The position numbers were made by a program, and so were the translations under genes. From Candidatus Gastranaerophilales bacterium (GTDB lineage Bacteria > Cyanobacteriota > Vampirovibrionia > Gastranaerophilales > Gastranaerophilaceae): a DNA stretch of 64,000 nucleotides. This document shows, one piece after another, positions 1-64,000 of the stretch. Numbering within the stretch: position 1 is the stretch's first letter; the number at the start of each line of letters is the position of its first letter. Location of the stretch: positions 186,001-250,000 of the forward strand of contig CALVEH010000004.1 of NCBI GenBank assembly GCA_944326545.1, in the 5' to 3' direction. A model generated the notes under the pieces. That model had not been told where the DNA came from. It did not search any database and saw only the letters and a list, made by a program, of their open reading frames with translations.

Positions 1-1
1 C

Positions 2-919
2 ATGACTAAGAGTGAATTCTTCACAAAACTTTCTAACATGGATGTTAATATGCCGTTCTTTATGTATGCTGAAGAAGCTGCTGACGGATTTAACAGACTT
101 AACCAACAAAGAAAATGGATGGAAAGACCTGAAGGCAAAATGCCTGTTTATGATGTAGATAAAGCTAAAGCTGAAAAAATCATCAAAGCAGCTGTTGCTG
201 ACGGACGTGCTCAATTAACTACATTGGAATCAATTGATGTATTGGATGCTTACGGCATCAGAGCTTGCAAATACGGTCTTGCTACTAACGAAGAAGAAGT
301 TGTTAACTTAGGTAATTCAATCGGATACCCGGTTGTTATGAAAATGACTTCTAAAACAACTTCTCACAAAACAGATGTTGGCGGTGTAAGAGTTAACATC
401 CAATCAGAAGAACAATTAAGAGCAGAATACAAAGACTTAATTGCAAAATTAACAGAAAAAGGACTTATCGACGGTCTTGAAGGTGTAATCATTCAAGAAA
501 TGGTTAAAGGCAACCGTGAAATGGTTTGCGGTATTGCAACAGACCCACAATACGGTCCTATGATGATGTTCGGTTTGGGCGGCGTATTCATTGAAACAAT
601 GAAAGACGTTACTTTCAGAATCGCTCCATTAACAGATGTTGACGCTGATGAAATGATTAAATCAGTTAAAGCATACGAATTGTTAAAAGGTGCTAGAGGT
701 ACTAAACCTGCTGATATGGCTCAAATCCAAGAAACTCTATTGAGATTGTCTCAAATGGTTAATGACTTCAAATTCATTGATGAATTGGATATCAACCCAT
801 TGCTTATCTCTGAAAAAACAGGTGAAGGCATTGCTGTTGACGGACGTATCAAAGTTAGAGTTGACGAAGTTAAAGAATACTTTGGCTGTGGTAGCGAATG
901 CTGCTCTTGCTCTAAGTAA
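2..919 (+). CDS. Acyl-CoA synthetase (ADP-forming), C-terminal ATP-grasp part, partial
   Basis: This is the 3' end of a gene cut by the window edge. Enzymes of this family interconvert acyl-CoA plus ADP and Pi with the acid, CoA and ATP, making ATP from acetyl-CoA in fermentation. The first ~50 residues look like the end of the CoA-ligase domain. Residues ~54-290 form the ATP-grasp domain, with SHKTDVGGV (121-129) and DPQYGPMMMFGLGG (181-194) as recognisable family motifs. The protein ends in an unusual Cys-rich tail (FGCGSECCSCSK). The ATG at 2 is probably an internal methionine, because the upstream domain should continue off the window. Family call is firm; substrate is not determined. Confidence 0.85.
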   Translation: MTKSEFFTKLSNMDVNMPFFMYAEEAADGFNRLNQQRKWMERPEGKMPVYDVDKAKAEKIIKAAVADGRAQLTTLESIDVLDAYGIRACKYGLATNEEEVVNLGNSIGYPVVMKMTSKTTSHKTDVGGVRVNIQSEEQLRAEYKDLIAKLTEKGLIDGLEGVIIQEMVKGNREMVCGIATDPQYGPMMMFGLGGVFIETMKDVTFRIAPLTDVDADEMIKSVKAYELLKGARGTKPADMAQIQETLLRLSQMVNDFKFIDELDINPLLISEKTGEGIAVDGRIKVRVDEVKEYFGCGSECCSCSK

Positions 920-940
920 GAACAAATACAATCATTCAAA

Positions 941-975
941 AACTTCCTCGTTTTATAAACGGGGAAGTTTTTTGT
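941..975 (+). terminator. Intrinsic terminator of acyl-CoA synthetase gene
   Basis: AACTTCCTCG and CGGGGAAGTT pair around a short AT-rich loop and are followed by a run of T, 22 bases after the stop codon. Confidence 0.85.
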
Positions 976-1003
976 ATGAAATATTTTTATAACCGAGTAT
1001 TAA

Positions 1004-1213
1004 TTAGTCTTTATCAGGGATATAAGTAAAAATGTCGTTTGGTGTGCATTCTAATGCCCAACATAGTTTGTCAAGCGTATCAAACTCTATGCCAACATTA
1101 ACATCATTGTATAAATTTAAAACTGTATCATAGCTAAGCCCTGACATTCTCGCAAGCTCGGCTTTATTGATTCTTTTGCTTCCCATTATTGTTGACAAGT
1201 TGTTTTTAATCAT
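1004..1213 (-). CDS. Small XRE-family helix-turn-helix regulator
   Basis: This 69-residue protein is almost entirely a Cro/CI-type helix-turn-helix domain. The segment NKAELARMSGLSYDTVLNLY (17-36) is the helix-turn-helix, and the rest resembles the short YozG-like single-domain regulators (DTLDKLCWALECTPNDIF). There is no effector domain, so it would act as a simple DNA-binding repressor or activator. It is transcribed away from a 97-residue gene, and the 80-base gap between them carries a short palindrome and a good promoter, which suggests that it controls that neighbour and itself. No strong ribosome binding site is visible. The fold assignment is secure; the target is inferred from position. 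Confidence 0.8.
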   Translation of the reverse strand: MIKNNLSTIMGSKRINKAELARMSGLSYDTVLNLYNDVNVGIEFDTLDKLCWALECTPNDIFTYIPDKD

Positions 1214-1222
1214 AGGGAAATT

Positions 1223-1233
1223 GTAACAGTTAC
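1223..1233. promoter_or_regulatory. Candidate operator palindrome in divergent promoter region
   Basis: GTAACAGTTAC is a perfect 5-base inverted repeat around a central A. It lies just upstream of the XRE gene and of the -35 box of the facing gene. A role as repressor site is inferred from position only. Confidence 0.35.
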
Positions 1234-1244
1234 GAAAACATCTG

Positions 1245-1273
1245 TTGATAATCAGGGTACTATGCTATATTAT
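1245..1273 (+). promoter_or_regulatory. Sigma-70 type promoter for the 97-residue gene
   Basis: TTGATA, a 17-base spacer and TATTAT give a near-consensus vegetative promoter about 50 bases upstream of the ATG at 1325. Confidence 0.6.
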
Positions 1274-1324
1274 ACATAATGTAGTCGATATAATTTGAAA
1301 CACAACTTAATAAAAAGAACAAAA

Positions 1325-1615
1325 ATGTTTGATAAATCTAAAAATGCCATCACCCCATCCTATCTTACAGACAAAGAATATGAAGACATGTTCGGCGTTT
1401 TGGATGAGGTTGCTATTGATATTATCCAGCTGCAAGGTATGATTGCAATGATAAAAGTGCTTTCGCAATTTAAAGATAAAAAAGAAATGATTCCTTTTGA
1501 CTATATAGAAACTTATGTTAAAAACAAAGCTTATAAAGCGAAAAAACAAAAAATAAAAGTAGATAACGTTGTTGAAAAAATTATTAAACAATACAATCTT
1601 GAAAATTGTTACTAA
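1325..1615 (+). CDS. Hypothetical small protein next to XRE regulator
   Basis: I do not recognise a family. From the ATG at 1325 the product has about 96 residues; a TTG at 1295 could extend it by ten, but the ATG is the more likely start. It is mostly helical and charged, with a Lys-rich C-terminal half (KNKAYKAKKQKIKVDN) and no signal peptide or membrane segment. It has its own promoter and ends just before a strong bidirectional terminator. The divergent partner is a single-domain XRE regulator, an arrangement seen for self-regulated accessory pairs, including some toxin-antitoxin modules. Nothing in the sequence itself shows toxicity, so that reading is speculative. Confidence 0.55.
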   Translation: MFDKSKNAITPSYLTDKEYEDMFGVLDEVAIDIIQLQGMIAMIKVLSQFKDKKEMIPFDYIETYVKNKAYKAKKQKIKVDNVVEKIIKQYNLENCY

Positions 1616-1656
1616 ACCCCAAAATAGAGCAAAGCAATGTTAATATATGCAAAATA

Positions 1657-1692
1657 AAAAGCGGATTTTGATTTCTCAAAACCCGCTTTTTA
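1657..1692. terminator. Bidirectional terminator between converging genes
   Basis: AAAAGCGG(A)TTTTG and CAAAA(C)CCGCTTTT pair around TTTCT with A and T tracts on the two sides, so the hairpin can stop transcription of the small plus-strand gene and of enolase. Confidence 0.85.
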
Positions 1693-1714
1693 AGCTTTAT
1701 ATCACTTTAGATAA

Positions 1715-3046
<1,332 letters not shown>

Positions 3047-3154
3047 CTAAACATTTTATCCATTCTTGCCATGATTATCTTACGAAAACAAAGTTTTTAC
3101 AACTTTTTTAGAGTCATTTTTTATTGTCTTAAAAATATATTCTATAAAATGTTT

Positions 3155-3340
3155 AATCTAGTATCGTAAACTGGCGAAAACGTTCAGTTTTCGACAGTTT
3201 ACTCACCTTTTCAATGTGTCACTCACCTACACTTAACTTTGTTAAGTTTCGGAGACAGGCTCACTAGCATCGCCACAGCTCTGCTGTTCACTTTGTCAAA
3301 AAATTTGCTCATGTTCCTTATTGCAAATTTTTCTCGGACT
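3155..3340 (-). repeat. Family A structured intergenic repeat (copy A1)
   Basis: Copy in minus orientation. Read on that strand it starts near CTCGAG-like AGAAAAATTTGC, contains GCAAATTTTT as a pairing arm, then ACAGC-AGA-GCTGT, ACTTAAC-AAA-GTTAAGT and finally CGAAAAC/GTTTTCG, and ends in TACTAGATT. Related copies lie at 19672, 21307, 21679, 51722 and 58833. It fills most of the gap between the divergent eno and SIS genes; the next promoter begins immediately after it. Confidence 0.85.
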
Positions 3341-3341
3341 G

Positions 3342-3369
3342 TTTACAAAGTGCAAAAAGTGGGTATTAT
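3342..3369 (+). promoter_or_regulatory. Candidate promoter of the SIS isomerase gene
   Basis: TTTACA, 16 bases, TATTAT, directly abutting the end of repeat A1. The start codon lies about 57 bases downstream. Confidence 0.45.
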
Positions 3370-3425
3370 TATAATGTGAGCGGCACTTTCAAAAGGCACC
3401 GTATTAGATTAAAAAAGGGCATCTT

Positions 3426-4481
3426 ATGGAATCAAAACAAACTTCAATAATGCAAAAAGAAATTTTTGAAGAACCTGTTGTGGTTAAAAATTTGATAGAA
3501 AGACACATTACTCAAGAGGGGAAAATAGATATTGACTTACCTGAAAAAATCAGCAACATAGTTATTGTTGCGAGCGGTTCTTCTTACAACTGTGCTGCTA
3601 TTGCGTGTCCTTTGATTATAGAATATGCTCAGATTCCTTGCGATTATGAGTATTCCAGCGAATTTGTTTTGCAGAAAAAACATTTTGTCACCTCTGATTC
3701 TTTATACATTTTTGTTTCTCAATCAGGAGAAACTTCTGATACCCTAAACGCTTTAAAAATGATAAAAGAAGAGGGTGTAAAAACTATGTGTATAACCAAC
3801 GCAAAGAACTCTACAATGTGGAATCTTTGCGATTATAAAATACTTTCTGATGCAGGCGAAGAAAAAAGTATTGCTTCAACAAAGGCTCTTACTGCGCAGA
3901 TTTTTTGTTCAATGCTTGTGTTGCTTAAGATTCTTCAAAATCAGGGCGAAGATATTTCAGGCTACATTAACACAATGCGCAGATTGCCTTCTTATCTTGA
4001 AAGAATTATTATGGGCTCTGACATTATAAAACATGCTGCACAGACTGTTTCTCAATACGAAAACATTTCTATCCTTGGGAACAAAAACTACTACCCTATT
4101 GCCAAAGAAGGCGCACTAAAGATGAAAGAAACCTGTTATCTTAACGTGATGGCGTATCCGTTTGGCGAATTTATGCATGGACATGTTGCGGTATTGAACC
4201 AAAAATCTATAGTTATAGCTATTATTGATGAAGAAAACGCAACTTTTGCTCAGCGAAATTTGGAAAAAATCAGAAAGAATTATAATCCTAAAATTATTTG
4301 CATAACATCTGTTCAAGATATAAAAGCAGGTGATGAAAATATCTTTATCAAAACAAAACGTAAGATGAAAGCTATTTTCGGAGCTCTTTTAACATTGCAA
4401 CTTATAGCTTGCACTATGGCAAGTATTTTGGATAAAAACCCCGATTCTCCAAAAGGGTTAACCAAAGTAGTGAAAGATTAA
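3426..4481 (+). CDS. GlmS-type SIS-domain isomerase lacking the glutaminase domain
   Basis: The 351-residue protein matches the two-SIS-domain isomerase half of glucosamine-6-phosphate synthase. Visible features are SGSSYNCA (50-57), VSQSGETSDTL (98-108), ASTKALTAQ (150-158), EGALKMKE (228-235) and GEFMHG (247-252), ending in KGLTKVVKD, comparable to the C-terminal catalytic tail of GlmS. The N-terminal Cys glutamine amidotransferase domain is absent, so it cannot use glutamine as GlmS does. It could be an ammonia-dependent glucosamine-6-phosphate isomerase/deaminase or a deglycase of a fructosamine phosphate. It stands alone downstream of repeat A1 and converges on the next gene with one base between them. 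Confidence 0.85.
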   Translation: MESKQTSIMQKEIFEEPVVVKNLIERHITQEGKIDIDLPEKISNIVIVASGSSYNCAAIACPLIIEYAQIPCDYEYSSEFVLQKKHFVTSDSLYIFVSQSGETSDTLNALKMIKEEGVKTMCITNAKNSTMWNLCDYKILSDAGEEKSIASTKALTAQIFCSMLVLLKILQNQGEDISGYINTMRRLPSYLERIIMGSDIIKHAAQTVSQYENISILGNKNYYPIAKEGALKMKETCYLNVMAYPFGEFMHGHVAVLNQKSIVIAIIDEENATFAQRNLEKIRKNYNPKIICITSVQDIKAGDENIFIKTKRKMKAIFGALLTLQLIACTMASILDKNPDSPKGLTKVVKD

Positions 4482-4482
4482 T

Positions 4483-5445
4483 TTATAAAATCATTGCAAG
4501 AACCATTAACAATATGCTGCCGATTTGAATACCGGTGTTTAATCTGCGCGCCCATTTGTTTGTATCATATTCTTGAGATGTTTTTTGTGCTGTTGTTACG
4601 GCGAGCAGTCTTTGTATGCGTGCGTCTTCTCCATCGTTAAAAGTGTGTTGAAATACTGTAGATTCTAACCTCGCAAGACGATTTGAAGGTGAGTCTTGTG
4701 CGAATCTTTTACCAAAAATTTGTTTTTCTAAAATATCTAAGTCATAGTTTTGTGCATATCCGTTTGAACCATATTCTTCATAAACAGGTGCTGCTGCGTC
4801 TGCTATATGGTTTTTAGAGTTTTCGTAACTGTAATAATTGTATTGCGAATTTGAATCATCTATGTATTTTTGACCGTCTTCAAGTATTATTTCTTCTCTT
4901 TCGGGGTCGATGTCTACAGAGGCTATTTTGTCTGAGCCTATTAATCTTTCACGCAGTGCATCAACTCTCTCATTTAAAGACAAAGAGCTTTCTTTTTTAA
5001 AGACTTGTTTTTCCAGCCTTGAGAGTCTGTTGTAGATATCATCGTTTTCGTATGATTTATTAAAAACTTTTTTCTCTAACTTATCTACGATAGGGTATTT
5101 TATACCTGCATCTGCTTTAGGGCCTATATTGTCTTGATATGTAGTATTTGGCATTGAATTTTGTGCAAGAGTTGATTCTTGCGCTGTTGGTGTGCCAAGG
5201 TTCATATCTTTATAAATTTTATCTACCCTGTTTTTTGCACTTTGAGAAGAAGTCTGACCATAAAGGTCTTGTTCTACTTTTGCCAGACGCTGAGTGTTGG
5301 TGCCTTTGTTTGTGTAGCCGTAAAAGTATTTTTCTATCTCGTTTAATTTTTCACCAACATAGTCAAGAGCAAAGACGTTTGAGCAGATTACAAACATTGT
5401 AATTATTGATAAGACACTTTTTTTAAAAAATGTTTCAAATTTCAT
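4483..5445 (-). CDS. Exported protein with tandem LEK-x-F-RL-RLE repeats
   Basis: The product has an N-terminal signal peptide (hydrophobic core about 12-26, ending VFA) and a C-terminal hydrophobic segment (IGSILLMVLAMIL), so it is probably anchored in an envelope membrane. Between these lie repeats of the form L-x-x-LEK-x-(V/I/Y)F-G/N-K ... RL-x-RLE, seen at roughly residues 34-70, 122-150 and 232-270. I recognise this style of repeat from the cyanobacterial-Melainabacterial lineage but know no function for it. Its leader is unusual: a good promoter, then an eight-codon open frame overlapping a perfect 14-bp hairpin that ends five bases before the ATG (see the regulatory entries). Confidence 0.7.
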   Translation of the reverse strand: MKFETFFKKSVLSIITMFVICSNVFALDYVGEKLNEIEKYFYGYTNKGTNTQRLAKVEQDLYGQTSSQSAKNRVDKIYKDMNLGTPTAQESTLAQNSMPNTTYQDNIGPKADAGIKYPIVDKLEKKVFNKSYENDDIYNRLSRLEKQVFKKESSLSLNERVDALRERLIGSDKIASVDIDPEREEIILEDGQKYIDDSNSQYNYYSYENSKNHIADAAAPVYEEYGSNGYAQNYDLDILEKQIFGKRFAQDSPSNRLARLESTVFQHTFNDGEDARIQRLLAVTTAQKTSQEYDTNKWARRLNTGIQIGSILLMVLAMIL

Positions 5446-5448
5446 ACT

Positions 5449-5513
5449 AAAAACCCGTTTAATATTACCCGACTTTAAATTAAACGGGTTTTAGACACAG
5501 CTCAATTCTCCTT
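5449..5513 (-). promoter_or_regulatory. Leader peptide overlapping terminator-like hairpin
   Basis: On the minus strand AAGGAG (5513-5508), nine bases, then a GTG opens an eight-codon frame (5498-5475; MSKTRLI-stop). The frame covers the first arm of a perfect 14-bp inverted repeat, AAAACCCGTTTAAT (5492-5479) with ATTAAACGGGTTTT (5463-5450), which is followed by T and then directly by the start codon at 5445. Translation of the leader would open the hairpin, the layout of an attenuator. It could instead be the terminator of the upstream acetyltransferase gene. Confidence 0.45.
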
Positions 5514-5551
5514 GTATCAAGGTTTTTAAAAAAAATATAGCCGTACGAAAA

Positions 5552-5579
5552 ATAGTACTTTGTGACAATGAAACGTCAA
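5552..5579 (-). promoter_or_regulatory. Promoter upstream of the leader peptide
   Basis: On the minus strand TTGACG (5579-5574), 16 bases, TACTAT (5557-5552). It would give a leader RNA of about 100 nt before the ATG at 5445. Confidence 0.55.
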
Positions 5580-5649
5580 AAGCTAATATCCACAACTAAC
5601 AACCTGTAATAAAAAAGTATTAAAAATCAAAAAATGAGATTAAAAAAGA

Positions 5650-6669
5650 TTACCTTTGAGTTTTAAAAGCGGGTTTTCTGCTTATTTCAGAAAAGGCTAT
5701 AGCAGGTTTTGTGCATCTTTCGTCTTCTTGAACACGCTTGTAGTAGTCTTTTACAAGCACAATTTGAGTTTTGACGTTTTTAAAGCCGTTTTCTTTTAAA
5801 TATTTTTCAATTTTAGTTCCGTTTGTTTGGTACTTTTTGTTTCTTACGTAAAAATTAAATTTTTTCTTACGCATAAAAATTTGGCTTAAAGAAAAATTAA
5901 TTACGTCAGGCAAATACTCATCAAATGCGCTGACTAAATCAATGTTTAGTATAAAGTTTTCGTTGTCATTTGTTTGAATAGAAAAATAACCTTTTATAGA
6001 ATGTTTTGAGCTGTCTTCAAGTACATATCTAAAAAACGAGGTTCGATACAAACCTGAGCATAAAACATTTTCAAATTCTGCCGGAGTTTTTGCAAGGGAG
6101 TACCTAAAATGCGGGAAGATAAGTTCATTGTATATCCCTGCAGCTGCAGAGGCGTCAGAGTTTTTAAACGGTCTAAAGAACCCTTTGTCCAAAGACGGGC
6201 CTTTTACGTTAATTTCTTCCATTTTCCAAAGTTGTTCAGAAGCGCACACCCTAAAACCGCAGCCTTTTGAAAAAAGCTCCAAAAGCTCTTCGTGGTCTTC
6301 GTCAACTTTTACCATAAAGGTATTAGCACCCATAGCACCGTATTTTGCAATAGCATAGCTCACCAGCTGTCTGCCTGTGTCGTAGCCGTTTTCGTCAAGA
6401 AAAAGTTTGCTTATTCTCCAGCTTTGCGGATTTTTTTCTTGAGGTTTTAATGTGACAAGTCCGCAGAGTTTGTTGTTGTCTATTGCAACGTAAGAGTCTG
6501 ATGCAAATTTTAAACTCAATGGCAACATTCTGTTTAGCAAATTTAAAGGGAACGGAACATAAGATTTGTAACCGAAAGCAACATCTGCGCTGCTCAGGTT
6601 AGATATCATCGAAATCATCTTTTTTAGTTTAGGAATGTCCCGTAATGCTAAATTTCTAATTTTTGCCAT
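5650..6669 (-). CDS. GNAT-family acetyltransferase, probably two-domain
   Basis: The first ~150 residues resemble a GNAT acyl-CoA-dependent acetyltransferase: an N-terminal helix pair (IRNLALRDIPKLKKMI), YVAIDNNKLCGLVTLKP strands, and a segment around GYDTGRQLVSYAIAKYGAMG where acetyl-CoA would bind. A second half (from about FFRPFKNSDASAAAGIYNEL) appears to repeat the fold, as in tandem GNAT proteins. The C-terminal ~35 residues are basic and probably disordered. No signal peptide, so it should be cytosolic. Substrate unknown. The gene is monocistronic as far as can be seen, with an ATG start just after an AT-rich region. Confidence 0.65.
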   Translation of the reverse strand: MAKIRNLALRDIPKLKKMISMISNLSSADVAFGYKSYVPFPLNLLNRMLPLSLKFASDSYVAIDNNKLCGLVTLKPQEKNPQSWRISKLFLDENGYDTGRQLVSYAIAKYGAMGANTFMVKVDEDHEELLELFSKGCGFRVCASEQLWKMEEINVKGPSLDKGFFRPFKNSDASAAAGIYNELIFPHFRYSLAKTPAEFENVLCSGLYRTSFFRYVLEDSSKHSIKGYFSIQTNDNENFILNIDLVSAFDEYLPDVINFSLSQIFMRKKKFNFYVRNKKYQTNGTKIEKYLKENGFKNVKTQIVLVKDYYKRVQEDERCTKPAIAFSEISRKPAFKTQR

Positions 6670-6821
6670 AATTATAATATATCATTTTTTAACAAAGCTA
6701 ACAACAGAACTAAGGACGATTTTAGTGAGTAAGTTGCCATAAAGACAAGTATAGAAATTGTTTATTTAAAGCGATATTATGCTACAATAATTTTTGATAA
6801 TTAATAAGAGGAGTTTAAACC

Positions 6822-7067
6822 ATGGCAGCAGAACCTAAATTGATAGCTACTATTCCAAGAAGTGCTACAGAACAACTTCAAATTTCTATTAATGAATACA
6901 AAGGCAAAAGCTATCTCGATTTGAGAATTTTTTATACTACAGATGACGGTCAAAACTGGCTCCCTACAAAAAAAGGTGTTACAGTTTCTCCGGACAATCT
7001 CGAATTGTTAAAAGATGCTGTTGAAGAAGCAATGAAAGAGTTAATGAGTCTTGAAGGTGCAGAATAA
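6822..7067 (+). CDS. PC4/YdbC-like single-strand nucleic acid binding protein
   Basis: An 81-residue protein with the pattern of the bacterial YdbC family, relatives of the eukaryotic coactivator PC4: a short beta-sheet unit (QLQISINEYKGKSYLDLRIF, then TTDDGQNWLPTKKGVTVSPD) followed by a helix (LLKDAVEEAMKELM). Family members bind single-stranded DNA as dimers and have been linked to transcription or DNA repair. A strong AAGAGGAG ribosome binding site precedes the ATG. It sits directly upstream of priA, with a possible overlap, so the pair is probably co-transcribed; a single-strand binder next to a fork-restart helicase is a sensible pairing, but that link is my inference. Confidence 0.8.
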   Translation: MAAEPKLIATIPRSATEQLQISINEYKGKSYLDLRIFYTTDDGQNWLPTKKGVTVSPDNLELLKDAVEEAMKELMSLEGAE

Positions 7068-7104
7068 CTCTGAATTAAATAAGAATATTGAAGAACAAGC
7101 GGGC

Positions 7105-9315
7105 ATGTTGAATAAATATGCCCTTGTTCTTACTTCTATAAAAGGGATAGGCGTAAAAACTTTCAGCTACCTTATCCCTGAAGAAATGAAACCTGTGATA
7201 AAAACAGGTCAGCCCGTGCTTGTACCGTTTGGACGTATGGGGCTAATTAACGCTTTTGTTTGCGGGTTCACAAACTATTTGCCGGAAGGAATTAAAGCTA
7301 AGTCAATTTCTAAAATTTTAGACTACACTCCGATTTTTGACTTGGAATACTTAAAGTTTCTTGAATGGGTAGCAGATTATTACGCCTGCACTATCCAAAA
7401 TGTTATTGAGTGCGCCGTTCCAATGAAGTTTTTAAACGGCTTACAAAAAGAACAAAATGAAAAATATATTTCTTTCAAAACCTTTGACAACGCTACAAAA
7501 AGACAATGCGAAATTTTAGAGCTGCTTAAAGAATCCGGTAAAACAAGATTAATCGACTTTGAAAAACTCGCAAAAACAACCCGAGCAACCATTAACAAAC
7601 TCGAGTCTTTAGGCTGTGTTGAAATCTGTGAGGAACAGGTTTTTAGAAACCCTCTTTCAATATTTAAACAAAAAGAGCTTGAACCATTCCCCGAGTTGAT
7701 GGATGAGCAGCAACAAGCTTATAATGAAATTGAAAAAAGATTGAATTCTTATTCTACAGTGCTTTTGCACGGCGTAACTTCGTCAGGTAAAACTGAGGTC
7801 TATTTTAAAGCGATAAAAAAGGTTTTGGAACAAGGTAAAAATGTTCTTTTTCTTGCTCCTGAAATTGCTCTGGCGTCAATTCTTACACAAAGACTATCAA
7901 GACGTTTTGGTATAGACAAAACCGCTATTTGGCACTCGAGTATCTCTGATGGTGAAAAATTTGACGTGTGGCAAAAGATAAAAAACAACGATATAAGAAT
8001 CCTTGCAGGGGCACGGTCTGCTGTGTTTGCACCTTTAAAAAATATCGGGCTTATTATAATCGATGAGGAGCACGACAGCTCTTACAAACAAACAATGCCC
8101 GCTCCAAGATACGATGCGAAAAAAGTTGCTCAAAAACTTGCAGAGCTCAACAACTGTCCGCTTTTATTAGGCAGTGCTACGCCTGACATCAACACATATT
8201 ATTACGCCAAAAACTCAGGTAATCTTTTGACTATGAAAAAACGCTACAACGATTATCCTATGGCAAAAGTGCGTGTCATTGACATGAGAGAAGAACATTT
8301 TAGAGCAAATCACGGAATATTTTCTCGAGCGTTAGTCAGTGCAATTGAGCAAAATTTGAGGGATAAAAAACAAACAATCATCCTTATGAACAGGCGCGGT
8401 TTTTCAACATATACGCAGTGTCTGGCATGCGGAGAGGTTATACAATGCCCAAAATGTGCAATTCCGCTTGTTTTTCACTCTCAAACGCAAACTCTTAAAT
8501 GTCATTACTGTGAACACGAACAACCGCTTATGGAAAAATGTCCGAAATGCGGAAGTGAAGCTCTAAAAAACAGCGGCATAGGGGTTCAAAAAGTTGAGAT
8601 AATAGCCAAAAAGCTGTTCCCTGATTGCAATATTGTGCGTTTAGACAGCGACGTGATGAGCAAAAAGAACCAGCATATAGAAATTCTTGAAGATTTTAGA
8701 AACGGCAAAATCGATATTTTAATCGGCACGCAAATGCTCGCCAAAGGGCTTGATAACCCTAACGTGACTTTGGTAGGTGTAATAAATGCTGACAATGGCT
8801 TTAATTTGCCTGATTTTCGTTCTTGCGAAAGAGGGTTTCAGCTTCTCACTCAGGTTGCAGGTAGAGCAGGTCGTGGCGATAACCCAGGTGAAGTCTATTT
8901 TCAAACTTACAATCCTGATTTTTACGGGCTTGAAACAGCTAAAAAACAGGATTACGAAACTTTTTATGATACAGAAATCGAAGCTCGTGAAGACTTTGAT
9001 TATCCGCCATTTAGCCAGATTATACGTATAATTCTTGCTTCTAAAAACCAATTTAGGGCAGAAAGAAGCGCGCAAGAAATTGCTTTAAGGCTGAATGACA
9101 TAATAGACAAACGCCAGCTGACAGAGCCTATTGCTGTTTTAGGCCCGACATCTTGCGTTATTGAAAGATTGCAAGAATATTTCAGATTTCAGATACTTAT
9201 CAAAAATAAGCTCGGGGAAAAAGGTCATAGGTTTGTAATTTCTTTCTTAAATCAAATAAAGCTTCCTGATGACATAAGACTTACGGTTGATGTTGATCCT
9301 ATAGATATTTTGTAA
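7105..9315 (+). CDS. priA: Primosomal replication restart helicase PriA
   Basis: PriA recognises stalled forks and reloads the replicative helicase. The order is typical: N-terminal 3'-end-binding domain (KYALVLTSIKGIGVKTFSYL), wing region, helicase motif I GVTSSGKTE, DEEH box (IIIDEEHDSSYK), a zinc domain with eight cysteines (CLACG, CPKC, CHYC, CPKCG) and motifs V-VI (GTQMLAKGLD, QVAGRAGRG). I chose the ATG at 7105, which gives the usual PriA N-terminus; a TTG at 7051 would add 18 residues and overlap the PC4-like gene. Length (about 736) is normal. Confidence 0.95.
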   Translation: MLNKYALVLTSIKGIGVKTFSYLIPEEMKPVIKTGQPVLVPFGRMGLINAFVCGFTNYLPEGIKAKSISKILDYTPIFDLEYLKFLEWVADYYACTIQNVIECAVPMKFLNGLQKEQNEKYISFKTFDNATKRQCEILELLKESGKTRLIDFEKLAKTTRATINKLESLGCVEICEEQVFRNPLSIFKQKELEPFPELMDEQQQAYNEIEKRLNSYSTVLLHGVTSSGKTEVYFKAIKKVLEQGKNVLFLAPEIALASILTQRLSRRFGIDKTAIWHSSISDGEKFDVWQKIKNNDIRILAGARSAVFAPLKNIGLIIIDEEHDSSYKQTMPAPRYDAKKVAQKLAELNNCPLLLGSATPDINTYYYAKNSGNLLTMKKRYNDYPMAKVRVIDMREEHFRANHGIFSRALVSAIEQNLRDKKQTIILMNRRGFSTYTQCLACGEVIQCPKCAIPLVFHSQTQTLKCHYCEHEQPLMEKCPKCGSEALKNSGIGVQKVEIIAKKLFPDCNIVRLDSDVMSKKNQHIEILEDFRNGKIDILIGTQMLAKGLDNPNVTLVGVINADNGFNLPDFRSCERGFQLLTQVAGRAGRGDNPGEVYFQTYNPDFYGLETAKKQDYETFYDTEIEAREDFDYPPFSQIIRIILASKNQFRAERSAQEIALRLNDIIDKRQLTEPIAVLGPTSCVIERLQEYFRFQILIKNKLGEKGHRFVISFLNQIKLPDDIRLTVDVDPIDIL

Positions 9316-9361
9316 ATTTCCAACTATATGAAAATTTTTTTGTTTCGTATAACATATAATT

Positions 9362-10024
9362 ATGTTTAAAAAAATTGACAAAAGATATGTAGTTAGTGTT
9401 TTATCATTTCTTGTAAAATGGTTCTATGCATTTGAGAGCCTATTTTACAATTGTAAAAATATAAATTATCCTGAGCAAAAACCTGTTATTTTTGCTCTTT
9501 GGCACGCTCATCAATGTGCATTATATGCAAACAAAGATAGAGGAAGCCTCAATGTAATGATATCAAAATCTAACGATGGTGATATTATTGCTGCAGCTAC
9601 AGAGCACATGGGTATTAAAGTTGTCAGAGGTTCTCACAAAAGATCAGGTGCGTCTGCTTCTTTGGCGTTGATTGAAAAACTTGAACAGGGTGAAAGTGCA
9701 GCTATAACAATTGATGGACCAAGAGGGCCAAAAGGTAAAGTAAAAGACGGTGCTATCAATATTGCCAAACTTACTCAAATGCCAATTATTCCTATGACTT
9801 GGTATTCACCTTCAAAATGGCTTTTAAAATTTGACACTTGGGATGAGTTTCGTTTTCCGCTGTTGGGTGTAAAAACAGTTGCTGTGTATGGTGAGCCCAT
9901 TTATGTTCCGTCAGATTGTTCTAAAGAAGATATTGAAATGTATCGCCAGAAGCTTGAAACAGCATTAAATGATTTGTATAAATATGCTGAAGAAAATTTT
10001 GAAGATTTAATAAAAAATAATTAA
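9362..10024 (+). CDS. DUF374 lysophospholipid acyltransferase-like protein
   Basis: The 220-residue protein fits the DUF374 family, a branch of the LPLAT acyltransferases that in Gram-negative-type envelopes act on lipid A or phospholipid precursors. Evidence includes FALWHAHQ (44-51), an active-site-like His motif, ITIDGPRGPKGKVKDGAI around 119-136 and the hydrophobic N-terminal stretch around VSVLSFLVKWFYAF that would hold it at the inner membrane. It follows priA by 46 bases and may share its transcript; the ribosome binding site is weak. The exact acyl acceptor cannot be read from sequence. Confidence 0.85.
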   Translation: MFKKIDKRYVVSVLSFLVKWFYAFESLFYNCKNINYPEQKPVIFALWHAHQCALYANKDRGSLNVMISKSNDGDIIAAATEHMGIKVVRGSHKRSGASASLALIEKLEQGESAAITIDGPRGPKGKVKDGAINIAKLTQMPIIPMTWYSPSKWLLKFDTWDEFRFPLLGVKTVAVYGEPIYVPSDCSKEDIEMYRQKLETALNDLYKYAEENFEDLIKNN

Positions 10025-10097
10025 TTTTAATAGCAATTTTTTATACAATATTTCCTTTATATATACAGAGAGTATACATAATGGAGTTTGCCTAATA

Positions 10098-10853
10098 ATG
10101 GGTGACGGTTTTAGTAAAGTTACATTACCTGATTTTAGTTATATTACACCTGCTGATGCTACTTTTGTTAAAAGAAATTTTATAAGCCCTTTTGATGCTA
10201 AAAAGCTTGAACAAGCTATGGAAAGACATTTTAAAGAGGTAAATAATTACAGAGCAGAGTTAGCAGAACAAGAAAAAAAGTATAAATCTGTAGAAGATAT
10301 TATAACTAATGATGACGCTGCACCAAAAAATTTGGATAAACATAAAATGACTGAAATGATTATGGACGCGTCTACAGAAACAGGTGTTGATCCTGTTATA
10401 ATTGCTTGTATTGTTAAAAGAGAATCACACTTTAACCAAAATGTTGGTGTGAAATCAGGTTCTGGTTTAATGCAAGTTACATCATTACCATTAAAAGATA
10501 TGTACCAAAGACCTCAATTTTTTGATAAAAATCTTAAAAAATATGGTAGTTGGGAAAAAATTGTAGCAGCCAAGAAAAAAGACCCTTCACTAGATTTGGG
10601 TGGTTTTGGAGAAATGCTTTATAAATACGGTTCTCCTGAAAAGCTTTTAGCTGCAGCAAGAAAGGATCCACAGTTGAATTTAAAAGTTGGGTCATATCTT
10701 TTCAGAGCTTACTTAAACCATGCAGGTGGAAATCTTGAAAAGGCATTACAAAACTACAATGGCTCATCTCATAAGGTATTGTACGCAAAGGCTGTTAAAA
10801 CCTATATTAATGAAGCTAACAGCAAGAAAAACACTACAGAATTTACTGCGTAA
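10098..10853 (+). CDS. Lytic transglycosylase-like (SLT) protein with internal duplication
   Basis: The C-terminal half has the soluble lytic transglycosylase core: catalytic Glu109 in CIVKRESHF, GSGLMQVT (121-128) and the late YNGSS motif. These enzymes cleave peptidoglycan glycan strands. Between GLMQVT and the NLKVGSYLF helix lies an insertion of about 55 residues containing two similar units, KYGSWEKIVAAKKKDPSLDL and KYGSPEKLLAAARKDPQLNL, which I do not know from standard family members. There is no recognisable signal peptide; residues 1-80 are charged and coiled, so export might use another route, for example the flagellar apparatus. That last point is speculation. Confidence 0.8.
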   Translation: MGDGFSKVTLPDFSYITPADATFVKRNFISPFDAKKLEQAMERHFKEVNNYRAELAEQEKKYKSVEDIITNDDAAPKNLDKHKMTEMIMDASTETGVDPVIIACIVKRESHFNQNVGVKSGSGLMQVTSLPLKDMYQRPQFFDKNLKKYGSWEKIVAAKKKDPSLDLGGFGEMLYKYGSPEKLLAAARKDPQLNLKVGSYLFRAYLNHAGGNLEKALQNYNGSSHKVLYAKAVKTYINEANSKKNTTEFTA

Positions 10854-10886
10854 TGTGAATTCTATAGTGTTCATCAATTTCTTATA

Positions 10887-13800
10887 CTAATTTTCCTTTT
10901 TATGGCATTTTACACCACGTTTTGTTGCTTCGATTACTTCGTGGATGGTGTTGTCGAGCAATTCAAATTCTTTTTGTTTTTCTGGCGGTTGTTTTGCTCT
11001 CCATTCGTTAAGCATTTGCAAAAATTCATCTCGTTGAATAATGCACTCACCTGTGCCGACTCTTGAAGCATATTTTTTAACAAACTCTTTGTTAAAATCT
11101 TCGTAAACTTCTGTTATTGCGTCAGAAACAAGCTTAGCATTAGTAAGCATTACATCGATATCTTTGTTGAGGTTATCTTTATCTTTTTCAGAAATTACCC
11201 ACATACCGTTTATTGATTTTTTACCGAAATGTTTGCCTTGTCCCATTATACCTGCTGCTCTGGAAGCTGAATATGTTGCATTTTCCATATCGCAAGTAAT
11301 ACCCCAGCTTCCGTCTTGACCGTAGAAGTGTTTTTCACAAGAGTGTCCGCCAAAGTCTATGACTAAATCACTGAAAGTTTTTTCAAATGACCATTCGGGG
11401 TTGGTTTCGTCACTAAAGAATACGGCTCCGCCAAACCAACCTCTCGGGTCTAGTGTAATGAAGTTTACGGTATTGCCCATGTGGTCTAAGCGGCCCTCTT
11501 TTTTAGCCAATTCTTCCATAACGATTCCGTTTGTTGCATGTCCGCACTCATGAGAAGTTACTAATTCTTTTCTGGTTATCGGATCTTGTGCACTTGAAGG
11601 ACGGCCTGTTGTTAATTGCAGGTAGGCTTCTGTAAAGTCTGCTTTATCAGCTGCTTTGTGTTTTCTTTCTTTAGCTACACTTTTTGCCTTATCAAGAAGA
11701 GTTAAAATTTCTATATAAGAAGCTCTTTCACTCAACATATTGATATGGTCTTTGATTTTTTGTTGTTCTTTTTCGTCACCTGCAAGTTTTATACCTTGTT
11801 TTTTAATATAGTAGTTGATGATTTCTCCTCTTGCTTCTTGATTTCTTGCCGGAGATTCAACTGCTATTTTATCGTTAAACTTAAATGATTTTGATGTTGC
11901 ATTACCTATATATTCAGGGTTGCTCATAGAACCCATTACAACAATATTCATACCTTGTTCTTGAGCTTTGTTCATTTCTCTTATGAGCTGTGACATAGCT
12001 TTTTCGTGGTATTCTGAGAGGTTTTCTCCGTAAGAGAAATATTCAAAGTTTTCGATAAATAAAATCGCTGCTTTTTTAGGGTTAGTTTCAGCTTGAGCTT
12101 TTACCATACCAAAAAGCTTTTTCATAGAAGCTTCAGGGCTTAAGTTTCCGCCGCCAAAGAGGTCAACGTCTTTTGTACCAAAATCAACAGCGTTGATTTC
12201 TATATATGGAGCTTTAACTTCGCCCGCAATTGCTTGAGCTGTATACTTTCTGCCTGCGCCTACAGAACCGTCTTGAGAATATATTACAAAACCTTTTGTT
12301 CCGATAGATTTATCTTTAATTCTGTCAACAATAGATTGAGCTTCTTTTTTTGTTGCAGGAGAACCAACCATATCTTTGAGTTTTATTCCTGTATCAAAAA
12401 CTATTTTTACAGCGTTGTCGTTGTCAACAGGTTTAAAGATTTCTTTAGCTTCTTTTACGTATTCTTGAACATCAGTTAAGCTTATGTTTTGTTTGTCAAC
12501 GTAGTATGAAGAAACAAGTTCCATAACCTTTTGAGCTTTTTCAGGATAATTTCCGTTGAGTTGATTTGCAACTTCAACGCATTTTTCTATTGCAGGTTTA
12601 GAGAAATTCTTTTTAATTCTTTCTGTCAATGCAGGAACCTCTTTAAACGCCTTTTTTGCTTGGTCCATGTTCATTAATGGTAAAGAAATCTCGCCAAAAT
12701 CATCAAAATACCCGCCAAGATGTTCATCTGTGTTGTCTGAGTAGTATTTGTCTTTGTCTGCTACCATTACAAATTTTATGTTTTTTGGTGCGTTTGCAAA
12801 AGTCTCGATATTATATTCATCAATAGCAAGTCTGTTCAAATCAGAATCCATAATATCCATAACAATGATATAGTTATTGGCTTTATCTTTGCCGTATTCT
12901 TTTATTTTTGTTGCTGTATAGCCGTTGTCGATAAAGCCTTCGTTGTTGAGGTTTAGGATTTTTGTGTTGCTTTTATTGAGTTTTCCAAAACCGTCTTGGC
13001 TTTCATTAAATAAGTGCAAGAAACTGCTTACAAGGTGAGTTGGGTAAGAGTTTTTGTCGTGTAAGATTACCATGTTTGTACCTATGGCAAGGTTTTTCCA
13101 AATGTTTTTTGCTTTATCGTCATAGAATTTTAGGTGAGGACGTTTATTAAGCGGTCTTTTGTCGATGTATAAAGCGTCTTTCATTGTGTTTCTGAAAGGA
13201 AGAGTTATTTCTCTTTTCATAGAGTCGCTGTTTGGCATCATTGCCGCTGCAAAAAGTGTGCGGTCGTGCACGAGTCCGTCGCCTTCTGTTAAGCCGTCAT
13301 CAAGATCTGTTGAATTGTCTTGTATATAGATACTGTAAACGTCGTTTAAAAATTGTCTTGAAATAGGCATTTTAGAGCCGTTTTGCTTTGTTTTTGACTT
13401 AGGCATTTCCGATAATTTTTTGTCGAGAATTTTCATTTCTTCTTTTATTATCGGTTGCAATAAATCTCTTTTTTCTTTTTTCTTAAATATGTCTTTGCCC
13501 ATATCATCTTCTAAAAACATATAAGCATCATAGGCACTTTCATCAGAGTAGCTTATTTCACCTGAATTTAAGTCATTCATAAATTGATTAATTTGTTCAA
13601 GTTCTGCTCTTAAAACGTGAATTCTGTCAACTTCATTGTGACCGTATTTTTTAGCAATATTTTGAGCGTTTTCCAAAAGTTCTTGAGCAGGGTCATTGAG
13701 GTTGTTCATTATAATAGCTTCTTTATTTACCGCTGTTTTTTGTGCTGCACCAAAACTTACAAAATAACTTTGAAGTAAAGCAGAAGATGGCTTTGCCAGA

Positions 13801-13910
13801 TCTTGCGGTTCACTAGCTTTTGGTGTTTGTTCCTCTGTATTATTATTTTTTACTGATATTCTGTTTTGTATATTTTTTATATTAAAATTAGCATTGATTT
13901 TCTCAATCAT
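10887..13910 (-). CDS. Large FtsH-related metallopeptidase with degenerate AAA domain
   Basis: From the ATG at 13910 (ribosome binding site GAGAGG) the protein has 1007 residues. An upstream ATG at 13958 would add 16 but lacks this site. The C-terminal ~220 residues match the M41 peptidase of FtsH: HECGH at 787-791 as zinc site and a later ITCDMENAT, equivalent to the SNDL region whose Asp is the third zinc ligand. Ahead of it (about 540-720) is an AAA-like domain, but the Walker A is eroded (SQDGSVGAGRKYTAQ) and Walker B reads FIENFE instead of FIDEID. There are no membrane segments, and the long N-terminal region is unrecognised. A short VSFGA motif sits at 51-55. Probably a cytosolic protease or binding protein; not a normal FtsH. 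Confidence 0.75.
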   Translation of the reverse strand: MIEKINANFNIKNIQNRISVKNNNTEEQTPKASEPQDLAKPSSALLQSYFVSFGAAQKTAVNKEAIIMNNLNDPAQELLENAQNIAKKYGHNEVDRIHVLRAELEQINQFMNDLNSGEISYSDESAYDAYMFLEDDMGKDIFKKKEKRDLLQPIIKEEMKILDKKLSEMPKSKTKQNGSKMPISRQFLNDVYSIYIQDNSTDLDDGLTEGDGLVHDRTLFAAAMMPNSDSMKREITLPFRNTMKDALYIDKRPLNKRPHLKFYDDKAKNIWKNLAIGTNMVILHDKNSYPTHLVSSFLHLFNESQDGFGKLNKSNTKILNLNNEGFIDNGYTATKIKEYGKDKANNYIIVMDIMDSDLNRLAIDEYNIETFANAPKNIKFVMVADKDKYYSDNTDEHLGGYFDDFGEISLPLMNMDQAKKAFKEVPALTERIKKNFSKPAIEKCVEVANQLNGNYPEKAQKVMELVSSYYVDKQNISLTDVQEYVKEAKEIFKPVDNDNAVKIVFDTGIKLKDMVGSPATKKEAQSIVDRIKDKSIGTKGFVIYSQDGSVGAGRKYTAQAIAGEVKAPYIEINAVDFGTKDVDLFGGGNLSPEASMKKLFGMVKAQAETNPKKAAILFIENFEYFSYGENLSEYHEKAMSQLIREMNKAQEQGMNIVVMGSMSNPEYIGNATSKSFKFNDKIAVESPARNQEARGEIINYYIKKQGIKLAGDEKEQQKIKDHINMLSERASYIEILTLLDKAKSVAKERKHKAADKADFTEAYLQLTTGRPSSAQDPITRKELVTSHECGHATNGIVMEELAKKEGRLDHMGNTVNFITLDPRGWFGGAVFFSDETNPEWSFEKTFSDLVIDFGGHSCEKHFYGQDGSWGITCDMENATYSASRAAGIMGQGKHFGKKSINGMWVISEKDKDNLNKDIDVMLTNAKLVSDAITEVYEDFNKEFVKKYASRVGTGECIIQRDEFLQMLNEWRAKQPPEKQKEFELLDNTIHEVIEATKRGVKCHKKEN

Positions 13911-14058
13911 AATAACCCTCTCTGAATGTGTCGATGTAGTTGTAAAAATAACAAACAAAATTTTTTGTTATTATCGAGCCGAAATATTACAAACTTGATA
14001 CATTTTAATGTATTTATTTTATAATTAAATACAAGAGGAGCAACAATTAGGGATAATT

Positions 14059-15201
14059 ATGAAGATTTCGATTTTGGGTTCAACAGGTTCTATAGGCAGA
14101 CAGGCAGTAGAAGTTATTCAAAAAATGCCTGATTATTTTGAAGTTGTTTCAATCTGCGGTGGTGACAACATTGAAGAAATTAAAAAACAAATAAAACTGC
14201 TTAACCCCAAAAATGTTTGTGTAAAATCAGAACAAAACGCTCTACTTCTTCAAAAAGAATTTCCTAAAATAAATGTATTACACGGAGAACAAGGTCTTAT
14301 TGATGTTGCTTCTGATAAAACAAACGAAAGAATTTTAGTTTCGGTCTCAGGTAAAACAGGCTTAAAACCAACTCTCGCCGCTATAGAAAATAAAATAGAT
14401 GTTGCACTTGCTAATAAAGAAACTCTCGTTATGGCAGGTGATATCGTTATAGCAAGAGCGAAAGAAATGGGAGTAAAAATTCTCCCGGTAGATTCTGAGC
14501 ACGGAGCTATTCATCAATGTCTTTCTAACAGAGAAGAAGTAGAAAAACTTATTATTACAGCTTCGGGTGGGCCTTTTAGAAACAAAACAATTGAAGATAT
14601 TAAAAACGCCACGGTTGAAGAAACTCTCCATCACCCAAGATGGAATATGGGTAAAAAAATTACAATTGATTCTGCAACTTTGATGAACAAAGGTTTGGAA
14701 GTTATCGAAGCACACCATCTGTTTAATATGCCTTATGAAAAAATTCAAGTTGTTGTGCATCCGCAAAGTATTGTGCACAGCGCTGTTGAATATGTTGATG
14801 GCAGCGTTATTGCTCAGTTAGGTTTTCCTTCTATGCATATTCCTATTCAATATACTTTGACATATCCTTATCGTCACGAAGGTATTGAGACAAGAAGTTT
14901 TGATTTTATAAAAGCAGGAAGACTGGATTTTGAAGAACCTGATTTGGAAAAATTCCCTTGCCTAAAACTTGCATTCAAAGCAGGTGCTATGGGCGGTACA
15001 ATGCCTGTTGTGATGAATGCTGCCAACGAAGAAGCAGTGTTTATGTTTTTGGATGGAAGAATTTCGCTTTGGGAAATTTTTGAAATTACAAACAAAATAA
15101 TGAATGAACACGAAAATATTCAAAATCCGACAATCGAACAAATTCTTGAACAGGACATTTTGACACGCGAAAAAACAAAAAATCAACTGCAAAAAAAATA
15201 A
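14059..15201 (+). CDS. dxr: 1-deoxy-D-xylulose 5-phosphate reductoisomerase
   Basis: Dxr converts DXP to MEP with NADPH, the committed step of the non-mevalonate isoprenoid pathway. The 380-residue protein has the Rossmann motif GSTGSIGRQAVEVI near the N-terminus, ALANKETLVMAG, the metal/substrate site LPVDSEHGAIHQCL, SGGPFRNKT and the central HPRWNMGKKITIDSATLMNK region, all diagnostic. A clear GAGGAG-type ribosome binding site lies upstream. The presence of this pathway fits a cyanobacterial-lineage bacterium. The next gene starts 191 bases later and has its own long leader. Confidence 0.97.
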   Translation: MKISILGSTGSIGRQAVEVIQKMPDYFEVVSICGGDNIEEIKKQIKLLNPKNVCVKSEQNALLLQKEFPKINVLHGEQGLIDVASDKTNERILVSVSGKTGLKPTLAAIENKIDVALANKETLVMAGDIVIARAKEMGVKILPVDSEHGAIHQCLSNREEVEKLIITASGGPFRNKTIEDIKNATVEETLHHPRWNMGKKITIDSATLMNKGLEVIEAHHLFNMPYEKIQVVVHPQSIVHSAVEYVDGSVIAQLGFPSMHIPIQYTLTYPYRHEGIETRSFDFIKAGRLDFEEPDLEKFPCLKLAFKAGAMGGTMPVVMNAANEEAVFMFLDGRISLWEIFEITNKIMNEHENIQNPTIEQILEQDILTREKTKNQLQKK

Positions 15202-15392
15202 ATTTACAATGTAAAAATTGCTACATATTTTGAGATTTTTATACAAATTTTATGCTAAATTATACATAACTTAAGCCCCATTGGTAAGTTGAAAGAGATA
15301 AATTTTTATTTTAAGAGAAAGCTTTTGCTTGTTCGGATGCTCATCAGGGTTAAGGAATAGTTTATATTATTTAGTCAAGGAGATTTATTAAT

Positions 15393-16073
15393 ATGCCGAA
15401 TTATTTGACCAAAGAAGAAATCAAACAATGGAGAGGCTCTTTGGAAAAAATTACGTTGGAAGAATATGCTAAAAGATTAGGCAAAGTAATAAATGAGGAA
15501 AAAGAAACAAATGATATGGTGGATATGGTTTACAAACACCATTCATCAGAAGTGAGATACGTATCTAATGAAGATACAACTTCTTCTTCAAATAACTTTA
15601 AAGCAGAAAGAATCAGCTCACTTGCTCAACAATCATTTGAAAGAGAAAAAGAACTTAAACTTGAAAGAGATTTAAGAAAAGCAATAAATAAACCTAAAAC
15701 AGAAACAAAAACAGAAAAACCTGCTGCTAAAGCTGCAGAAACAAAAAAAGTAGTAGCGAAAGAAACAAAATCAGCAACTGCTAAATCAACTGCAAAATCA
15801 ACTAAAGCTGCTGTTAAACCTGCAGAACCTACAGCTTCTATCGTTCAACAAGAGGTTCTCGTTACTTTTAAAAAGAATCTTACTCCGCGTGAACAAGCTG
15901 TGTTTGAGCATTTCTTGAACAACAAAAATCAAATCGTTTATGCAAAAGAGCTTGCTCAAGTTTTGGATTTGCCTAGAGATTATGTGTACAAATACATCAA
16001 AAATCTCAGAGCTAAAATGAATGAAAATGCAATACAAAATGCTGACAATGGCGGATTCATTTTGAAAGTATAA
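15393..16073 (+). CDS. Winged-helix DNA-binding protein with Lys/Ala-rich linker
   Basis: Three parts are visible. Residues 1-100 are charged and helical with no known match (NYLTKEEIKQWRGSLEKITL). About 100-150 is a Lys/Ala/Thr-rich low-complexity linker resembling bacterial histone H1-like tails. The last ~70 residues look like an OmpR-type winged helix: LTPREQAVFEHFLNN, then ELAQVLDLPRDYVYKYIKNL and NGGFILKV. It therefore probably binds DNA, as a regulator or a nucleoid protein. There is no receiver domain or kinase partner beside it. The gene has a strong AAGGAG site, a ~190-base upstream gap with AT-rich promoter-like sequence, and a good terminator. Confidence 0.6.
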   Translation: MPNYLTKEEIKQWRGSLEKITLEEYAKRLGKVINEEKETNDMVDMVYKHHSSEVRYVSNEDTTSSSNNFKAERISSLAQQSFEREKELKLERDLRKAINKPKTETKTEKPAAKAAETKKVVAKETKSATAKSTAKSTKAAVKPAEPTASIVQQEVLVTFKKNLTPREQAVFEHFLNNKNQIVYAKELAQVLDLPRDYVYKYIKNLRAKMNENAIQNADNGGFILKV

Positions 16074-16088
16074 ACATTTAAAATATGA

Positions 16089-16122
16089 AAAAGACCTGCT
16101 GAACAAAAGCAGGTCTTTTTTT
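16089..16122 (+). terminator. Intrinsic terminator of winged-helix gene
   Basis: AAAGACCTGCT pairs with AGCAGGTCTTT around GAACAAA and is followed by T6; repeat family B begins a few bases later. Confidence 0.9.
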
Positions 16123-16129
16123 ATTTTTC

Positions 16130-16495
16130 ATAAGGTTTCAATATCTCGGCGAACTATGATAATTGAACAGCTAATCCATATATGACAAGTCCATTCGTGT
16201 TTTTTTATAAGGTTTCAATATCTTGGCGGACTATGATAATTAAACACCTCAATTATTAACATCAAGTCCATCTACGATTGTTTAGGGGCACAGCCCCTTC
16301 CGCTACTGAATGCTTGTATTAAAAGTATTTTTATAAGGTTTCAATATCTCGGCGAACTATGATAATTAAACACCTCAATTATTAACATCAAGTCCATCTA
16401 CGATTGTTTAGGGGCACAGCCCCTTCCGCTACTGAATGCTTGTATTAAAAGTATTTTTATAAGGTTTCAATATCTTGGCGGACTATGGCAAATCC
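16130..16495 (+). repeat. Family B tandem structured repeats (array B1)
   Basis: Four units start at 16130, 16207, 16333 and 16459. Lengths are 77, 126 and 126, with the last cut after ~37 bases where family C begins. Units open with ATAAGGTTTCAATATC and carry GGACT/AGTCC-type pairing arms; the 126-base units add AGGGGC-ACA-GCCCCT (16284-16298). The two long units are almost identical to each other. The array lies between converging genes. Confidence 0.9.
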
Positions 16496-16499
16496 CCTT

Positions 16500-16663
16500 C
16501 GTCATTCTGAGGGAACGTAGTGACCGAAGAATCGCAAGGACAATTGCATTACACAAATTCGTCATTCTGAGGGAGTGCAACGACCGAAGAATCTCACAAT
16601 CTTTGTCTATCACTCCAAACTTGTGAGATGTTTCGTCTTCGACTCAACATGACGAGGTCGTTA
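16500..16663 (+). repeat. Family C 'GTCATTCTGAGGGA' repeat
   Basis: Two copies of a CGTCATTCTGAGGGA...CCGAAGAATC unit followed by a CTCAACATGACG end that can pair with the CGTCATtcTGAG start. Similar 'GTCATTCTGAG...GAAGAATC' repeats are scattered in many unrelated bacterial genomes. It directly abuts a truncated family B unit and the 3' end of glgA. Confidence 0.8.
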
Positions 16664-16665
16664 TT

Positions 16666-18120
16666 TTACATCTCTATGCCGCAAGCTTCCTTATAAGCGT
16701 CAACATATTTTTGTGCGCTTTTGTCCCAACTGAAATCCGCATTCATTGCATTTTGAACAATTTGCGCCCAATCTTTTTTGTCTTTATAAATATCAAGAGC
16801 ATATCTTATACAATCCATCATAGAATATGGACAATAATTCCAGAACTTGAATCCGTCACCATTATCCATAGGATATCCTATGATAGTATCATCCAAACCA
16901 CCTGTAGCTCTAACTATAGGCGCAGTTCCATATTTTAATGCAATAAGCTGGCTCAGTCCGCAAGGTTCAAAAGCAGATGGCATCAAAAACATATCAGCTC
17001 CTGCATACATAAGGTTGCTTAACTGTGCACTAAACTCAATTTTTGCTCTTATATTAGAGCTTGTTTCACTCAAATAACGGAACATATCTTCGTAATGTTG
17101 TGCACCGGTGCCAAGGATTATAAACTGAGCATCAAGCTCTTTCATACTTTCACAAACAGGGCCGATTAATTCAAAGCCTTTTTGTTCAACAAGCCTTGAA
17201 ACTATTGCAATAAGCGGTTTATCTTTTACATAAGGCAAACCAAACTGCTCTAATACAGCTTTTTTATTTTCTTCCTTGTATTCGACGTGTTTTGCATCGT
17301 AATTTTTTGCTATAAATTTATCTGTTTGAGGGTTATAAACGCTATAATCAACACCGTTTAATATGCCCAAAAGTTTGTGTGCATTTTGATTCAAAGTCCA
17401 ATCAAGACCGTGACCGCCTTCAAAAGTTTTAATTTCATTTGCATAGTTTGGAGAAACTACAATTATTTTATCACTGTAATTAATGGCACCCTTCATCCAG
17501 TTGAGCATTCCAAAGTGTTCCAATCCCCAACAATTCCAAACATACTTGTGATCAAGCTGTGCAAAATAAAGTAAATCATCAAACCATTGACCTTGATATG
17601 CAATATTGTGGATGGAAAAGAAATTTTTAGTATCTTTAAAGAACGGGTCATCCTTATAATTAACTTTCATATAAACAGGAATCATCGCAGTATGCCAGTC
17701 GTTTGAATGTATAACGTCAGGTTTAAAATTCAAAAGTCTTGCATATTCTATAGATGCGTGTGAAAAAGCAATAAACCTTTCATGTTCGTATCTCGTATCT
17801 ATGTTTCTTGGATAAATTTCTTGAAACGGAGCAAAATATTTGCTGTTATCCAAAAAGAAAACATTAATATTTGTATCCGGCAACTTTGTCATCTTAAGGT
17901 TGAAATAATACTGACCATAGCTGTAATCTATTGTAAGTTTAGAATTGGGAACATCTACAATATTGTATTTAGCTTGATCAATACAGCCATGCAAAGGTGT
18001 AAAGATAGCTACTTCGTGTCCCATTTTTTCCAAAACCTTAGGCAAACTGCCCACAACATCAGCAAGACCTCCCACTTTTGAAAATGGTGCAACCTCAGCT
18101 GATACAAACATTATTTTCAT
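16666..18120 (-). CDS. glgA: Glycogen (starch) synthase
   Basis: GlgA adds glucose from ADP-glucose to the growing alpha-1,4-glucan. It is a GT-B enzyme of the GT5 family and has normal length (484). Diagnostic parts are the N-terminal substrate loop KVGGLADVVGSLP, HSNDWHTAMIP, the nucleotide-binding SRLVEQKGFELI and the C-terminal PSAFEPCGLSQLIALKYG. Start codon is the ATG before KIMFVSAEVAPFSK. No other glycogen genes are adjacent; the gene is transcribed alone and is flanked downstream by repeat families C and B. Glycogen storage is consistent with the glucokinase and sugar transporter found later in the window. Confidence 0.96.
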   Translation of the reverse strand: MKIMFVSAEVAPFSKVGGLADVVGSLPKVLEKMGHEVAIFTPLHGCIDQAKYNIVDVPNSKLTIDYSYGQYYFNLKMTKLPDTNINVFFLDNSKYFAPFQEIYPRNIDTRYEHERFIAFSHASIEYARLLNFKPDVIHSNDWHTAMIPVYMKVNYKDDPFFKDTKNFFSIHNIAYQGQWFDDLLYFAQLDHKYVWNCWGLEHFGMLNWMKGAINYSDKIIVVSPNYANEIKTFEGGHGLDWTLNQNAHKLLGILNGVDYSVYNPQTDKFIAKNYDAKHVEYKEENKKAVLEQFGLPYVKDKPLIAIVSRLVEQKGFELIGPVCESMKELDAQFIILGTGAQHYEDMFRYLSETSSNIRAKIEFSAQLSNLMYAGADMFLMPSAFEPCGLSQLIALKYGTAPIVRATGGLDDTIIGYPMDNGDGFKFWNYCPYSMMDCIRYALDIYKDKKDWAQIVQNAMNADFSWDKSAQKYVDAYKEACGIEM

Positions 18121-18202
18121 AACAAACCTCTACAAATCATTAATACTTTTTGCATAATAATTATAACATTGATATCACCTAAAATACAGAACTAAAGACA
18201 AC

Positions 18203-18238
18203 AAAAAAGCTGCCTTATTTCTAAAGCAGCTTTTTTAT
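18203..18238 (-). terminator. Intrinsic terminator of tuf
   Basis: AAAAAAGCTGC pairs with GCAGCTTTTTT around TTATTTCTAAA or a close variant, 20 bases beyond the tuf stop on the minus strand. Confidence 0.85.
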
Positions 18239-18257
18239 TAGTTATAAAATAAAATTA

Positions 18258-19466
18258 TTATTCAACAATTTTATCTACAACACCAGCACCAACTGTACGT
18301 CCGCCTTCTCTGATAGCGAATCTCATACCTTGTTCGATAGCTACAGGAGCGATCAATTCAACGTCCATAACAACGTTGTCACCAGGCATAACCATTTCGC
18401 CGTCAAATTTGATAGAACCAGTTACGTCAGTAGTTCTGATGTAGAATTGTGGTCTGTAACCAGGGAAGAATGGAGTGTGACGTCCGCCTTCTTCTTTTGT
18501 CAAAACGTAAACGTTAGCTGTGAATTTAGTGTGAGGTGTGATTGAACCAGGAGCAGCCAATACTTGACCACGTTGGATTTCAGTTTTATCAACACCACGG
18601 AGCAAAGCACCGATGTTATCACCTGCTAAACCTTCGTCTAACAATTTTCTGAACATTTCAACACCAGTAACAGTTGTTTTCTTAGTTTCGCCGAAACCAA
18701 CGATTTCAACTTCTTGACCAACTTTAACTTTACCTCTTTCAACACGGCCAGTAGCAACTGTACCACGACCAGTGATAGAGAATACGTCTTCAACAGGCAT
18801 CAAGAATGGTTTGTCAAGGTCACGTTCAGGAGTTGGAACATAAGAGTCAACAGCGTCCATAAGTTCCCAAATTTTGTCAACCCATTTGTCTTCGCCTCTT
18901 TTGATTGATGGGTTAGCTTGAACAGCTTCTAAAGCTTTCAAAGCAGAACCTTTGATAACAGGGATGTTGTCACCGTCGAATTCGTAAGAAGATAACAATT
19001 CTCTTGTTTCCATTTCAACGAGTTCGAGAAGTTCTTCATCATCAACCATATCGCATTTGTTCAAGAATACAACCAATCTTGGAACACCAACTTGTCTTGC
19101 TAACAAGATGTGTTCACGAGTTTGTGGCATAGGACCATCTGTAGCAGCGATAACGAGGATACCGCCGTCCATTTGAGCTGCACCAGTGATCATGTTTTTA
19201 ACATAGTCAGCGTGGCCTGGGCAGTCAACGTGAGCATAGTGTCTAGCTTCTGTTTCGTATTCTACGTGAGCAGTAGAGATAGTAATACCTCTAGCTTTTT
19301 CTTCAGGAGCAGCGTCGATTTCATCGAATTTTTTAGCTTGAGCTTGACCAGCTGCTGCTAAAACTGAAGTGATTGCTGCTGTCAATGTAGTTTTACCGTG
19401 GTCAACGTGGCCTACTGTACCAATGTTAACGTGCGGTTTCGTACGTTCATACTTTTCGCGTGCCAT
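18258..19466 (-). CDS. tuf: Elongation factor Tu
   Basis: EF-Tu carries aminoacyl-tRNA to the ribosome as a GTP complex. The 402-residue chain has all GTPase motifs: GHVDHGKT (19-26), the DCPGHADY switch II region, NKCD and SALK, followed by the two beta-barrel domains ending [12 protein letters not shown] strong ribosome binding site (AAAGGAG) precedes the ATG. Here the gene stands alone with its own terminator, away from the usual str operon partners. Upstream there is a TATAAT at 19559-19554 on the minus strand and a TTGACA further up, but their spacing is too large for a standard pair, so the promoter is not settled. Confidence 0.98.
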
Positions 19467-19671
19467 GAGATTAATCTCCTTTTGTTTAAATGATATCTAC
19501 TACGTCTATTGTATTTCAAATAGTTGGCTTGAAAGGCACTATATGCCCTTCCCATTATACAATCTTATATGCTCATTCTGATTTGTCAAGCAAAAACCAT
19601 GCTTTTTAACATTCTAAAACATGCATAAATTAAGGATATCCGTGCTAATCTTGATGTATGATATAACATTG

Positions 19672-19862
19672 TCTGAGAAAAATTCGTGATAAGGAGCAAA
19701 GCGACGTGAACGAATTTTTGAACAAAGCGAACAGCAGAGCTGTGGCGATGCTAGTGAGCCTGTCTCCGAAACTTAACGAAGTTAAGTGTAGGTGAGTGTC
19801 ACCTTGAAAAGGTGAGCAGTGGCGGCTCGAAGGTTCGAGGCGACAACTGCGACACTAGATTA
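19672..19862 (+). repeat. Family A structured repeat (copy A2)
   Basis: Plus orientation. AAAAATTCGT (19678-19687) pairs with ACGAATTTTT (19710-19719), where other copies have AAAAATTTGC with GCAAATTTTT, a compensated change. Then ACAGC-AGA-GCTGT, ACTTAAC-GAA-GTTAAGT, CTCGAA-GG-TTCGAG and the end CACTAGATTA. It fills the gap between the divergent tuf and zinc-ribbon genes. Confidence 0.9.
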
Positions 19863-19924
19863 AATTTGACTTAACAAAAAATATTATTAAATTTAACCTG
19901 TGAGAGTTATCTGTGAGGCAGCAA

Positions 19925-20296
19925 ATGTTTTTTCATAAAAAAAAGGAATGTACACACTCTAAAGTTTCTCCAGAAAAGGATGCTTGTTATTGCCCTGATT
20001 GCGGAAAATACATAGAAAACAGATGGTATCTAACGCGCTGTAATTGTTGCAATGTAAAACGCAAAACCGTTATAAAGTTCGATACAATTATGCCCGAAAC
20101 AAAATATTGCCCAAACTGCGGTTCTGAGCATTATCATGTTGAAGAAGTGCCTTCTATTAATTTTATAGACATAAACTTTGCGGTGCTCGTAAAACAAGTT
20201 AACGAAGAACGTTCAATCAACAGAACACAAACTTGGCTTGAACGAGAAAACACAGAGCCGATTAAGTTGTTGGGATTTAATTTGAATTTTAATTAA
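19925..20296 (+). CDS. Zinc-ribbon hypothetical protein
   Basis: A 123-residue protein with several Cys pairs in its first 80 residues: CYCPDCG, CNCC and YCPNCG, with HYH close to the last pair. These suggest one or two zinc ribbons. The C-terminal part is not Cys-rich and has no match I know. The ATG at 19925 is preferred because GAGG lies six bases upstream; a GTG at 19913 is possible. It follows repeat A2 with little room for a long promoter region. A nucleic-acid or protein binding adaptor is the usual role for such proteins, but nothing here shows a target. Confidence 0.6.
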   Translation: MFFHKKKECTHSKVSPEKDACYCPDCGKYIENRWYLTRCNCCNVKRKTVIKFDTIMPETKYCPNCGSEHYHVEEVPSINFIDINFAVLVKQVNEERSINRTQTWLERENTEPIKLLGFNLNFN

Positions 20297-20369
20297 AACT
20301 TTCTTGATAAAGCTCCTTGTTTTGTTTACTATTCAAGTGTGAATTAGTACAAAATAAGGAGACTTTATT

Positions 20370-21149
20370 ATGTCAAGAAGACCCGTTATTGCAGGTAACT
20401 GGAAAATGCACAAATTACAAGCCGAATCAGTAGAATTAATCAACGGCTTGATGGCAGAATTAAAAGATATGGACAAAGCAACAATGCCTGAAGTTGTTGT
20501 TGCGCCTGTATTTACATCATTGTATGCAGTAAACAAAGCTATGACAGATTGCGGATGCGGCAGAGTAAGACTTGCTTGCCAAAACTGCTACTTTGAAACT
20601 CAAGGTGCTTTCACTGGCGAAGTTTCTGTAGAAATGGCTAAAGACGCAGGTTGTGAATACATCATCATCGGTCACTCTGAAAGAAGACAATACTTTGGTG
20701 AAACTGATGAAATGGTTAACAAAAAAGCTAAGAAAATCTTGGCAGAAGGTCTTGTACCTATCATTTGCTGCGGCGAATCTTTAGAACAAAGAGAAGCCGG
20801 CGTTACTGATTCACACATCGCTTCTCAAATCAAAGCTGCTTTAGAAGGTATGACTTCAGAAGAAGTTGCTAAATCAATCATTGCTTACGAACCAATCTGG
20901 GCTATCGGAACAGGCAAAACTTGCGATTCTGCAGAAGCTAACAGAGTAATCGCTATGATTAGAAACGTTGTTAAAGAAATCGCAGGTGCTCAAGCTGCTG
21001 ATGCTATCAGAATTCTTTACGGCGGTAGCGTAAAACCTGAAACAATTGAAGAACAAATGGCTCAATCAGACATCGATGGTGCTTTGGTTGGCGGTGCAAG
21101 CTTGAAAGCTGACAGCTTTGCTAAAATTGTTAAAGGCGCTTTAAAATAA
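20370..21149 (+). CDS. tpiA: Triosephosphate isomerase
   Basis: TpiA interconverts dihydroxyacetone phosphate and glyceraldehyde 3-phosphate. The 259-residue protein carries GNWKMHK near the start, the catalytic His region IIGHSERRQYFGE, the catalytic Glu in AYEPIWAIGTGKT and the phosphate-binding LYGGSVKPE. It has extra cysteines (CGCGRVRLACQNCYF) relative to many homologues. AAGGAG lies well placed before the ATG. The gene is not grouped with other glycolytic genes; its terminator lies 33 bases downstream, followed by a block of nested repeats. Confidence 0.97.
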   Translation: MSRRPVIAGNWKMHKLQAESVELINGLMAELKDMDKATMPEVVVAPVFTSLYAVNKAMTDCGCGRVRLACQNCYFETQGAFTGEVSVEMAKDAGCEYIIIGHSERRQYFGETDEMVNKKAKKILAEGLVPIICCGESLEQREAGVTDSHIASQIKAALEGMTSEEVAKSIIAYEPIWAIGTGKTCDSAEANRVIAMIRNVVKEIAGAQAADAIRILYGGSVKPETIEEQMAQSDIDGALVGGASLKADSFAKIVKGALK

Positions 21150-21181
21150 GTTTTATTTTAAAAACTTAAAAGAATACAAAC

Positions 21182-21215
21182 AAAGACCTCTCTATTTTTA
21201 GAGAGGTCTTTTGTT
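21182..21215 (+). terminator. Intrinsic terminator of tpiA
   Basis: AAAGACCTCTCTA pairs with TAGAGAGGTCTTT around TTTT and is followed by a T-rich stretch. Confidence 0.9.
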
Positions 21216-21260
21216 ATTTTTTATTTTTTCAATAAATAACAAAAAGATGTTTATTCTTTG

Positions 21261-21603
21261 TTCATTTCTTTCTCTTTTTTGCGAACAAAAGAGAAAGAAA
21301 CAGAATGTTCGAGAAAAATTTGCGATAAGGAACGTGAGCAAATTTTTTGAGTGACACATTGAAAAGGTGAGTCTTTGAGCTTCGAAGGCTCGAAGCGAAA
21401 AAGACGACACTAGATTAGGACCAAAGAAAGAGAAAAAACGCTGTATCAAAAAACATTGTAGGATTTTAGAGCAAATTTTGCATCCACTTCACTATGTTAC
21501 GGCCTGTCAAAATTTACTCTAAAATCTGACATTGTTTAAACAAAGTCACAACAGCATAGCTGTCTTGCACTTCGTGCGCAACTTCGTTGCAAGTGTTTTT
21601 TAG
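21261..21603 (+). repeat. Family E element (copy E3), interrupted by A3
   Basis: A divergent E copy split by repeat A3. Left part: 14-bp arms TTTCTTTCTCTTTT (21265-21278) and AAAAGAGAAAGAAA (21287-21300). Right part after A3: a stretch alignable to E2 (…CGCTGTATCAAAA), then a long hairpin GATTTTAGAG-c-AAATTTTG (21462-21480) with CAAAATTT-a-CTCTAAAATC (21508-21526), then ACAGC-ATA-GCTGT, GCAC-TTC-GTGC and GCAAC-TTC-GTTGC. No gene is evident here. Confidence 0.7.
21307..21421 (+). repeat. Family A repeat (copy A3), short form inside E3
   Basis: 115 bases from GTTCGAGAAAA to CTAGATTAGGAC. It keeps the first arm pair AAAAATTTGC (21314-21323) and GCAAATTTTT (21338-21347) and the GCTTCGA-AGGC-TCGAAGC hairpin, but lacks the two middle hairpins present in A1, A2, A4 and A6. 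It lies between the two halves of E3. Confidence 0.85.
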
Positions 21604-21629
21604 TCAGTCGGTCTAATTTACTAATTCCA

Positions 21630-22080
21630 TCAAAATTTACACTGCATTAGCAGTATTATGGCTTTGCCATTGTAGTTTGTTCGAGAAAAATTTGCGATAA
21701 GGAACGTGAGCAAATTTTTTGACAAAGTGAACAGCAGAGCTGTGGCGATGCTAGTGAGCCTGTCTCCGAAACTTAACAAAGTTAAGTGTAGGTGAGTGAC
21801 ACATTGTTCACTATACGTGAAGACATTTTGCACGAAATCAAAGATTTCGGCAAAAGAAGTCAAAGGTGAGTCTTTGAGCTTCGAAGGCTCGAAGCGAAAA
21901 AGACGACACTAGATTAGGACTGATTACAGACTCTTTGTATTTACGTACAAAATTTTCGTTAAGCGTAGCGGTTAGAAAATTTTGAAGATAAATACTATAG
22001 AGTCTGTTTTGATATAGCGTGTTTTTCTTTTTTGGTTCATTTTTTCTTTTTGCGTCGCAACAAAAAGAAAAAATGAACAT
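21630..22080 (-). repeat. Family E element (copy E1), interrupted by A4
   Basis: Minus-orientation E copy. The part at 21922-22080 (159 bases) matches 55004-55162 with five differences. It has 18-bp arms GTTCATTTTTTCTTTTTG and their complement, and a nested hairpin with outer arms ACAGACTC/GAGTCTGT and inner AAAATTTTC/GAAAATTTT. The remaining part, at 21630-21678 beyond A4, carries ATGGC-AAA-GCCAT and ACTGC-TAAT-GCAGT read on the minus strand. Confidence 0.8.
21679..21920 (+). repeat. Family A repeat (copy A4) inserted in E1
   Basis: Long A copy of 242 bases from GTTCGAGAAAA to TAGATTAGGAC. Besides the usual hairpins it has extra ones: TTCAC/GTGAA and GAAATC-AAA-GATTTC. Left flank GTAGTTT and right flank TGATTAC join to GTAGTTTTGATTAC, which is the uninterrupted sequence in copy E2 (minus strand at 55162), so the insertion left no target duplication. 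Confidence 0.85.
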
Positions 22081-22092
22081 ATAAAAAATCAG

Positions 22093-22920
22093 TTAGTACA
22101 AATTAGTGTTCTTTGTCACAAAGTCAACAACATCCATATCCTTGGCTTTGTCACCAAGCATTTTAACCACATCAGGCAATACTTCGATATTTTCTTTTAC
22201 CTTTTCCATTGGTGCTGTAGAATTTACAAACTTGTCCATATAAATATTAAACTCAGGCTCTAATTTTTCTGTTGCAGGGGCTAAGTCTGTAAACAATGCT
22301 TTAATTTTGTCAGGTTTGGCATTTGGGTTTACAAATGTTTTTATCATATCCATAAAGTTTTCTTGTTTGGAATAATCCATCATATAACCACCGTTAAGAG
22401 TTTCTTTTGCAATATTTGGGACTACTTGTGCTGTTGCCTGCATTTGTTTTGCGAGTTCTGTATTCTTTAAAACTCCGCCTGACATCATACCAAGAGCATA
22501 TTTTGATGTAGTTGAATCAGTGTTGTTAATTATTGCATCTACAAGTTCCATTGCTTCAGGGTTTGTTTTTGAGGCTTCAATCATATCTTTAACAACTGCT
22601 TTTCTGTAAGTTACGCCGTTTGCAGCTTTAGCACCAAGATTAATAGCTGTAGGTAGCATTTCCTGATGGGTAGAAAGTTCCAACGTATCAGCGATAGTAC
22701 CCATGTGTTTTGGGTTTAGGGTTTTAATTTCTTTTGCAAATTCCTGCATTTCCGGAATTCTTTGAGTGTAATAGTCGATTGTTTGTACAAGTTCGTCTTT
22801 TGTTCTTGTATCAGGCTTTCTTGATATAGCCCCCATTGCTTCAAAACCACCTGTAAAAAGACGATTAACAGGTCTTTGTACCACTTGTTTAAAAACTTTA
22901 TCTGCACCAAATAATCCCAT
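22093..22920 (-). CDS. Hypothetical 275-residue helical protein
   Basis: I do not recognise a family. The chain is predominantly helical and polar, without signal peptide, membrane segments or cysteines. It looks like a series of helical hairpins, for example DELVQTIDYYTQRIPEMQEF, then MEASKTNPEAMELVDAIINN-like units, which recall alpha-solenoid repeats. The start ATG follows a run of T-rich sequence with AAAGGAT as likely ribosome binding site. Its 3' end lies 12 bases from the end of repeat E1. Divergent from the HNH-like gene, with 148 bases between them that include GTAAAG-TTTT-CTTTAC at 23011-23026. Probably lineage-specific and cytosolic. Confidence 0.5.
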   Translation of the reverse strand: MGLFGADKVFKQVVQRPVNRLFTGGFEAMGAISRKPDTRTKDELVQTIDYYTQRIPEMQEFAKEIKTLNPKHMGTIADTLELSTHQEMLPTAINLGAKAANGVTYRKAVVKDMIEASKTNPEAMELVDAIINNTDSTTSKYALGMMSGGVLKNTELAKQMQATAQVVPNIAKETLNGGYMMDYSKQENFMDMIKTFVNPNAKPDKIKALFTDLAPATEKLEPEFNIYMDKFVNSTAPMEKVKENIEVLPDVVKMLGDKAKDMDVVDFVTKNTNLY

Positions 22921-23068
22921 TTTTTTAATCCTTTCTTATACTTTTTTGTTGAATCTATAAAACTTCTCAAGACTTTTTGTTGCTTAATTTCAAAAAATCA
23001 GACCTGTAATGTAAAGTTTTCTTTACGACAATGCGCAAAATTTTTTATTTTTCAGTTTTAAAACTCGT

Positions 23069-24016
23069 ATGAAAATGGTTTCTTTTTCCTCCTCACAAAC
23101 AAATCCAAAAGTTTATCATTCTTTGCAAGAGATTGACGGGCTTTCTTGCGCAAGATGCGGACGCAAGACTATCACACACAAAAAAATCCAAGAAGAACGC
23201 CACAAAATTGAACTTGATGCAAAACAAGCTATAGATAAACTTTCACAAAAAGAAAATACCGATTCTGTTGCGTTCCACTTGCTAAAAAAATTGTCTGAAG
23301 ATTCACCTCAAAAAACAGTGAGAGAAATTGTTGCTCAAGAAAACGCTCAAGCAGCCTTATCTCAACTGTGCGAAGAAGACAAAAAAGAGTTTAGGCATCT
23401 TGTAAAAAACGCAACCAAAATGGCTCTGCCTGCTCATTTGGCATTGAAAAAAATTGAAGAATATAAAACTCTTATCAACCCTAACAAACAAATTGTTTTT
23501 GAAGAGCTTGAAGTTCTTGCGCAAAAAAACAAAGACAAAACTCTTTCAGAAATTTTAAAAATGCCTGAAGTTCAAGAAGAATACAAAGCAAAAGCCAAAC
23601 ACTGCATTACAACAAACAACCTAAGCCCAAGATGCAGAAGAAACAACCCATTTAGGTTTTTTGCTCAAAACAAAAATGAAGATGACAAAACTATTGCAGA
23701 AAAACTTATTTCAGGACTTGAAAACACATTTGAACACGTAAAACGTAACAGCAACAACGGGCAAAGAATACAAAGTAACGGAATTACTTTGTGCTTTGAT
23801 TGCAATAACTACATTAGAGAACGGAAATATCCTGATGTGATTGAAGAGTATCCTCAAATGGTTGAAAATGTCCAAAAACAACTTGATGAAGTAATTGAAT
23901 ACATAAATGATGGTGAATTAATAAACCACGAAAACTATCCCGCAGAGATAAAACAAAGATTGTATGATGAATCCGAACATATTCTAAATATAGATATATC
24001 TAAACTTAAAAAATAA
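23069..24016 (+). CDS. HNH-like zinc protein with long helical insertion
   Basis: The 315-residue chain holds the two ends of an HNH-type zinc fold widely separated. CARCGRKT at 27-34 supplies the first Cys pair; HVKRNSNNGQRIQSNG from 223, then LCFDCNNY (Cys 242 and 245), supplies the H-x(n)-N and second pair typical of HNH nucleases. Some 190 mostly helical residues lie between. In HNH enzymes the first His would be the metal-site residue DH/EH; here it is EH (residues 222-223), so activity is possible. There is a VSFSS motif at residues 4-8. It lies 1 kb from the nested repeats, but no direct link is shown. Could equally be a structural zinc protein. Confidence 0.55.
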   Translation: MKMVSFSSSQTNPKVYHSLQEIDGLSCARCGRKTITHKKIQEERHKIELDAKQAIDKLSQKENTDSVAFHLLKKLSEDSPQKTVREIVAQENAQAALSQLCEEDKKEFRHLVKNATKMALPAHLALKKIEEYKTLINPNKQIVFEELEVLAQKNKDKTLSEILKMPEVQEEYKAKAKHCITTNNLSPRCRRNNPFRFFAQNKNEDDKTIAEKLISGLENTFEHVKRNSNNGQRIQSNGITLCFDCNNYIRERKYPDVIEEYPQMVENVQKQLDEVIEYINDGELINHENYPAEIKQRLYDESEHILNIDISKLKK

Positions 24017-24070
24017 TCTGTTTTTCTGATAAAATTTAGTAGTACTAAATAAATAAAGGGATAGAGTTTT

Positions 24071-24688
24071 ATGTTGGATATGATTTTGGGGCATTTGATA
24101 AGCTTTATTGAGGGAATAATAACAGCAACAGGTGCTTGGGGTATTATGCTTCTTATGGCAATAGAGTCTTGTAACATACCTTTGCCGAGCGAAGCTATTT
24201 TGCCTTTTGCAGGCTATATGGTAACAAAAGGAGTATTTAGTATCCACGTTGCTGCTTTTGCAGGGGCATTCGGTTGTGTGTTAGGTTCAATACCTTCGTA
24301 TTATCTGGGTTACTTTGGCGGCAGACCGTTTGTTGAAAAATATGGCAAATGGCTTTTGGTAAGCAAAAAAGACCTCGAAGATGCAGACAAGTGGGTAGAA
24401 AAATACGGAGACTGGGCATTTTTTATTTGCAGAATGCTGCCTGTTGTAAGGACTTTTATTTCTTTCCCTGCAGGGATTTTAAGAGCTAAAAAAAGAGTTT
24501 TCTTTACATTAACATTTTTAGGTTCTCTTGTGTGGAGCTATTTTCTCGTATTTGTTGGAATAAAAATGGGGCAAAATATGGAAGCTTTTAAACATATTTG
24601 GCACAAGTTTGATATTGCAATAGTTTCTGTATGTTTTGTACTTGGCGTTGCTTATCTTTACAAACACTTTAAACATTTGAACGATTAA
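24071..24688 (+). CDS. DedA family membrane protein
   Basis: DedA proteins are inner-membrane proteins, members of which flip lipid carriers such as undecaprenyl phosphate or phospholipids. The 205-residue chain has the typical layout: N-terminal helix, re-entrant region with E-x(n)-P-S-E (MAIESCNIPLPSEAILPFAG), G-x(n)-G (GSIPSYYLGYFGGRPFVEKY), and a later FICRMLPVVRTFISFPAG motif with the conserved Arg, followed by two transmembrane helices. It starts 54 bases after the HNH-like gene and precedes manC by 41 bases. The specific substrate cannot be told. Confidence 0.9.
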   Translation: MLDMILGHLISFIEGIITATGAWGIMLLMAIESCNIPLPSEAILPFAGYMVTKGVFSIHVAAFAGAFGCVLGSIPSYYLGYFGGRPFVEKYGKWLLVSKKDLEDADKWVEKYGDWAFFICRMLPVVRTFISFPAGILRAKKRVFFTLTFLGSLVWSYFLVFVGIKMGQNMEAFKHIWHKFDIAIVSVCFVLGVAYLYKHFKHLND

Positions 24689-24729
24689 TTCATAATATTG
24701 TATAATCGGCTTTATAAGGAGTTATATAT

Positions 24730-26187
24730 ATGACAGTGAGTAACATTTACGCAGTAATTTTGGCAGGCGGTTCAGGCAGCAGACTTTGGCCGTTGAGTAG
24801 AGAAATTCATCCAAAACAATTGATGAAAATCGATTATAATTACACTTTGTTTCAATCTGCTTTTATGCGTTTGATAAACTGCGTGGATGACAAAAATATC
24901 TTAAGTGTGACTAACGTTAAACTCGAAAGCCAAGTTAGAACACAGCTTAAAGAAATGCAAGAAAAATTCTGCAGAAAATCAAGCTACAGAGTAATCACTG
25001 AACCCGAAGGCAAAAATACAGCTCCTGCTATTGCTTTGGCTGTAAAATATGTTGAAAAACTCCAAAAAGACCGCAATTCTAAAGAAGATCCGATTATTGT
25101 AGTTGTTCCGTCAGACAATTTAATTTTAAACAACGATACCTATTGCGAAACAATTACAGAAGGTATAAAACTTGCTCAAGAAAACTATATAGTTACTTTT
25201 GGTGTTAAACCGGAAAAAGCCGACGTTGGTCTGGGCTACATAAAAGCAAAAAACAACAGAAAAATCAGAGCTGTCGCTCCAAACGGAATGAAGGTAGAAG
25301 AGTTTGTTGAAAAACCTGATTTAGAAACTGCTACAGAGTTTGTTGATTCTGACAGATATTACTATAACAGCGGTATGTTTGTGTTTAAAGCGTCAGTTAT
25401 GATGTCAGAACTTAAAAAATATCAATCTGATATTTACAACATCATCAAACACGCAAAAATTTCATCTCAAACACCTACGGTTGCTTACCAAGATTTTAAA
25501 GAAATGCCTGATATTTCGATAGATTACGCTGTTATGGAAAATAGTAAAAAACTTGCTATGATTCCACTAAAAACAGACTGGAAAGATGTCGGCTCTTGGG
25601 AAGCTGTCTATGATATTTCAGAAAAAGATGACGACGGCAATTACCTGATGGGTAATGTGCTTGATTTAGACAGCAAAGACTCTCTTGTTTATTCAACATC
25701 AAAACTGATTACAACAATAGGGCTCAAAAATACTGTTGTAGTTGAAACAGAAGACGCAGTGCTTGTATGCGACAGAGACAGAGTAAATGATGTTAAAAAA
25801 ATTGTAAGTCATTTAAAAGAAATCGACGACGAGACACAATACTCTCACAAAACAGTTTACAGACCTTGGGGTTATTATCAGGTGTTGAATACCGGTAACG
25901 GATTTTTGACAAAATGCATTTATGTTAACCCCGGAGCAAAACTCAGCTTGCAGCTTCACCATCACAGAAGCGAACACTGGGTTGTATTGGAAGGTAAAGC
26001 CTACGTTGTAAAAGGCGAAGAAGAATTTGAATTAGCCAAAGGCGAAAGTATCGATATCGAAGTTGAAGAAAAACATTCACTTCAAAACCCTTATGAAGAA
26101 CCTTTGAAAATTATGGAAATTCAACAAGGTGATATCTTAGACGAAAACGACATTGAACGTTTTGAAGATATGTACGGACGTGTATAG
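24730..26187 (+). CDS. manC: Mannose-1-phosphate guanylyltransferase / mannose-6-phosphate isomerase
   Basis: A bifunctional type II enzyme that makes GDP-mannose for surface polysaccharides. Residues 1-350 are a nucleotidyltransferase with the signature LAGGSGSRLWPLSRE and a later FVEKPD and YNSGMFVFKA; residues ~375-485 are a cupin phosphomannose isomerase domain with PWGYYQVL, LQLHHHRSEHWVVLEG and LQNPYEEPL, which include the metal-binding His and Glu. Length 485 is standard. The ribosome binding site AAGGAG is well placed. No polysaccharide biosynthesis cluster is adjacent, so the end product is not known from this window. Confidence 0.93.
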   Translation: MTVSNIYAVILAGGSGSRLWPLSREIHPKQLMKIDYNYTLFQSAFMRLINCVDDKNILSVTNVKLESQVRTQLKEMQEKFCRKSSYRVITEPEGKNTAPAIALAVKYVEKLQKDRNSKEDPIIVVVPSDNLILNNDTYCETITEGIKLAQENYIVTFGVKPEKADVGLGYIKAKNNRKIRAVAPNGMKVEEFVEKPDLETATEFVDSDRYYYNSGMFVFKASVMMSELKKYQSDIYNIIKHAKISSQTPTVAYQDFKEMPDISIDYAVMENSKKLAMIPLKTDWKDVGSWEAVYDISEKDDDGNYLMGNVLDLDSKDSLVYSTSKLITTIGLKNTVVVETEDAVLVCDRDRVNDVKKIVSHLKEIDDETQYSHKTVYRPWGYYQVLNTGNGFLTKCIYVNPGAKLSLQLHHHRSEHWVVLEGKAYVVKGEEEFELAKGESIDIEVEEKHSLQNPYEEPLKIMEIQQGDILDENDIERFEDMYGRV

Positions 26188-26354
26188 ATAAGAATTTTTA
26201 CAAATTTTCATTTGGGCTTAATCACTGTTTGTACTTGATTATGTTGGCAATATCCTTTAATGATGTATGCTGTTGCGGTTTATATCGTATGGAAAATTTT
26301 GCCGTTGTGTTATAATCATAAAACATTGTTAGTTAATAAGAGGGAATGTGAATT

Positions 26355-27194
26355 ATGTTGGATATGAGATATTGTGAACTCAGCAAAGACGGTTTTGGTT
26401 GCTGCATGACAGTTAAAGAAACTTTGTTTAGCGGACAATCAGAATTTCAAAAAGTAGATATTTTTGATACTGAATCTATGGGTAGAGTTCTTACTCTTGA
26501 TGGTTTGATGATGACAACTGAAAGAGATGAATTTTATTATCACGAAATGATTTCTCATATTCCTATGATGAACCACAAAAATCCTGAATCAGTTCTTGTA
26601 ATAGGTGGTGGTGACGGCGGTACAATAAGAGAAGTATTGAAACACGATACTGTTAAAAAGGTTGTACTTTGCGAAATTGACGGAATGGTTGTAGAAGCTT
26701 GTAAAAAATACCTTCCTACTATCGGTTGCGAGTTGGAAAACCCAAAAGTAGAAGTCAAAGTAGAAGATGCTATTGAGTTTATTAAAGATAAAAAAGCACA
26801 ATATGATGTAATTTTAATTGATTCTACAGATCCTATGGGCCCAGGTGAAGGCTTGTTTACAAAAGAATTCTACACAAACGTTAAGGAAGCTCTTAAAGAA
26901 GGCGGTATTATGGCAGCTCAGTCAGAATCACCATTTATCAACCAAGCGGAAATGAAAAAAATGTATCCGTTATTAAGAAAAGTATTCCCTATCGTTGATA
27001 CATTTACAGGCCCTATACCTTCATACCCAGGCGGATATTGGAGCTGGTGCTTCTGTTCCGAAACTGTTAAACCTCTTAGCTACATCGATGAAGCAAGAGC
27101 AGAAAAAATTGCAAAACAATGTAAAATTTACAACAAAGAATATCACATGGCTCGTTTTGCATTACCTAACTTTGTTAAAGAACTTGTTAAATAA
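26355..27194 (+). CDS. speE: Spermidine synthase
   Basis: SpeE transfers an aminopropyl group from decarboxylated S-adenosylmethionine to putrescine. The 279-residue protein has the N-terminal beta domain (LFSGQSEFQKVDIFDTESMG), then the methyltransferase-like fold with VIGGGDGGTIREVLKH, LIDSTDPMGPGE and QSESPF, all typical. TATAAT at 26311-26316 may be its -10 box. The preceding 167-base gap shows nothing else. SpeD is not in view. A second, membrane-bound spermidine-synthase-like protein occurs at 33105, in a stress-type operon, so this one is the likely housekeeping enzyme. Confidence 0.95.
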   Translation: MLDMRYCELSKDGFGCCMTVKETLFSGQSEFQKVDIFDTESMGRVLTLDGLMMTTERDEFYYHEMISHIPMMNHKNPESVLVIGGGDGGTIREVLKHDTVKKVVLCEIDGMVVEACKKYLPTIGCELENPKVEVKVEDAIEFIKDKKAQYDVILIDSTDPMGPGEGLFTKEFYTNVKEALKEGGIMAAQSESPFINQAEMKKMYPLLRKVFPIVDTFTGPIPSYPGGYWSWCFCSETVKPLSYIDEARAEKIAKQCKIYNKEYHMARFALPNFVKELVK

Positions 27195-27207
27195 TAAGGA
27201 TTAAGCA

Positions 27208-27762
27208 ATGAAAAAAACTTTATGTTGTTTTATTTCAGCACTTTTTCTGTTAGGAAATTTGTCTGTATTTGCAGCTGATACAATTGTGAAAGATGCTGTT
27301 AAAAATGAAGTTGAGCCTCCGATTTGGAGTGATTATGTCCCTAAAAAATATGAAAATCCTCGTAATTTTACAAGAGGAAAATCAATAGCCGAATTATCTG
27401 TAGGGATATTATTGACTGATTTATTATTAACAGCACCAATTGGTATTCCAATGATTGTTCATTCTACTACCAAGTTAAAAAATAAAGGCTATTATGATAA
27501 AAAAATAAAGTTTGAAGAAGGTTTGGCAGAAGCGGAAAAAATTACAGATCCCGTCGAAAAACAAAAATATTATGAAAAGCTCATAAAAGATTGCAAACTG
27601 GATACAAATAGAAAATATAAAAAAGATAAAAAAGCTGCTAAAAAAGCGGAAAAATTAGCAGAAAAAGCAAAAAAAGAGGAAGAAAAGGCTCAAAAAACTT
27701 CAGATAAAATTGAAGAAGATAATGTTGATAAGGCTCTTCCTCAAGAAACTGTTTCTAAATAG
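27208..27762 (+). CDS. Exported lysine-rich hypothetical protein
   Basis: The 184-residue product starts with a clear signal peptide (KKTLCCFISALFLLGNLSVFAA). A further hydrophobic stretch around IAELSVGILLTDLLLTAPIGIPMIV could be a transmembrane helix. The last 80 residues are a highly charged Lys/Glu/Ala coil. I know no family for it. It starts 13 bases after speE with a plausible AAGGA site, so both are probably on one transcript ending at the terminator 18 bases downstream. Confidence 0.6.
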   Translation: MKKTLCCFISALFLLGNLSVFAADTIVKDAVKNEVEPPIWSDYVPKKYENPRNFTRGKSIAELSVGILLTDLLLTAPIGIPMIVHSTTKLKNKGYYDKKIKFEEGLAEAEKITDPVEKQKYYEKLIKDCKLDTNRKYKKDKKAAKKAEKLAEKAKKEEEKAQKTSDKIEEDNVDKALPQETVSK

Positions 27763-27779
27763 TTTTAAATATACAATAC

Positions 27780-27813
27780 AAAAAAGCTCCGAAATTACTT
27801 CGGAGCTTTTTCC
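27780..27813 (+). terminator. Intrinsic terminator after speE-27208 gene
   Basis: AAAAAGCTCCGAA pairs with TTCGGAGCTTTTT around ATTAC. Confidence 0.9.
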
Positions 27814-27823
27814 AATCCTTTTT

Positions 27824-27924
27824 AACCTAGTAGGTTCCAAACATTGTTGCAAGGCCTTTACGACAGATAAAGGCACACATTTTTACTATCTCTTTAATTT
27901 TTGAAAGTATGGATTCCATACTTT
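27824..27924. other. Three consecutive hairpins between converging genes
   Basis: AACCT-AGT-AGGTT (27824-27836), GCCTTTA (27854-27860) with TAAAGGC (27868-27874), and the 21-base palindrome AAAGTATGGA-T-TCCATACTTT (27904-27924). They lie after the speE terminator and before the murE stop. Possibly a small RNA or the murE operon end; I cannot decide. Confidence 0.35.
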
Positions 27925-27947
27925 AATAATGCCCATTTTTAGATTTT

Positions 27948-29426
27948 TTAAACATTTACTTGAGCATTTGTTAAAAAAACTTTACGAGCTTCTTCTCTGT
28001 CATCAAAGTGTATTGTTTTGTCTTTTAAAATCTGATAGTCTTCGTGTCCTTTACCGGCAAGAACAACAACATCATTTTCTTTAGCAATATCTTTTAGCAT
28101 AGAGATCGCTGTTCTTCTGTCAGGTTCTACAAAAACTTTTTGTGTATTAACAGTTTTTATACCTGCAAGAATATCAGAAATAATCAATTGCGGGTCCTCG
28201 CTTCTCGGGTTGTCAGAAGTAACAACAACTATGTCTGCGGCTTCATCAGCAATTTTGCCCATTTTAGGTCTTTTTGTTGCGTCTCTGTCACCGCCACAGC
28301 CAAACATACAGATGAGATTGCTGTCTTTAGGTGTCAGTTCTCTTGCTGCTTTTAAAACGTTTTCTAATCCGTCAGGAGTGTGAGCGTAATCCACTATAAC
28401 AAGAGGTTTTTTGCTGACTATTTCAAATCTGCCGTCAACGCTTTTTGTTTCTTCTAAAGCTTTGATACAAATATCTGCGTCAAAGCCTGCCGCAATACCT
28501 GCAGCCAAAGCTGCCAATGCGTTATAAACACTGAACATTCCGTTCATTTGAAGGTTCACTTTTTTAGATAAACCGTTTATTGAACAATCGAATTTTGCTC
28601 CATGTATTGAAAAATCTATATTAGAAGCAGTGATATCAGCATCGTTTTTAATGCCGTATGTATAAACAGTAACACCGTTTGGTACAACGCTTTTGAAACG
28701 TTGTGCGTATTCATCATCGTTGTTAATAACAGCAAAACCGCCTGCTTTTAAACCTTTGAACAACAATGCTTTTGCTTCAAAATAGTTGTTCATTGTTATG
28801 TGATAATCTAAGTGATCTTGAGTAAGGTTTGTAAATACTGCACCGTTAAAATCACAACCACCCACACGATTTTGTTCAAGTGCGTGTGAGCTTACTTCCA
28901 TTGCTACATAATCAATGTTGTTTTCACAAATTAATTCAAGTGTTTTTTGCAATTCAGGTGCTTGAGGTGTTGTATGTTTTGCATCGTGGTATGTGTCTTT
29001 ACTTGATGTTTTGTATCCCAAAGTTCCTATAAGAGCACATTTATGATTTGCATCTTCAACAATTCTTTGTATAAGGTGGGTAACTGTAGTTTTACCGTTT
29101 GTACCTGTCACACCGATAAGATTAACTTTTTTAGACGGGTAGTTATAAAAAGCAGCTGCAAGATCAGCTATTTGATGTCTTGTTGATTCTACGATGACTT
29201 GAGGCAAGTTTATATCGAGTTCTTTCTCACAAAAAAGTGCGCTTGCGCCTTTTTCAAAAGCCATTTTTGCATAATCGTGTCCGTCAGAATTTTCACCTTT
29301 AAGACAAACAAAAATATCACCTTTTTGAGTTGTTTTGGAATTATATGAAATTCCTGTAATTTCTGTTTCGTTATTATTAACAATATCTTTTATTTTTATA
29401 TCTTTAATAAGTTCACTTAATTTCAT
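27948..29426 (-). CDS. murE: UDP-MurNAc-tripeptide synthetase
   Basis: MurE adds the third amino acid, usually meso-diaminopimelate or lysine, to UDP-MurNAc-L-Ala-D-Glu in the cytosol. The 492-residue enzyme has the Mur ligase ATP loop GVTGTNGKTTVTHL, NLTQDHLDYH, and the C-terminal DNPRSEDP. The DNPR motif is the marker of DAP-adding enzymes, so a DAP-type peptidoglycan is expected. It begins three bases after the upstream penicillin-binding protein gene ends, as in classic cell-wall operons. A ribosome binding site (AAGGAG) lies within the end of that gene. Confidence 0.96.
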   Translation of the reverse strand: MKLSELIKDIKIKDIVNNNETEITGISYNSKTTQKGDIFVCLKGENSDGHDYAKMAFEKGASALFCEKELDINLPQVIVESTRHQIADLAAAFYNYPSKKVNLIGVTGTNGKTTVTHLIQRIVEDANHKCALIGTLGYKTSSKDTYHDAKHTTPQAPELQKTLELICENNIDYVAMEVSSHALEQNRVGGCDFNGAVFTNLTQDHLDYHITMNNYFEAKALLFKGLKAGGFAVINNDDEYAQRFKSVVPNGVTVYTYGIKNDADITASNIDFSIHGAKFDCSINGLSKKVNLQMNGMFSVYNALAALAAGIAAGFDADICIKALEETKSVDGRFEIVSKKPLVIVDYAHTPDGLENVLKAARELTPKDSNLICMFGCGGDRDATKRPKMGKIADEAADIVVVTSDNPRSEDPQLIISDILAGIKTVNTQKVFVEPDRRTAISMLKDIAKENDVVVLAGKGHEDYQILKDKTIHFDDREEARKVFLTNAQVNV

Positions 29427-29429
29427 GAT

Positions 29430-31166
29430 TTACTCCTTCTTATTTTTTTGAGGTGTAGTTTTATCAGGTGCAATATTTAAAATACGAGCTGTTTGCAAAG
29501 CAACTTCTCTAAATACCGGAGCGGCTACAGTGCTGCCCCACAAAGCACCTTTTGACGGAGAGTCAATTACAACATATATTTCTACTTGCGGATTGCTTGC
29601 TGGGAAGTAACCGATAATTGATGTAACCAGTTTGTTTGTATAACCCTTAGCACCAGAAATAGATTTTCTTGCAGTACCTGTTTTTGCTGCTACGTGGTAA
29701 TCCTCTAAGTTAACCGGAGATTTTGAACGTCCGATACTGCCTGCCAGCAATCTTGTTACAGCTTGGGCGGTTTCGGGTTTTATGGTTTGTATATGTTTTA
29801 CTTTTTCAATTTCTTCTTCAGGTGTGTATTTTATCACGTGAGGTGTCACTCTCACGCCGTTATTTGCTAGTGCAGATATCGCAGAAACCATTTGTATAGC
29901 TGTTACAGAAATACTGTAGCCGTAACCTATTGATGCGTGAGTTGATTTTTGCCAATCAGACGGATTCGGAATAAGTCCTCTTGATTCACCTGGTAAATCT
30001 ATACCTGTTTTTTCTCCTATACCAAACTTTTTCAAGACATTGTAGTGTTCGTTTCTTGTCATCATCAAAGCGGCTTTTGCACTACCAACGTTGCTTGAGT
30101 GTTCAAACAGGTAATATAAATCTATGTTACCAGGGTAAGGACGTGTTTCGTAGTCATAGTTTTTGATTACCCATTTGTCAATTTCGATTTTACCTGTATC
30201 AAGGATTTTTGAATTTTCAAACAGTCTTCCGTTTTCTATTGCAGAAGCAATAGTAAGAGTTTTAAATGTTGACCCGGGTTCAAAAACGTCACTTAATGTC
30301 CAGTTTGTTAATTGGGTTAAAGTAGCTTTTTTGTAGTTGTTAGGGTTATAGCTTGGATAAACAGCATAGCCTAATATTTCCCCGTTTTTAGGGTTCATAA
30401 CTATAACCGTACCTCTTAGTGCGCCTTTGTCTTTTATTATTCTGTTCAATTCAACTTCACAAACGTGTTGGATTGCAGAATCCAAAGTCAATGTGATAGA
30501 TTTACCTTTTAACGGTGAAGTTGTTGCTGCAGGATCAGTGTCAACCTCGTAGATAATATCTCCGTCAGGTGTTTTTTCAAAATTTACGTTTTGTTCTACT
30601 TCTTCAAGTTTTTCTTTTGCAGTTAATTCAACACCGGCAGCCACGTCAGCATCAGGGTTATAGTAGCCCAAAATATGTGCAGCCATTGTGCCTTGAGGGT
30701 AAACTCTTTCGTTCTTTTTACCCAAACTTATTTCTCTTAGTCCCAATTTTCTTATAGCTTGAGCTGTTGTTCTTGATATATCTTTTTTAAGAACAATAAC
30801 CTTTTCATCCTGAGCAAGCTTTTTAGCAAGTTGGTTTTTGTTTAGGTTTAACACCGGAGCAAGTATTGCTGCAAGCTCATTTGGCGTATGGTCATAATAC
30901 TCTTGGTGAGCGTACACATCAAAAGATGTTTTGTCGGATGCCAATTTAATCCCGTTTCTGTCAAGGATTGCGCCTCTCATTACAAAGTTTTTGGCCGTTC
31001 TTTGGCGTTTTGCTTGAGCTCGATAGTTCTTTACATCAACTACCATTATCAAAAACAGGTAAATCACGATAACAAAACATATAAAAATGCACAAAATCTG
31101 CCATAATATAAGTTTTTTATCAAACTCTTTAAACTTCTCTTTATCGCTTTTATAATTCCGTCCCAT
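29430..31166 (-). CDS. ftsI: Class B penicillin-binding protein (FtsI-type transpeptidase)
   Basis: A 578-residue peptidoglycan transpeptidase. There is a short cytosolic N-terminus, one transmembrane helix (about 18-43), a pedestal domain (RGAILDRNG at 64-72) and the penicillin-binding domain with the three active-site motifs: STFK at 299-302, SSN at 357-359 and KTGT near 487. No PASTA domains. Position directly before murE supports a role in septal synthesis (FtsI/PBP3 type) rather than elongation. The C-terminus is Lys-rich. The gene starts on an ATG and is preceded by the rpsO terminator. Confidence 0.92.
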   Translation of the reverse strand: MGRNYKSDKEKFKEFDKKLILWQILCIFICFVIVIYLFLIMVVDVKNYRAQAKRQRTAKNFVMRGAILDRNGIKLASDKTSFDVYAHQEYYDHTPNELAAILAPVLNLNKNQLAKKLAQDEKVIVLKKDISRTTAQAIRKLGLREISLGKKNERVYPQGTMAAHILGYYNPDADVAAGVELTAKEKLEEVEQNVNFEKTPDGDIIYEVDTDPAATTSPLKGKSITLTLDSAIQHVCEVELNRIIKDKGALRGTVIVMNPKNGEILGYAVYPSYNPNNYKKATLTQLTNWTLSDVFEPGSTFKTLTIASAIENGRLFENSKILDTGKIEIDKWVIKNYDYETRPYPGNIDLYYLFEHSSNVGSAKAALMMTRNEHYNVLKKFGIGEKTGIDLPGESRGLIPNPSDWQKSTHASIGYGYSISVTAIQMVSAISALANNGVRVTPHVIKYTPEEEIEKVKHIQTIKPETAQAVTRLLAGSIGRSKSPVNLEDYHVAAKTGTARKSISGAKGYTNKLVTSIIGYFPASNPQVEIYVVIDSPSKGALWGSTVAAPVFREVALQTARILNIAPDKTTPQKNKKE

Positions 31167-31214
31167 ACAAATAATTATACTATATACAAGAGTTTTGAGC
31201 GCGTTAATTTATGT

Positions 31215-31248
31215 AAAAAAGGCTCGATAATTTTATCGAGCCTTTTTG
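31215..31248 (-). terminator. Intrinsic terminator of rpsO
   Basis: AAAAAGGCTCGATAA pairs with TTATCGAGCCTTTTT around the central TT; it lies beyond the rpsO stop on the minus strand. Confidence 0.9.
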
Positions 31249-31279
31249 TAAAATGGTTTTAATGATTTACTACAGCAGA

Positions 31280-31555
31280 TTAACCTCTGATACCTAAAGT
31301 TTTGATTAAATCTCTGTATTTTTGTAAATCTTGTTTTTTAACATAAGCTAAAAGTCTTTTTCTTTGACCTACCATCATCAAAAGACCACGTCTGCCTTGG
31401 AAATCTTTTTTGTTAGATTTCAAGTGTTCTGTTAATTCAGTAATTTTTTGAGTTAAAAGAGCGATTTGTACTTCGGCTGAACCTGAATCTTTTGCGTCTT
31501 TACCGAATTTTTTGATGATTTCTGCTTTTTCTTCTTTTGCTAAATTTATTGCCAT
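31280..31555 (-). CDS. rpsO: 30S ribosomal protein S15
   Basis: S15 binds 16S rRNA early in small-subunit assembly. The 91-residue sequence carries the typical [20 protein letters not shown] and the C-terminal [20 protein letters not shown] signature region. The start is ATG with AAAGGAAC upstream. It is monocistronic here, with its own terminator; the pnp gene that often follows rpsO is not present. Confidence 0.97.
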
Positions 31556-31675
31556 TTTTTGTTCCTTTATCTATTTTAGTCAGTTTAAGTTGGTGGCGTA
31601 AACTAAATAAAATATATTATTTGTTCCTAAATAATAACATTTCAAACACTTGCGTCAAGCATGATTTGATATATT

Positions 31676-32227
31676 TTAAGATTTACTAAATATTTTCTTT
31701 TTAATAAGTTTTAATTCTTTTGTTATTGTTCCTTTTTCTCGTTCCTTCATTGCCAATAATTCTTGCATACACTTATTATTAAAATTATTATTCCCTTTAT
31801 TAGGTTTTTGTAAAAAAGGCAGTTCAATAGCTTTTTGAATAAAATCTGACGGTAAGGATGTTATTTTTTTATTGTTTTCAGCAAATTCAATTAATCCGTT
31901 TACACATTGTGCACCATCAAAAATTTTGCCAAACGATGTACCGGCATCAACAACTTTTTTATCGTTGACAAAAACATCATACGTTGCGGCTTTGCTTTTA
32001 GACATTTTACTGTTTGGTGTTTTATCTATTTTTATAATGTCATTTAATCCATCATTTAAAATTGATTTTATTGCTTTTAAAAAATGTCTTCCTTCAAAAC
32101 CTTGTGATATGGCTTCTTCAAAGCCTTGTTCAAGATATCTTGTTGGTACAAGTTTTGATTTAAAACTAACAGAGTTTTTATTTTTTTCAAAATTTAAAGA
32201 ATAATTTTGATTATTAATAGACAACAT
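31676..32227 (-). CDS. Hypothetical 183-residue protein with N-terminal VSFKS motif
   Basis: No recognised family. The first 19 residues are polar and unstructured, then VSFKS (20-24), after which a helical domain follows (YLEQGFEEAISQGFEGRHFL). The C-terminus is basic and helical. No signal peptide or membrane segment. Similar short N-terminal segments ending in SF-G/K/S occur in the FtsH-like and HNH-like proteins of this window. The gene has a clear AAAGGAAAA site and stands alone between rpsO and thyX. Confidence 0.5.
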   Translation of the reverse strand: MLSINNQNYSLNFEKNKNSVSFKSKLVPTRYLEQGFEEAISQGFEGRHFLKAIKSILNDGLNDIIKIDKTPNSKMSKSKAATYDVFVNDKKVVDAGTSFGKIFDGAQCVNGLIEFAENNKKITSLPSDFIQKAIELPFLQKPNKGNNNFNNKCMQELLAMKEREKGTITKELKLIKKKIFSKS

Positions 32228-32360
32228 AATTTTATTTTCCTTTTGGTTTCTTTATGCTAGAAAAAGCAAAAAAATTTTTTTTGCTAAAATTTTTTACACG
32301 TTTTTACAAAAGTTTTTGCAGATGATATCATTATAAAAAATACTTAAGTAGGGGAAGATT

Positions 32361-33068
32361 ATGGAAAACAACAAACCGGTAGTTAAGCTTATATCTAAAC
32401 CGGAGAATATGCTAAAAACAATTTATACTGCGTGCAGAACTTGCTACAGTGCGGATTCGCCCGTGAATATTTATGATAATGCGGTTGATGAAGAAAAAAT
32501 GTTGAAACTTATTGAAAGAGTTATTTCATCAGGGCATTATTCTACAATAGAACATATTCAAGTGAGCTTTGCTATCTCTAATGTTTCAAGAGCTTGCACT
32601 CACCAGTTTGTAAGACACAGACACGTTTCTTTTTCTCAAAAATCTCAGCGTTATGTTAAAGAAAAAGGGCAGTTTGACTACATAACACCGCCTACAATAG
32701 AAAAAAATCCTGAGCTTTTGAAAAAATATGAAGACTTTATGTCAAAAGTAGCAGATTTTTATACAGAAATGACAGAAGCAGGAATTCCTGCAGAAGATGC
32801 AAGATTTGTTTTGCCTAATGCGGCATCAAGCTCAATAGTTGCTTCTTTAAACCTCAGAGAGCTTATCCATATTGCAAATATAAGACTTTGCACCCGTGCT
32901 CAATATGAAATCAGAGTTATGGTTAAAATGATGTGTGATGAGCTTTTGAAAGAAGAACCTTGGCTTTCTCCATATCTTGTGCCTAAGTGCGAAAGACTCG
33001 GGTACTGTGACGAAGACAAATGTTGCGGAAGAAAAATCAAAAAAGAAGAGTTTTTGGCAAAAATATAA
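32361..33068 (+). CDS. thyX: Flavin-dependent thymidylate synthase
   Basis: ThyX methylates dUMP to dTMP using FAD and methylene-tetrahydrofolate. The motif RHRHVSFSQKSQRY (85-98) is the family hallmark RHRxxSxxxxSxR, and LNLRELIHIANIRLCTRAQYEI holds the C-terminal substrate-binding Arg. The 235-residue length is normal. The C-terminus contains CDEDKCCGRK. AGGGGAAG lies before the ATG. It faces the end of the spermidine-synthase-like gene; presence of ThyX implies that classical ThyA may be missing, which this window cannot show. Confidence 0.96.
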   Translation: MENNKPVVKLISKPENMLKTIYTACRTCYSADSPVNIYDNAVDEEKMLKLIERVISSGHYSTIEHIQVSFAISNVSRACTHQFVRHRHVSFSQKSQRYVKEKGQFDYITPPTIEKNPELLKKYEDFMSKVADFYTEMTEAGIPAEDARFVLPNAASSSIVASLNLRELIHIANIRLCTRAQYEIRVMVKMMCDELLKEEPWLSPYLVPKCERLGYCDEDKCCGRKIKKEEFLAKI

Positions 33069-33104
33069 TCATTTGCCAATTAAAAATCTGAGTTTATTTG
33101 ATTT

Positions 33105-34643
33105 TTAGTTCCAATATCTCCAACCCTGCAAGTAGTAGTCTAATATTGCAGGCTTGTCGAGTGTTGAGTATTTGATGTTTTCTCTAATAATATCTTTTTC
33201 AATGACAAAGGCTTTTTTAAATGTTTCTTTATCAAGATATTTTGTTTCAACATTAAGGTTGAATTTGTCTAAGTCATATTTGATATTTGAAGCCATAACA
33301 AAGCCCCAATCACCAAAAGACGGTACATAAACGTGATAAGGATATGTGTATTTAAACCCTGCTGCTTTTAAAGATTCATTAACGCACCAGTAAGCTTCTG
33401 GTGAAAAATACGGGCTTGTTGATTGAGAAACTAAAAGACCTTCCCTTGCCAGTTTTTTTCTTACTACCTTGTAGAATTCTCTGCTGTACAATCTTGCTAA
33501 AGAAGAGTTGTTAGGGTCAGGCAAATCGATTATTATCACATCAAAAAATTCGTTAGAATTTTCAACATACTTAAACGCATCAGAGTTGACGATTTTTACT
33601 TTAGGATCAAAAAAGCTTCCCTGATTGAGCTCTTTTACAATTCTGTTGTTTTTTGCAAGGTCTGTCATATCCTTGTCTAAGTCAACAACAGTAATATTTT
33701 TTACGTCTTTGTATTTTAAAAGTTCTCTCGCAGCAAGCCCGTCACCACCGCCAAGTACAAGGATATTTTCCTTATGTTTTGCCAGTGACATAGGCACGTG
33801 TATGAGTAACTCATGGTATCTGTGTTCATCTATTGAAGAAAACTGAACATTTCCGTCGATGAAAAGTCTGATATCCTCTTTGTTTTGTGTCATAACAAGT
33901 TTTTGGTATTTTGTTTGTTTTGAAAAAATTACTCTGTCATCAAAAATATTGTTTTCCCAATATTTCATAAGACTTTTTGAACAAATAAAAAATCCTATTA
34001 ACAAAAGCAAAATTAATATAGCAGAAGCTTTGAGCTTTGCTCTTCTTTTGAGAGTTATTTTGTCTTTAAACCAATAAAAGTTTATTATGCCGACGATAAG
34101 ATTTAAAAGTCCCGCAAAAATTGAGCTTTCAAAAATTCCCATCAATGGTAATAGCAAAAAAGGAAAAGCCAACGTTGCGATAAATGCACCGAGATAATCT
34201 AAAGATAATACGTTTGAGATATTGTTTCTCAAATCATAATATTGCTCCATAATCCTTGTTAACAAAGGAATCTCTAGCCCGATTAATGTTCCGATTGCCA
34301 TAATCAAAATAAACATTACGGGATAATATATAGGTTCACACATGTAAGAAAAATACAAAATAGGAACACATAACCCGCCGACTATACCAAGGATAATTTC
34401 TATTAATATAAACCAATATATTAAATTGCTTTTAACAAGTCTTGAAACAAGAGTTCCAAGCCCCATCGCCGTCATTGTGAGCCCGATTACAAGTGAGAAT
34501 TGCTTTATGCTGTCACCCAAAAAATAAGAAGACACGCTCCCTATTAACAGTTCATAAATAATCGTGCAAAAACCTACGACAAAAACAGACAACAAAAGAA
34601 TAACAGACTCTTTTGTTGTTAAAACTTGTTTTTTATTTTCCAC
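33105..34643 (-). CDS. Membrane-bound spermidine synthase-like protein
   Basis: Residues 1-210 contain about seven transmembrane helices; residues ~230-512 form a spermidine synthase-like domain with LVLGGGDGLAARELLKYKDV, VVDLDKDMTDLA, IIIDLPDPN and QSTSPYFSPEAYW. The fused membrane form is a known variant of polyamine aminopropyltransferases. It is the last gene of a seven-gene operon with PspA, DUF350 and DUF4178 and overlaps the preceding gene by 11 bases. That context suggests modification of a membrane-linked amine or polyamine during envelope stress rather than bulk spermidine synthesis; soluble SpeE at 26355 would do the latter. Confidence 0.85.
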   Translation of the reverse strand: MENKKQVLTTKESVILLLSVFVVGFCTIIYELLIGSVSSYFLGDSIKQFSLVIGLTMTAMGLGTLVSRLVKSNLIYWFILIEIILGIVGGLCVPILYFSYMCEPIYYPVMFILIMAIGTLIGLEIPLLTRIMEQYYDLRNNISNVLSLDYLGAFIATLAFPFLLLPLMGIFESSIFAGLLNLIVGIINFYWFKDKITLKRRAKLKASAILILLLLIGFFICSKSLMKYWENNIFDDRVIFSKQTKYQKLVMTQNKEDIRLFIDGNVQFSSIDEHRYHELLIHVPMSLAKHKENILVLGGGDGLAARELLKYKDVKNITVVDLDKDMTDLAKNNRIVKELNQGSFFDPKVKIVNSDAFKYVENSNEFFDVIIIDLPDPNNSSLARLYSREFYKVVRKKLAREGLLVSQSTSPYFSPEAYWCVNESLKAAGFKYTYPYHVYVPSFGDWGFVMASNIKYDLDKFNLNVETKYLDKETFKKAFVIEKDIIRENIKYSTLDKPAILDYYLQGWRYWN

Positions 34644-34890
34644 CGCTCAAACCTCTCTGTGAAAATCTGTTGCCGTTTACGCTGTTTTCTCTGTTAGACG
34701 GATAATAACTTTCATCATAGTTTCTCATATAAAACCAAGAACTATAATGGTGGTGATGATGGTAGCCTCTATAACCGGGGTAACCATAACCTTTTTGAGA
34801 AACGTTAAAACAAGCAAAATATATTGTAGCCAAGATTACAATAACACATATATATACTATTAGTTCAAAATTTTTACCGTTATTAGTCAT
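34633..34890 (-). CDS. Small membrane protein with Tyr/Gly/His-rich tail
   Basis: An 85-residue protein: one transmembrane helix (about 9-28) and a tail rich in Tyr, Gly, His and Ser, including YGYPGYRGYHHHHHYSSW. I know no function. The His cluster could bind metal. It overlaps the genes on both sides (8 and 11 bases), so translation is coupled within the PspA operon and it is a genuine gene. Comparable small tail-rich proteins accompany DUF350 proteins in other bacteria, for example E. coli yjfM next to yjfL, but homology is not shown. Confidence 0.7.
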   Translation of the reverse strand: MTNNGKNFELIVYICVIVILATIYFACFNVSQKGYGYPGYRGYHHHHHYSSWFYMRNYDESYYPSNRENSVNGNRFSQRGLSGGK

Positions 34891-35485
34891 CGCTCATCTC
34901 TTCCAATTTTTCATTTATAATCACACATTTCTCTTGTAACCAACGTTGGTTCAAAAGACAAAATGCGATTGCAGCAATAAGCAAAAATAAAAATCCGACC
35001 TGCAAATGAGGGACATAACTGCCATTAACAGGTTTAAATGTTATTGAAATATCTCTCATATTTTTTTCATCGGTATTAAATTGAATATAATATGTACCTT
35101 TTTCACTAAAAGTTAAATAAGTTACCATATTTCTTTCTGATTCTGACCAATATCCTTCAGAATCATAGCCTGATTCATGCCATAAATCTTTGCTGAATTC
35201 GTATAAGGTATCTTTATCTTTGTCTAAAACTTCTCCTGAAATATATGTAGAAGAATTATTTCCTCTAAAATTAGCTGTTACTTTATAAATCTTAGGCTTG
35301 TTTGTAACTTTTATGGGACCAAACATTTGGCCCTCTCTAACATTATTTACAACCTGTTTTTTTACTCCTTCATTTTGCAGCATTATAGAGGTTATAAAAC
35401 AAGTTATGCAAAATACTATAACTATAAAAATAATGTTGTTATAAAAAAGTTTGTCTCTTAATTTTTGTTGAGGTCTGATTAACAT
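34883..35485 (-). CDS. Two-TM protein with extracytoplasmic domain (PspA operon)
   Basis: The 200-residue protein has a transmembrane helix near 17-36 and another near 163-182. Between them is a domain of mostly beta strands (YKVTANFRGNNSSTYISGEV, then YLTFSEKGTYYIQF), ending with a short charged cytosolic helix. This would place a beta domain outside the inner membrane. No family name is recognised. Position between DUF350 and the tail-rich small protein makes it part of the cassette; it might sense envelope state, which is inference. Confidence 0.7.
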   Translation of the reverse strand: MLIRPQQKLRDKLFYNNIIFIVIVFCITCFITSIMLQNEGVKKQVVNNVREGQMFGPIKVTNKPKIYKVTANFRGNNSSTYISGEVLDKDKDTLYEFSKDLWHESGYDSEGYWSESERNMVTYLTFSEKGTYYIQFNTDEKNMRDISITFKPVNGSYVPHLQVGFLFLLIAAIAFCLLNQRWLQEKCVIINEKLEEMSDD

Positions 35486-35495
35486 AAATCTTTCC

Positions 35496-36368
35496 TTAAA
35501 TTGCTACAGTAAAGTCAACCATAAAGAATACCAATAGTGCAAAACAAGTTATGCAAGTGAACTCAATCAAACCTGCAGCAACATTGTTTTTCTTGATTTC
35601 TTTGTTTATGTTGATAGCTTTTACAATAAAATTGCCTAATATATATCTTACAGCAGGCAGCATTAAAAATATTGCTGACAAATCAACGAAATAAGTAATC
35701 AAACTGCTTTTCCATCCAGCAACATCACCTAATGTCGCTTTCATAAGAATCAAACCTATCGCAATTATGTTACCTGCCAAAGCAATACCTACAGCATAGT
35801 TGTCGTTTTCCAATTCATCATGCACAGAATACGGAGTTAAAAAGTCGTAAACTCTTAAGAATAAAAACATAAAGCATACGCTTAAAACATAATAGAATAC
35901 GGATGAGATTAATCCGCCAACTTCACCGTTTACACAAGCGGCAATAATCAAACCATGGGCAATGTAAAAGCCAAAATACACTGCAGCAGTACCGATGTTT
36001 TTGTCTTGCAAAAGTTCTTTAGCGTTGTCAAAACGGTTAAGCATAATTTTTCTTGTAACAAAACCGGATGTTGTCATCAAAAACATACCTACAAGCGCGT
36101 AAGCAATATACATTGCTAAATCAAGCCTGAATGTTTTTGAAGACGGGCCGACAAAAGCTCCAACAAGAATAAAAGCCATACCGATTATATATCCGCAAAA
36201 AGCTATTGTTGCCGTATAATTACTGTTTTTAACTTCTGCTTCCGGTTTAAAAATAGAAAATTTGTCGAACAAAAATTTTGATAAAAATAACATTACACAA
36301 GAAACAAAAAGATAAATAACACTTTGTACAACAGCACTATTACCTATATCAGATAAATTTATATTCAT
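35496..36368 (-). CDS. DUF350 membrane protein
   Basis: A 290-residue polytopic protein with two similar halves, each with a series of transmembrane helices, as expected of DUF350 proteins (E. coli YjfL type). The halves can be seen as NSNYTATIAFCGYIIGMAFI and ENDNYAVGIALAGNIIAIGL, each followed by a charged loop and further helices. The function of the family is not established; it repeatedly occurs with PspA and polyamine-modifying enzymes. Here it lies nine bases after DUF4178 and eleven before the two-TM protein. A well-formed GGAGAA site precedes the ATG. Confidence 0.85.
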   Translation of the reverse strand: MNINLSDIGNSAVVQSVIYLFVSCVMLFLSKFLFDKFSIFKPEAEVKNSNYTATIAFCGYIIGMAFILVGAFVGPSSKTFRLDLAMYIAYALVGMFLMTTSGFVTRKIMLNRFDNAKELLQDKNIGTAAVYFGFYIAHGLIIAACVNGEVGGLISSVFYYVLSVCFMFLFLRVYDFLTPYSVHDELENDNYAVGIALAGNIIAIGLILMKATLGDVAGWKSSLITYFVDLSAIFLMLPAVRYILGNFIVKAININKEIKKNNVAAGLIEFTCITCFALLVFFMVDFTVAI

Positions 36369-36376
36369 AAATTCTC

Positions 36377-37075
36377 CTATCCTTCGTTATTTCTTAATAC
36401 AGTAATTTGAGATGGGCGCATTTTTTGGCATAAAAATACTTGATATTCGCTATCGCCCCATTTTTCAATGCTCAAAGATTTATTGCCGTTTTCAAAATCC
36501 CAATAGTATAAAGGTTCTGCTTTTGTGCTGTCACAGAATCTGTAAAATGTGGCTTTGTCTGAATCAGCGTATGAATAAGTCAGATTTTTATAAGTAACAT
36601 AACCGCTTTCGTTATCATCAATTTCATCAAGCTGTTCGGGTAACAAAGTAAATTTTCCGCCATAACCGTTGTAAACATCTGACAGTTTTGCTTTTTCAAG
36701 AACAACACTAACTGTAGTTTCGTCATCGTCCTCTATTTCGACCCAAACTTTTTCGTCTGTACCGTTATCGCATTCAAGTTCATACCAAGAAAAATCGCCT
36801 TGTTGATAAAGATGTTTTGCCAAAACTTTTAAAGTCATATCTTTGTAGTCATCGCCAACACCTCTTAGCTCAAACACACCGCCCCAACCAAGGTTAGTAA
36901 CGTGCAAAGCTTGTTCAGGTACTTTGTTTATATTTTCTTTTAAAGATTTGTTTCTCATAAAAATTGCCCAAGCAATCAATGCACCTAAAATTAAGAAAAG
37001 GACATTGAAACCTATAACAGGTATAAATACTGCTACAATTACAATAAGAATAAGTGCAAAGCCCACAAGATACAT
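36377..37075 (-). CDS. DUF4178 protein with N-terminal membrane segment
   Basis: The first ~45 residues form two close hydrophobic segments (VGFALILIVIVAVFIPVIGF and VLFLILGALIAWAIFM). The remainder is a beta-rich domain with VTNLGWGGVFELRG, then FSWYELECDNGTDEKVWVEI, characteristic of DUF4178. A second similar unit (GGKFTLLPEQ ... LYYWDFEN ... LSIEKWGDSEYQVFLCQKM) makes the domain a tandem. The family often accompanies DUF350 and polyamine-type enzymes; the biochemical role is unknown. It follows pspA after 19 bases. Confidence 0.8.
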   Translation of the reverse strand: MYLVGFALILIVIVAVFIPVIGFNVLFLILGALIAWAIFMRNKSLKENINKVPEQALHVTNLGWGGVFELRGVGDDYKDMTLKVLAKHLYQQGDFSWYELECDNGTDEKVWVEIEDDDETTVSVVLEKAKLSDVYNGYGGKFTLLPEQLDEIDDNESGYVTYKNLTYSYADSDKATFYRFCDSTKAEPLYYWDFENGNKSLSIEKWGDSEYQVFLCQKMRPSQITVLRNNEG

Positions 37076-37094
37076 ATAAACTCCTTTTTTATTA

Positions 37095-37868
37095 TTAGTT
37101 TTCTAACTCATTTTTTTGTTCAGCTAGGTTGTCTTGTTCAACATTAACAGATTCAGCAGATTTATCGGTAAGCATTTTTGCTTTTAATTCTGCCAAGGAA
37201 GCTTGTACATCAGGAGAATAAGAAGTACCTAAAGCCGCATTGATTTCTTTATCAATATCAGTTTCTATGCTTTCCATTGTTCCGTAAGCTTCAGCAAGAG
37301 CTTCTTCTTCACTTATTTTTGTTTTCATTTCTTCAAGCATACCTGCTGTGCTGTCTGAACTCATCGAAACAAGCTGCTGGTTGATTTTTTTAGAAGAAAC
37401 AGCCACTGTATGACGAGCTTTGAGGGTTTTGATTTGGTTTTCCCAGTTTTTAATTTGTTCTTTTAATTTAGCAATTTTATTTTCAAATTGCTTAATCATC
37501 ATATTATATTTTTCTAAAGAACCTTTAAGTTGAGCAGCTGCTTGTAAAGCTTCTTGTTTTTTAGCTAAAGCTTCAGAAGCTAATCTGTCTGCTTCTGCTG
37601 GGTCAAGAGCGCCGGCTTGAGCATTTTTTAAAAGAGCCATTGCTTTGTTTTCGTAGTCTTGTGCAATTTGTTTCTTTTCTTCAAGCTCACGTTTTGTAGA
37701 GATAGCAATAGCTTTAACCTCAGCCAAACCTTTTAAACTGTTGTCAAAATCTGTTTTCAGATCTCTTACACCTTGTTCAGCAAGTTTTATAGGGTCTTCA
37801 AACCTTGAAACAATTGAATGCAAAGTAGATTGTATAACTTTGAATAATCTTTCCAATAAACTAGCCAT
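37095..37868 (-). CDS. PspA/Vipp1 (IM30) family protein
   Basis: A 257-residue protein, almost all coiled-coil helix, matching the ESCRT-III-like PspA/Vipp1 family: N-terminal amphipathic helix LERLFKVIQSTLHSIVSRFED with the typical DP (EDPIKLAEQGVRDL), then long helices. These proteins bind and remodel stressed inner membranes. It lacks a long C-terminal Vipp1-type tail, having instead a short acidic extension. It is the second gene of the operon, after the J-domain protein, and has a strong GGAGATA site. Confidence 0.9.
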   Translation of the reverse strand: MASLLERLFKVIQSTLHSIVSRFEDPIKLAEQGVRDLKTDFDNSLKGLAEVKAIAISTKRELEEKKQIAQDYENKAMALLKNAQAGALDPAEADRLASEALAKKQEALQAAAQLKGSLEKYNMMIKQFENKIAKLKEQIKNWENQIKTLKARHTVAVSSKKINQQLVSMSSDSTAGMLEEMKTKISEEEALAEAYGTMESIETDIDKEINAALGTSYSPDVQASLAELKAKMLTDKSAESVNVEQDNLAEQKNELEN

Positions 37869-37890
37869 TAGTAATATCTCCTATCCATCT

Positions 37891-38277
37891 TTATTTGTTG
37901 TATTTCTCTTCAAAATAATTATAAGCTATGTTCAATTTTTTAACAATATTTTGAGCAATAGCAAGCTTTTTAGGATTGTTATAAAATTTATCTGGATGAT
38001 ATTTTTTTAACAACTTTTTATAGGATGCCTTTATTTCATCAAACCCTGCACCATAGGGCAATTCAAGATTTGCATAGTATTCTTGCTCCAAAGAATTTCC
38101 TGTTGGATTTGCTTTTTTTTCAAAAGCTTCTTGAACACGTTCGTCAAAATCTCTGTCTTCAAAAGTTGTGCGATAGTTTTCAAAATTAGCTTCAGGGCCA
38201 AAGTCATTTTCGTACACAGGTTCTTTTGAATTGACGTTGCTTCTTATTATATTTTTAATTCTTTTAAATAAACTCAA
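37891..38277 (-). CDS. J-domain (DnaJ-like) protein heading the PspA operon
   Basis: The C-terminal 65 residues are a J-domain: LELPYGAGFDEIKASYKKLL, then KKYHPDKFYNNPKK with the HPD motif needed to stimulate DnaK ATPase. The N-terminal 65 residues are polar and unmatched. It lacks the Gly/Phe and zinc regions of true DnaJ, so it is a specialised co-chaperone that would bring DnaK to a client, perhaps PspA assemblies. The start is probably TTG at 38277; no ATG lies near. A near-consensus promoter lies 33 bases upstream. In E. coli-type PspA operons no J-protein is present. Confidence 0.8.
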   Translation of the reverse strand: MSLFKRIKNIIRSNVNSKEPVYENDFGPEANFENYRTTFEDRDFDERVQEAFEKKANPTGNSLEQEYYANLELPYGAGFDEIKASYKKLLKKYHPDKFYNNPKKLAIAQNIVKKLNIAYNYFEEKYNK

Positions 38278-38309
38278 ATGTAAAACCGTAACTTCTTAAT
38301 TCGTCTTTA

Positions 38310-38338
38310 ATAATATTAAATTTTACTGGTATTTTCAA
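38310..38338 (-). promoter_or_regulatory. Promoter of the J-domain/PspA operon
   Basis: On the minus strand TTGAAA (38338-38333), 17 bases, TATTAT (38315-38310). This looks like a vegetative promoter; I see no enhancer-type -24/-12 site. Confidence 0.6.
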
Positions 38339-38522
38339 GTTTTTTCTTTTAAAAATACAAAATATATGATACTATTGTCTTAGCTTATAATATAAAGATT
38401 TAATAATTAGTATGAATTTATAAATCAATTTTAAATAAATACATTGAATTTAGCTCAAATGCGCTTTGCGCGCGTTTGTGTATGTGTATATATAGAATAA
38501 GAGGTACAGGACAATCGACACA

Positions 38523-40052
38523 ATGACTTTATTAACAGCACTCTTAATAATTGCCCTTCTCGCTGCCGTGGGCTTAGGCGCATTGGCATTTGCAGCTGTG
38601 CAAAAGAAAAAAACAGTGCTGGCACTTTATGAAAAACTTTCTAAAGAAACAGAAGAAAAAGAAAATCTTTTGAAAAAAGAAGCAATGATTCAAGCGAAAG
38701 AAGCATTGCACCTTGAACGTGAAAAATTTGACGACGAAGTTAGAGAACGCCGTCAAGACCTGCAAAGGGCAGAAGATAAGCTTCTTAAAAAAGAAGATAT
38801 GCTTGAGGATAAAATCCAAGAAGCTACAGACAAAGAATATGCTGCTCAAAAGAAAATGGATGAACTTCTTGAAAAAGAAGACTACCTTGCAGATTTAATT
38901 GCAAAACAAATCGAAGAAACAGAAAAAATTGCAGGAATGTCTCGAGAAGAAGCAAGACACATGTTGATGGAACAACTTAAACAAGACCTTCAACAAGAAC
39001 AAATGCAATTAATCAGAGAAAATGAAGCTAAAATCAGAGAAACAGCTAAACAAACAGCACAAGATATTCTTTCAACAACAATGCAAAGATGTGCTATAGA
39101 TCAGGTTGTAGAGTCAACAGTTTCTGTTGTAAACCTTCCTTCTGATGAGATGAAAGGTCGTATCATAGGACGTGAAGGTCGTAACATCAGAACGTTAGAA
39201 ACACTTACAGGTGTTGACCTTATTATTGACGATACTCCTGAGGCTGTTGTACTTTCAAGCTTTGACCCCGTAAGACGTGAGATAGCAAAAGTTGCTTTAG
39301 AAAAACTCATCTCTGACGGACGTATCCACCCTGTAAGAATTGAAGAAATGGTGGAAAAAGCTCAGGAAGAAATTGAAGAAAAAATTAAAAAAGAAGGTGA
39401 AAATGCAGCCGTTGATATGGGTGTATTGAACCTTCATAAAGAGTTGATAAAAACATTAGGCCGTTTGTATTACAGAACAAGCTACGGTCAAAATGTTTTA
39501 AAACACTCATTAGAAGTCGGACACATTGCAGGTATGTTGGCTGCAGAACTCGGTGCTAACGTACAAGTTGCAAAGCGTGCAGGGCTTTTACATGACATAG
39601 GCAAAGCTGTTGACCAAACTCAAGAAGGAACACATATTGAGCTTGGTGTTGAGCTTGCCCGTCGTTATGGTGAAAGAGAAGAAATTGTTCACGCAATCGA
39701 AGCTCACCACGATGATGTTACAGCAAATACGATTGAAGCAGTTTTGGTAAAACTTGCGGATGCTATATCAGCCGGACGCCCCGGTTCAAGACGTGATACT
39801 CTTGAAATTTACATCAAAAGACTTAAAAAGATTGAAGAAATCGCTTCAAGCTATGAAGGAATTAAACAGTCTTTTGCCGTACAAGCGGGTCGTGAGGTTA
39901 GGATTATCGTCCAACCTGACATGTTCGATGATTTGGCAAGCGCAAAGTTAGCCCGTGATATTGCTAAGCGTATTGAAGAAGAACTCGATTATCCGGGTCA
40001 AATCAGAGTAACTGTTGTTAGAGAAATCAGAACAACTGAAATAGCAAAATAG
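38523..40052 (+). CDS. rny: Ribonuclease Y
   Basis: RNase Y is a membrane-anchored endoribonuclease that starts mRNA decay. Order: N-terminal transmembrane helix (about 3-25), long charged coiled coil (to ~200), KH domain ([20 protein letters not shown]) and HD domain with [17 protein letters not shown] and IEAHHDD. Length 509 is typical. The leader is long and contains GCGC-TTT-GCGC near 38460. The downstream ymdB homologue is its usual neighbour, but a GC-rich family D repeat has come between them, starting within ten bases of the stop codon. Confidence 0.96.
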
Positions 40053-40060
40053 TGGATCTA

Positions 40061-40204
40061 ATCCAAGACAGCGGATTTTCGGACGGGCGCCGAGTGAGGC
40101 AAAACCGAACCCAGCCCGGGGAGCGATGTCCGAAGTGAGCCAAAGCAAAGCGCAGCGAACGACAGGACAGAGCGAGAAGAAAATCAAAGACAGCGGATTT
40201 TTCC
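40061..40204 (-). repeat. Family D GC-rich repeat between rny and ymdB
   Basis: Bounded by ATCCAAGACAGCGGATTTT (40061-40079) and a near copy at 40184-40203. The inside is strongly GC-rich against AT-rich surroundings. Read on the minus strand it aligns with 62203-62329: AAAATCCGCTGTCTTGGAT, then TTCTTC-CGCTC-like and TGCTTTGCT words. Positions match in order but not closely. Confidence 0.8.
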
Positions 40205-40239
40205 AACGGTAGTGATTTGACCTGTACGCACAGGCAAAT

Positions 40240-41070
40240 ATGACACAAGAAAATGAACAAATTAAAGTACTATTTTTAGGCGACATGGTAGGCCGCCCCG
40301 GACGTGGTGTTGTAAAACATTACTTGGGCGACCTGCTTGCGTCTGAAAACAAAACTTACGATTTTATAATAGCTAATGTAGAAAATGCATCCCACGGTTT
40401 TGGTTTAACAGAAAAAAACCACAAGGAACTTGGAGAAATCGGCATAAACTGTTTTACTTCAGGCAACCACATTTGGGATAAAAAAGACGTTTATTCATAC
40501 ATCAACAATTCCGACAAATTGATTCGCCCGTGGAATTATCCTAAAGGTACTTACGGAGTCGGTTACAGAATTTTTGATGTCAAAAATACTAAAATTGCGG
40601 TTTTAAATTTTCTTGGCAGAACATTTATGAACCCTGTTGATTCTCCATGGGAAATTATACAAAACGAAATTGAACAAATAAAAGCACAAGCTCCCATTGT
40701 TATTGTAGATTTCCATGCAGAAGCTACCGCAGAAAAAATTTGTTTTGGAAAATTCTGTTCGGAATACAAAATTAGTGCTGTTTTAGGTACGCACACTCAC
40801 GTACAAACAGCAGATGAAAAAATTATTAACGATTACACTGCATACATCACAGATGCGGGCTTTTGCGGAGCGCATAACTCCGTAATCGGTATGGCTTATG
40901 AGTCTTCTGTAAAAAGGCTTGTTACGAGCATTCCTGAAAGATTTGATATAGACGAAAGCCCCATTCTTGAACTCAACGCTGTTGAGATGAGCTTTGACGC
41001 CGTTTCAGGGCAAGCACAAAGCATAAAAAGAATTCAGTACATAAAAGATATGAGTGAGGAAAATAAATGA
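40240..41070 (+). CDS. ymdB: YmdB-type metallophosphodiesterase
   Basis: A 276-residue calcineurin-like phosphoesterase of the YmdB family (TIGR00282), which cleaves 2',3'-cyclic nucleotides and in Bacillus influences biofilm and sporulation decisions. Motifs: LFLGDMVGRPGR, IANVENASHGFGLT, TSGNHIWDKKD and VDFHAEAT, then GTHTHVQTADE, giving the two-metal site. It is the usual partner of rny. The start context is poor: only AGG within CCTGT-ACGC-ACAGG, a hairpin just upstream, probably because repeat D displaced the original leader. Confidence 0.93.
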   Translation: MTQENEQIKVLFLGDMVGRPGRGVVKHYLGDLLASENKTYDFIIANVENASHGFGLTEKNHKELGEIGINCFTSGNHIWDKKDVYSYINNSDKLIRPWNYPKGTYGVGYRIFDVKNTKIAVLNFLGRTFMNPVDSPWEIIQNEIEQIKAQAPIVIVDFHAEATAEKICFGKFCSEYKISAVLGTHTHVQTADEKIINDYTAYITDAGFCGAHNSVIGMAYESSVKRLVTSIPERFDIDESPILELNAVEMSFDAVSGQAQSIKRIQYIKDMSEENK

Positions 41071-41085
41071 AGAAAGGATAGAAAG

Positions 41086-41952
41086 GTGAAAGTCGATTTA
41101 CACATTCACACAATCTATTCGGACGGCGTTTTTAGCCCCGAAAAGATTGTGGATACTGCTATTGACGCAGGATTGAATGCTATTGCGATTACAGATCACG
41201 ATAATGTTCTGGCGTATCCGATAGCCGTAAATTATGCTCAAAAAATCGCAAAAGAAAAAAATACTTCGGCATTAGAAATCTTACCGGGCGTTGAAATCAA
41301 TACGATTTATAAAGACACGGAAATTCATATTCTCGGTTACTTTATGAATCGTGAAGATGAAGATTTTCAAGCAATGTTAAAATCACAACAAAAAGCCCGT
41401 ATTGAACAGACCGAAGAAATTCTTCATCTTTTGAATAAAAAAGAGGGGATACATATAACTTTTGATAAATTAAAAAGCCTTGTTGCCGAAGGCGGAAGTA
41501 TAGGCCGTCCGCATATTGCCAAAGCCATAACACTGGCAGGCGGTACAAACAGTGTTATGGAAGCTTATAACAAATACATAAACAACGATTCGGACGTTTA
41601 TGTACAAAGAAAGACAATCTCTCCGCACGAGGCTATCGAAATAATCTACGATGCAGGCGGAATACCTGTTTTTGCACATCCTTTTGATGTTGAAGATGCA
41701 GAAACTCTTATCAGAGAATTTATGCACTACGGCTTAAGAGGGGTTGAGGCATATCACAGAAAACACTCACCTGCTATGGTTGAATATTATTCAAGTATCG
41801 CAGAAAAGAACGGGTTGATTATAACGGGTGGCTCGGATTTCCATGCACCAAACCCTAATAACGGTCAAATTATCCTTGGGAAAAACTTTATTCCGGAATG
41901 GATTTATGACAAATTAATGAAAGAGAAAAAACAACTCGACTTGGCTCGCTAA
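41086..41952 (+). CDS. PHP-domain phosphoesterase
   Basis: The 288-residue protein belongs to the PHP family, close to the TrpH/RnaAM group that hydrolyses 3',5'-bisphosphates or trims RNA 5' ends. Metal ligands are in the N-terminal HIHTIYSDG, then ITDHDN, and later GSDFH and FAHPFD. The start is GTG at 41086 with AAGGAT upstream, 15 bases after ymdB, so the genes are co-transcribed. An RNA or nucleotide-turnover role would fit the neighbours rny and ymdB. Confidence 0.9.
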   Translation: MKVDLHIHTIYSDGVFSPEKIVDTAIDAGLNAIAITDHDNVLAYPIAVNYAQKIAKEKNTSALEILPGVEINTIYKDTEIHILGYFMNREDEDFQAMLKSQQKARIEQTEEILHLLNKKEGIHITFDKLKSLVAEGGSIGRPHIAKAITLAGGTNSVMEAYNKYINNDSDVYVQRKTISPHEAIEIIYDAGGIPVFAHPFDVEDAETLIREFMHYGLRGVEAYHRKHSPAMVEYYSSIAEKNGLIITGGSDFHAPNPNNGQIILGKNFIPEWIYDKLMKEKKQLDLAR

Positions 41953-41989
41953 TTAAAAAGCTAGGCTAAATTAAACAAAGAGACTTGAT

Positions 41990-42631
41990 ATGAAAAAACT
42001 CAATGCTTTTAATATGGTAGAAATTATGATTGTAGTTTGCCTTTTGGTGACTACAGTCATACTTTGTCTGCCTATTATTTTTAACAACTCTAAAGAAGCA
42101 AGAATTATTGCGGGTTGGAAAAGGCTTTATACAGAAGCTGAAACAAACTTTGAAGTTTTTAATGTCGGTGATATGGAGCGAATACAGTCTGTTTGTTCCA
42201 GTAATATAGAAGATAAGGATTCTGAAATATACAAAATAATAGCTCCTTATCTTAATATTGATTTGAGTAAAAATACCAAAAATTTAAAATATTATCATTA
42301 TCGTTTTAAAAACGGAGCACAGGTGCCTATGCAGTCTAATGTGTTTACAAAACGGTTTGCATATCAAGAAAACGGTAATGTTGTCGGTTTTAGATGGCTT
42401 GATTGCAAGTGTGAAGGTGACGAACCTTGCGCTACAGCTCTTTTTGATATGAACGGAACCAAAGCACCGAACCGTATAGGAAAAGATATTTTTGGCATTT
42501 ATTTATATAGAAACGGCATAGAAGCTTTTGGCTCAAAATACTCTAATGATAAGTTGGAAAGAGAATGTAACAACCTTCATTCAAACGGTATGAGCTGTTC
42601 TGAGTACTACCTTAGAGGCGGAAAGTTTTAA
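41990..42631 (+). CDS. Type IV pilin-like protein
   Basis: The N-terminus KKLNA-FNMVEIMIVVCLLV is a class III prepilin signal: short basic leader, cleavage before Phe, Glu5 of the mature form and a hydrophobic helix. The remainder (190 residues) has a pilin-like layout, with paired cysteines such as CKCEGDEPC and another CSEYYLRGGKF near the end. It is probably a minor or pseudopilin exported and assembled by a type IV pilus or type II secretion machine encoded elsewhere. Stand-alone gene. Confidence 0.8.
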   Translation: MKKLNAFNMVEIMIVVCLLVTTVILCLPIIFNNSKEARIIAGWKRLYTEAETNFEVFNVGDMERIQSVCSSNIEDKDSEIYKIIAPYLNIDLSKNTKNLKYYHYRFKNGAQVPMQSNVFTKRFAYQENGNVVGFRWLDCKCEGDEPCATALFDMNGTKAPNRIGKDIFGIYLYRNGIEAFGSKYSNDKLERECNNLHSNGMSCSEYYLRGGKF

Positions 42632-42651
42632 AACACTAGTTCAAATACATG

Positions 42652-42680
42652 TTGACTATGAACATATATACTATTATATT
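42652..42680 (+). promoter_or_regulatory. Promoter of flhB paralogue-fliA genes
   Basis: TTGACT, 17 bases, TATATT; the flhB-like ATG lies ~62 bases beyond. Confidence 0.55.
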
Positions 42681-42742
42681 TCATGATAAGATGTTGATGT
42701 AAGTTGAGTAAGGATAGAATAAAAAGTTAGGACCCTTTCCCC

Positions 42743-43840
42743 ATGGGTGATGAAGATAAGCAGTTTGAGGCATCCCACCAAAAACTGGAAAAAGCGAGAA
42801 AAGAAGGTCAGGTTGTAAAATCAAAAGATTTTTCAACTGCTGTTGCGATGATTGTTATGTTTTTTGCAATAGCTAAGCTTTCTCCGTTTATTTTTGATCA
42901 AATATCACGACTTTTTGTTTTGTGTTATGAACAGATACCAAACCAACATCTCGAAAATATCGGTTTGCCGTATCTTTTGTTTATTACTCTTGTTCCTACG
43001 GTGCTTATTATAGGGCCAATTCTTGCATTAGCTATGTTTATTGCAATTATCGGGGATTTTATTCAGGTAGGGCCGTTGTTTACTACAACACCGCTTGCTC
43101 CAAAACTCGACAAACTTAACCCGACAAAGTATTTTAAAAACTTAATGTCGATTAAAACTTTGTTTGAACTTGTAAAAAACATCATCAAGGTTGTTATTTT
43201 AGGCTATGTAGGCTGGTCTGTTTACAGTTCTCACTTCGAAATTATTTTAGGACTTGCTGCTATGGATAACCACTTTGCGGTAATGCAGGAGTTCGGCGCA
43301 TTGATTATGGACTTTGTAATAAAAGCAAGTATTGCGTTTTTGATAATTTCTGCAGCTGATTACGGTATGACAAGATGGAAGTTTTTGCAAGACCAAAAGA
43401 TGTCCTTTAAAGAGGTAAAAGACGAATATAAAAACACAGAAGGTGACCCAAATGTTAAAGCTGCATTGCGTCAACGCCGTCAACAAATGATGCAACAAGG
43501 TATGATGGATGCTGTTCCTGATTCTGATTTTGTTGTTACAAATCCTACGCATGTTGCTTGCGCATTAAAGTATGATCAAGAGACAATGGAATCACCTAAG
43601 CTTGTTGCAAAAGGTACAGAGCTGTTTGCAAAAAAGATTATAGATATAGCAAGAGAACACGGTGTGCCTGTGGTAGAGAATCCGCCTGTTGCACGTGCGC
43701 TTTTCAGACTTGTTGATGTAAACAGAGAAATTCCGCCTGATTTGTACAAAGCTGTCGCAGAAATTTTACTGTTTGTATATAATTTGCGAAATTCTCAAAA
43801 ACCTAGTAATATAAAAACTAATAAGAGTGATAAAAAATAA
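42743..43840 (+). CDS. FlhB/SctU-family export switch protein, paralogue 1
   Basis: A 365-residue type III export component with four transmembrane helices and a cytosolic domain holding NPTH at 267-270, the self-cleavage site that switches substrate class. The N-terminus (ASHQKLEKARKEGQVVKSKD) fits the FlhB/SctU family but lacks the EEATPKRRED start of the second copy at 53838. It lies three bases before fliA and not with fliPQR. It could be the flagellar protein with a special partner, or a divergent second switch. Both copies keep the key motif and are probably active. Confidence 0.85.
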   Translation: MGDEDKQFEASHQKLEKARKEGQVVKSKDFSTAVAMIVMFFAIAKLSPFIFDQISRLFVLCYEQIPNQHLENIGLPYLLFITLVPTVLIIGPILALAMFIAIIGDFIQVGPLFTTTPLAPKLDKLNPTKYFKNLMSIKTLFELVKNIIKVVILGYVGWSVYSSHFEIILGLAAMDNHFAVMQEFGALIMDFVIKASIAFLIISAADYGMTRWKFLQDQKMSFKEVKDEYKNTEGDPNVKAALRQRRQQMMQQGMMDAVPDSDFVVTNPTHVACALKYDQETMESPKLVAKGTELFAKKIIDIAREHGVPVVENPPVARALFRLVDVNREIPPDLYKAVAEILLFVYNLRNSQKPSNIKTNKSDKK

Positions 43841-43842
43841 TC

Positions 43843-44511
43843 ATGATTAATAACACTTCTCAAAACAAAATTAAAGAATATATTTCTATAGTAGAAAAGG
43901 TAGCTAAAGTCGAGCACAGACGTATTCCGTCTCACATGGTCGACTATGAAGAGCTTGTTTCTATTGGTATTATTGCCGTTCAAGCAATGATTAAAAACAA
44001 AACACCTGAACAGCTTGAAAAATATAATACTTCATACATTGCAACAGCTGTAAGATGGGCTATAAGAAACGAGCTTAGAAACAGATATAAATGGTATACT
44101 CTAAAACATAATAAGACTGAAGAAGAAAGCGCCGAAAACGGTTCTGATGGCGATTTGGATGTTTCTCCCGGTAAAGTTAGAGAAGCTATCTATGAAACTA
44201 TTCTTTCTATAGATTCTATTGCTGCTGCTTCTTCCGATAATGATTCTCCGTTCGATTTTATCAAGGATCCTCATGCTTTACCTGATGAAAAAGCGGAAAT
44301 CAGTGAGCTTGGTAAAGCTATAAGAGAAGCTATTGCAACACTTCCTCAAAAAGACAGACTGGTTGTTGAATATAGATTCTACAGAAATATGCAGGTAAAG
44401 GAAATCGCAGAACAGGTTGGTTTATCTTCTTCTCGTATTACAAGGATTGTTCAAGCGGCATTGAACCATGTTAGGGAATATCTTGTCGCCCACGAACATT
44501 ACGGTTATTGA
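43843..44511 (+). CDS. fliA: FliA-type (sigma-28) RNA polymerase sigma factor
   Basis: A 222-residue sigma-70-family protein without region 1. Region 2 is visible as DYEELVSIGIIAVQAMI and YIATAVRWAIRNELRNRYKW; region 4 as LPQKDRLVVEYRFYRNMQVK followed by EIAEQVGLSSSRITRIVQAA, the helix-turn-helix. The acidic linker between is variable. Size and proximity to the FlhB paralogue, with three bases between the genes, suggest the motility sigma factor that transcribes late flagellar genes. It could be another group 3 sigma; no anti-sigma FlgM is adjacent. Confidence 0.8.
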   Translation: MINNTSQNKIKEYISIVEKVAKVEHRRIPSHMVDYEELVSIGIIAVQAMIKNKTPEQLEKYNTSYIATAVRWAIRNELRNRYKWYTLKHNKTEEESAENGSDGDLDVSPGKVREAIYETILSIDSIAAASSDNDSPFDFIKDPHALPDEKAEISELGKAIREAIATLPQKDRLVVEYRFYRNMQVKEIAEQVGLSSSRITRIVQAALNHVREYLVAHEHYGY

Positions 44512-44577
44512 TTTTTGGACAAATATTGTAAACGTTTTGTTCGCATCAAGTTAGAAAATAAATTGAAGCAGGTTTAA

Positions 44578-45582
44578 GTGCAGAGTTTTATTATTGTTTT
44601 ATTGCTGATAATTTGTGTAGCCCTGATTGTTTGGCTTGTTTCCTTGTATTTTAAGTATCAGGAGCTTAAAAAAACTTTCAGAAATCATAAAAAAATCTTA
44701 AGAAGCGTTACTCGAACAATCAACTCTGTGCGCTACGGGAATTTGTATGAACGTGTTCCGGACGAGACTTCTTCTGTTTTACCTAATCTCTCTCAAAGCG
44801 TAAACTCTATGATTGAAGCGATTGTTGATAGAGAAGGTATGATAAAAGAATACCAAAGCGAGTTGAATAAAAAAATCAATGTTTTAACAGAAGTAGAAGA
44901 ACTCAAAGAAGATTTTGTTGCAACGCTTACGCATGATTTAAAAGTTCCGATTCTTGCCGAAAAAAATATGCTGGCATTTCTTTTAGACAATCGTTTTGGA
45001 GAACTTAACGACAGACAAAAAGAAGCCTTAGGATATTTACAAAGTTCAAACAAAGAGCTTGTTGAGCTTGTGGAAATTATTTTAGAAACATACAAACTTA
45101 ACGAAACAAAAATAGAACTCCACAAAGAAGAAAAAGACGTAAACAGTATGATTGAAGAAATCATTGAGCAAATGCGTCCGATTGCAGATACTGATTCTAT
45201 TACGATTAATTACTGGACTGAGTTCTACAATAGAGTTTCAATAGACGAGTTTTACATAAAAAGAGCGTTAAAAAACCTTATCCTAAACGCTATCTCTTTT
45301 AGCGAGCCAAGCTCAAAAATAGATGTCGCGCTATGCAATGATGACAAAAATATCTATATAAAAATCACAAACTACGGAAAAAGCATAAAACGAGAAGAAA
45401 TAGCTCACGTTTTTGATAAATACTACACTACTGCTAAAAAATTCCGTAAAGTAGGTACAGGGCTTGGGCTATACCTGTCAAACCGAATTGTTAAAGCTCA
45501 TAATGGGGAAATTATCATAGAAACTGATTCATACAATATCCCTTACACAACGTTTATGATTAAACTACCTATTTTTTTATAG
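44578..45582 (+). CDS. Sensor histidine kinase with one membrane helix
   Basis: The 334-residue kinase has a single N-terminal transmembrane helix (about 2-22), a HAMP-like and coiled region, the phosphoacceptor motif LTHDLKVPI near 120 and a HATPase domain with N box (LKNLILNAISFS) and G boxes (VGTGLGLYLS). No sensor domain outside the membrane, so it would sense a membrane or cytosolic signal. The start is GTG at 44578. No response regulator is adjacent. The stop codon TAG lies inside the first bases of the family B unit that follows (ATAGGG). Confidence 0.9.
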   Translation: MQSFIIVLLLIICVALIVWLVSLYFKYQELKKTFRNHKKILRSVTRTINSVRYGNLYERVPDETSSVLPNLSQSVNSMIEAIVDREGMIKEYQSELNKKINVLTEVEELKEDFVATLTHDLKVPILAEKNMLAFLLDNRFGELNDRQKEALGYLQSSNKELVELVEIILETYKLNETKIELHKEEKDVNSMIEEIIEQMRPIADTDSITINYWTEFYNRVSIDEFYIKRALKNLILNAISFSEPSSKIDVALCNDDKNIYIKITNYGKSIKREEIAHVFDKYYTTAKKFRKVGTGLGLYLSNRIVKAHNGEIIIETDSYNIPYTTFMIKLPIFL

Positions 45583-46195
45583 GGTTTCAATATTTTGGCG
45601 AGCTATGATAATTGAACACTTCAATTGTTGACGACAAGTTCATTCTCAACTGCTTAGGGCCGCAGGCCTTCCCACTACTAAATACATCATTTATAATTTT
45701 TATAAGGCTTCCTTATCTTGGTGAACTATGATAATTGAACATTTCAATTGTTGACTACAAGTTCATTCTCAATGTTTAGGGCCGCAGGCCTTCCCACTAC
45801 TGAATACATCATTTATAATTTTTATAAGGCTTCCTTATCTTGGCGGACTATGATAATTAAATACTTCAATTGTTGACGACAAGTTCACATTTTTTTGTTT
45901 CATAAGGCTTCAATATCTTGGCGAGCTATGATAATTGAACACTTCAATTGTTGACGACAAGTTCATTCTCAACTGCTTAGAGCCGCAGGCTTTCCCACTA
46001 CTAAATACATCATTTATAATTTTTATAAGGCTTCCATATCTTGGTGAACTATGAAAATTTCACAGCTCAATTATTGACGACAAGTCCACATTTTTTTGTT
46101 TCATAAGGCTTCCTTATCTTGGCGGACTATGATAATTAAATACTTCAATTATTGACAACAAGTCCACTTGGAGTTGTTTAGGGTGCTTTTTCATC
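45579..46195 (+). repeat. Family B tandem structured repeats (array B2, six units)
   Basis: Unit starts: 45579, 45702, 45824, 45902, 46025 and 46103, with lengths 123, 122, 78, 123, 78 and ~93. Long units carry AGGGCC-GCA-GGCCTT (45656-45670) or the compensated AGAGCC-GCA-GGCTTT (45979-45993); short ones end before that hairpin. Arms GAACT, GAGCT or GGACT pair with AGTTC or AGTCC about 35 bases later. The array lies between converging genes and holds no gene. Confidence 0.92.
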
Positions 46196-46204
46196 ATCAG
46201 CTAT

Positions 46205-47104
46205 CTATTTAGAATTTTCTTCCTGCCATTTTTGAGAAAGATCTTCGGTTATTTTTAGCCCTGTTGGTGTAGTTGCGAGACCTGCTTCAGAACTTTCTTT
46301 GAGCCTTGGTGACATCATCTCGCCTACTTGTTTCATCGCATCAACAACTTCATCTATTGGTATAACCGATTTTATACCGGCTAAAGCAAGTTCTGCGCCT
46401 GTTAGTGCATAAATTCCCAAAAACGCATTACGTTTAACACAGGGAACTTCTACCAAACCTGCTACGGGGTCACAAACGAGCCCCATAATGTTTTTTAGCG
46501 TAAGTGCCGCAGATTCTAAAATTTGCTCGTTTGTGCCGTCATAAAGCTCTGTAACAGCAGCGGCCGCCATTGCCGCAGCAACACCGCATTCACTTTGACA
46601 TCCTGCAACAGCACCTGCAAGTGCAAGTTTATTAGAAACAATTTTGCCGATAAGACCTGCTGTAATAAGGGCGTTGATTTCTTTTTCTTCATCAGCGTTG
46701 AGCTCTTGTGCTACTGCTATGATAGCTGATGGTACTATTCCGCAAGAACCTGCCGTAGGACAGGCTGCAATTTTACCCATTCTTGCGTTTTGTTCTATTG
46801 TCGCAAGCGAGTATGTTAAAACATTTTTGTGCAATTCTGAAAATAAAGACTGACCTTTTTTATACATTTCAAGAAGCTTTGCGCAATCATCTCCGCACAT
46901 TCCGCTTTGAGATTTTTCTTTTGATTTAAGCCCTGATTTTACAGCTGCTTTCATAGCGTCTAGAATGTTTTTAACCTTTGAACGCACCTCTTGTACGGAA
47001 ATTTCTGAGTCTTGAGATTCTAAAATCTGACAGATTTCGTAAAGCTTTTTATTCTTTGTTTTAGTGTCTTCTAATATGTCTGCAAAGTTTTTTTGTTTTA
47101 TCAT
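46205..47104 (-). CDS. sdaAA: L-serine dehydratase, iron-sulfur dependent, alpha subunit
   Basis: This enzyme deaminates serine to pyruvate and ammonia using a [4Fe-4S] cluster. The 299-residue alpha subunit has the cluster cysteines in CPTAGSCGIVPS, CQSECG and CDPVAGLVEVPC. Its ATG overlaps the stop of the beta-subunit gene (ATGA), so synthesis is coupled. The arrangement of separate beta and alpha subunits is that found in Firmicutes-type enzymes. Array B2 begins about ten bases beyond its stop. Confidence 0.95.
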   Translation of the reverse strand: MIKQKNFADILEDTKTKNKKLYEICQILESQDSEISVQEVRSKVKNILDAMKAAVKSGLKSKEKSQSGMCGDDCAKLLEMYKKGQSLFSELHKNVLTYSLATIEQNARMGKIAACPTAGSCGIVPSAIIAVAQELNADEEKEINALITAGLIGKIVSNKLALAGAVAGCQSECGVAAAMAAAAVTELYDGTNEQILESAALTLKNIMGLVCDPVAGLVEVPCVKRNAFLGIYALTGAELALAGIKSVIPIDEVVDAMKQVGEMMSPRLKESSEAGLATTPTGLKITEDLSQKWQEENSK

Positions 47105-47778
47105 TTTTTCAACACTTCTACATTTCTTATTAAATATACTTCGTCAATTTTTTTAAGTTCGTTTATTATGTAATCTGAAATTTGACCATCGACGCAAATA
47201 CCCATAGAGGCTTCTTGTCCTTTTGCGTTTCTGTCGCAGTGCATTGTTGCAATATTGATGTTTTGTCCTTGCAAAAGGGCTGTTACGCGGTATATCATAC
47301 CGGGTTTATCTTTGTATATCAAAACGAGTGTGTCATAATCACCGTTGATGTTGAATTTGTAGCCGTTTATTTTTGTTATTGCTACCTCGCCTGCACCTAC
47401 GGAAATTCCGCTAATTTCCATCCGTTTTATGTTTTTATTTTCAAGAATTATATCAACAGCGTTTGGGTGTTTGTTATAATCCTCTGCGTATTCAAATTTA
47501 TATTCTATGTTGAGTTTTTCTGCATCTAAGTAGGCTTTTTTTATTCTTTCGTTATCTACGTCATAGCCCAAAACGCCGCCTAATAGTCCTTTATCCGTGC
47601 CGTGGCCTTTGCCTGTTTTGGCAAAAGAGTTGTAGAGTTTAAAGGTTACTTTATCAGGTTTTTCTCCAAATATTTTGCCTGCAAGATAACCTATACGGAC
47701 AGCCCCTGCCGTGTGTGAGCTTGATGGGCCAATTATTATCGGGCCTATTACGTCAAATAATGTTTTGGCTTTTTCCAT
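47101..47778 (-). CDS. sdaAB: L-serine dehydratase, beta subunit
   Basis: The 225-residue subunit starts with the characteristic FDVIGPIIIGPSSSHTAGAV, which binds substrate, and ends with an ACT domain (TLVLIYKDKPGMIYRVTALL), the regulatory module found on many of these beta subunits. Together with the alpha subunit it forms the complete enzyme. The promoter is not clear; a 243-base gap separates it from the divergent transporter gene. Confidence 0.95.
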   Translation of the reverse strand: MEKAKTLFDVIGPIIIGPSSSHTAGAVRIGYLAGKIFGEKPDKVTFKLYNSFAKTGKGHGTDKGLLGGVLGYDVDNERIKKAYLDAEKLNIEYKFEYAEDYNKHPNAVDIILENKNIKRMEISGISVGAGEVAITKINGYKFNINGDYDTLVLIYKDKPGMIYRVTALLQGQNINIATMHCDRNAKGQEASMGICVDGQISDYIINELKKIDEVYLIRNVEVLKK

Positions 47779-47956
47779 AGTTTGTTCAAAACCTTTTTAA
47801 TAATGTATTTTATTGCGTCACTGTTATTATAATAATTTATTTAGGATTCAACAATACTAAATTTTATTGGAGAATAACGCAAAAAATAAAACTTTATTTC
47901 AAGGCTTTTTATATGGCGTTAAGCTCATTTGTGTGGACGAAATAACAAAATTTCTT

Positions 47957-47985
47957 TTGATTTTATTGCTTTTTCTTAATATAAT
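47957..47985 (+). promoter_or_regulatory. Promoter of the MFS transporter gene
   Basis: TTGATT, 17 bases, TATAAT; the start codon lies 37 bases further. Confidence 0.65.
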
Positions 47986-48021
47986 GAGTAAGCATCTATA
48001 ATTTGTTAAAGGAAAAATATT

Positions 48022-49425
48022 ATGGCAGAGGAAAATTTGGCGGGAGTAAATTTAGGGTTAAGAAAATTGACCACTATGCAATTATTGAATTTTTGCTTAG
48101 GATTTTTTGGGCTTCAATTTGCTTGGCAGATGAGAATAATTTTATCAGGCCCTGTAACGGAAGGTCTTGGTGCTTCTCCGTTTATATTTGGTTTGATATG
48201 GTTGGCAGGCCCTGTTACAGGTATGCTCGTTCAGCCTATAATCGGCGCTTTGAGTGATAATACTCATACTGTTTTTGGCAGAAGACGCCCTTATTTGATG
48301 ATTGGTGCAATATTGGCGGCTATCGCTTTGTGGGCGTTTCCTAATTCTGAAGCTATTGCTCAGTTTTTTGCAAACAAATTACATTTTTCTTTACCTGCGT
48401 TTGGCGGTTTGCTCGTTGCTGCGATTATGATATGGATTATCGATGCGTGTGTTAACGCTGCACAAGGCCCATATAGAGCTTTGATTCCCGACAATATTGT
48501 TCCTGAACAACATTCTATTGCTAACTCTTATTTGAGCTTTGCAATTGGTTTGGGTTCTGTAATTGCAGCAGGTACAGCTCCGTTTTTAAATTGGGCTTTT
48601 GGTTACCAAATGTCTGTTGAAGCTCAATTTATTATGGCTGCTCTTGCTTTTTCTTTGGGTATGACTTGGACTTGTGTAACTTTTGCAGAACGTCGCAGCG
48701 AAAAGTCTGAAACAGAAAGCTCTGAAAAAGAAGAAAAACCGTCTTTTGTTGATAACTTTAAGACTTTTCTTCAATCTTCGCCAGAAGTTTATAAAATATG
48801 CATGATGCAATTTTTCACTTGGATTGGTGTTATGTGTATGTTCATTTTCTTTACACAGTTTGCAATCCATACAGTGTTTAACGTACCTGATTTAACAAGT
48901 GTTTCTGACGCTATAAAACTTCAATATGCAGACGCTACAGCAGATGCAACAAACTTTTCTTCAATATGTTTTGCAGTGTTGAACCTTGTTTGTTTCTTGG
49001 TTTCTATACCAATTGGGTTGTTATCAACAAGATTCGGCAACAAAAAAGTTCACATGATTTCTTTGTTAACAATGACATTGGCATATATTTTGATGGCATT
49101 AACTTCTAACGCAAAAGCAATAATGTTGTTGATGGGTGTTGCTGGTATTGGTTGGGCAAGTATTTTGGCTTTGCCTTTTGCTATGTTATCAGAATATATT
49201 AAAAAAGGTTCAGAAGGTGCTGTTATGGGTATATTTAACATATTCATTGCAGGGCCTCAGATACTTGTTTGTACGGTTGTTGCTTGGTTTATCTCAAAAT
49301 GTGCAATAAGCCTCGGTAACGGTCTTATGAACTATCATTGGGAATATTCTTTCTTCATAGGTGCGATAGTATTATTTATTGCGTCGGCTATCACTTATAT
49401 GATTAAAGAAAAAAACGTTGAATAA
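48022..49425 (+). CDS. MFS sugar transporter, SLC45/sucrose-type
   Basis: The 467-residue protein has about twelve transmembrane helices. The motif between helices 2 and 3 (GALSDNTHTVFGRRRPYLMI) and the N-terminal FGLQFAWQMRIILSGPVTEG are typical of the SLC45-like branch of the major facilitator superfamily, proton-coupled sugar (sucrose or other disaccharide) carriers. The central loop is Glu/Lys/Ser-rich. AAAGGAAA precedes the ATG. With the ROK glucokinase and glgA it suggests sugar uptake and storage. The substrate is not known. Confidence 0.88.
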   Translation: MAEENLAGVNLGLRKLTTMQLLNFCLGFFGLQFAWQMRIILSGPVTEGLGASPFIFGLIWLAGPVTGMLVQPIIGALSDNTHTVFGRRRPYLMIGAILAAIALWAFPNSEAIAQFFANKLHFSLPAFGGLLVAAIMIWIIDACVNAAQGPYRALIPDNIVPEQHSIANSYLSFAIGLGSVIAAGTAPFLNWAFGYQMSVEAQFIMAALAFSLGMTWTCVTFAERRSEKSETESSEKEEKPSFVDNFKTFLQSSPEVYKICMMQFFTWIGVMCMFIFFTQFAIHTVFNVPDLTSVSDAIKLQYADATADATNFSSICFAVLNLVCFLVSIPIGLLSTRFGNKKVHMISLLTMTLAYILMALTSNAKAIMLLMGVAGIGWASILALPFAMLSEYIKKGSEGAVMGIFNIFIAGPQILVCTVVAWFISKCAISLGNGLMNYHWEYSFFIGAIVLFIASAITYMIKEKNVE

Positions 49426-49456
49426 ATACATTATGATTTATATAATGCAAAGGTAA

Positions 49457-49490
49457 CAAAACCCCTAAATCTTTTGGTTTAGGGGTTTTA
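49457..49490 (+). terminator. Intrinsic terminator of the transporter gene
   Basis: AAAACCCCTAAA pairs with TTTAGGGGTTTT around TCTTTTGG; the first family B unit starts at its last base. Confidence 0.88.
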
Positions 49491-49669
49491 TATGGCTTCA
49501 ATATCTTGGCGGACTATGATAATTAAACACTAACTCATATATGACAAGTTCAATCTTGATTGTTTTATATGGCTTCAATATCTCGGCGGACTATGCCAAT
49601 TTGACACCTAATCTGTGGGCGACAAGTCCACTCACAACTGTTTAGGGGCACAGCCCCTTCCACTAAGGA
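49490..49669 (+). repeat. Family B repeats (array B3, two units)
   Basis: Units start at 49490 (77 bases, short type) and 49567. The second has AGGGGC-ACA-GCCCCT and is then cut after ~102 bases where family C starts. Arms GGACT with AGTTC (wobble) and GGACT with AGTCC. Confidence 0.88.
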
Positions 49670-49878
49670 CGTCATTCTGAGGGAGTGTAACGACCGAAGA
49701 ATCGCAATGATTATTGCATTACACAAAACTGTCATTCTGAGGGAGTGCAACGTACCCTCACGGGTATCCTGATATGTACGGCTCGTAAACTCGCCTACAT
49801 CTCAAGCAAGAATCTCACAATTTTAAAAGTATCACGCCAAGCCTGTGCGATGTTTCGGCAAAGCCTCAACATGACGAG
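49670..49878 (+). repeat. Family C repeat with internal insertion
   Basis: Two GTCATTCTGAGGGAGTG units and a closing CTCAACATGACG. In the second unit the word GCAACG|...|AAGAATC, contiguous in the 16500 copy apart from ACCG, is split by ~57 bases (about 49754-49810) that include TACCC-TCAC-GGGTA. Confidence 0.7.
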
Positions 49879-49888
49879 TTTATTTTTT

Positions 49889-50115
49889 ATATCTCTATAC
49901 AGCACGCAAAAACTTTGTTTTTGACTTAGCTTCCCTCTATTCAAAACGTGACATTTGGTCACCTTTTGAACAGAGTTCTTGGCTTCGCCTCAACATGACG
50001 AAAATTTCTATACAGCACGCAAAAACTTCGTTTTTGATTTAGCTTCCCTCTATTCAAAACGTGACATTTAGTCACCTTTTGAACAGAGTTCTTTGCAATG
50101 CCTCAACAAGACGAT
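49889..50115 (+). repeat. Tandem duplication of ~110-base hairpin unit
   Basis: Two consecutive copies of CTATACAGCACGCAAAAAC...CTCAACA(T/A)GACGA. Each has CAAAAAC-TTT/TTC-GTTTTTG and GTGAC-ATTTG/A-GTCAC inside TTCAAAA/TTTTGAA arms. Copies differ at a few sites. No gene is seen in 49426-50219. Confidence 0.75.
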
Positions 50116-50167
50116 GGTTCTATATTAGTTTTTGTAAATATAATTTAATAATCTAACAAAAAAAATA

Positions 50168-50205
50168 ATGCAGGCATGTTATACTTTATGCCTGCACTAT
50201 TTTTT
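50168..50205 (+). promoter_or_regulatory. Hairpin over the -10 box of the 143-residue gene
   Basis: TGCAGGCAT (50168-50176) and ATGCCTGCA (50187-50195) enclose TATACT (50179-50184), and a T-rich run follows. It can be an operator around a -10 box, or a terminator. Confidence 0.5.
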
Positions 50206-50219
50206 GAGAGGAATATAAA

Positions 50220-50651
50220 ATGCAAATATTAAAACTTATGCACAAGCCGACATTAGTTAATGTAACAAAACTTGCAAGAGAAAATTGCAGAAAAGCTTAT
50301 GGTGATGATTATGCTTGTCTTATGTTAGAAGCTGTAAGAAACGTAACTCCTGAAGCTAAGAAAAAACCGACAAGTTTGTTACAACGTATCATTAACAAAT
50401 TTCGTCCTACTAAAGAATTAACTTTTAATGTATCAAGCAACGAAAATAAAGACTTTTTTGTTAATTCCAATCTTAAAATAGGCAGCTACAATTTTGTAAG
50501 CGAGCCAAAACCGTTCAACATTGCAGAAACATTGAATACTGTTAAAGGCTACAAAGCAGCAATGGAAAACGCAAAAGATGATGTCTTGCAACAGCTTGGT
50601 GATTTTAACAAAATGCGTAGAGATTTTAACCGCGCTATGTTTAGAAACTAA
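50220..50651 (+). CDS. Hypothetical 143-residue protein
   Basis: No recognised family. The product is soluble, basic and mostly helical, with one cysteine pair near the start (ENCRKAYGDDYACLMLEAVR). It ends in a helix with many charged residues (NKMRRDFNRAMFRN). A very good GAGAGGAA ribosome binding site lies before the ATG, and a palindrome overlaps the probable -10 box, so expression may be controlled. It follows a ~800-base repeat block. Nothing points to a function. Confidence 0.55.
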   Translation: MQILKLMHKPTLVNVTKLARENCRKAYGDDYACLMLEAVRNVTPEAKKKPTSLLQRIINKFRPTKELTFNVSSNENKDFFVNSNLKIGSYNFVSEPKPFNIAETLNTVKGYKAAMENAKDDVLQQLGDFNKMRRDFNRAMFRN

Positions 50652-50752
50652 AGTCAGAAACAACGATTTTCTTTTAATTTCACCGTTTTAATTTATTTTT
50701 GCTCGTGATATGATTATTTCGTTATCACTAGAATTAGAACGGGGATTGAGAA

Positions 50753-51712
50753 ATGTTTGAAAAATTCAGAATAGGCGTGGATATAGGCGGAACAAACGTA
50801 AAAGTTGCTCTTGTTAATAAGGATGGAGAAATCTCTCATCCAAAGACAGTTCCTACCCGTGCCGAAATGGGCTATGAATATACAATAAGCAACATTACCC
50901 AATGCATAAAAGATTTGATGAAAGAAGCCGAAATAACAACAAATGATATTGAAGGCATCGGGTTTGGCTTCCCCGGACAAATCGACTGCGATAACGGTAT
51001 TGTAAGAATTTTGCCAAACATTCCGGGTTGGATTGATGTTCCTATTGCAGAAATTATGCAAAAAGAATTCAATGTCCCCGTAAAAGTAGATAACGATGTG
51101 CGTTGTATGGCTTTGGCTGAATTGAACTACGGTGCAGGCGCAGGATGCAAAAACCTTATTTGTATCACTGTTGGTACAGGTATTGGTTCAGGTCTTGTAA
51201 TAAACGGCAAACTTGTACGTGGTGCAAGCAATGCTGCAGGTGAAATCGGCCATATTAAAATGGAAATGCATAACGGTCTTTTATGCGGTTGCGGTGACAC
51301 AGGCTGTTTTGAAGCTTATGTTTCAGGCCCTTCTATCGTTGCTATGGCAAAAGATTATGTTAAAGGCGGAAAAAGTGCCAAGTTTAGAGAAATTGCCGGC
51401 TCTACTTCTGCAATAACACCTGCTATTGTATGCCAAGCAGCTCAACAAGGCGATGTTGTAGCTAAAAAGATTTTTGAAAGAATGGGCGAGTACCTTGGTA
51501 TCGGTTTATCAAGTGTTGTAAACCTTTTGAACCCTGAAAGAATTGTAATAGGCGGCGGTGTTGCTGATGCAGGAGACATTCTTTTTGAACCATTGAAAAA
51601 GACTCTTAAAGACAGAGCAATGCCTATCCAAGGCGCTGCGGTTGAGGTTGTTCCAGCCGAACTCGGTAATACTGCAGGGTTAATCGGAGCAAGCCTTTTA
51701 ATTGACAACTAA
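50753..51712 (+). CDS. glcK: ROK-family glucokinase
   Basis: This 319-residue enzyme would phosphorylate glucose with ATP. It has the phosphate loop GVDIGGTNVKVALV, the substrate region AGEIGHIKME and the ROK zinc site CGCGDTGCFEAYVSG. No helix-turn-helix domain precedes it, so it is an enzyme and not a NagC-type regulator. The C-terminal ATP-binding part (NPERIVIGGGVADAG) is intact. ATG start with GGGG-A-TTGAG upstream. Works with the MFS transporter and glgA in sugar use; the exact hexose is inferred. Confidence 0.92.
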   Translation: MFEKFRIGVDIGGTNVKVALVNKDGEISHPKTVPTRAEMGYEYTISNITQCIKDLMKEAEITTNDIEGIGFGFPGQIDCDNGIVRILPNIPGWIDVPIAEIMQKEFNVPVKVDNDVRCMALAELNYGAGAGCKNLICITVGTGIGSGLVINGKLVRGASNAAGEIGHIKMEMHNGLLCGCGDTGCFEAYVSGPSIVAMAKDYVKGGKSAKFREIAGSTSAITPAIVCQAAQQGDVVAKKIFERMGEYLGIGLSSVVNLLNPERIVIGGGVADAGDILFEPLKKTLKDRAMPIQGAAVEVVPAELGNTAGLIGASLLIDN

Positions 51713-51721
51713 TTTTTGAAC

Positions 51722-51832
51722 AACACGTTGAAAAGGTGAGTCTTTGAGCTTCGAAGGCTCGAAGCAAGGACTCCGTTCAGGGTTGACTAAACGTCAAGCC
51801 TTAATGGATGGGAAGACGACACTAGATTAGAC
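51722..51832 (+). repeat. Family A repeat (copy A5), partial
   Basis: Only the right half is present: GTTGAAAAGGTGAGTC, GCTTCGA-AGGC-TCGAAGC, an inserted stretch around 51767-51810, and the end GACGACACTAGATTAGAC. It begins ~10 bases after the glucokinase stop. Confidence 0.8.
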
Positions 51833-51840
51833 GAAAATAA

Positions 51841-51877
51841 AAAAGAGAGCCTGATTATTAATCAGACTCTTTTTTTA
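51841..51877 (+). terminator. Intrinsic terminator of the glucokinase gene
   Basis: AGAG(C)CTGATT pairs with AATCAG(A)CTCT around ATT, then T7. It is placed beyond repeat A5. Confidence 0.8.
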
Positions 51878-51884
51878 TGAAAAA

Positions 51885-51916
51885 TAAAGTTTAATTAAGA
51901 ATTATGCCGCCGATGA
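51885..51916 (+). promoter_or_regulatory. Possible sigma-28-type promoter of fliP
   Basis: TAAAGTTT (51885-51892) and GCCGATGA (51909-51916) match the -35 and -10 words of flagellar sigma-28 promoters, but the gap is 16 bases instead of the usual 11. A sigma-70 TTGACG follows at 51920. Weak support. Confidence 0.3.
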
Positions 51917-51968
51917 TTTTGACGCTAAAATATAATTATATATTGTTTGAGTATTAATTTGGGGAATT

Positions 51969-52730
51969 ATGAGAAGTTTACGTAATTTTGTAAAAGTTTT
52001 AACCGCAATGCTTATGGTGTTTTGCACTAACAGTGCGGTACATGCGGCAGTGGCTTTCCCTACAATTACTGTTGGGATGACAAATGCCAATACACCGCAA
52101 GAGTTTACACAAGGTGTGCAAATTCTTATATTACTGACAATTTTGACATTAGCACCGAGTATTTTTATTATGTGTACGGCATTTATAAGAATAATCATCG
52201 TGCTGGCGTTGACACGTCAGGCAATAGGTACAACAACTTTGCCTCCTAATCAGGTACTGGCAGGTTTGGCGTTGTTGTTGACATTTTTTGTAATGGCACC
52301 TACGTTTAATAAAATTAACGAGACGGCAATACAGCCTTATATGAATAACCAAATCACTCAACAGGTTGCTTTAGACAAAGCTATTAAGCCGTTGAGAGAG
52401 TTTATGATTCAGCATACGGAAGAAAAAGAGCTCGGCTTGTTTTTGAGTATGGCAAAAATTGAAAAACCGAAAAATTGGCAGGATGTTCCGACTTATACTT
52501 TGATTCCTGCATTTGTTCTGACAGAGCTTAAGACTTCTTTTAAAATAGGGTTTGTAATCTTCTTGCCGTTTTTGGTTATAGATATAGTTGTTGCAAGTAT
52601 TCTCGTCTCGATGGGGATGTTGTTCTTGCCTCCGACTACTGTTGCAATGCCGTTTAAGCTGATACTTTTTGTAATGATTGATGGCTGGTATCTTGTTACC
52701 AAAACACTTTTGGAAGGGTTTGTTACGTAA
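51969..52730 (+). CDS. fliP: Flagellar export gate protein FliP
   Basis: FliP forms, with FliQ and FliR, the export gate in the flagellar basal body. The 253-residue chain starts with a signal peptide (AMLMVFCTNSAVHA), followed by four transmembrane helices, with TLAPSIFIMCTAFIRIIIVL and SFKIGFVIFLPFLVIDIVVAS matching FliP/SctR family signatures. ATG with GGGG upstream. First gene of a compact fliP-fliQ-fliR-flhB operon; flhA is not in the window. Confidence 0.96.
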   Translation: MRSLRNFVKVLTAMLMVFCTNSAVHAAVAFPTITVGMTNANTPQEFTQGVQILILLTILTLAPSIFIMCTAFIRIIIVLALTRQAIGTTTLPPNQVLAGLALLLTFFVMAPTFNKINETAIQPYMNNQITQQVALDKAIKPLREFMIQHTEEKELGLFLSMAKIEKPKNWQDVPTYTLIPAFVLTELKTSFKIGFVIFLPFLVIDIVVASILVSMGMLFLPPTTVAMPFKLILFVMIDGWYLVTKTLLEGFVT

Positions 52731-52749
52731 TTAATAAGGATTTTTATAA

Positions 52750-53019
52750 ATGGAAGACGCAGTCTTTTTAACATTAACGCAGAATGTATTAATACTTATT
52801 TTGATTTTATCTACACCCGTACTTGTTATCAGTATGGTTGTGGGGTTACTTATAAGTATTTTTCAGGCAGTTACACAGATACAAGAATCTACTTTGACCT
52901 TTGTGCCAAAGATTATTGCAGGGATTCTTACGCTGATAATACTTTTGCCTTGGATGTTGAATATGTTTGTTTCAAGAACAACAGAGATGTTTGATTATAT
53001 TCAAACAATGATAAAGTAG
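52750..53019 (+). CDS. fliQ: Flagellar export protein FliQ
   Basis: An 89-residue protein with two transmembrane helices in hairpin form and the typical VGLLISIFQAVTQIQESTLT and FVPKIIAGI segment. It forms part of the FliPQR export gate. It starts 19 bases after fliP with AAGGA upstream and ends 21 bases before fliR. Confidence 0.96.
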   Translation: MEDAVFLTLTQNVLILILILSTPVLVISMVVGLLISIFQAVTQIQESTLTFVPKIIAGILTLIILLPWMLNMFVSRTTEMFDYIQTMIK

Positions 53020-53040
53020 GAAAAACGGGAGAAGATAATT

Positions 53041-53826
53041 TTGCAGCCGAATTTGCTAACATTATTATCACCTTCTAATATCCTGATTTTTGTACTGATT
53101 TTTACAAGAATCAGCGGTATGATTTTTTCTATGCCGTTGATTTCTACGTACCCGATACCTCAGCAGGTTAAAATATGGCTTGGGGCATTGGTTGCATTTT
53201 TGTTGTTTCCGATGGTAGCGGCAAATCATTCTTTTATCGTTCCACATAGTATGCCTGAGGTTTTGGTGTATTTGATAAGAGAATTTTCTATCGGCTTTTT
53301 AATCGGTTTTTGTGCAAACTTTTTGTTTGCTGCTGTACAAATCGGCGGTGAATTTGTGAGTATCCAAACAGGGCTTTCTATGAGCCAAGTTCTTGACCCT
53401 GCAACAGGTGAAGCTACTCAGATTCTTTCTCAAATGTATTCATATCTCGCAACAATGGTATTTATTGGGCTTAATGCCCATCAGTGGTTGTTTGCGGCTA
53501 TTTATAAAAGTTTTCAGGCATTTCCTCCGGGGATTGAATATATTTTTACAGGGGATGTTATTTCACAAGTATTGCATATGTCGGCAACGATGTTTTCTAT
53601 CGGCATAAGTATGATTTTGCCTATATTCTGTGTTATGTTTGTATCAGAAGTTCTTATGGGCTTTATGTCAAAGATGATGCCTCAGATGAACATCTTTATG
53701 GTTGCAATACCGCTTAAAATTTACATTGGTATCGTTTTGATGTTGATGTTTTTATCACCGACAGTTACGTATCTTGTTACGGTGACACAAAATTACCTTA
53801 AAGGAATACTCAATATCTTTATCTGA
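53041..53826 (+). CDS. fliR: Flagellar export protein FliR
   Basis: The 261-residue protein has six transmembrane helices and typical FliR parts: FTRISGMIFSMPLIS near the N-terminus, REFSIGFLIGFCANFLFAAV, and GGEFVSIQTGLSMSQVLDP. It completes the FliPQR gate. The start is TTG at 53041, with GGGAGAAG upstream. It is followed by flhB after 11 bases. Confidence 0.95.
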   Translation: MQPNLLTLLSPSNILIFVLIFTRISGMIFSMPLISTYPIPQQVKIWLGALVAFLLFPMVAANHSFIVPHSMPEVLVYLIREFSIGFLIGFCANFLFAAVQIGGEFVSIQTGLSMSQVLDPATGEATQILSQMYSYLATMVFIGLNAHQWLFAAIYKSFQAFPPGIEYIFTGDVISQVLHMSATMFSIGISMILPIFCVMFVSEVLMGFMSKMMPQMNIFMVAIPLKIYIGIVLMLMFLSPTVTYLVTVTQNYLKGILNIFI

Positions 53827-53837
53827 TAGGGAAAAAT

Positions 53838-54953
53838 ATGGCAGACGAAAAAACGGAAGAGGCGACCCCCAAGCGGCGGGAAGACGAGCGAAAAAAAGGG
53901 AATATTGCACGCAGTCAGGATATGACTGCAGCTTTGACCATGACAACGGGCGTTGGTCTGCTTTTTGTTATGTCTCCGATGATAATGGAGAAACTGAAAA
54001 ACCTTCTTTATTATACGCTTACGCACCTTGACCCCAAAAGTATAGAGACTGATGACATTATTGCTTTGTTTGCACCTTATGCAAAAATTACGGGCGAAAT
54101 GCTTTTGCCGTTTTTGTTGGGGCTTGCTGTGGTAACTGCCTTGATTATGAGAATACAGGTAGGGGCTTTGTTTGCTACGGAAAAAATAAAGCCTAAAATG
54201 GATAAATTTCAGCCTTCAAATATTGTTCAGGCCTTAAAAAGGATGTTTAACCCTTTTGAGCCTAAAAATATGATTGAAATATCAAAATCGTTTTTGAAAG
54301 TTGCAATAGTCGGTTATTGCGGTTTTTCTACTGTTATGGGCAGAAAAGACGAGTTACTCGGGCTTTTGGGGGTTGATATCCCGACAGCTTTTGCTGTTTT
54401 ATCGAGTATTTTAACTCAGATGATTTTAAATATTATCGTTGCGATGTTGATTATTGGGTTTATTGATAAAAAATATTCTGATTACGAATATAATAAATCT
54501 ATAAAAATGACTAAACAGGAGATAAAAGACGAATGGAAAAACATGGAAGGGGATCCTGTTATCAAGTCAAAACTCAAGTCTGCACAAATGCAGTTTATGA
54601 AACAAAAAATGCTCACAGCTGTACCTAATGCAGATGTTGTTGTTGCAAATCCTACTCATTTTTCTGTAGCGTTAAAGTATGACAAATCTATTGCGCCTGC
54701 ACCTGTTGTTGTTGCAAAAGGTGTTGATTATATGGCATTTAAAATTAGAGAAATTGCTAAAGCTAACGATGTTCCTATTGTAGAAAACAAACCGCTTGCG
54801 CGTTCTTTGTACAAACTTGTTAAAGTAGATGAAGTTATCCCGGCTGATTTGTATGTAGCAGTAGCAGAGATTCTTGCATTTGTTTACGGAAAAGACGGTG
54901 CCGCAGGGGCAAAACGTATTAAAAACCCAGACCTAAACCCTAATAGAAGATAA
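53838..54953 (+). CDS. flhB: Flagellar export switch protein FlhB, paralogue 2
   Basis: A 371-residue protein with the classical FlhB start EKTEEATPKRREDERKKG, four transmembrane helices and the cytosolic domain with NPTH at 271-274, which self-cleaves to switch export from rod/hook to filament proteins. The position after fliR makes this the standard flagellar FlhB. A related copy lies 11 kb away before fliA. Right after the stop begins a half unit of repeat B and element E2. Confidence 0.95.
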   Translation: MADEKTEEATPKRREDERKKGNIARSQDMTAALTMTTGVGLLFVMSPMIMEKLKNLLYYTLTHLDPKSIETDDIIALFAPYAKITGEMLLPFLLGLAVVTALIMRIQVGALFATEKIKPKMDKFQPSNIVQALKRMFNPFEPKNMIEISKSFLKVAIVGYCGFSTVMGRKDELLGLLGVDIPTAFAVLSSILTQMILNIIVAMLIIGFIDKKYSDYEYNKSIKMTKQEIKDEWKNMEGDPVIKSKLKSAQMQFMKQKMLTAVPNADVVVANPTHFSVALKYDKSIAPAPVVVAKGVDYMAFKIREIAKANDVPIVENKPLARSLYKLVKVDEVIPADLYVAVAEILAFVYGKDGAAGAKRIKNPDLNPNRR

Positions 54954-54954
54954 T

Positions 54955-54987
54955 TTGTCATAGTTTGTCAAGATATAGAAGCCTTAT
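54955..54987 (-). repeat. Family B half unit left of E2
   Basis: Read on the minus strand: ATAAGGCTTCTATATCTTG then ACAAACTATGAC, the first ~32 bases of a B unit. A similar half unit lies at 55209-55238 on the other side of E2, cut at nearly the same point. Confidence 0.7.
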
Positions 54988-55003
54988 AGAAAAATATTTT
55001 TGT

Positions 55004-55207
55004 ATGTTCATTTTTTCTTTTTGTTGCGACGCAAAAAGAAAAAACGAACCAAAAAAGAAAAACACGCTATATCAAAACAGACTCTAAAATATTTATCTTC
55101 AAAATTTTCTAACCGCTACGCTTAACAAAAATTTTGTGCGTAAATACAAAGAGTCTGTAATCAAAACTACAACGGCATAGCCGTACTACTGCTTACGCAG
55201 TTTTTTA
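55004..55207 (+). repeat. Family E element (copy E2), uninterrupted
   Basis: Reference copy without an A insertion. In order: 18-bp A/T-rich hairpin (55007-55051 region), nested CAGACTC/GAGTCTG hairpin with inner AAAATTTTC-type arms (to 55162), ACGGC-ATA-GCCGT and ACTGC-TTAC-GCAGT. 55004-55162 matches 22080-21922 with five differences. Confidence 0.8.
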
Positions 55208-55208
55208 A

Positions 55209-55586
55209 TGATAGTTAGCCAAAATATAGAAGCCTTATAAAAAACAAATACAAATGGAATTGTCGTCTACAGATTAGGTGTCTAATTGTCATAGCTTGCC
55301 AAGCTATTGAAACCATATGAAAAAAACATCAAGTAGTGGAAGGGGCTGTGCCCCTAAACAGTTGTGAGAGGACTTGTTGTCTACAGATTAGGTGTCTAAT
55401 TGTCATAGTCTGCCAAGATATTGAAACCTTATAACAAATACAAGTGGACTTGTCATATATGAGTTAGGTGTTTAGTTATCATAGTCTGCCGAGATATTGA
55501 AGCCTTATAAAACAATCAAGATTGGACTTGTTATATATGAGTTAGGTGTTTAATTATTATAGTCCACCAAGATATAGAAACCTTAT
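55209..55586 (-). repeat. Family B tandem structured repeats (array B4)
   Basis: Minus orientation. Units begin (at ATAAGG or ATATGG) at 55586, 55508, 55432, 55318 and 55238; lengths 78, 76, 114, 80 and a ~30-base half unit. The 114-base unit has AGGGGC-ACA-GCCCCT. One unit has a perfect ATAGCTT-GGC-AAGCTAT hairpin where most units have a broken one. Confidence 0.9.
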
Positions 55587-55662
55587 AAAATACTTAATTG
55601 CTTTTTAGAGCTGTGTTTTATAATATAAATTTGTTACTTTAAGCTTGTATAAAGGAGCGAAT

Positions 55663-56538
55663 ATGTTCTCATTTATTGATAATCATCGTCATTTTATATT
55701 CACGGTTTTGCCTGATTTTTTGCATAACAAATGGACGTTGATGGCAATCAACTTAATCATTTTTGCTATTATAATAAAATTATCTAACTTTTTTATAGAC
55801 AAATTTCTTGATAAAGTCAGCCAATACAAGGATGATTTTGAGTTTAAAAAACAGCTTGTAACCTTAAAATCAATAGCAAAATCTATCGTTGATACAATTA
55901 TTGTTGCGTTTGCAATTATTTATATTTTGAATGTTTTGGGCGTTGATATAAGACCAATTTTGACAGCTGCAGGGGTTTTGGGTGTGGCTGTAGGTTTTGG
56001 TGCAAAAAGATTTTTTGAAGATATCATTACAGGTGCATCTTTGCTTTTGGAAGGTCAAATCCGAGTAGGTGATTACATTGATATTTCAGGCCACGAAGGT
56101 GTTGTTGAAAAAATAGATATAAAACTTATCGTGTTGCGTGATTTACAAGGCAGGGTCCATTATATAAGAAACGGTATGGTTGATACTGTTGTTAATTATA
56201 CTAGAGAATTTTCTTATTACGTTTTTGAACTAGGCGTTAGCTACGATGCTGATATTAACTATGTAATCGAAACTTTAAAAGAGGTAGATGAAGATTTTAG
56301 AAACAATTCTCCTCTCAGAAACAATGTTCTTGCGCCTATGGAGATTTTAGGCGTGGACAAGTTTGATGATTCTGCTGTTATTGTAAAAACCAGAGTAAAA
56401 ACAAAACCGATAAAACAATGGGAAGTAGGTCGTGCTTATAACAAAGCTATTAAAGAAAAATTTGACGCAAAAGGTATCGAAATACCTTTCCCACAAAGAA
56501 CAATTCACATAACAAAAGAAGAATCAGAGTCTTTGTAA
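55663..56538 (+). CDS. Small-conductance mechanosensitive channel (MscS family)
   Basis: The protein (291 residues from the ATG at 55663, which has AAGGAG upstream; a TTG at 55645 is less likely) has three transmembrane helices, the last being the pore helix GVLGVAVGFGAKRFFEDIIT, followed by the MscS beta domain (GDYIDISGHEGVVEKIDIKL) and a C-terminal alpha/beta domain. These channels open under membrane tension and release solutes at hypo-osmotic shock. It lies alone downstream of array B4; rsfS follows after 59 bases. Confidence 0.92.
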   Translation: MFSFIDNHRHFIFTVLPDFLHNKWTLMAINLIIFAIIIKLSNFFIDKFLDKVSQYKDDFEFKKQLVTLKSIAKSIVDTIIVAFAIIYILNVLGVDIRPILTAAGVLGVAVGFGAKRFFEDIITGASLLLEGQIRVGDYIDISGHEGVVEKIDIKLIVLRDLQGRVHYIRNGMVDTVVNYTREFSYYVFELGVSYDADINYVIETLKEVDEDFRNNSPLRNNVLAPMEILGVDKFDDSAVIVKTRVKTKPIKQWEVGRAYNKAIKEKFDAKGIEIPFPQRTIHITKEESESL

Positions 56539-56597
56539 AAGTTCATGATAAAATAAAGGAACATCACACTTATAGTTAAAATAAAGGAAGTAAGAAA

Positions 56598-56996
56598 TTG
56601 GCAGAAATAAGCTCTTATAAATTGGCAAGCGTAATAGCGCGAATATTAGACGACAAACTTGCAAAAGATATTGCAATATTGAACATAAGCAACGTATCAG
56701 TGTTGGCAGACTTTTTTGTTATCTGCTCTGCTGATACAAATACTCAAGTAAAAGCTCTAACAGGTTATGTAAGAGACAGAGTAAAACATCTTTTTGAACG
56801 TATTCCTTCAGGAGAAGAAAACGACCTTAAAAACAGATGGAATCTTTTGGACTATGGCGATGTTATTGTGCACGTTTTGCATAGAGAAGAAAGAGAAACT
56901 TATGCTATAGAAAAATTCTGGTCACACGCTCACAAAATCGAAAGAGAAGACTGGGAAGCAGAATCAAAAGAATACTCGGAATACGAAAACAAATAA
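56598..56996 (+). CDS. rsfS: Ribosome silencing factor RsfS
   Basis: RsfS binds ribosomal protein uL14 and blocks subunit joining in starvation. The 132-residue chain has the family pattern: LASVIARILDDKLAKDIAIL, VLADFFVICSADTNTQVKAL, and DYGDVIVHVLHREERETYAI followed by EKFWSHAHKI. The start is TTG at 56598, with AAAGGAAG upstream. Its usual nadD neighbour is missing. A terminator lies eight bases downstream. Confidence 0.94.
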   Translation: MAEISSYKLASVIARILDDKLAKDIAILNISNVSVLADFFVICSADTNTQVKALTGYVRDRVKHLFERIPSGEENDLKNRWNLLDYGDVIVHVLHREERETYAIEKFWSHAHKIEREDWEAESKEYSEYENK

Positions 56997-57003
56997 TATT
57001 AGC

Positions 57004-57034
57004 AAAAGAGGCGAGATTAATCGCCTCTTTTTTG
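57004..57034 (+). terminator. Intrinsic terminator of rsfS
   Basis: AAAAGAGGCGA pairs with TCGCCTCTTTT around GATTAA-type loop, then T-rich sequence. Confidence 0.9.
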
Positions 57035-57106
57035 TAAATCGTGTGTCTGACAATGGAATTTTGTTTTTGCCGCATAGCTTTTGGCTCAAAAACTTTTTCA
57101 GACAAA

Positions 57107-57718
57107 TTAACAATCGCATTTATCTTTCTTTGTTAATTTTTTGTACTTGTCTTTTTGACATTGATTTAATATTTGCATAAAGCATTTTTTGTGGTCTTTT
57201 TGTTTATCTTTGATTTCTGATTTTAAATCTCTTATTTTTTGTCTTTGTTCATGTTTTGAGCGCCAAGAGCATTTTTGGCATTTCATTTTTTCAAGTTTAG
57301 CTTTTTCTTGTTTGCAGCACATTTTTAAAGGCGCAATTTCATCAAAGAATTTTTCGTCAATACATTTGCCTTTAACTCTTTGTTCTTGAGTTAGACCAAG
57401 ATTTGTATAAATTTCGCATCTTTGTTCAAAGTATTTTGTTTTCCAAGCCTGAATCTCTTCGCAAGAGTTGAACACCGGTGTAGAATTGCAGTTGCAGTCA
57501 GTTTTTCCGCAAGTAGGACAAGGCTCTTTTTTCTTTTCACAGCAAGGCTCTTTCTTTTGTTCGCAAGGTGTTGCGCAAGGTGAAGAAGCAGGGCAAGTAA
57601 CAGGTACAATAGATGCCACAGATGGTGAAGGGATAGACATAGACGGGGTCGGTGCAGCTGATACACTCATTATTGAACACATCATAGCAGCACAAAGTGT
57701 GATTGCGGTTTTTTTCAT
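57107..57718 (-). CDS. Exported Cys-rich protein with Spy/CpxP-like LTxxQ region
   Basis: The 203-residue precursor has a signal peptide (KKTAITLCAAMMCSIMSVSA). The mature part has about 20 cysteines, many in the first third: CEQKKEPCCEKKKEPCPTC, then GKTDCNCN. The second half is helical with LGLTQEQRVKGKCIDEKFF, resembling the LTxxQ motif of the periplasmic chaperones Spy and CpxP, with further Cys pairs (MCCKQ, CQKC). A metal-binding or disulfide-rich periplasmic protein is plausible. The cysteine density is far above the rest of the window. It has a strong AAGGAGAA site and no operon partner. Confidence 0.65.
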   Translation of the reverse strand: MKKTAITLCAAMMCSIMSVSAAPTPSMSIPSPSVASIVPVTCPASSPCATPCEQKKEPCCEKKKEPCPTCGKTDCNCNSTPVFNSCEEIQAWKTKYFEQRCEIYTNLGLTQEQRVKGKCIDEKFFDEIAPLKMCCKQEKAKLEKMKCQKCSWRSKHEQRQKIRDLKSEIKDKQKDHKKCFMQILNQCQKDKYKKLTKKDKCDC

Positions 57719-57845
57719 ATAATTCTCCTTACTCTTAAATAACTGTTGTTATTTACAAGTAAATTATAAGTGCTTCATTAATTGAGTAAACGACAGTGAG
57801 GCAAGGACTGTCGGGCTATTTTTGTTAGAGAATTATATGAACAAA

Positions 57846-57892
57846 AAAACAGGCTTTTCGAGTTTTCGAGAAGCCTGTTTTGATATTTTTTT
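57846..57892 (-). terminator. Intrinsic terminator of tsf
   Basis: AAACAGGCTT pairs with AAGCCTGTTT; the inner CTCGAAAACTCG extends the stem. It lies beyond the tsf stop on the minus strand, with a T-run. Confidence 0.85.
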
Positions 57893-57899
57893 TATTTGC

Positions 57900-58766
57900 T
57901 TATTTACCTGCCATTTGGCTTGCAACTTCTTCAGCAAAGTTGTCTTGTCTTTTTTCAAGACCTTCACCCAATACGTAACGGATGAATGATTTAATAGTCA
58001 ATTTGCCTTCGATAAGTTGAGCAACTGTTTGATCAGGGTTTTTAACAAACGGTTGTTCTAACAAGCATCTTGAAGCCATAAGTTTGTTGATTCTGCCTTC
58101 AACGATTTTAGCTCTGATGTTTTCTGGTTTTTTAGCAAGGTCTTCTTTACCCATTTCGATTCTAGTTTCTTCATCAATAACTGATTGAGGAATTTCTTCT
58201 CTAGAAACGAATTCAGGAGCGTTAGAAGCGATGTGTAAGCAGATGTCTTTTTCAAGAGTTTCATCAGCTTTGTCAGTGTTTAAAAGAACACCGATTTTGC
58301 CGTTGTGGATGTAAGTTGCAGGGCAACCTTCAACGATATCAAATCTTCTAACAGTGATTTTTTCACCGATAGTAGCTACTTTTTCTTTGATGATGTCTTC
58401 TACTTTTTGACCGCATTTAGCGCAAGTAGAAGCTAACAATTCTTCAACGTTAGCAGGTTTGATTGCAACAACTTGTTGAGCAAGGTTAGCAACAAGTGCT
58501 TTGAATTCTTCGTTTTTAGCAACGAAGTCAGTTTCGCAGTTAACTTCGATAATAGCACCGATGTTACCATCAATATAAGAACCTACTAAACCTTCAGCAG
58601 CGATTCTGCCCATTTTCTTTTCAGCAGAAGCAATACCTTTTTGACGAAGGAATTCCATAGCTTTTTCCATATCACCGTTGTTTTCAACAAGTGCTTTTTT
58701 AGCATCGAGAATACCTGCACCGGTTTTTTCTCTAAGTTCTTTAACCATAGCAGCGGTAATTGTCAT
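57900..58766 (-). CDS. tsf: Elongation factor Ts
   Basis: EF-Ts recycles EF-Tu by exchanging GDP for GTP. The 288-residue protein starts TITAAMVKELREKTGAGILD (ATG at 58766, ribosome binding site AGAGGA), the standard N-terminus, with ALVENNGDMEKAMEFLRQKG and the core around CETDFVAKNEEF. A CAKCG pair occurs in the core, which is not usual. An open frame continues 39 codons upstream, but has no family support. Normally co-transcribed with rpsB; here a 354-base gap with a hairpin and repeat A6 separates them. Confidence 0.96.
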   Translation of the reverse strand: MTITAAMVKELREKTGAGILDAKKALVENNGDMEKAMEFLRQKGIASAEKKMGRIAAEGLVGSYIDGNIGAIIEVNCETDFVAKNEEFKALVANLAQQVVAIKPANVEELLASTCAKCGQKVEDIIKEKVATIGEKITVRRFDIVEGCPATYIHNGKIGVLLNTDKADETLEKDICLHIASNAPEFVSREEIPQSVIDEETRIEMGKEDLAKKPENIRAKIVEGRINKLMASRCLLEQPFVKNPDQTVAQLIEGKLTIKSFIRYVLGEGLEKRQDNFAEEVASQMAGK

Positions 58767-58832
58767 AATAATTAATCCTCTCTGTTTATAAAATACCGAA
58801 TCCGCCTGATATAACAAGCGATTTAAAAAATT

Positions 58833-59068
58833 TAATCTAGTGTCGCAGTTGTCGCCTCGAACCTTCGAGCCGCCACTGCTCACCTTTTCAATGTGACACT
58901 CACCTACACTTAACTTCGTTAAGTTTCGGAGACAGGCTCACTAGCATCGCCACAGCTCTGCTGTTCGCTTTGTCCAAAAATTCGTTCTCGTCTTCCTCTC
59001 GCAAAAACTGACATTTAGTCAGCTTTTGTTCGGCAGAGTGCTTCTTATCACGAATTTTTCTCGGACAG
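58833..59068 (-). repeat. Family A repeat (copy A6) between rpsB and tsf
   Basis: Minus orientation, all main hairpins present. AAAAATTCGT pairs with ACGAATTTTT as in A2. The loop between them holds an extra hairpin CTGAC-ATTTA-GTCAG (AAAA/TTTT flanks). Read on the plus strand it begins AATCTAGTGTCG and ends in CGAATTTTTCTCGGACAG. Confidence 0.9.
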
Positions 59069-59079
59069 GTTAATCTAAC

Positions 59080-59109
59080 TTAAGGGCTTTGAACATACAA
59101 AGCCCTTAA
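59080..59109 (-). terminator. Strong hairpin after rpsB
   Basis: TTAAGGGCTTTG and CAAAGCCCTTAA form a perfect 12-bp stem with a six-base loop, just beyond the rpsB stop. There is no good T-run on the minus strand, so it may be a weak terminator or processing site. Confidence 0.6.
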
Positions 59110-59120
59110 ATTTAAAATTA

Positions 59121-59900
59121 CTAAGCTTCAACTTCTTCAGTTTTAGCTTCTTCAACAGTAACGCCTGCATCTTCTGCTTTAATAGTTTCTGCTTTAGCGC
59201 CTACTGCTTTGTTTTCTCTTAATTGTTTACCTTCTAATACAGCGTCAGCTAATTTAGAAGCAATCAATCTGATTGAACGGATAGCATCATCGTTACCTGG
59301 GATGATGTAGTCGATTCCGTCCGGGTTAGCGTTTGTATCAGCCAAGCAAACTACAGGGATGTGCAATTTGTTAGCTTCTGCAATAGCGATGTCTTCTTTC
59401 TTTTGGTCAACAACAAAGATAATGTCTGGCATACCACGCATTTCTTTGATACCGCCAAGAGTTTTTGACAATTTTTCAAGTTTTTTAGTCATTTGAACAA
59501 CTTCTTTTTTAGGAAGTTTGTCGATGTGACCTGAGTTAACGAAGTCTTCGAGTTCTCTTAATTTGTTAACTCTGCCTCTGATAGTTTCAAAGTTAGTTAA
59601 CAAACCACCAAGCCATCTTCTGTTGATGTAGTACATACCACATCTTTGAGCTTCTTGAGCAACAACTTCAGTAGCTTGTTTTTTAGTACCTACGAATAAA
59701 ACGTTTTTGCCTCTTGCAGCAAATTCTTTAACGATTTCGTAAGCTTCGTCCAATTTGTCAGAAGTTTTTCTCAAATCTATTACATAGATTCCGTTTCTTG
59801 CACCGTAAATATACGGTTTCATTTTGGGGTTCCATCTTTGTGTTTGGTGTCCGAAGTGTACTCCGGCTTCGAGTAAATCAATCATTGATGCTACCGGCAT
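59121..59900 (-). CDS. rpsB: 30S ribosomal protein S2
   Basis: S2 is a late-assembling small-subunit protein. The 259-residue sequence has the expected [59 protein letters not shown] and the late [19 protein letters not shown] motifs, with an acidic C-terminal tail. ATG start with AAAAGGAG upstream. It would be expected to share an operon with tsf; see the repeat and hairpin in between. The leader can fold (separate entry). Confidence 0.97.
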
Positions 59901-59919
59901 CTTTTTCTCCTTTTCTTGC

Positions 59920-59994
59920 GAACTTTAACTTACTAGGAAGGGATATGCTTTAACTGTTTTAAGTCTCGGCCCCGACGTGTTCCGTCTAAAGTTC
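59920..59994 (-). promoter_or_regulatory. Structured leader of rpsB
   Basis: GAACTTTA and TAAAGTTC (59987-59994 and 59920-59927, read on the minus strand) close a domain of ~60 bases, which holds GACG-GAACA-CGTC inside. It ends ~20 bases before the start codon, and could be a ribosomal-protein autoregulation site. Confidence 0.4.
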
Positions 59995-60190
59995 AATTAC
60001 TATACTACAGTTAAAATTATAACCTAAAAAAAATATAAGAAAACATGGCGGGTTTATATTGCTTAATAATTCCACACTAAAAATTTTTCTTTAAGCTATA
60101 ATTATCGTGTATATCGCTAAACTGTTGATAAGTATTCGGTTTTTACGGTTTATGCGCAAATTATAAGACAAACAACAAGGGTCAGGAGTT

Positions 60191-61330
60191 ATGGCAGACA
60201 AAAAACAAAAGAAAAAAATTAAAGTTGCATTCCCTCATATGGGTAATATTTATATCGCTTGGGGTTCAGCGTTAAGAAGACTTGGCATTGAACCATATAT
60301 TCCGCCATACTCAAGTAAAAGAACATTGTCTTTGGGTACAAAAAACAGCCCCGAGTCTATTTGTTTGCCTTACAAACTTATTTTAGGCAACTTTATCGAA
60401 GCCATTGAAGGCGGAGCTGATTACGTTGCGATGATTTCTTCTCCCGGTATTTGTCGTCTTGGCGAATATGGTGCAGGTATCCAAAATACTTTGGAAGATA
60501 TGGGCTATCACGCAAACTATATCGAGCTTCAACTCTATGACGGCGTAAAAGGGATGTTTAAGTTTTTAACTGAATTAAGCGGTATCAAAAACCCTGTCAC
60601 TATCGTTAGAGCAATAGTTTTTGCTTTCAGAAAAGTATTTGCTACAGACAGAATGGAAAACCTTTTGTCTTACTACAGAGCAAGAGAAATACACGCAGGT
60701 GACGCTGAAAAAGCTTTCAAAAAAGGTATGAAGCTAATCTATGAAGCTAACCACTACAAAGAATTGAAAAAAGCAGAAAAACAAGCTGCAGAGCTTATCA
60801 AAAAGACAGAAATTGACCCTAAAAGAGATGTATTACACGTTGATTTAACAGGCGAAATTTATCTTGTACAGGATCCGTTCTCTAACCAAAATATTGAAAG
60901 AGAACTCGGTAAAATGGGCGTTCAAACAAGAAGAACTCTTACTGTATCAAGCTTTTTGAAAGATGCTATCATTCCAAAAATGTTTGTTAAAGGCGAAACT
61001 CACCTTGAACGTGCTGTAAGACTTGCAAAACCTTATCTTGCAAGAGATATTGGCGGTGACTCTTTAGAGTGCGTTTCTGACATTGTTTATGCTAACGAAA
61101 ACGGAAAAGACGGTATCATCCACGTTAGCCCGTTCACTTGTATGCCTGAAATCATGTCACAAAACTTCTTCCCTGCTATTAGAGAAAATTGCGAGATTCC
61201 TATTTTGCCTTTGATTCTTGACGAACAAACAGGTAAAGCTGGTTATATTACTCGTCTTGAAGCGTTTGTTGATTTGATGAGAAGACGTAAAAGAAAAAAA
61301 GAAATGGAACTTGCTGCTTCTTCTAAGTAG
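60191..61330 (+). CDS. Acyl-CoA dehydratase activase-related protein (DUF2229)
   Basis: The 379-residue protein matches the DUF2229-type part of the 2-hydroxyacyl-CoA dehydratase activator family: VAFPHMGNIYIAWGSALRRL, SPESICLPYKLILGNFIEAI, MISSPGICRLGEYG, and HVSPFTCMPEIMSQN near the end. Cysteines in ICLPYK, ICRLG and FTCMPE are the conserved ones that may hold an iron-sulfur cluster. It stands alone; the ATPase subunit and the dehydratase are absent from the window. The biochemical role of this form is not known. AGGAG lies before the ATG. Confidence 0.82.
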   Translation: MADKKQKKKIKVAFPHMGNIYIAWGSALRRLGIEPYIPPYSSKRTLSLGTKNSPESICLPYKLILGNFIEAIEGGADYVAMISSPGICRLGEYGAGIQNTLEDMGYHANYIELQLYDGVKGMFKFLTELSGIKNPVTIVRAIVFAFRKVFATDRMENLLSYYRAREIHAGDAEKAFKKGMKLIYEANHYKELKKAEKQAAELIKKTEIDPKRDVLHVDLTGEIYLVQDPFSNQNIERELGKMGVQTRRTLTVSSFLKDAIIPKMFVKGETHLERAVRLAKPYLARDIGGDSLECVSDIVYANENGKDGIIHVSPFTCMPEIMSQNFFPAIRENCEIPILPLILDEQTGKAGYITRLEAFVDLMRRRKRKKEMELAASSK

Positions 61331-61334
61331 TTTT

Positions 61335-61910
61335 ATAAGGTTTCTATACCTTGGCAGACTATGACAATTTGACACCTGAATCAATGACAACAAGTCCACT
61401 TGTATTTGTATAGCGGCACAGCCGTTTTCACTACTTGGTGCATTCAGGCTACTTTATTTTTGTAAGGTTTCTATACCTTGGCAGACTGTGACAATTTGAC
61501 ACCTGAATCAATGACAACAAGTCCACTTGTATTTGTATAGCGGCACAGCCGTTTTCACTACTTGGTGCATTCAGGCTACTTTATTTTTATAAGGTTTCTA
61601 TACCTTGGCAGACTATGACAATTTGACACCTAATCTGTAGACGACAAGTCCACTCACAACTGTTTAGGGGCACAGCCCCTTCCACTACTTGATGTTTTTT
61701 TCATATGGTTTCAATAGCTTGGCAAGCTATGACAATTTGACACCTGAATCAATGACAACAAGTCCACTTGTATTTGTATAGCGGCACAGCCGTTTTCACT
61801 ACTTGGTGCATTCAGGCTACTTTATTTTTATAAGGTTTCTATACCTCGGCAGGCTGTGACAATTAAATACCTATTTTATTAACAACAAGTCTGTTCGCTT
61901 AAGTTGCTGT
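61335..61910 (+). repeat. Family B tandem structured repeats (array B5, five units)
   Basis: Unit starts 61335, 61462, 61589, 61703 and 61830; lengths 127, 127, 114, 127 and ~81. Units 1, 2 and 4 have AGCGGC-ACA-GCCGTT (61412-61426 in the first); unit 3 has AGGGGC-ACA-GCCCCT. Unit 4 has a perfect ATAGCTT-GGC-AAGCTAT (61714-61730). Unit 5 pairs AGGCT with AGTCT where others pair GGACT with AGTCC. Confidence 0.92.
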
Positions 61911-61978
61911 TTTAAGAGTGTGCGACAATTGCAGAATTGCTCACAATATTGATGACTGGTTACAAATTTTGTAAATTA

Positions 61979-62012
61979 CTAAAAACCCTCTCTTTTATGA
62001 GAGGGTTTTTAG
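61979..62012 (+). terminator. Intrinsic terminator beyond array B5
   Basis: AAAAACCCTCTC pairs with GAGAGGGTTTTT around TTTTAT. It lies ~650 bases after the DUF2229 stop, so a transcript ending here would include the whole B5 array. Confidence 0.8.
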
Positions 62013-62046
62013 AATATTTTGTATTAAGTTTTACAACTTTGTTTAT

Positions 62047-62414
62047 AAGACGGCATTCCTTCACTACGTTCAGTCAGCCTAGCCAAAATCCGCTGTCTTG
62101 GATTATTGGCGTTCGCAAGGTTTAGTATTACATTTCAAATTTTTCTTTGAAAAATTTTTCATTTCATTAACCTTGCTCACATGGGCAGCTCCGTGCCCGC
62201 CCAAAATCCGCTGTCTTGGATTTTCTTCACGCTCGGAACTGTCACTCGTTGTGCTTTGCTGTTACTCGTTTCGTTCCTCGCTCCCCTGGTTCGCTATGCT
62301 TCACCAGTACGAAAATCCGCCTCTTGGATTATTGGCAGTTCGCCGAAAGCGTGGTTTCGGCTCACAAGACGGCATTCCTTCACTACGTTCAGTCAGCCTA
62401 GCCAAAATCCGCTA
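62047..62414 (+). repeat. Family D repeats adjoining asnS
   Basis: AAAATCCGCTGTCTTGGAT occurs at 62085-62103 and 62203-62221, a near copy at 62312-62329 and the first ten bases again at 62404. A CATTCCTTCACTACGTTCAG word is found at 62054 and 62367. Also GGGCA-GCTCCG-TGCCC. The last copy runs into the asnS stop codon (CTA at 62412-62414). Confidence 0.8.
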
Positions 62415-63692
62415 CGGTTTGAGTCTGTCCATAAGTCTTGGGAACGGAATTGTTTCTCTTACGTGGTGCAAGCCGCAAATCCAAGCAACTGTTCTTTCTA
62501 TACCCAAGCCAAAGCCTGCGTGTTTGCAGCTTCCGTATCTTCTGACATCCAAGTACCAGTTAAATACTTCTTCTGGCAAGCCTTGTTCTTTAATTTTTGC
62601 TTTTAATTTTTCGATATCTTCTTCTCTTTGACCGCCGCCGATGATTTCGCCGTATCCTTCAGGTGCAATCATATCAACACAGGCAGCTTTGTCGCCTTCT
62701 TGTTTCATATAGAAAGCTTTTATCGACATAGGATAGTGGTGAATCATAACAGGTTTGTCAAATTCTTCAGAGATAAGAGTTTCTTCATCACCGCCAAAGT
62801 CTGTACCCCATTCTGTATCGTTGCCTTTTTTCTTAAGAATTTCGATAGCTTCGTCATAAGAGATTCTTGGGAACGGACGTTTGATGTTTTCGAGTTTTGA
62901 GATATCTCTTTCAAGAACTTCTAAGTCTTCTCTGTTGTGTTTTACAACTTCTTGTACAATGTATTCAACAAATTCTTCTGCCAAATCCATATCGTCATAA
63001 ATATCAAAGAAAGCTACTTCAGGTTCAACCATCCAGAATTCTGTTAAGTGACGTCTTGTTTTTGATTTTTCTGCACGGAATGTAGGGCCAAAGCAGTATG
63101 CTTTACCAACAGCCATTGCAGCTGCTTCCATGTACAACTGTCCGCTTTGAGTGAGGTATGCGTTTTCGTCAAAATAATCAACTTTAAACAGGTTTGTTGT
63201 ACCTTCACAAGCGTTTGGTGTAAATATCGGAGCATCAACAAGAGTAAAGCCCTTGTTATCAAAGAAATCACGTACAGATTTGATGATTCTGTGACGGATT
63301 TTTAAGATTGCTTTTTGTCTTAAAGAACGCAACCACAAGTGTCTGTGTTCCATAAGGAAGTGTGTTCCGTGTTCTTTTGGAGTAATCGGGTAATCAACAG
63401 ATTCGCCGATAACTTTAACGTCTGTTGCATCGATTTCGTAACCGATTTTTGAACGTTCGTGTTTTTTAACAGTACCAGTCACTTCAACACTTGATTCTTG
63501 GGTGATTTTATCAGCAAGAGCAAAAACTTCATCAGAAACATTGCCTTTAAAAACTACAGCCTGAATTTCTGCTGTACCGTCTCTTAATTGTAAAAAGTGC
63601 AATTTGCCGCTTGAACGTTTGTTATACAACCAGCCTTGCAGTGTAATTGTTTGCCCCTCATACTGTGCAATGTCTTTGATGTAAATTTTCAT
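62412..63692 (-). CDS. asnS: Asparaginyl-tRNA synthetase
   Basis: AsnRS charges tRNA-Asn. The 426-residue class IIb enzyme has the N-terminal OB-fold ([20 protein letters not shown]), motif 2 region ([20 protein letters not shown]) and motif 3 ([20 protein letters not shown]), ending [12 protein letters not shown]. The lack of AspRS-specific insertions and the HLTEF sequence supports Asn. The stop codon TAG lies in repeat D. ATG start with AGAGAGGAAG upstream. Presence of AsnRS means that direct charging is available. Confidence 0.95.
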
Positions 63693-63866
63693 ATAACTTC
63701 CTCTCTTTTTTGTAAGATGTGGTTTTATTATACATCAAAGGTTAAATTGATGATACTGATTAAGATTGATAACAAAATACCTAAAAATTAAAACGCAAAT
63801 AAACTCTGCTCAAAAATAAAAAAATGAGCTTGTGAGCATTTGTTGCTGATTACAAGATTGGCAAAA

Positions 63867-64000
63867 TTATTTTTTTACAGAATCTTTAATTACAATCAGA
63901 TTATTCATTATCTTCATTTGAGTTGTAGGCAATACAACATCATTTAATCCGTTAGCTATGCTCAAGATAGAGCCTGCTTTTAGCACAACTTCTTCACCTC
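63867..64000 (-). CDS. C-terminal end of an unidentified gene, partial
   Basis: On the minus strand an open frame enters from the window edge and stops with TAA at 63869-63867. The visible 44 residues include EEVVLKAGSILSIANGLNDV and end NNLIVIKDSVKK. Codon use is like that of the neighbours. Too short for a family call. 63693-63866 holds no gene that I can see. Confidence 0.45.
   Translation of the reverse strand, partial: GEEVVLKAGSILSIANGLNDVVLPTTQMKIMNNLIVIKDSVKK

Follow-up and report, generated by a model that had tools for sequence, protein, structure and literature searches.

What kind of genetic unit is the chain of hairpins that lies between tuf and a divergent small ORF in this Gastranaerophilales genome? 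We studied it in the window, by which we mean the whole 64-kb stretch of DNA analysed (C4:186001-250000), and in the genome that holds it (2.19 Mb in 19 contigs, hereafter G000). The original prediction described a repeated hairpin element present in six copies, and this observation is borne out: six right ends with CTAGATTA were found in the window, four on the + strand (19862, 21417, 21916 and 51829) and two on the - strand (58833 and 3154), as part of about 36 in the genome. The focal copy, previously delimited as 19672-19862, keeps its right boundary and begins two bases earlier. The elements of the window and the modules of the focal copy are the following.

19670..19862, + strand: focal element, 193 nt, A+B+C, subfamily F1, between tuf (- strand) and a divergent small ORF
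19670..19721, + strand: focal module A, TGTCTGAG plus arm AAAAATTCGT ... ACGAATTTTT
19722..19794, + strand: focal module B (optional), ACAAAGCGAACAGCA..TGCTAGTGAGCCTGTC and ACTTAAC-GAA-GTTAAGT
19795..19862, + strand: focal module C, GGTG-A-[GCAGT..CTCGAA..TTCGAG..ACTGC]-GA-CACT with tail AGATTA, scoring 96.1 bits with the covariance model
21306..21417, + strand: A+C element without B, 112 nt, F2
21678..21916, + strand: A+B+C element, 239 nt, F2, with a nested hairpin module in C at about 21807-21861
51719..51829, + strand: F2 C module with nested hairpin, immediately following a ROK-family kinase gene; of A, only part of the 3' arm remains upstream
58833..59067, - strand: A (with 42-nt nested hairpin)+B+C element, 235 nt, F1, just upstream of tsf; the same site is filled in the related species G015
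3154..3340, - strand: A+B+C element, 187 nt, with a third C-stem form GTAAACTG/CAGTTTAC; AAAC flanks the insert on both sides and the site is empty in G015

A complete element is laid out as A-(B)-C, that is, a hairpin A, an optional 73-nt module B of two hairpins placed between A and C, and a hairpin C. Module A consists of TGTYCGAG followed by a 10-bp arm, a small loop region beginning with GATAAG and the returning arm; module C reads GGTG-A-[stem]-GA-CACT followed by AGATTA, and extra hairpins of about 42-55 nt may be nested within either of them. Two main subfamilies were recognised in G000, F1 (arm AAAAATTCGT, C hairpin CTCGAA) and F2 (arm AAAAATTTGC, C hairpin GCTTCGA), with core lengths of 120 nt (162 nt when the A-nested hairpin is present) and 112 nt, respectively. 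A different closing of C, by AGTG/CACT around a CACCTT hairpin, suits F1 and was discarded, the conserved arrangement being GGTG/CACT. All the outer-arm and last-hairpin pairs initially described are present. The claim that the six copies share one order of hairpins is not supported: the middle module (ACAGC../ACTTAAC..) occurs in four of the six and the copy at 51719-51829 is without the 5' arm, B and the nested hairpins being optional, so that no single fixed order applies to all copies. Similarly, the loop variants GAA, AAA, TTT and TTC given for the ACTTAAC hairpin come down to GAA or AAA in the orientation of the element, TTT and TTC being the other-strand reading of these. This inverted motif (ACTTAAC-N3-GTTAAGT) has four exact matches in the window; when two mismatches are permitted, chance gives 0.55 and four is attained in none of 100 shuffles.

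The window also contains repeats of other kinds. A second family is made of tandem units of about 43-127 nt, TTTTTATAAGGTTTCAATATCTTGGCGGACTATGATAATT...ACAAGTCCA, clustered at several places:

16120-16491, + strand: second repeat family
45569-46220, + strand: second repeat family
49480-49684, + strand: second repeat family
61325-61947, + strand: second repeat family
54949-55596, - strand: second repeat family

Repeats of CGTCATTCTGAGGGAACGTAGTGACCGAAGAATCGC at 16500-16582 and 49670-49752 both adjoin clusters of this second family. In addition, a long palindromic A/T-rich repeat, TTCATTTTTTCTTTTTGCGTCGCAACAAAAAGAAAAAATGAAC, was observed at 22028-22088 and 54999-55059, and a perfect 48-bp direct repeat at 62047-62094 and 62366-62413, its copies lying 319 nt apart and overlapping predicted ORFs.

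Across G000 the covariance model detected 32 C modules, and pattern searches gave 36 right ends (26 exact and 10 with one mismatch; control 1) and 29 left ends (control 0), every left end having a right end within about 230 nt. Searching at the DNA level, we found the element in 20 of 22 congeners and in one further genus, while weaker relatives, in which the junction motifs are kept and the stems are different, were detected in another four genera of the family; within the set of genomes searched, matches were confined to the Gastranaerophilales family of the host. In named records, the exact patterns were matched by a Candidatus Gastranaerophilales MAG alone, and the element sites shared with G015 suggest that the window comes from the same genus. 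The genomes are incomplete and the copies are related to one another; the counts per relative are lower bounds, and the multi-genome sample of copies is not a random one. The congener G019 is particularly rich, with at least 147 matches to the element peptide. Twenty G019 copies with truncated matches (L235-L254) have a common nested hairpin in C, TTCACATAGTGAAGCCATTTTTCAGGC..AAGAAGGC, and a GCC/GGC stem at the place where G000 has GAC/GTC. Two element patterns gave no match in viral contigs, and the element peptide had no match in a phage collection or a plasmid collection and no homology found among solved structures. Rfam, searched at gathering and permissive thresholds, returned only chance miRNA matches and no family above its gathering score.

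Covariation was evaluated in module C using an alignment of 71 distinct sequences, in which both partners had changed in 107 cells, compared with 31 after partner shuffling, and none of 500 shuffles attained that value; with other genera added there were 110 such cells against 32 in shuffles, again with 0/500 as many. These are counts of sequences and not of independent events, on an alignment fitted to the model. Sliding the partners abolishes the signal, and in the wider alignment one position pair was found as GC, UA, CG, AU and UG. About a dozen forms of the A arms were seen, all of them perfectly complementary, and unit A in other genera, TGTCC-GA-[stem]-GA-G(T)GGCA, is closely similar to that of G000. 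Moreover, copies from other genera of the family keep the junction motifs and have stems that are entirely different, a replacement that is independent of the fitted alignment. The stems thus drift freely yet stay paired around fixed junction motifs. Covariation persisted when the covariance model and the genome search brought in more copies, and the view of a modular hairpin chain with covarying arms, as proposed from the window, gains strength from those of other species and genera. One of its hairpins did not fare as well: ACAGC-AGA-GCTGT is complementary in its common form, but 7 of the 11 distinct B modules disrupt it, a pairing of AACAGCA...TGCTaGT being kept or nearly kept across the distinct B forms. 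Regarding the strand, the folded strand is more stable than its shuffles (z -3.46, 0/200), and G-T cells outnumber A-C cells in the C stems (19 vs 6 in the genus-dominated set, 12 vs 2 in the wider set). Equal counts would be expected were both strands equivalent, therefore the folding strand is probably the listed one; the bias is modest, comes from related copies and fits RNA and single-stranded DNA alike.

Comparison of sites between close relatives demonstrated that the element is a mobile unit and that whole elements insert precisely at A-NNN sites. The lpdA site is filled in G000 and empty in both G005 and G003, and about ten sites are empty between G000 and G015; those filled in G000 and empty in G015 include the site of the 3154-3340 copy of the window, that of the L010 gene and both sites in a DUF2142 gene. 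At the best-conserved empty sites the boundary is exact, or off by one or two bases; the DUF2142 sites are diverged and less exact. In 86 of 90 copies the base at position -4 before TGTYCGAG is A. The 4-mer preceding the element equals the one following CTAGATT in 19 of the 90 (6.7 expected, z 5.6); rare right words (AAAC, AAAA, AAAG) equal the left word in the copies seen, and common ones (AGAT, AAAT, AGAA) mostly differ from it. A target duplication of constant length does not appear to be general, being clear at one empty site and absent in others. With the 4-mer repetition partial and some right words element-like, a single simple insertion rule is not established: some cases depart from simple target duplication and others from simple insertion without duplication. 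Two further observations concern insertion sites. In a single case, the filled G000 copy in L039 and the corresponding empty G015 site (L214) show a few A-to-G differences within about nine bases of the insertion; and an F2 element (L032, G000:C7:104627-104742) lies inside another repeat, whose uninterrupted copy at window positions 21920-22010 represents an internal empty site.

The same comparison showed that modules are gained or lost at fixed sites. G000 and G015, the two closest species, share twelve filled sites, nine of them with nearly equal length and the remaining three differing by exactly one module, namely the 42-nt A hairpin (at the lpdA site), a hairpin nested in C and a complete B module. 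Elsewhere in the genome (L042, C2:219854-220197) about five B-like units, each of about 73 nt, follow one another in tandem with no complete A module, suggesting that B can multiply by itself.

The B-less F1 form, either 120 or 162 nt long, constitutes one open frame which reads CPRKIRDKEQSDVNEFLECHLEKVSSGGSKVRGDNCDTRL and has no stop. The in-frame hosts of this form in G000 are lpdA, a DUF2142 membrane-protein gene that has two copies of it, and two further genes in which it is close to the start; in other species the element is in frame in lgt, a UbiA-family gene and several others, several of the in-frame cases being close to N-termini, where the true start codon is uncertain. The insert adds about 41-55 amino acids to proteins such as dihydrolipoamide dehydrogenase, the lpdA frame having 458 codons when empty (G005), 499 in G000 and 513 in G015, and its insertion point is where a solved homologue shows a short extra stretch in the alignment. 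With the insert excluded, dN/dS between the G000 and G015 lpdA genes is 0.11; the insert-carrying gene remains under purifying selection. Among the 32 catalogued copies of G000, five of nine B-less F1 elements are in genes against none of the 23 others (hypergeometric p ~0.0006). In the set of 90 copies, an open frame is found in each of the 14 in-gene copies and is lacking in 62 of the other 76, a contrast whose p-value exaggerates the case because the set was partly picked by protein search and open frames. Joining the flanks, an analysis that does not require an open element, yielded six clear interior gene insertions, all of them open F1 in sense orientation, and the few remaining joined frames resembled the ends or starts of adjacent genes. 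Frame-breaking forms inside genes were found neither in the 90-copy set nor with the joined flanks. Four apparently long frames with an internal TGA (L159-L162), considered as candidates for read-through, proved to be gene ends or starts. Judging from the frames, the in-gene inserts are probably translated.

We give a probability of about 0.75 to the reading that these are short mobile elements of one family, non-autonomous and built from two conserved hairpin units, in which the B-less F1 form colonises genes in frame. Movement of a single strand is favoured by the subterminal position of the hairpins, the weakness of the terminal inverted repeats, the fixed position in the left flank and the strand bias. 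The element would be recognised and moved as a folded single strand, most likely of DNA and possibly of RNA, by an enzyme supplied from elsewhere; modules may be exchanged between copies by gene conversion, and copies of 3n length without a stop would survive in genes as tolerated peptide inserts, a form that would widen the range of sites open to the element. No autonomous copy with such ends exists in G000, since each of the 29 left ends pairs with a right end close by. Our suggestion on how this came about is a tentative one: the fixed junction motifs around drifting stems would be what an enzyme not yet recognised acts upon, and one lineage would have evolved the stop-free, 3n gene-colonising form.

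As for the class of mechanism, IS200/IS605 derivatives and REP/RAYT elements, which go with a Y1 (HUH) transposase, are characterised by subterminal hairpins, no clear inverted ends, a fixed left tetranucleotide and mostly no target duplication, and the element resembles them in its subterminal hairpins, the want of clear inverted ends, the A at -4 and, in most copies, the lack of duplication. It is possible, at odds well below even, that the element derives from such a system, which would give our preferred class of mechanism a named partner. RAYT-like Y1 transposase genes are indeed present in 8 of 23 congeners (L199-L205), but the element does not flank them, and Y1_Tnp has no match in G000 or G015, although both genomes carry the element with insertions since their divergence; the left target is also very loose (ANNN) and some copies have an apparent duplication. 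The lack of flanking elements and the absence of Y1 from both genomes speak against a Y1/RAYT partner, that absence being compatible with mobilisation from outside or by a gene since lost. We regard as unlikely an ordinary MITE of a DDE insertion sequence, with terminal inverted repeats and a 4-bp target duplication. Such a MITE would account for the AAAC found on both sides of the 3154-3340 copy and once in its empty site, and for the excess of equal 4-mers; however, 71 of the 90 copies have no duplication, elements 22 and 30 have target sequence as their left word and element-like sequence (AGAT, AGAA) as their right one, and the ends TGTYCGAG and CTAGATT match weakly as inverted repeats (TGTTCGAG and TAATCTAG, the latter being the reverse complement of the right end, agree by eye in about 5 of 8 positions).

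The position of the element beside genes bears on a different explanation, a cis-acting RNA structure (leader or processing element) of neighbouring transcripts, selected for regulation and mobile only secondarily. Outside genes the element sits in short intergenic gaps, often 5-30 nt upstream of a start codon, and between co-directional genes it is oriented with them in 25 cases and against them in 8 (p 0.005, 33 cases pooled over genomes); the G-T bias is on the gene-direction strand as well. The orientation bias could come from selection against harmful insertions or from a regulatory role, and the sites are not conserved between species, the host genes are unrelated to each other and no Rfam family matches, making this explanation rather improbable. 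Finally, strong hairpins within conserved genes might be skipped by translational bypassing, by analogy with mitochondrial byp elements, or removed from the mRNA. Skipping would require neither an open frame nor a 3n length, yet all in-gene copies have both and none has a stop or frameshift, for which reason we consider it very improbable. The reading of a mobile element that colonises genes in frame is the one we prefer.

In closely related species one and the same site can be seen open, closed, empty, filled or module-swapped, which makes the steps from a selfish hairpin to a part of a protein directly readable. The covarying stems and fixed junctions provide a precise handle for finding the mobilising enzyme, and a warning follows for gene predictions and protein families of Gastranaerophilales, which contain a recurrent peptide of 40-54 residues of mobile origin. 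A literature search with few subscription journals within reach found no description of such repeats in Gastranaerophilales.

Two known families are the closest in kind. BOX elements of Streptococcus pneumoniae and S. suis consist of outer modules around a middle one that may be absent, single or repeated, are tightly folded, mostly intergenic and nested in each other, and have no transposase of their own (PMC3049150). Their layout is that of A-(B)-C with its dispensable and repeatable middle, as seen here in the presence or absence of B, in the B-like array and in the gain or loss of B at one shared site; the likeness is one of layout and not of aligned sequence, with no sequence match in the Rfam, phage and plasmid collections. 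Unlike BOX, whose described insertions into genes disrupt them (PMC3049150), the core form here is an open frame tolerated inside genes, and extra nested hairpins and wholesale stem replacement between genera are further differences. The Rickettsia palindromic elements (RPE), of about 100-150 bp, carry an open frame with a conserved peptide and lie in frame in unrelated housekeeping genes, the same site being kept in related species; mobile palindromes inserted in frame are known chiefly in Rickettsia and Wolbachia, with insertions mostly common to orthologues (PMC10969869, PMC3767692). In-frame insertion with preservation of the frame is shared with our element, as in lpdA, the two DUF2142 copies, lgt, UbiA and others. 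The peptide and the host, Gastranaerophilales and not Rickettsiales, are different, and it is by these and not by an RPE alignment that the two are set apart; the modular layout with exchangeable parts, the empty sites in close relatives, the A-NNN position and the cross-genus covariation also differ. The family is therefore like pneumococcal BOX in layout and like RPE in its invasion of genes, and fits neither fully.

Follow-up and report, generated by a model that had tools for sequence, protein, structure and literature searches.

The window analysed here, a stretch of 64 kb from an uncultured gut bacterium of the Gastranaerophilales, a group related to cyanobacteria, holds rows of repeats between its genes and raises the question of whether the small hairpins in these repeats are folds kept by selection, and of what kind of element carries them. 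The repeats, called family B below, are modular, non-coding direct repeats arranged head to tail, and all the arrays studied are intergenic. Every unit opens with a core, TTTTATAAGGYTTCAATATCTTGGCGRACTAT, of some 32 nt; with a tail of about 45 nt behind it (e.g., GACAATTAGACACCTAATCTGTAGACGACAAGTCCATTGGTATTTG) it makes the short unit, which measures 75-83 nt in most cases. The long units, which are mostly of 112-127 nt, additionally carry GTTTA, a hairpin and a short 3' stretch (TTCCACTACTTGATG...). The hairpin, a GC stem of 5-6 bp with a 3-nt loop, is present in most long copies; many units (the short ones) lack the module, and the hairpin is therefore not needed for array growth. Arrays often finish with one extra core, and many have a core at both start and end. 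The window contains five arrays, four on the + strand and one on the - strand (Table 1). Ten hairpins could be located in full, and of these one is on the minus strand. The four hairpins on which the original prediction was built were found with exactly the letters given, at 16284, 45656, 45979 and 61412. In the array at 45575, the stop codon (TAG) of a histidine kinase gene falls within the first core.

Table 1. Family B arrays and their hairpins in the window (S, short unit; L, long unit).
Feature	Positions	Strand
Array: short unit, two long units, terminal core; start inside T tract of intrinsic terminator	16126..16494	+
Hairpin AGGGGC-ACA-GCCCCT	16284..16298	+
Hairpin AGGGGC-ACA-GCCCCT	16410..16424	+
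Array of the original prediction: L, L, S, L, S, last unit with eroded hairpin	45575..46180	+
Hairpin AGGGCC-GCA-GGCCTT	45656..45670	+
Hairpin AGGGCC-GCA-GGCCTT	45778..45792	+
Hairpin AGAGCC-GCA-GGCTTT	45979..45993	+
Array: short and long unit; begins right behind intrinsic terminator	49486..49667	+
Hairpin AGGGGC-ACA-GCCCCT	49644..49658	+
Array between flhB and MscS-like gene; family A element between two cores	54941..55590	-
Hairpin AGGGGC-ACA-GCCCCT	55341..55355	-
Array: four long units and eroded fifth; first base directly behind stop codon	61331..61930	+
Hairpin AGCGGC-ACA-GCCGTT	61412..61426	+
Hairpin AGCGGC-ACA-GCCGTT	61539..61553	+
Hairpin AGGGGC-ACA-GCCCCT	61666..61680	+
Hairpin AGCGGC-ACA-GCCGTT	61780..61794	+

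Other small elements accompany the arrays. Two further repeats occur between family B cores, namely family A (about 270 nt) and family C (about 106 nt). Family A is found in many members of the genus (54992-55210 of the window, minus strand; L010:1550-1785; and similar), frequently has a family B core on each side in this genome, and carries the hairpin AT-GGC-TTT-GCC-AT or AC-GGC-TWT-GCC-GT together with a long A/T-rich hairpin. Family C (GGCGGATTTTGG...GAACTGCCAATAATCCAAGAT) is apparently inserted in the loop of the family B hairpin at L178, L182 and L183 (genomes G011 and G021), which suggests that the hairpin serves a further small element as a landing site. An inverted-repeat element (CGTCATTCTGAGGGAG...CTCAACATGACG) stands repeatedly behind the last family B unit, at 16500-16666 and 49670-49888 of the window and at many array ends.

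For the covariation analysis, units were aligned by sequence only, a tree was built, and every column pair (5,151) was scored by a G-test with average-product correction, in an R-scape-like test written for this analysis whose null kept the tree and its substitutions but placed them at random columns. The sets, from six genomes, comprised 62 full-length units and 77 hairpin-bearing units including divergent relatives. In 32 long units from this genome, pair three of the hairpin was G-C in 27, C-G in four and A-T in one, and pair five was G-C in 20 and C-G in 12, with no broken cell at either position; in the blind scan these two variable pairs took ranks 1 and 2 of all column pairs. Their E values were 0.02 and 0.07 in the full-length set and 0.00 and 0.05 in the hairpin-bearing set. 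Both ranks were kept after copies within 5% or 10% of each other were collapsed and when this genome was taken alone, with E rising from 0.014 to 0.5 as the dataset became smaller. The family B hairpin is real, because its two arms change together, and the concerted change that had been read by eye at the third and fifth pairs is borne out. The tree requires about 2-3 and 2-4 both-sided changes for the two pairs, and the independent events are therefore few. Covarying base pairs, by which structured RNAs are recognised, are thus present as two pairs of one hairpin. On the tree, the outermost pair turned from G-C into G-T in seven changes and into A-C in none (+ strand). A G-T pair is a tolerated wobble only where the + strand, in the orientation of the array, folds, and the drift therefore fits folding of that strand; inner wobbles are so few that they contribute little to the strand question.

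It had also been claimed that a second arm pair, GGACT/AGTCC, changes in concert, and this did not hold: its two innermost pairs are invariant, its outer two pairs are unpaired in 15/31 and 17/31 sequences, and no pair of it ranked better than 495th in the blind scan. The second stem was accordingly rejected, having no covariation and failing in its outer pairs in about half of the copies, so that the covariation sought for both stems was obtained for the hairpin only. A single large RNA fold per unit was likewise rejected (z from -1.96 to +0.3, about like shuffles), as was the hairpin as an intrinsic terminator, a T run being absent 3' of it on either strand by direct reading. The statement that no named family has this layout agrees with Rfam, which gave no match in the window at the gathering cut-off and, at a relaxed threshold, merely chance miRNA matches within family A.

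These observations bear on the possibility that family B is an RNA element, whose units are transcribed and whose hairpin acts in the RNA, e.g., as a site of processing, stabilisation or protein binding in 3' UTRs. The covariation and the tolerance of G-T on the + strand would suit such a role, as would the arrays that stand right behind stop codons in the sense direction. However, whole units fold roughly as shuffled sequence does, no Rfam family matches, the hairpin has no terminator-like T run behind it, and the arrays take mixed orientations to their neighbour genes, divergent ones included (in this genome, 8 convergent, 5 ++, 6 -- and 5 divergent contexts). Arrays are therefore not tied regularly to any one type of transcript, and we regard the RNA element as rather unlikely.

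The original prediction went further and held that the fold itself must be selected. The compensatory change in the hairpin speaks for this; the strict implication does not follow, since template switching can also pair the arms. Selection on the fold is likely rather than proven, because such switching during DNA replication could yield the same paired changes. A documented effect of template switching is that paired arms are created and kept (PMC8794818; mechanism also PMC7202029), and a purely mutational origin would have it make or mend the arms between short inverted repeats while recombination among copies spreads the result, with no selection involved. Family B copies do swap modules, and in family A, which is unrelated to family B, the two forms of the hairpin given above also differ by paired change. 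On the other hand, the loop is not inverted between hairpin variants, outer G-T pairs persist although repair from a template should remove them, and mismatched or eroded hairpins exist, albeit rarely among intact units. A mutational artefact is an unlikely account, but one to be taken seriously.

Copies were counted with two covariance models, R1 built on the long unit and R2 on short relatives. R1 gave 76 matches in this genome (G000) and 78 in G017, a sister species in the same genus; most orthologous stretches of the two are 92-98% identical. Four further species had 1-4 R1 matches each; R2 raised these to 2-8 and added one weak match in a fifth species. Family B was not found in 16 other sampled members of the genus, nor in the 40 other genera sampled (383 genomes of the family, 41 genera); the large model searches ran stricter filters, and weak relatives could therefore be missed. 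A search for the core pattern across 84,980 genomes matched only Gastranaerophilales MAGs or further MAG contigs, plus one clpB-like gene. The latter, in a contig labelled Clostridia (L066), was dismissed as chance, as it reads by eye as ClpB-like coding sequence. Family B is thus confined to one genus of Gastranaerophilales. No match was obtained in the viral contigs, phages or plasmids searched, and a viral search with the flhB protein was also empty; a phage or plasmid origin was therefore rejected.

The places at which arrays begin have a common character. In this genome the 8 bases left of the array have a mean T fraction of 0.54, against 0.35 in intergenic DNA (p<2e-5), and at 49 distinct sites in all genomes the fraction is 0.58; the T-rich DNA lies on the left side of the arrays, in one fixed orientation. 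Five arrays (16126, 49486, L013, L016 and L098) stand behind terminator-like hairpins, as do arrays in G009, G011 and G021, and others start at the first base past a stop codon. At 45582, L014 and L073 the stop codon is supplied by the first TATAA/TATAG of the array itself. If the gene to the left is transcribed divergently, its A-rich leader and ribosome-binding site form the opposite strand of the T tract.

Comparison of the sister species adds a view of change over time. At one near-empty site a long unit and a terminal core present in G017 are missing from G000. AAAAAAT flanks the site to the left and right; the empty form is two bases (CA) off, and a deletion in G000 is therefore possible. 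At orthologous occupied sites the number of units, their type and the cargo differ, so that multi-copy intergenic modules vary in number between sister species in the manner of BOX and STAR repeats. Several synteny breaks between the two coincide with arrays, in draft assemblies in which chimeric joins at repeats are possible. A single divergent unit of 78 nt occupies the same place in both sisters (L158, G000:C2:245715-245791; L095:2142-2219) between flanks that are 96% identical, and some solitary copies are therefore old and stable. Paralogues with a common C-terminus, outer-membrane-protein-like by eye, have arrays directly past their stop codons (L015, L018, L020, L022, L072 and L079), and these genes with their arrays look shuffled between the two genomes.

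A mobilising enzyme was sought in several classes, REP/RAYT being tried first, as GTAG...hairpin can be read on the minus strand in many units. On this reading family B would be REP/BIME elements moved by a RAYT (Y1) transposase, and a Y1 gene is present in each of the four species in which R1 found few, divergent copies, a pattern that may reflect shared ancestry. However, the genomes richest in copies, G000 and G017, gave no Y1 transposase (PF01797) in a profile search. RAYT-like Y1 genes, most encoding 176-185 aa, occur at L147-L156 in G002, G004, G009, G011, G013, G014, G020 and G021, and where flanks were available those of nine Y1 genes in these eight relatives were read. Most lie beside a different REP, GTAG-GTTGGGGT-TTCT-ACCCCAAC and variants; the gene at L153 is flanked by GTAGGGTGCAATTTATTGCACC, and no family B unit stands in the flanks read. 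The GTAG itself is not conserved, as CTAC, its complement 3' of the hairpin in most G000 units, is replaced by CACTAAT or CACAAAT in relatives; it also sits several nt from the stem, so that no GT(A/G)G head adjoins the hairpin. REP/RAYT membership was therefore rejected, and we hold mobilisation by a RAYT to be extremely improbable.

The cores themselves suggest another arrangement, a cassette array in which the 32-nt core would be a site for site-specific recombination and the tails, hairpin modules and families A and C would be its cargos. Consistent with this, many arrays have a core at both ends, four or more unrelated cargos are found between cores, with junctions that resemble one another, and some cores are near-perfect dyads (ATAGCTT-GGC-AAGCTAT). 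However, the cargos are without genes, copies of family A may be duplicates of one composite, and the cores differ among themselves (63-100% identity to one reference copy). An integron integrase (TIGR02249) gave matches only far below the cut-off, as it did in every control genome; attC boxes are absent, and GTTTAGG does not match the GTTRRRY box. Integron cassettes were rejected for want of an integrase over the cut-off, and a cassette array in general appears highly unlikely. Group II introns, of which class IIC targets terminators, were also rejected, no reverse transcriptase exceeding the cut-off in six genomes. A reverse-transcriptase ORF of 370 aa (L195, G000:C7:4854-5543), akin to those of group II introns, fell below it.

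Considering all these results, the best explanation, to which we give about an even chance, is that family B is a non-autonomous mobile repeat of one genus, MITE-, BOX- or STAR-like, whose hairpin is used as single-stranded nucleic acid. Since a Y1 transposase, an integron integrase and a group II reverse transcriptase were not found, the repeat would depend on a putative enzyme acting in trans. Copies may enter at exposed T-rich sites, namely terminator tracts, gene ends and, on the opposite strand, A-rich leaders. The enzyme would recognise the hairpin in single-stranded form, most probably as ssDNA of the + strand. Arrays could then grow, shrink and lose hairpin modules via slippage or recombination between cores, and the effect on the host is probably incidental. 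The burst in one lineage, the T-rich left flanks, the mixed orientation, the near-empty site, the differing orthologous arrays, the covariation and the G-T drift all argue for a mobile repeat; against it stand the lack of a transposase tied to the family, the single near-empty site, the many units without a hairpin and the modest significance of the covariation on reduced data. A bolder version would make family B a novel class of T-tract-seeking mobile DNA, moving either single-stranded by way of its small covarying hairpin or as cassettes between 32-nt cores, with an enzyme outside the REP, MITE and integron systems; we think this decidedly unlikely.

Family B is a structured intergenic repeat in a recent burst, the two sister species having about 77 copies each and five relatives at most 8. 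Strain comparisons can therefore address how it spreads, as well as selection versus template switching. Breaks in assemblies and rearrangements in this gut lineage may also be due to it, because many contigs of relatives end in family B arrays.

The literature on repeats in Melainabacteria or Gastranaerophilales, covered in part, yielded no description of family B, which is undescribed as far as we searched; the general type to which it belongs, that of small modular repeats between genes (such as BOX, STAR and REP/BIME), is known. Like family B, MITEs are short, non-coding, intergenic, multi-copy and restricted to lineages, but no terminal inverted repeats were seen by eye in arrays or single copies (left end ATARGG, right end CACTAATC), and target duplication is unproven, with one possible case (AAAAAAT). 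REP/BIME elements with RAYT (PMC2817692) share the intergenic position, the many copies and a small GC hairpin whose pairing is kept while its sequence changes, whereas family B lacks a cognate RAYT and a conserved GTAG head, runs in direct rather than alternating orientation and has a long conserved core. BOX elements of Streptococcus pneumoniae (PMC3049150) are also modular and intergenic (boxA-boxB(n)-boxC) with a variable number of middle modules, form predicted RNA stem-loops and are thought to be non-autonomous mobile elements; their main structure comes from the end modules, in contrast to the one small local hairpin per long unit, the arrays of whole units and the frequent terminal core of family B. 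STAR of Staphylococcus (PMC3532100) resembles family B in its intergenic direct repeats with a conserved, short GC-rich motif and spacers of about 40 nt, in loci that expand and contract, and in copy numbers that are few or many by species. It belongs to another phylum and has a 14-nt motif, T(G/A/T)TGTTG(G/T)GGCCC(C/A), in place of a core of about 32 nt, and, as far as the accessible part of that source goes, no reported covarying hairpin. Family B thus shares with STAR and BOX that it is modular, intergenic, direct, variable in number and restricted to a lineage, and differs from both in its long core, the cores at both ends of many of its arrays, its oriented docking at T tracts and its covarying hairpin.

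What the first reader, a model, noticed from the sequence alone, without database searches (positions are those of the whole stretch)
61335..61910. Family B units come in two sizes and form head-to-tail arrays
Unit lengths fall in two classes: 76-80 bases (no GC hairpin) and 114-127 bases (a 3' module of about 45 bases carrying the GC hairpin). Both start with the same ATAAGG/ATATGG-TTTCAATATC word. Five arrays of two to six units occur in one 64-kb window, always after the 3' ends of genes, three times between converging genes. Periods repeat exactly (126/126, 123/122/123, 127/127/127), and near-identical neighbouring units suggest amplification within the array.
Basis: seen in the sequence. 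Interest (0 to 1): 0.7.

Follow-up and report, generated by a model that had tools for sequence, protein, structure and literature searches.

The report
Modular intergenic repeat arrays in Gastranaerophilales
A short non-coding DNA repeat, built from three interchangeable modules, has multiplied to about 80 copies in one small branch of gut bacteria related to cyanobacteria and sits in head-to-tail rows between genes; it is a new example of a familiar kind of bacterial repeat (like BOX or MIRU) and not a new kind of system.

Summary
61335-61891 holds five head-to-tail units (starts 127, 127, 114 and 127 bases apart), one of five such arrays in the window. In this genome (Candidatus Gastranaerophilales, 2.19 Mb) and one sister genome I found 161 unit heads. 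Internal unit lengths fall into 73-83 (57) and 104-127 bases (34), plus 16 longer ones, many interrupted by another repeat. Each unit is a conserved ~30-base head after a T-run, a variable body, and sometimes a GC hairpin. Arrays stop after one of these modules.

'Always after gene 3' ends' fails genome-wide: about half the arrays have a gene start on their 5' side, and some lie between divergent genes.

Amplification within arrays is supported. Units resemble neighbours in the same array far more than chance, and unit number and order differ between orthologous arrays of the sister genome. Only five of 23 same-genus genomes match the unit model, two of them abundantly.

Best explanation: a lineage-specific, non-coding, modular interspersed repeat whose arrays grow and shrink by recombination between heads. 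How it disperses is unknown: no Y1/RAYT transposase was found in either rich genome. There is no evidence for an RNA function. New member of a known kind (BOX, MIRU, BIME); interest modest.

The parts
61335..61461 (+). Unit 1 of the reported array, long form (127): head, body, GC hairpin, spacer, T-run
61462..61588 (+). Unit 2, long form (127), near-identical to unit 1
61589..61702 (+). Unit 3, long form (114); 61589 into unit 4 is 96% identical over 159 bases to the opposite-strand array at ~55.4 kb
61703..61829 (+). Unit 4, long form (127); head as in the 55.3-kb array, body as in units 1 and 2
61830..61891 (+). Unit 5, terminal, head and body only, matches for ~62 bases
16130..16491 (+). 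Array of four heads: one short unit, two long units (126 each) and a terminal head of ~33 bases
45579..46183 (+). Array of six units (123, 122, 78, 123, 78, terminal ~81) between the stops of two convergent genes; the first head supplies the stop codon of the upstream gene
49490..49665 (+). Array of two units (77, then a terminal unit matching ~99 positions) after a terminator T-run
54958..55586 (-). Minus-strand array: units at 55586, 55508, 55432, 55318, a head followed by a ~220-base second repeat (55238), and a terminal head at 54987

Best explanation
This is a lineage-specific, non-coding short interspersed repeat with three modules: head (T-run plus ATAAGGYTTCAATATCTTGGCNNRCTAT), body, and a GC-hairpin tail. 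Sparse relatives in other species of the genus have head, a shorter body and hairpin, so the hairpin form is probably older and short units have lost the hairpin, plausibly by deletion between the TGTTT before it and the T-run after it (inferred). The repeat spread to dozens of intergenic places in the ancestor of this genome and its sister by a mechanism I could not identify. Since then it has changed mainly in place: repeated heads let homologous recombination, slippage and gene conversion add, remove and copy whole units, giving head-to-tail arrays with locally near-identical units. Arrays may also serve as homology for inversions. Most likely it is a tolerated genomic parasite or passive repeat without a dedicated function. 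Shown: modular anatomy, dispersal, array differences between sister genomes, array-free orthologous sites. Inferred: recombination as the engine, lack of function, role in rearrangement.
For: About 80 copies in each of two sister genomes, 2-3 in three other same-genus genomes and none in 18. Terminal units stop matching after ~26-36, ~62-78 or ~94-106 positions, marking module ends. Nearest neighbour in the same array 31.3 of 75 versus 3.1 by shuffling. Different unit number and order at orthologous arrays and a one-unit difference with ends in the T-run/head word. Stretches shared between separate arrays. Orthologous sites without arrays: 45579 in G001, G014, G008; 16130 in G012; 54953 in the sister G015; the L021 site in G001.
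Against: The head and the covarying hairpin hint at constraint beyond drift, though recent substitutions are not rarer in the head than in the body. No insertion target or mobilising enzyme was found. Only one sister genome was available, as a fragmented metagenome assembly, so some differences could be collapsed or mis-assembled repeats.
Confidence: 0.72

Rival explanations
1. The repeats are non-autonomous elements moved as single-stranded DNA by a Y1/RAYT (REP-type) transposase that reads the GC hairpin; arrays form because insertion goes next to the element's own T-run.
For: Hairpin with compensatory changes; many long units read GTAG next to the hairpin on the opposite strand; the four other genomes with head or hairpin copies (G008, G012, G016, G019) all carry a Y1 gene.
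Against: Y1_Tnp (PF01797) is not found in the two genomes that hold nearly all copies; where the Y1 gene could be read, its flanks held no family-B head or hairpin, and several held a different hairpin.
Confidence: 0.1
2. The arrays are transcribed and act as RNA: small RNAs, or 3' elements that stabilise or terminate the upstream message.
For: The 61335 array lies between a stop codon and a terminator-like hairpin; covariation in the GC hairpin.
Against: No Rfam match, no consensus fold, folding near shuffles, no promoter-like site, both orientations relative to genes and some arrays between divergent genes, several arrays downstream of terminators. The hairpin is followed by TTCC and not by a T-run.
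Confidence: 0.08
3. The head is a site-specific recombination site and units are gene-less cassettes that circularise and re-insert at heads or T-runs, as attC cassettes do.
For: Fixed head plus T-run with variable far end; terminal heads at the ends of many arrays; segments 51.9-54.9 and 55.6-57.8 kb are in swapped order relative to G012, with an array at the joint.
Against: No genes in units, no recombinase linked to arrays among the neighbours tested, arrays scattered over the genome, no head-like palindrome; ordinary homologous recombination explains the same data.
Confidence: 0.05
4. Copies arise by reverse transcription and target-primed insertion: read on the other strand, each unit ends in the fixed head and an A-run, with variable 5' ends.
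For: Fixed head plus T-run with variable far end; in G008 a head-only copy is flanked by a 12-base near-duplication (ATCAATTTTATA/G) present once in G001.
Against: The only reverse transcriptase found in the genome has neighbours that look like a diversity-generating retroelement; only one such duplication was seen, across distant species.
Confidence: 0.03

Closest known systems
BOX elements of Streptococcus pneumoniae (PMC3049150)
   Same: Intergenic, modular (boxA, tandem boxB, boxC), length varies between strains through tandem modules, excess between convergent genes.
   Different: No sequence relation was tested or is claimed; here the whole unit including its head repeats, and the hairpin tail is optional.
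MIRU, mycobacterial interspersed repetitive units (PMC3914561, PMC2413405)
   Same: Short (46-101 bp) tandem repeats scattered over many loci, copy number variable at some of them; unit sizes overlap (77 bp in ETR-D).
   Different: Different lineage; sequence relation not tested; here a separate long class with a GC hairpin exists and arrays lie on both strands relative to genes.
REP/BIME with RAYT (PMC3733652, PMC2817692)
   Same: Intergenic hairpin repeats in many copies, partly in arrays; GTAG-like tetranucleotide beside the hairpin on the opposite strand of many long units.
   Different: No RAYT found in the two rich genomes; hairpin module often missing; units keep one orientation within an array, whereas REPs in BIMEs alternate; Y1 genes of this genus lie beside a different hairpin.

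Membership tests
Short interspersed modular repeats (general kind: BOX, MIRU, NIME, BIME) | Short non-coding repeat dispersed at many intergenic loci | tested here: met
   161 heads in about 50 arrays of two genomes, between ORFs
Short interspersed modular repeats (general kind: BOX, MIRU, NIME, BIME) | Modules in varying combinations | tested here: met
   Head, body and hairpin ends in terminal units; short and long internal units
Short interspersed modular repeats (general kind: BOX, MIRU, NIME, BIME) | Copy number differs between related genomes | tested here: met
   Orthologous arrays with different unit numbers
BOX (pneumococcal) | Sequence homology to boxA, boxB, boxC | not tested
   No BOX sequence was compared; the head pattern occurs only in this lineage in genome contigs
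MIRU | Sequence homology to mycobacterial units | not tested
   Not compared
REP/RAYT system | A RAYT (Y1) transposase gene in the same genome | tested here: not met
   PF01797 absent from G000 and G015, present in 8 of 23 same-genus genomes
REP/RAYT system | The transposase gene flanked by the same repeat | tested here: not met
   Readable Y1 genes of the genus lack family-B sequences beside them
Described structured RNA family | Match to an Rfam model at its gathering score | tested here: not met
   0 matches in the window
Described structured RNA family | Discrete transcript | not testable with these tools
   No RNA data
Integron-type cassette array | Linked integrase and gene cassettes | tested here: inconclusive
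   Units hold no genes; ten neighbouring proteins include no recombinase, but the whole genome was not searched for integrases

The most novel reading that the evidence does not exclude
The ~30-base head is the target of an unidentified site-specific recombinase, so that gene-less units circularise and re-insert next to T-runs; this would be a cassette system without genes that also reshuffles the chromosome, as hinted by the circular permutation of 51.9-57.8 kb with an array at the joint.
Probability: 0.05. Interest if true: 0.7.

Novelty: new member of a known kind. Interest (0 to 1): 0.33.

Why it matters
The literature searches made here found no description of such repeats in Gastranaerophilales or Melainabacteria. 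The arrays give ready strain-typing markers, probably explain part of the fragmentation of these metagenome assemblies (arrays lie at many contig ends of the sister genome), and offer a case where a modular repeat expanded in two sister species while close relatives hold few or no copies. If arrays cause the inversions seen at them, they shape gene order in this lineage.

Tried and rejected
RNA-family search, consensus fold and single-unit folds: nothing beyond the GC hairpin. GGACT/AGTCC pairing across the body: no covariation. A small reading frame ATGATAATT.. in the body: rejected because many units carry an in-frame stop after three codons (ATG ACA ATT TGA, read by eye). Y1/RAYT mobilisation. 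Reverse-transcriptase route: the only RT found sits beside genes that look like a diversity-generating retroelement. Selection on the head by counting recent substitutions: no deficit in the head. Search for a fixed insertion target: T-rich or TTTATA at some sites, not at others. Viral contigs: no match to the head pattern. The concatenated query was pasted as letters; conclusions use only the loci fetched afterwards.

Full report
WHAT IS THERE. The stretch 61335-61891 holds five head-to-tail units on the plus strand, starting at 61335, 61462, 61589, 61703 and 61830. The first starts 5 bases after the stop codon of the gene 60191-61330, which matches a domain found in CoA-enzyme activases. A terminator-like hairpin lies beyond the array at 61979-62012. 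Four more arrays lie at 16130, 45579, 49490 and, on the minus strand, 55586-54958. Tandem Repeats Finder finds them independently, and a profile of the head scores 37-50 on heads of the window against a maximum of about -5 on a shuffled window.

WHOSE GENOME. The window lies in contig C4 of a 2.19-Mb genome, 99.95% complete. A closely related genome, G015, is a Candidatus Gastranaerophilales MAG (BRZ_QD__bin64); most aligned gene stretches are 92-98% identical. A sequence model of the unit (R1) gave 78 matches here, 84 in G015, 2-3 in three other same-genus genomes and none in the remaining 18. A stricter exact pattern over the hairpin tail was found in 4 of 241 genomes sampled from the order, all in this genus.

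ANATOMY. From 161 heads of both genomes (82 and 79), the head reads ATAAGGYTTCAATATCTTGGCNNRCTATG, with several positions 97-100% constant, and follows a T-run (at least 4 T in the last 5 bases) in 152 of 160 cases, including 52 of 54 first units. A body follows, then in some units a GC hairpin of the kind TTTAGGGGCACAGCCCCTTCCACTA. Unit lengths of 107 internal units are 73-83 (57), 104-127 (34) and 138-413 (16). Many of the longest are units with a second repeat of roughly 220 bases or more inserted behind the head. Terminal units stop matching mainly after ~26-36, ~62-78 or ~94-106 positions, so head, body and hairpin behave as modules. In the sparse relatives (G012, G016, G019) most readable copies have head, a shorter body and hairpin, some of them in tandem (a G008 copy is). 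I infer that the hairpin form is older and that the short units of this genome arose by loss of the hairpin between TGTTT and the following T-run.

HAIRPIN. In 24 distinct hairpin sequences, 88% of pair cells are standard pairs against 78% in shuffles, and 12 cells change on both sides against a mean of 3.8 (none of 500 shuffles reach either value), through G-C to C-G swaps at two pairs. This control does not remove shared ancestry, and the number of pairs with such a change (2) is not above shuffles, so it supports but does not prove constraint on the single-stranded form. The pairing I suspected inside the body (GGACT with AGTCC) shows no covariation. Whole units show no consensus fold and fold about as well as shuffles, best z -2.1.

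POSITION. By my own ORF calls, the gene on the 5' side of an array points into it (3' end) in about 12 and away from it (start) in about 10 of 22 arrays of this genome; three array loci lie between divergent genes. In the window, three or more of five arrays in convergent gaps is mildly unusual (p = 0.04), and absence from divergent gaps is not (p = 0.37). The 3'-end rule is therefore a weak preference; [quoted passage not shown]

ARRAYS CHANGE. The nearest relative of a unit is in its own array 31.3 of 75 times here (shuffled mean 3.1, maximum 11.3) and 19.7 of 70 in G015 (mean 2.6, maximum 9.6). Orthologous arrays keep some variants but differ in number and order: at 16130, unit 1 corresponds to units 3 and 4 of G015 (1-2 differences) and unit 2 to its unit 2. 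L020/L068 have 2 and 7 heads, 45579/L046 6 and 3, L029/L062 3 and 2. At L030/L124 the sister lacks a whole unit and keeps only a head remnant, with the ends in the T-run/head word. Arrays also share stretches with each other: 61589 into unit 4 is 96% identical over 159 bases to the array on the other strand at ~55.4 kb. This fits recombination and conversion within and between arrays.

SITES WITHOUT THE ARRAY. At 45579 the two convergent genes nearly abut in G001, G014 and G008, and in several relatives the upstream gene ends at nearly the same codon as the array boundary, so the array now supplies the stop codon. At 16130, G012 has a terminator and ~45 bases between the aligned stretches where this genome has ~550. 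After the stop codon at 54953 the sister genome has no array, and the sequences diverge 5 bases after the stop. In G001 the L021 site is empty; G008 has a head-only copy there flanked by a 12-base near-duplication. No single target sequence fits all sites, so the dispersal step stays unexplained.

REARRANGEMENT. Within 44-64 kb, five breakpoints of synteny with G015 can be placed; three fall in gaps carrying arrays (49490, 55586, 61335), two do not, and one array (45579) has none. My own hypergeometric estimate over the 16 gaps is about 0.06, and other repeats share those gaps (49.7-50.2 and 62.0-62.4 kb), so the link is suggestive only. Undoing an inversion of about 49.7-62.3 kb would restore the order asnS then the gene at 50220 seen in G015, G012 and G016.

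MOBILISER. Y1 transposase (PF01797) was not found in either rich genome and is present in 8 of 23 same-genus genomes. Where the gene could be read, its flanks held no family-B head or hairpin, and several carried a different hairpin, GGTTGGGCATACYTGCCCAAC or a close variant, GTAG-tagged in two. All four other genomes with copies of the head or hairpin (G008, G012, G016, G019) do carry a Y1 gene, a correlation worth testing, but small. The one reverse transcriptase found sits beside genes that look like a diversity-generating retroelement.

VERDICT. A new, lineage-specific family of modular intergenic repeats forming variable tandem arrays: a new member of the kind that includes BOX (PMC3049150) and MIRU (46-101-bp tandem repeats at 41 loci; PMC3914561). 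It works like them; membership in either named family was not tested and is not claimed. RAYT mobilisation, RNA function and a cassette system are less likely, in that order.

Noticed in passing
G000:C7:3489-7046 (L148): A reverse transcriptase of ~358 aa beside a 149-aa ORF and an ORF with a lectin-like C-terminus; the set looks like a diversity-generating retroelement.
   Followed up: partly
G000:C7:82000-93300 (L017, L022): Arrays sit between genes that look phage-structural (a weak scaffold-protein match, a tail-tape-like protein by eye); arrays also occur beside matching stretches in the sister genome, as if a phage gene cluster were being kept or slowly decaying.
   Followed up: partly
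L018, L019, L025 (G000) and L052, L054 (G015): A multi-copy gene family that looks like autotransporter-type surface proteins carries an array 5 bases after its stop codon in each copy.
   Followed up: partly
window 55016-55238 (minus strand); also L016, L017, L022, L046, L047: A second repeat of ~220 bases or more with several inverted repeats (ACTGCGTAAGCAGTA, ACGGCTATGCCGT) follows a family-B head and ends in the next T-run.
   Followed up: partly
window 51885-57822 versus G012:C1:97716-102923: Two adjacent segments are in swapped order (circular permutation) relative to G012, with the 55586 array at the joint.
   Followed up: partly
window 62040-62400: A different repeat family beside the reported array; parts of this stretch match many places in nearly all same-genus genomes.
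   Followed up: no
L083, L085, L089, L090: Y1 transposase genes of sister species have a hairpin GGTTGGG...CCCAAC just upstream, GTAG-tagged in two, resembling REP-type repeats of their own.
   Followed up: partly
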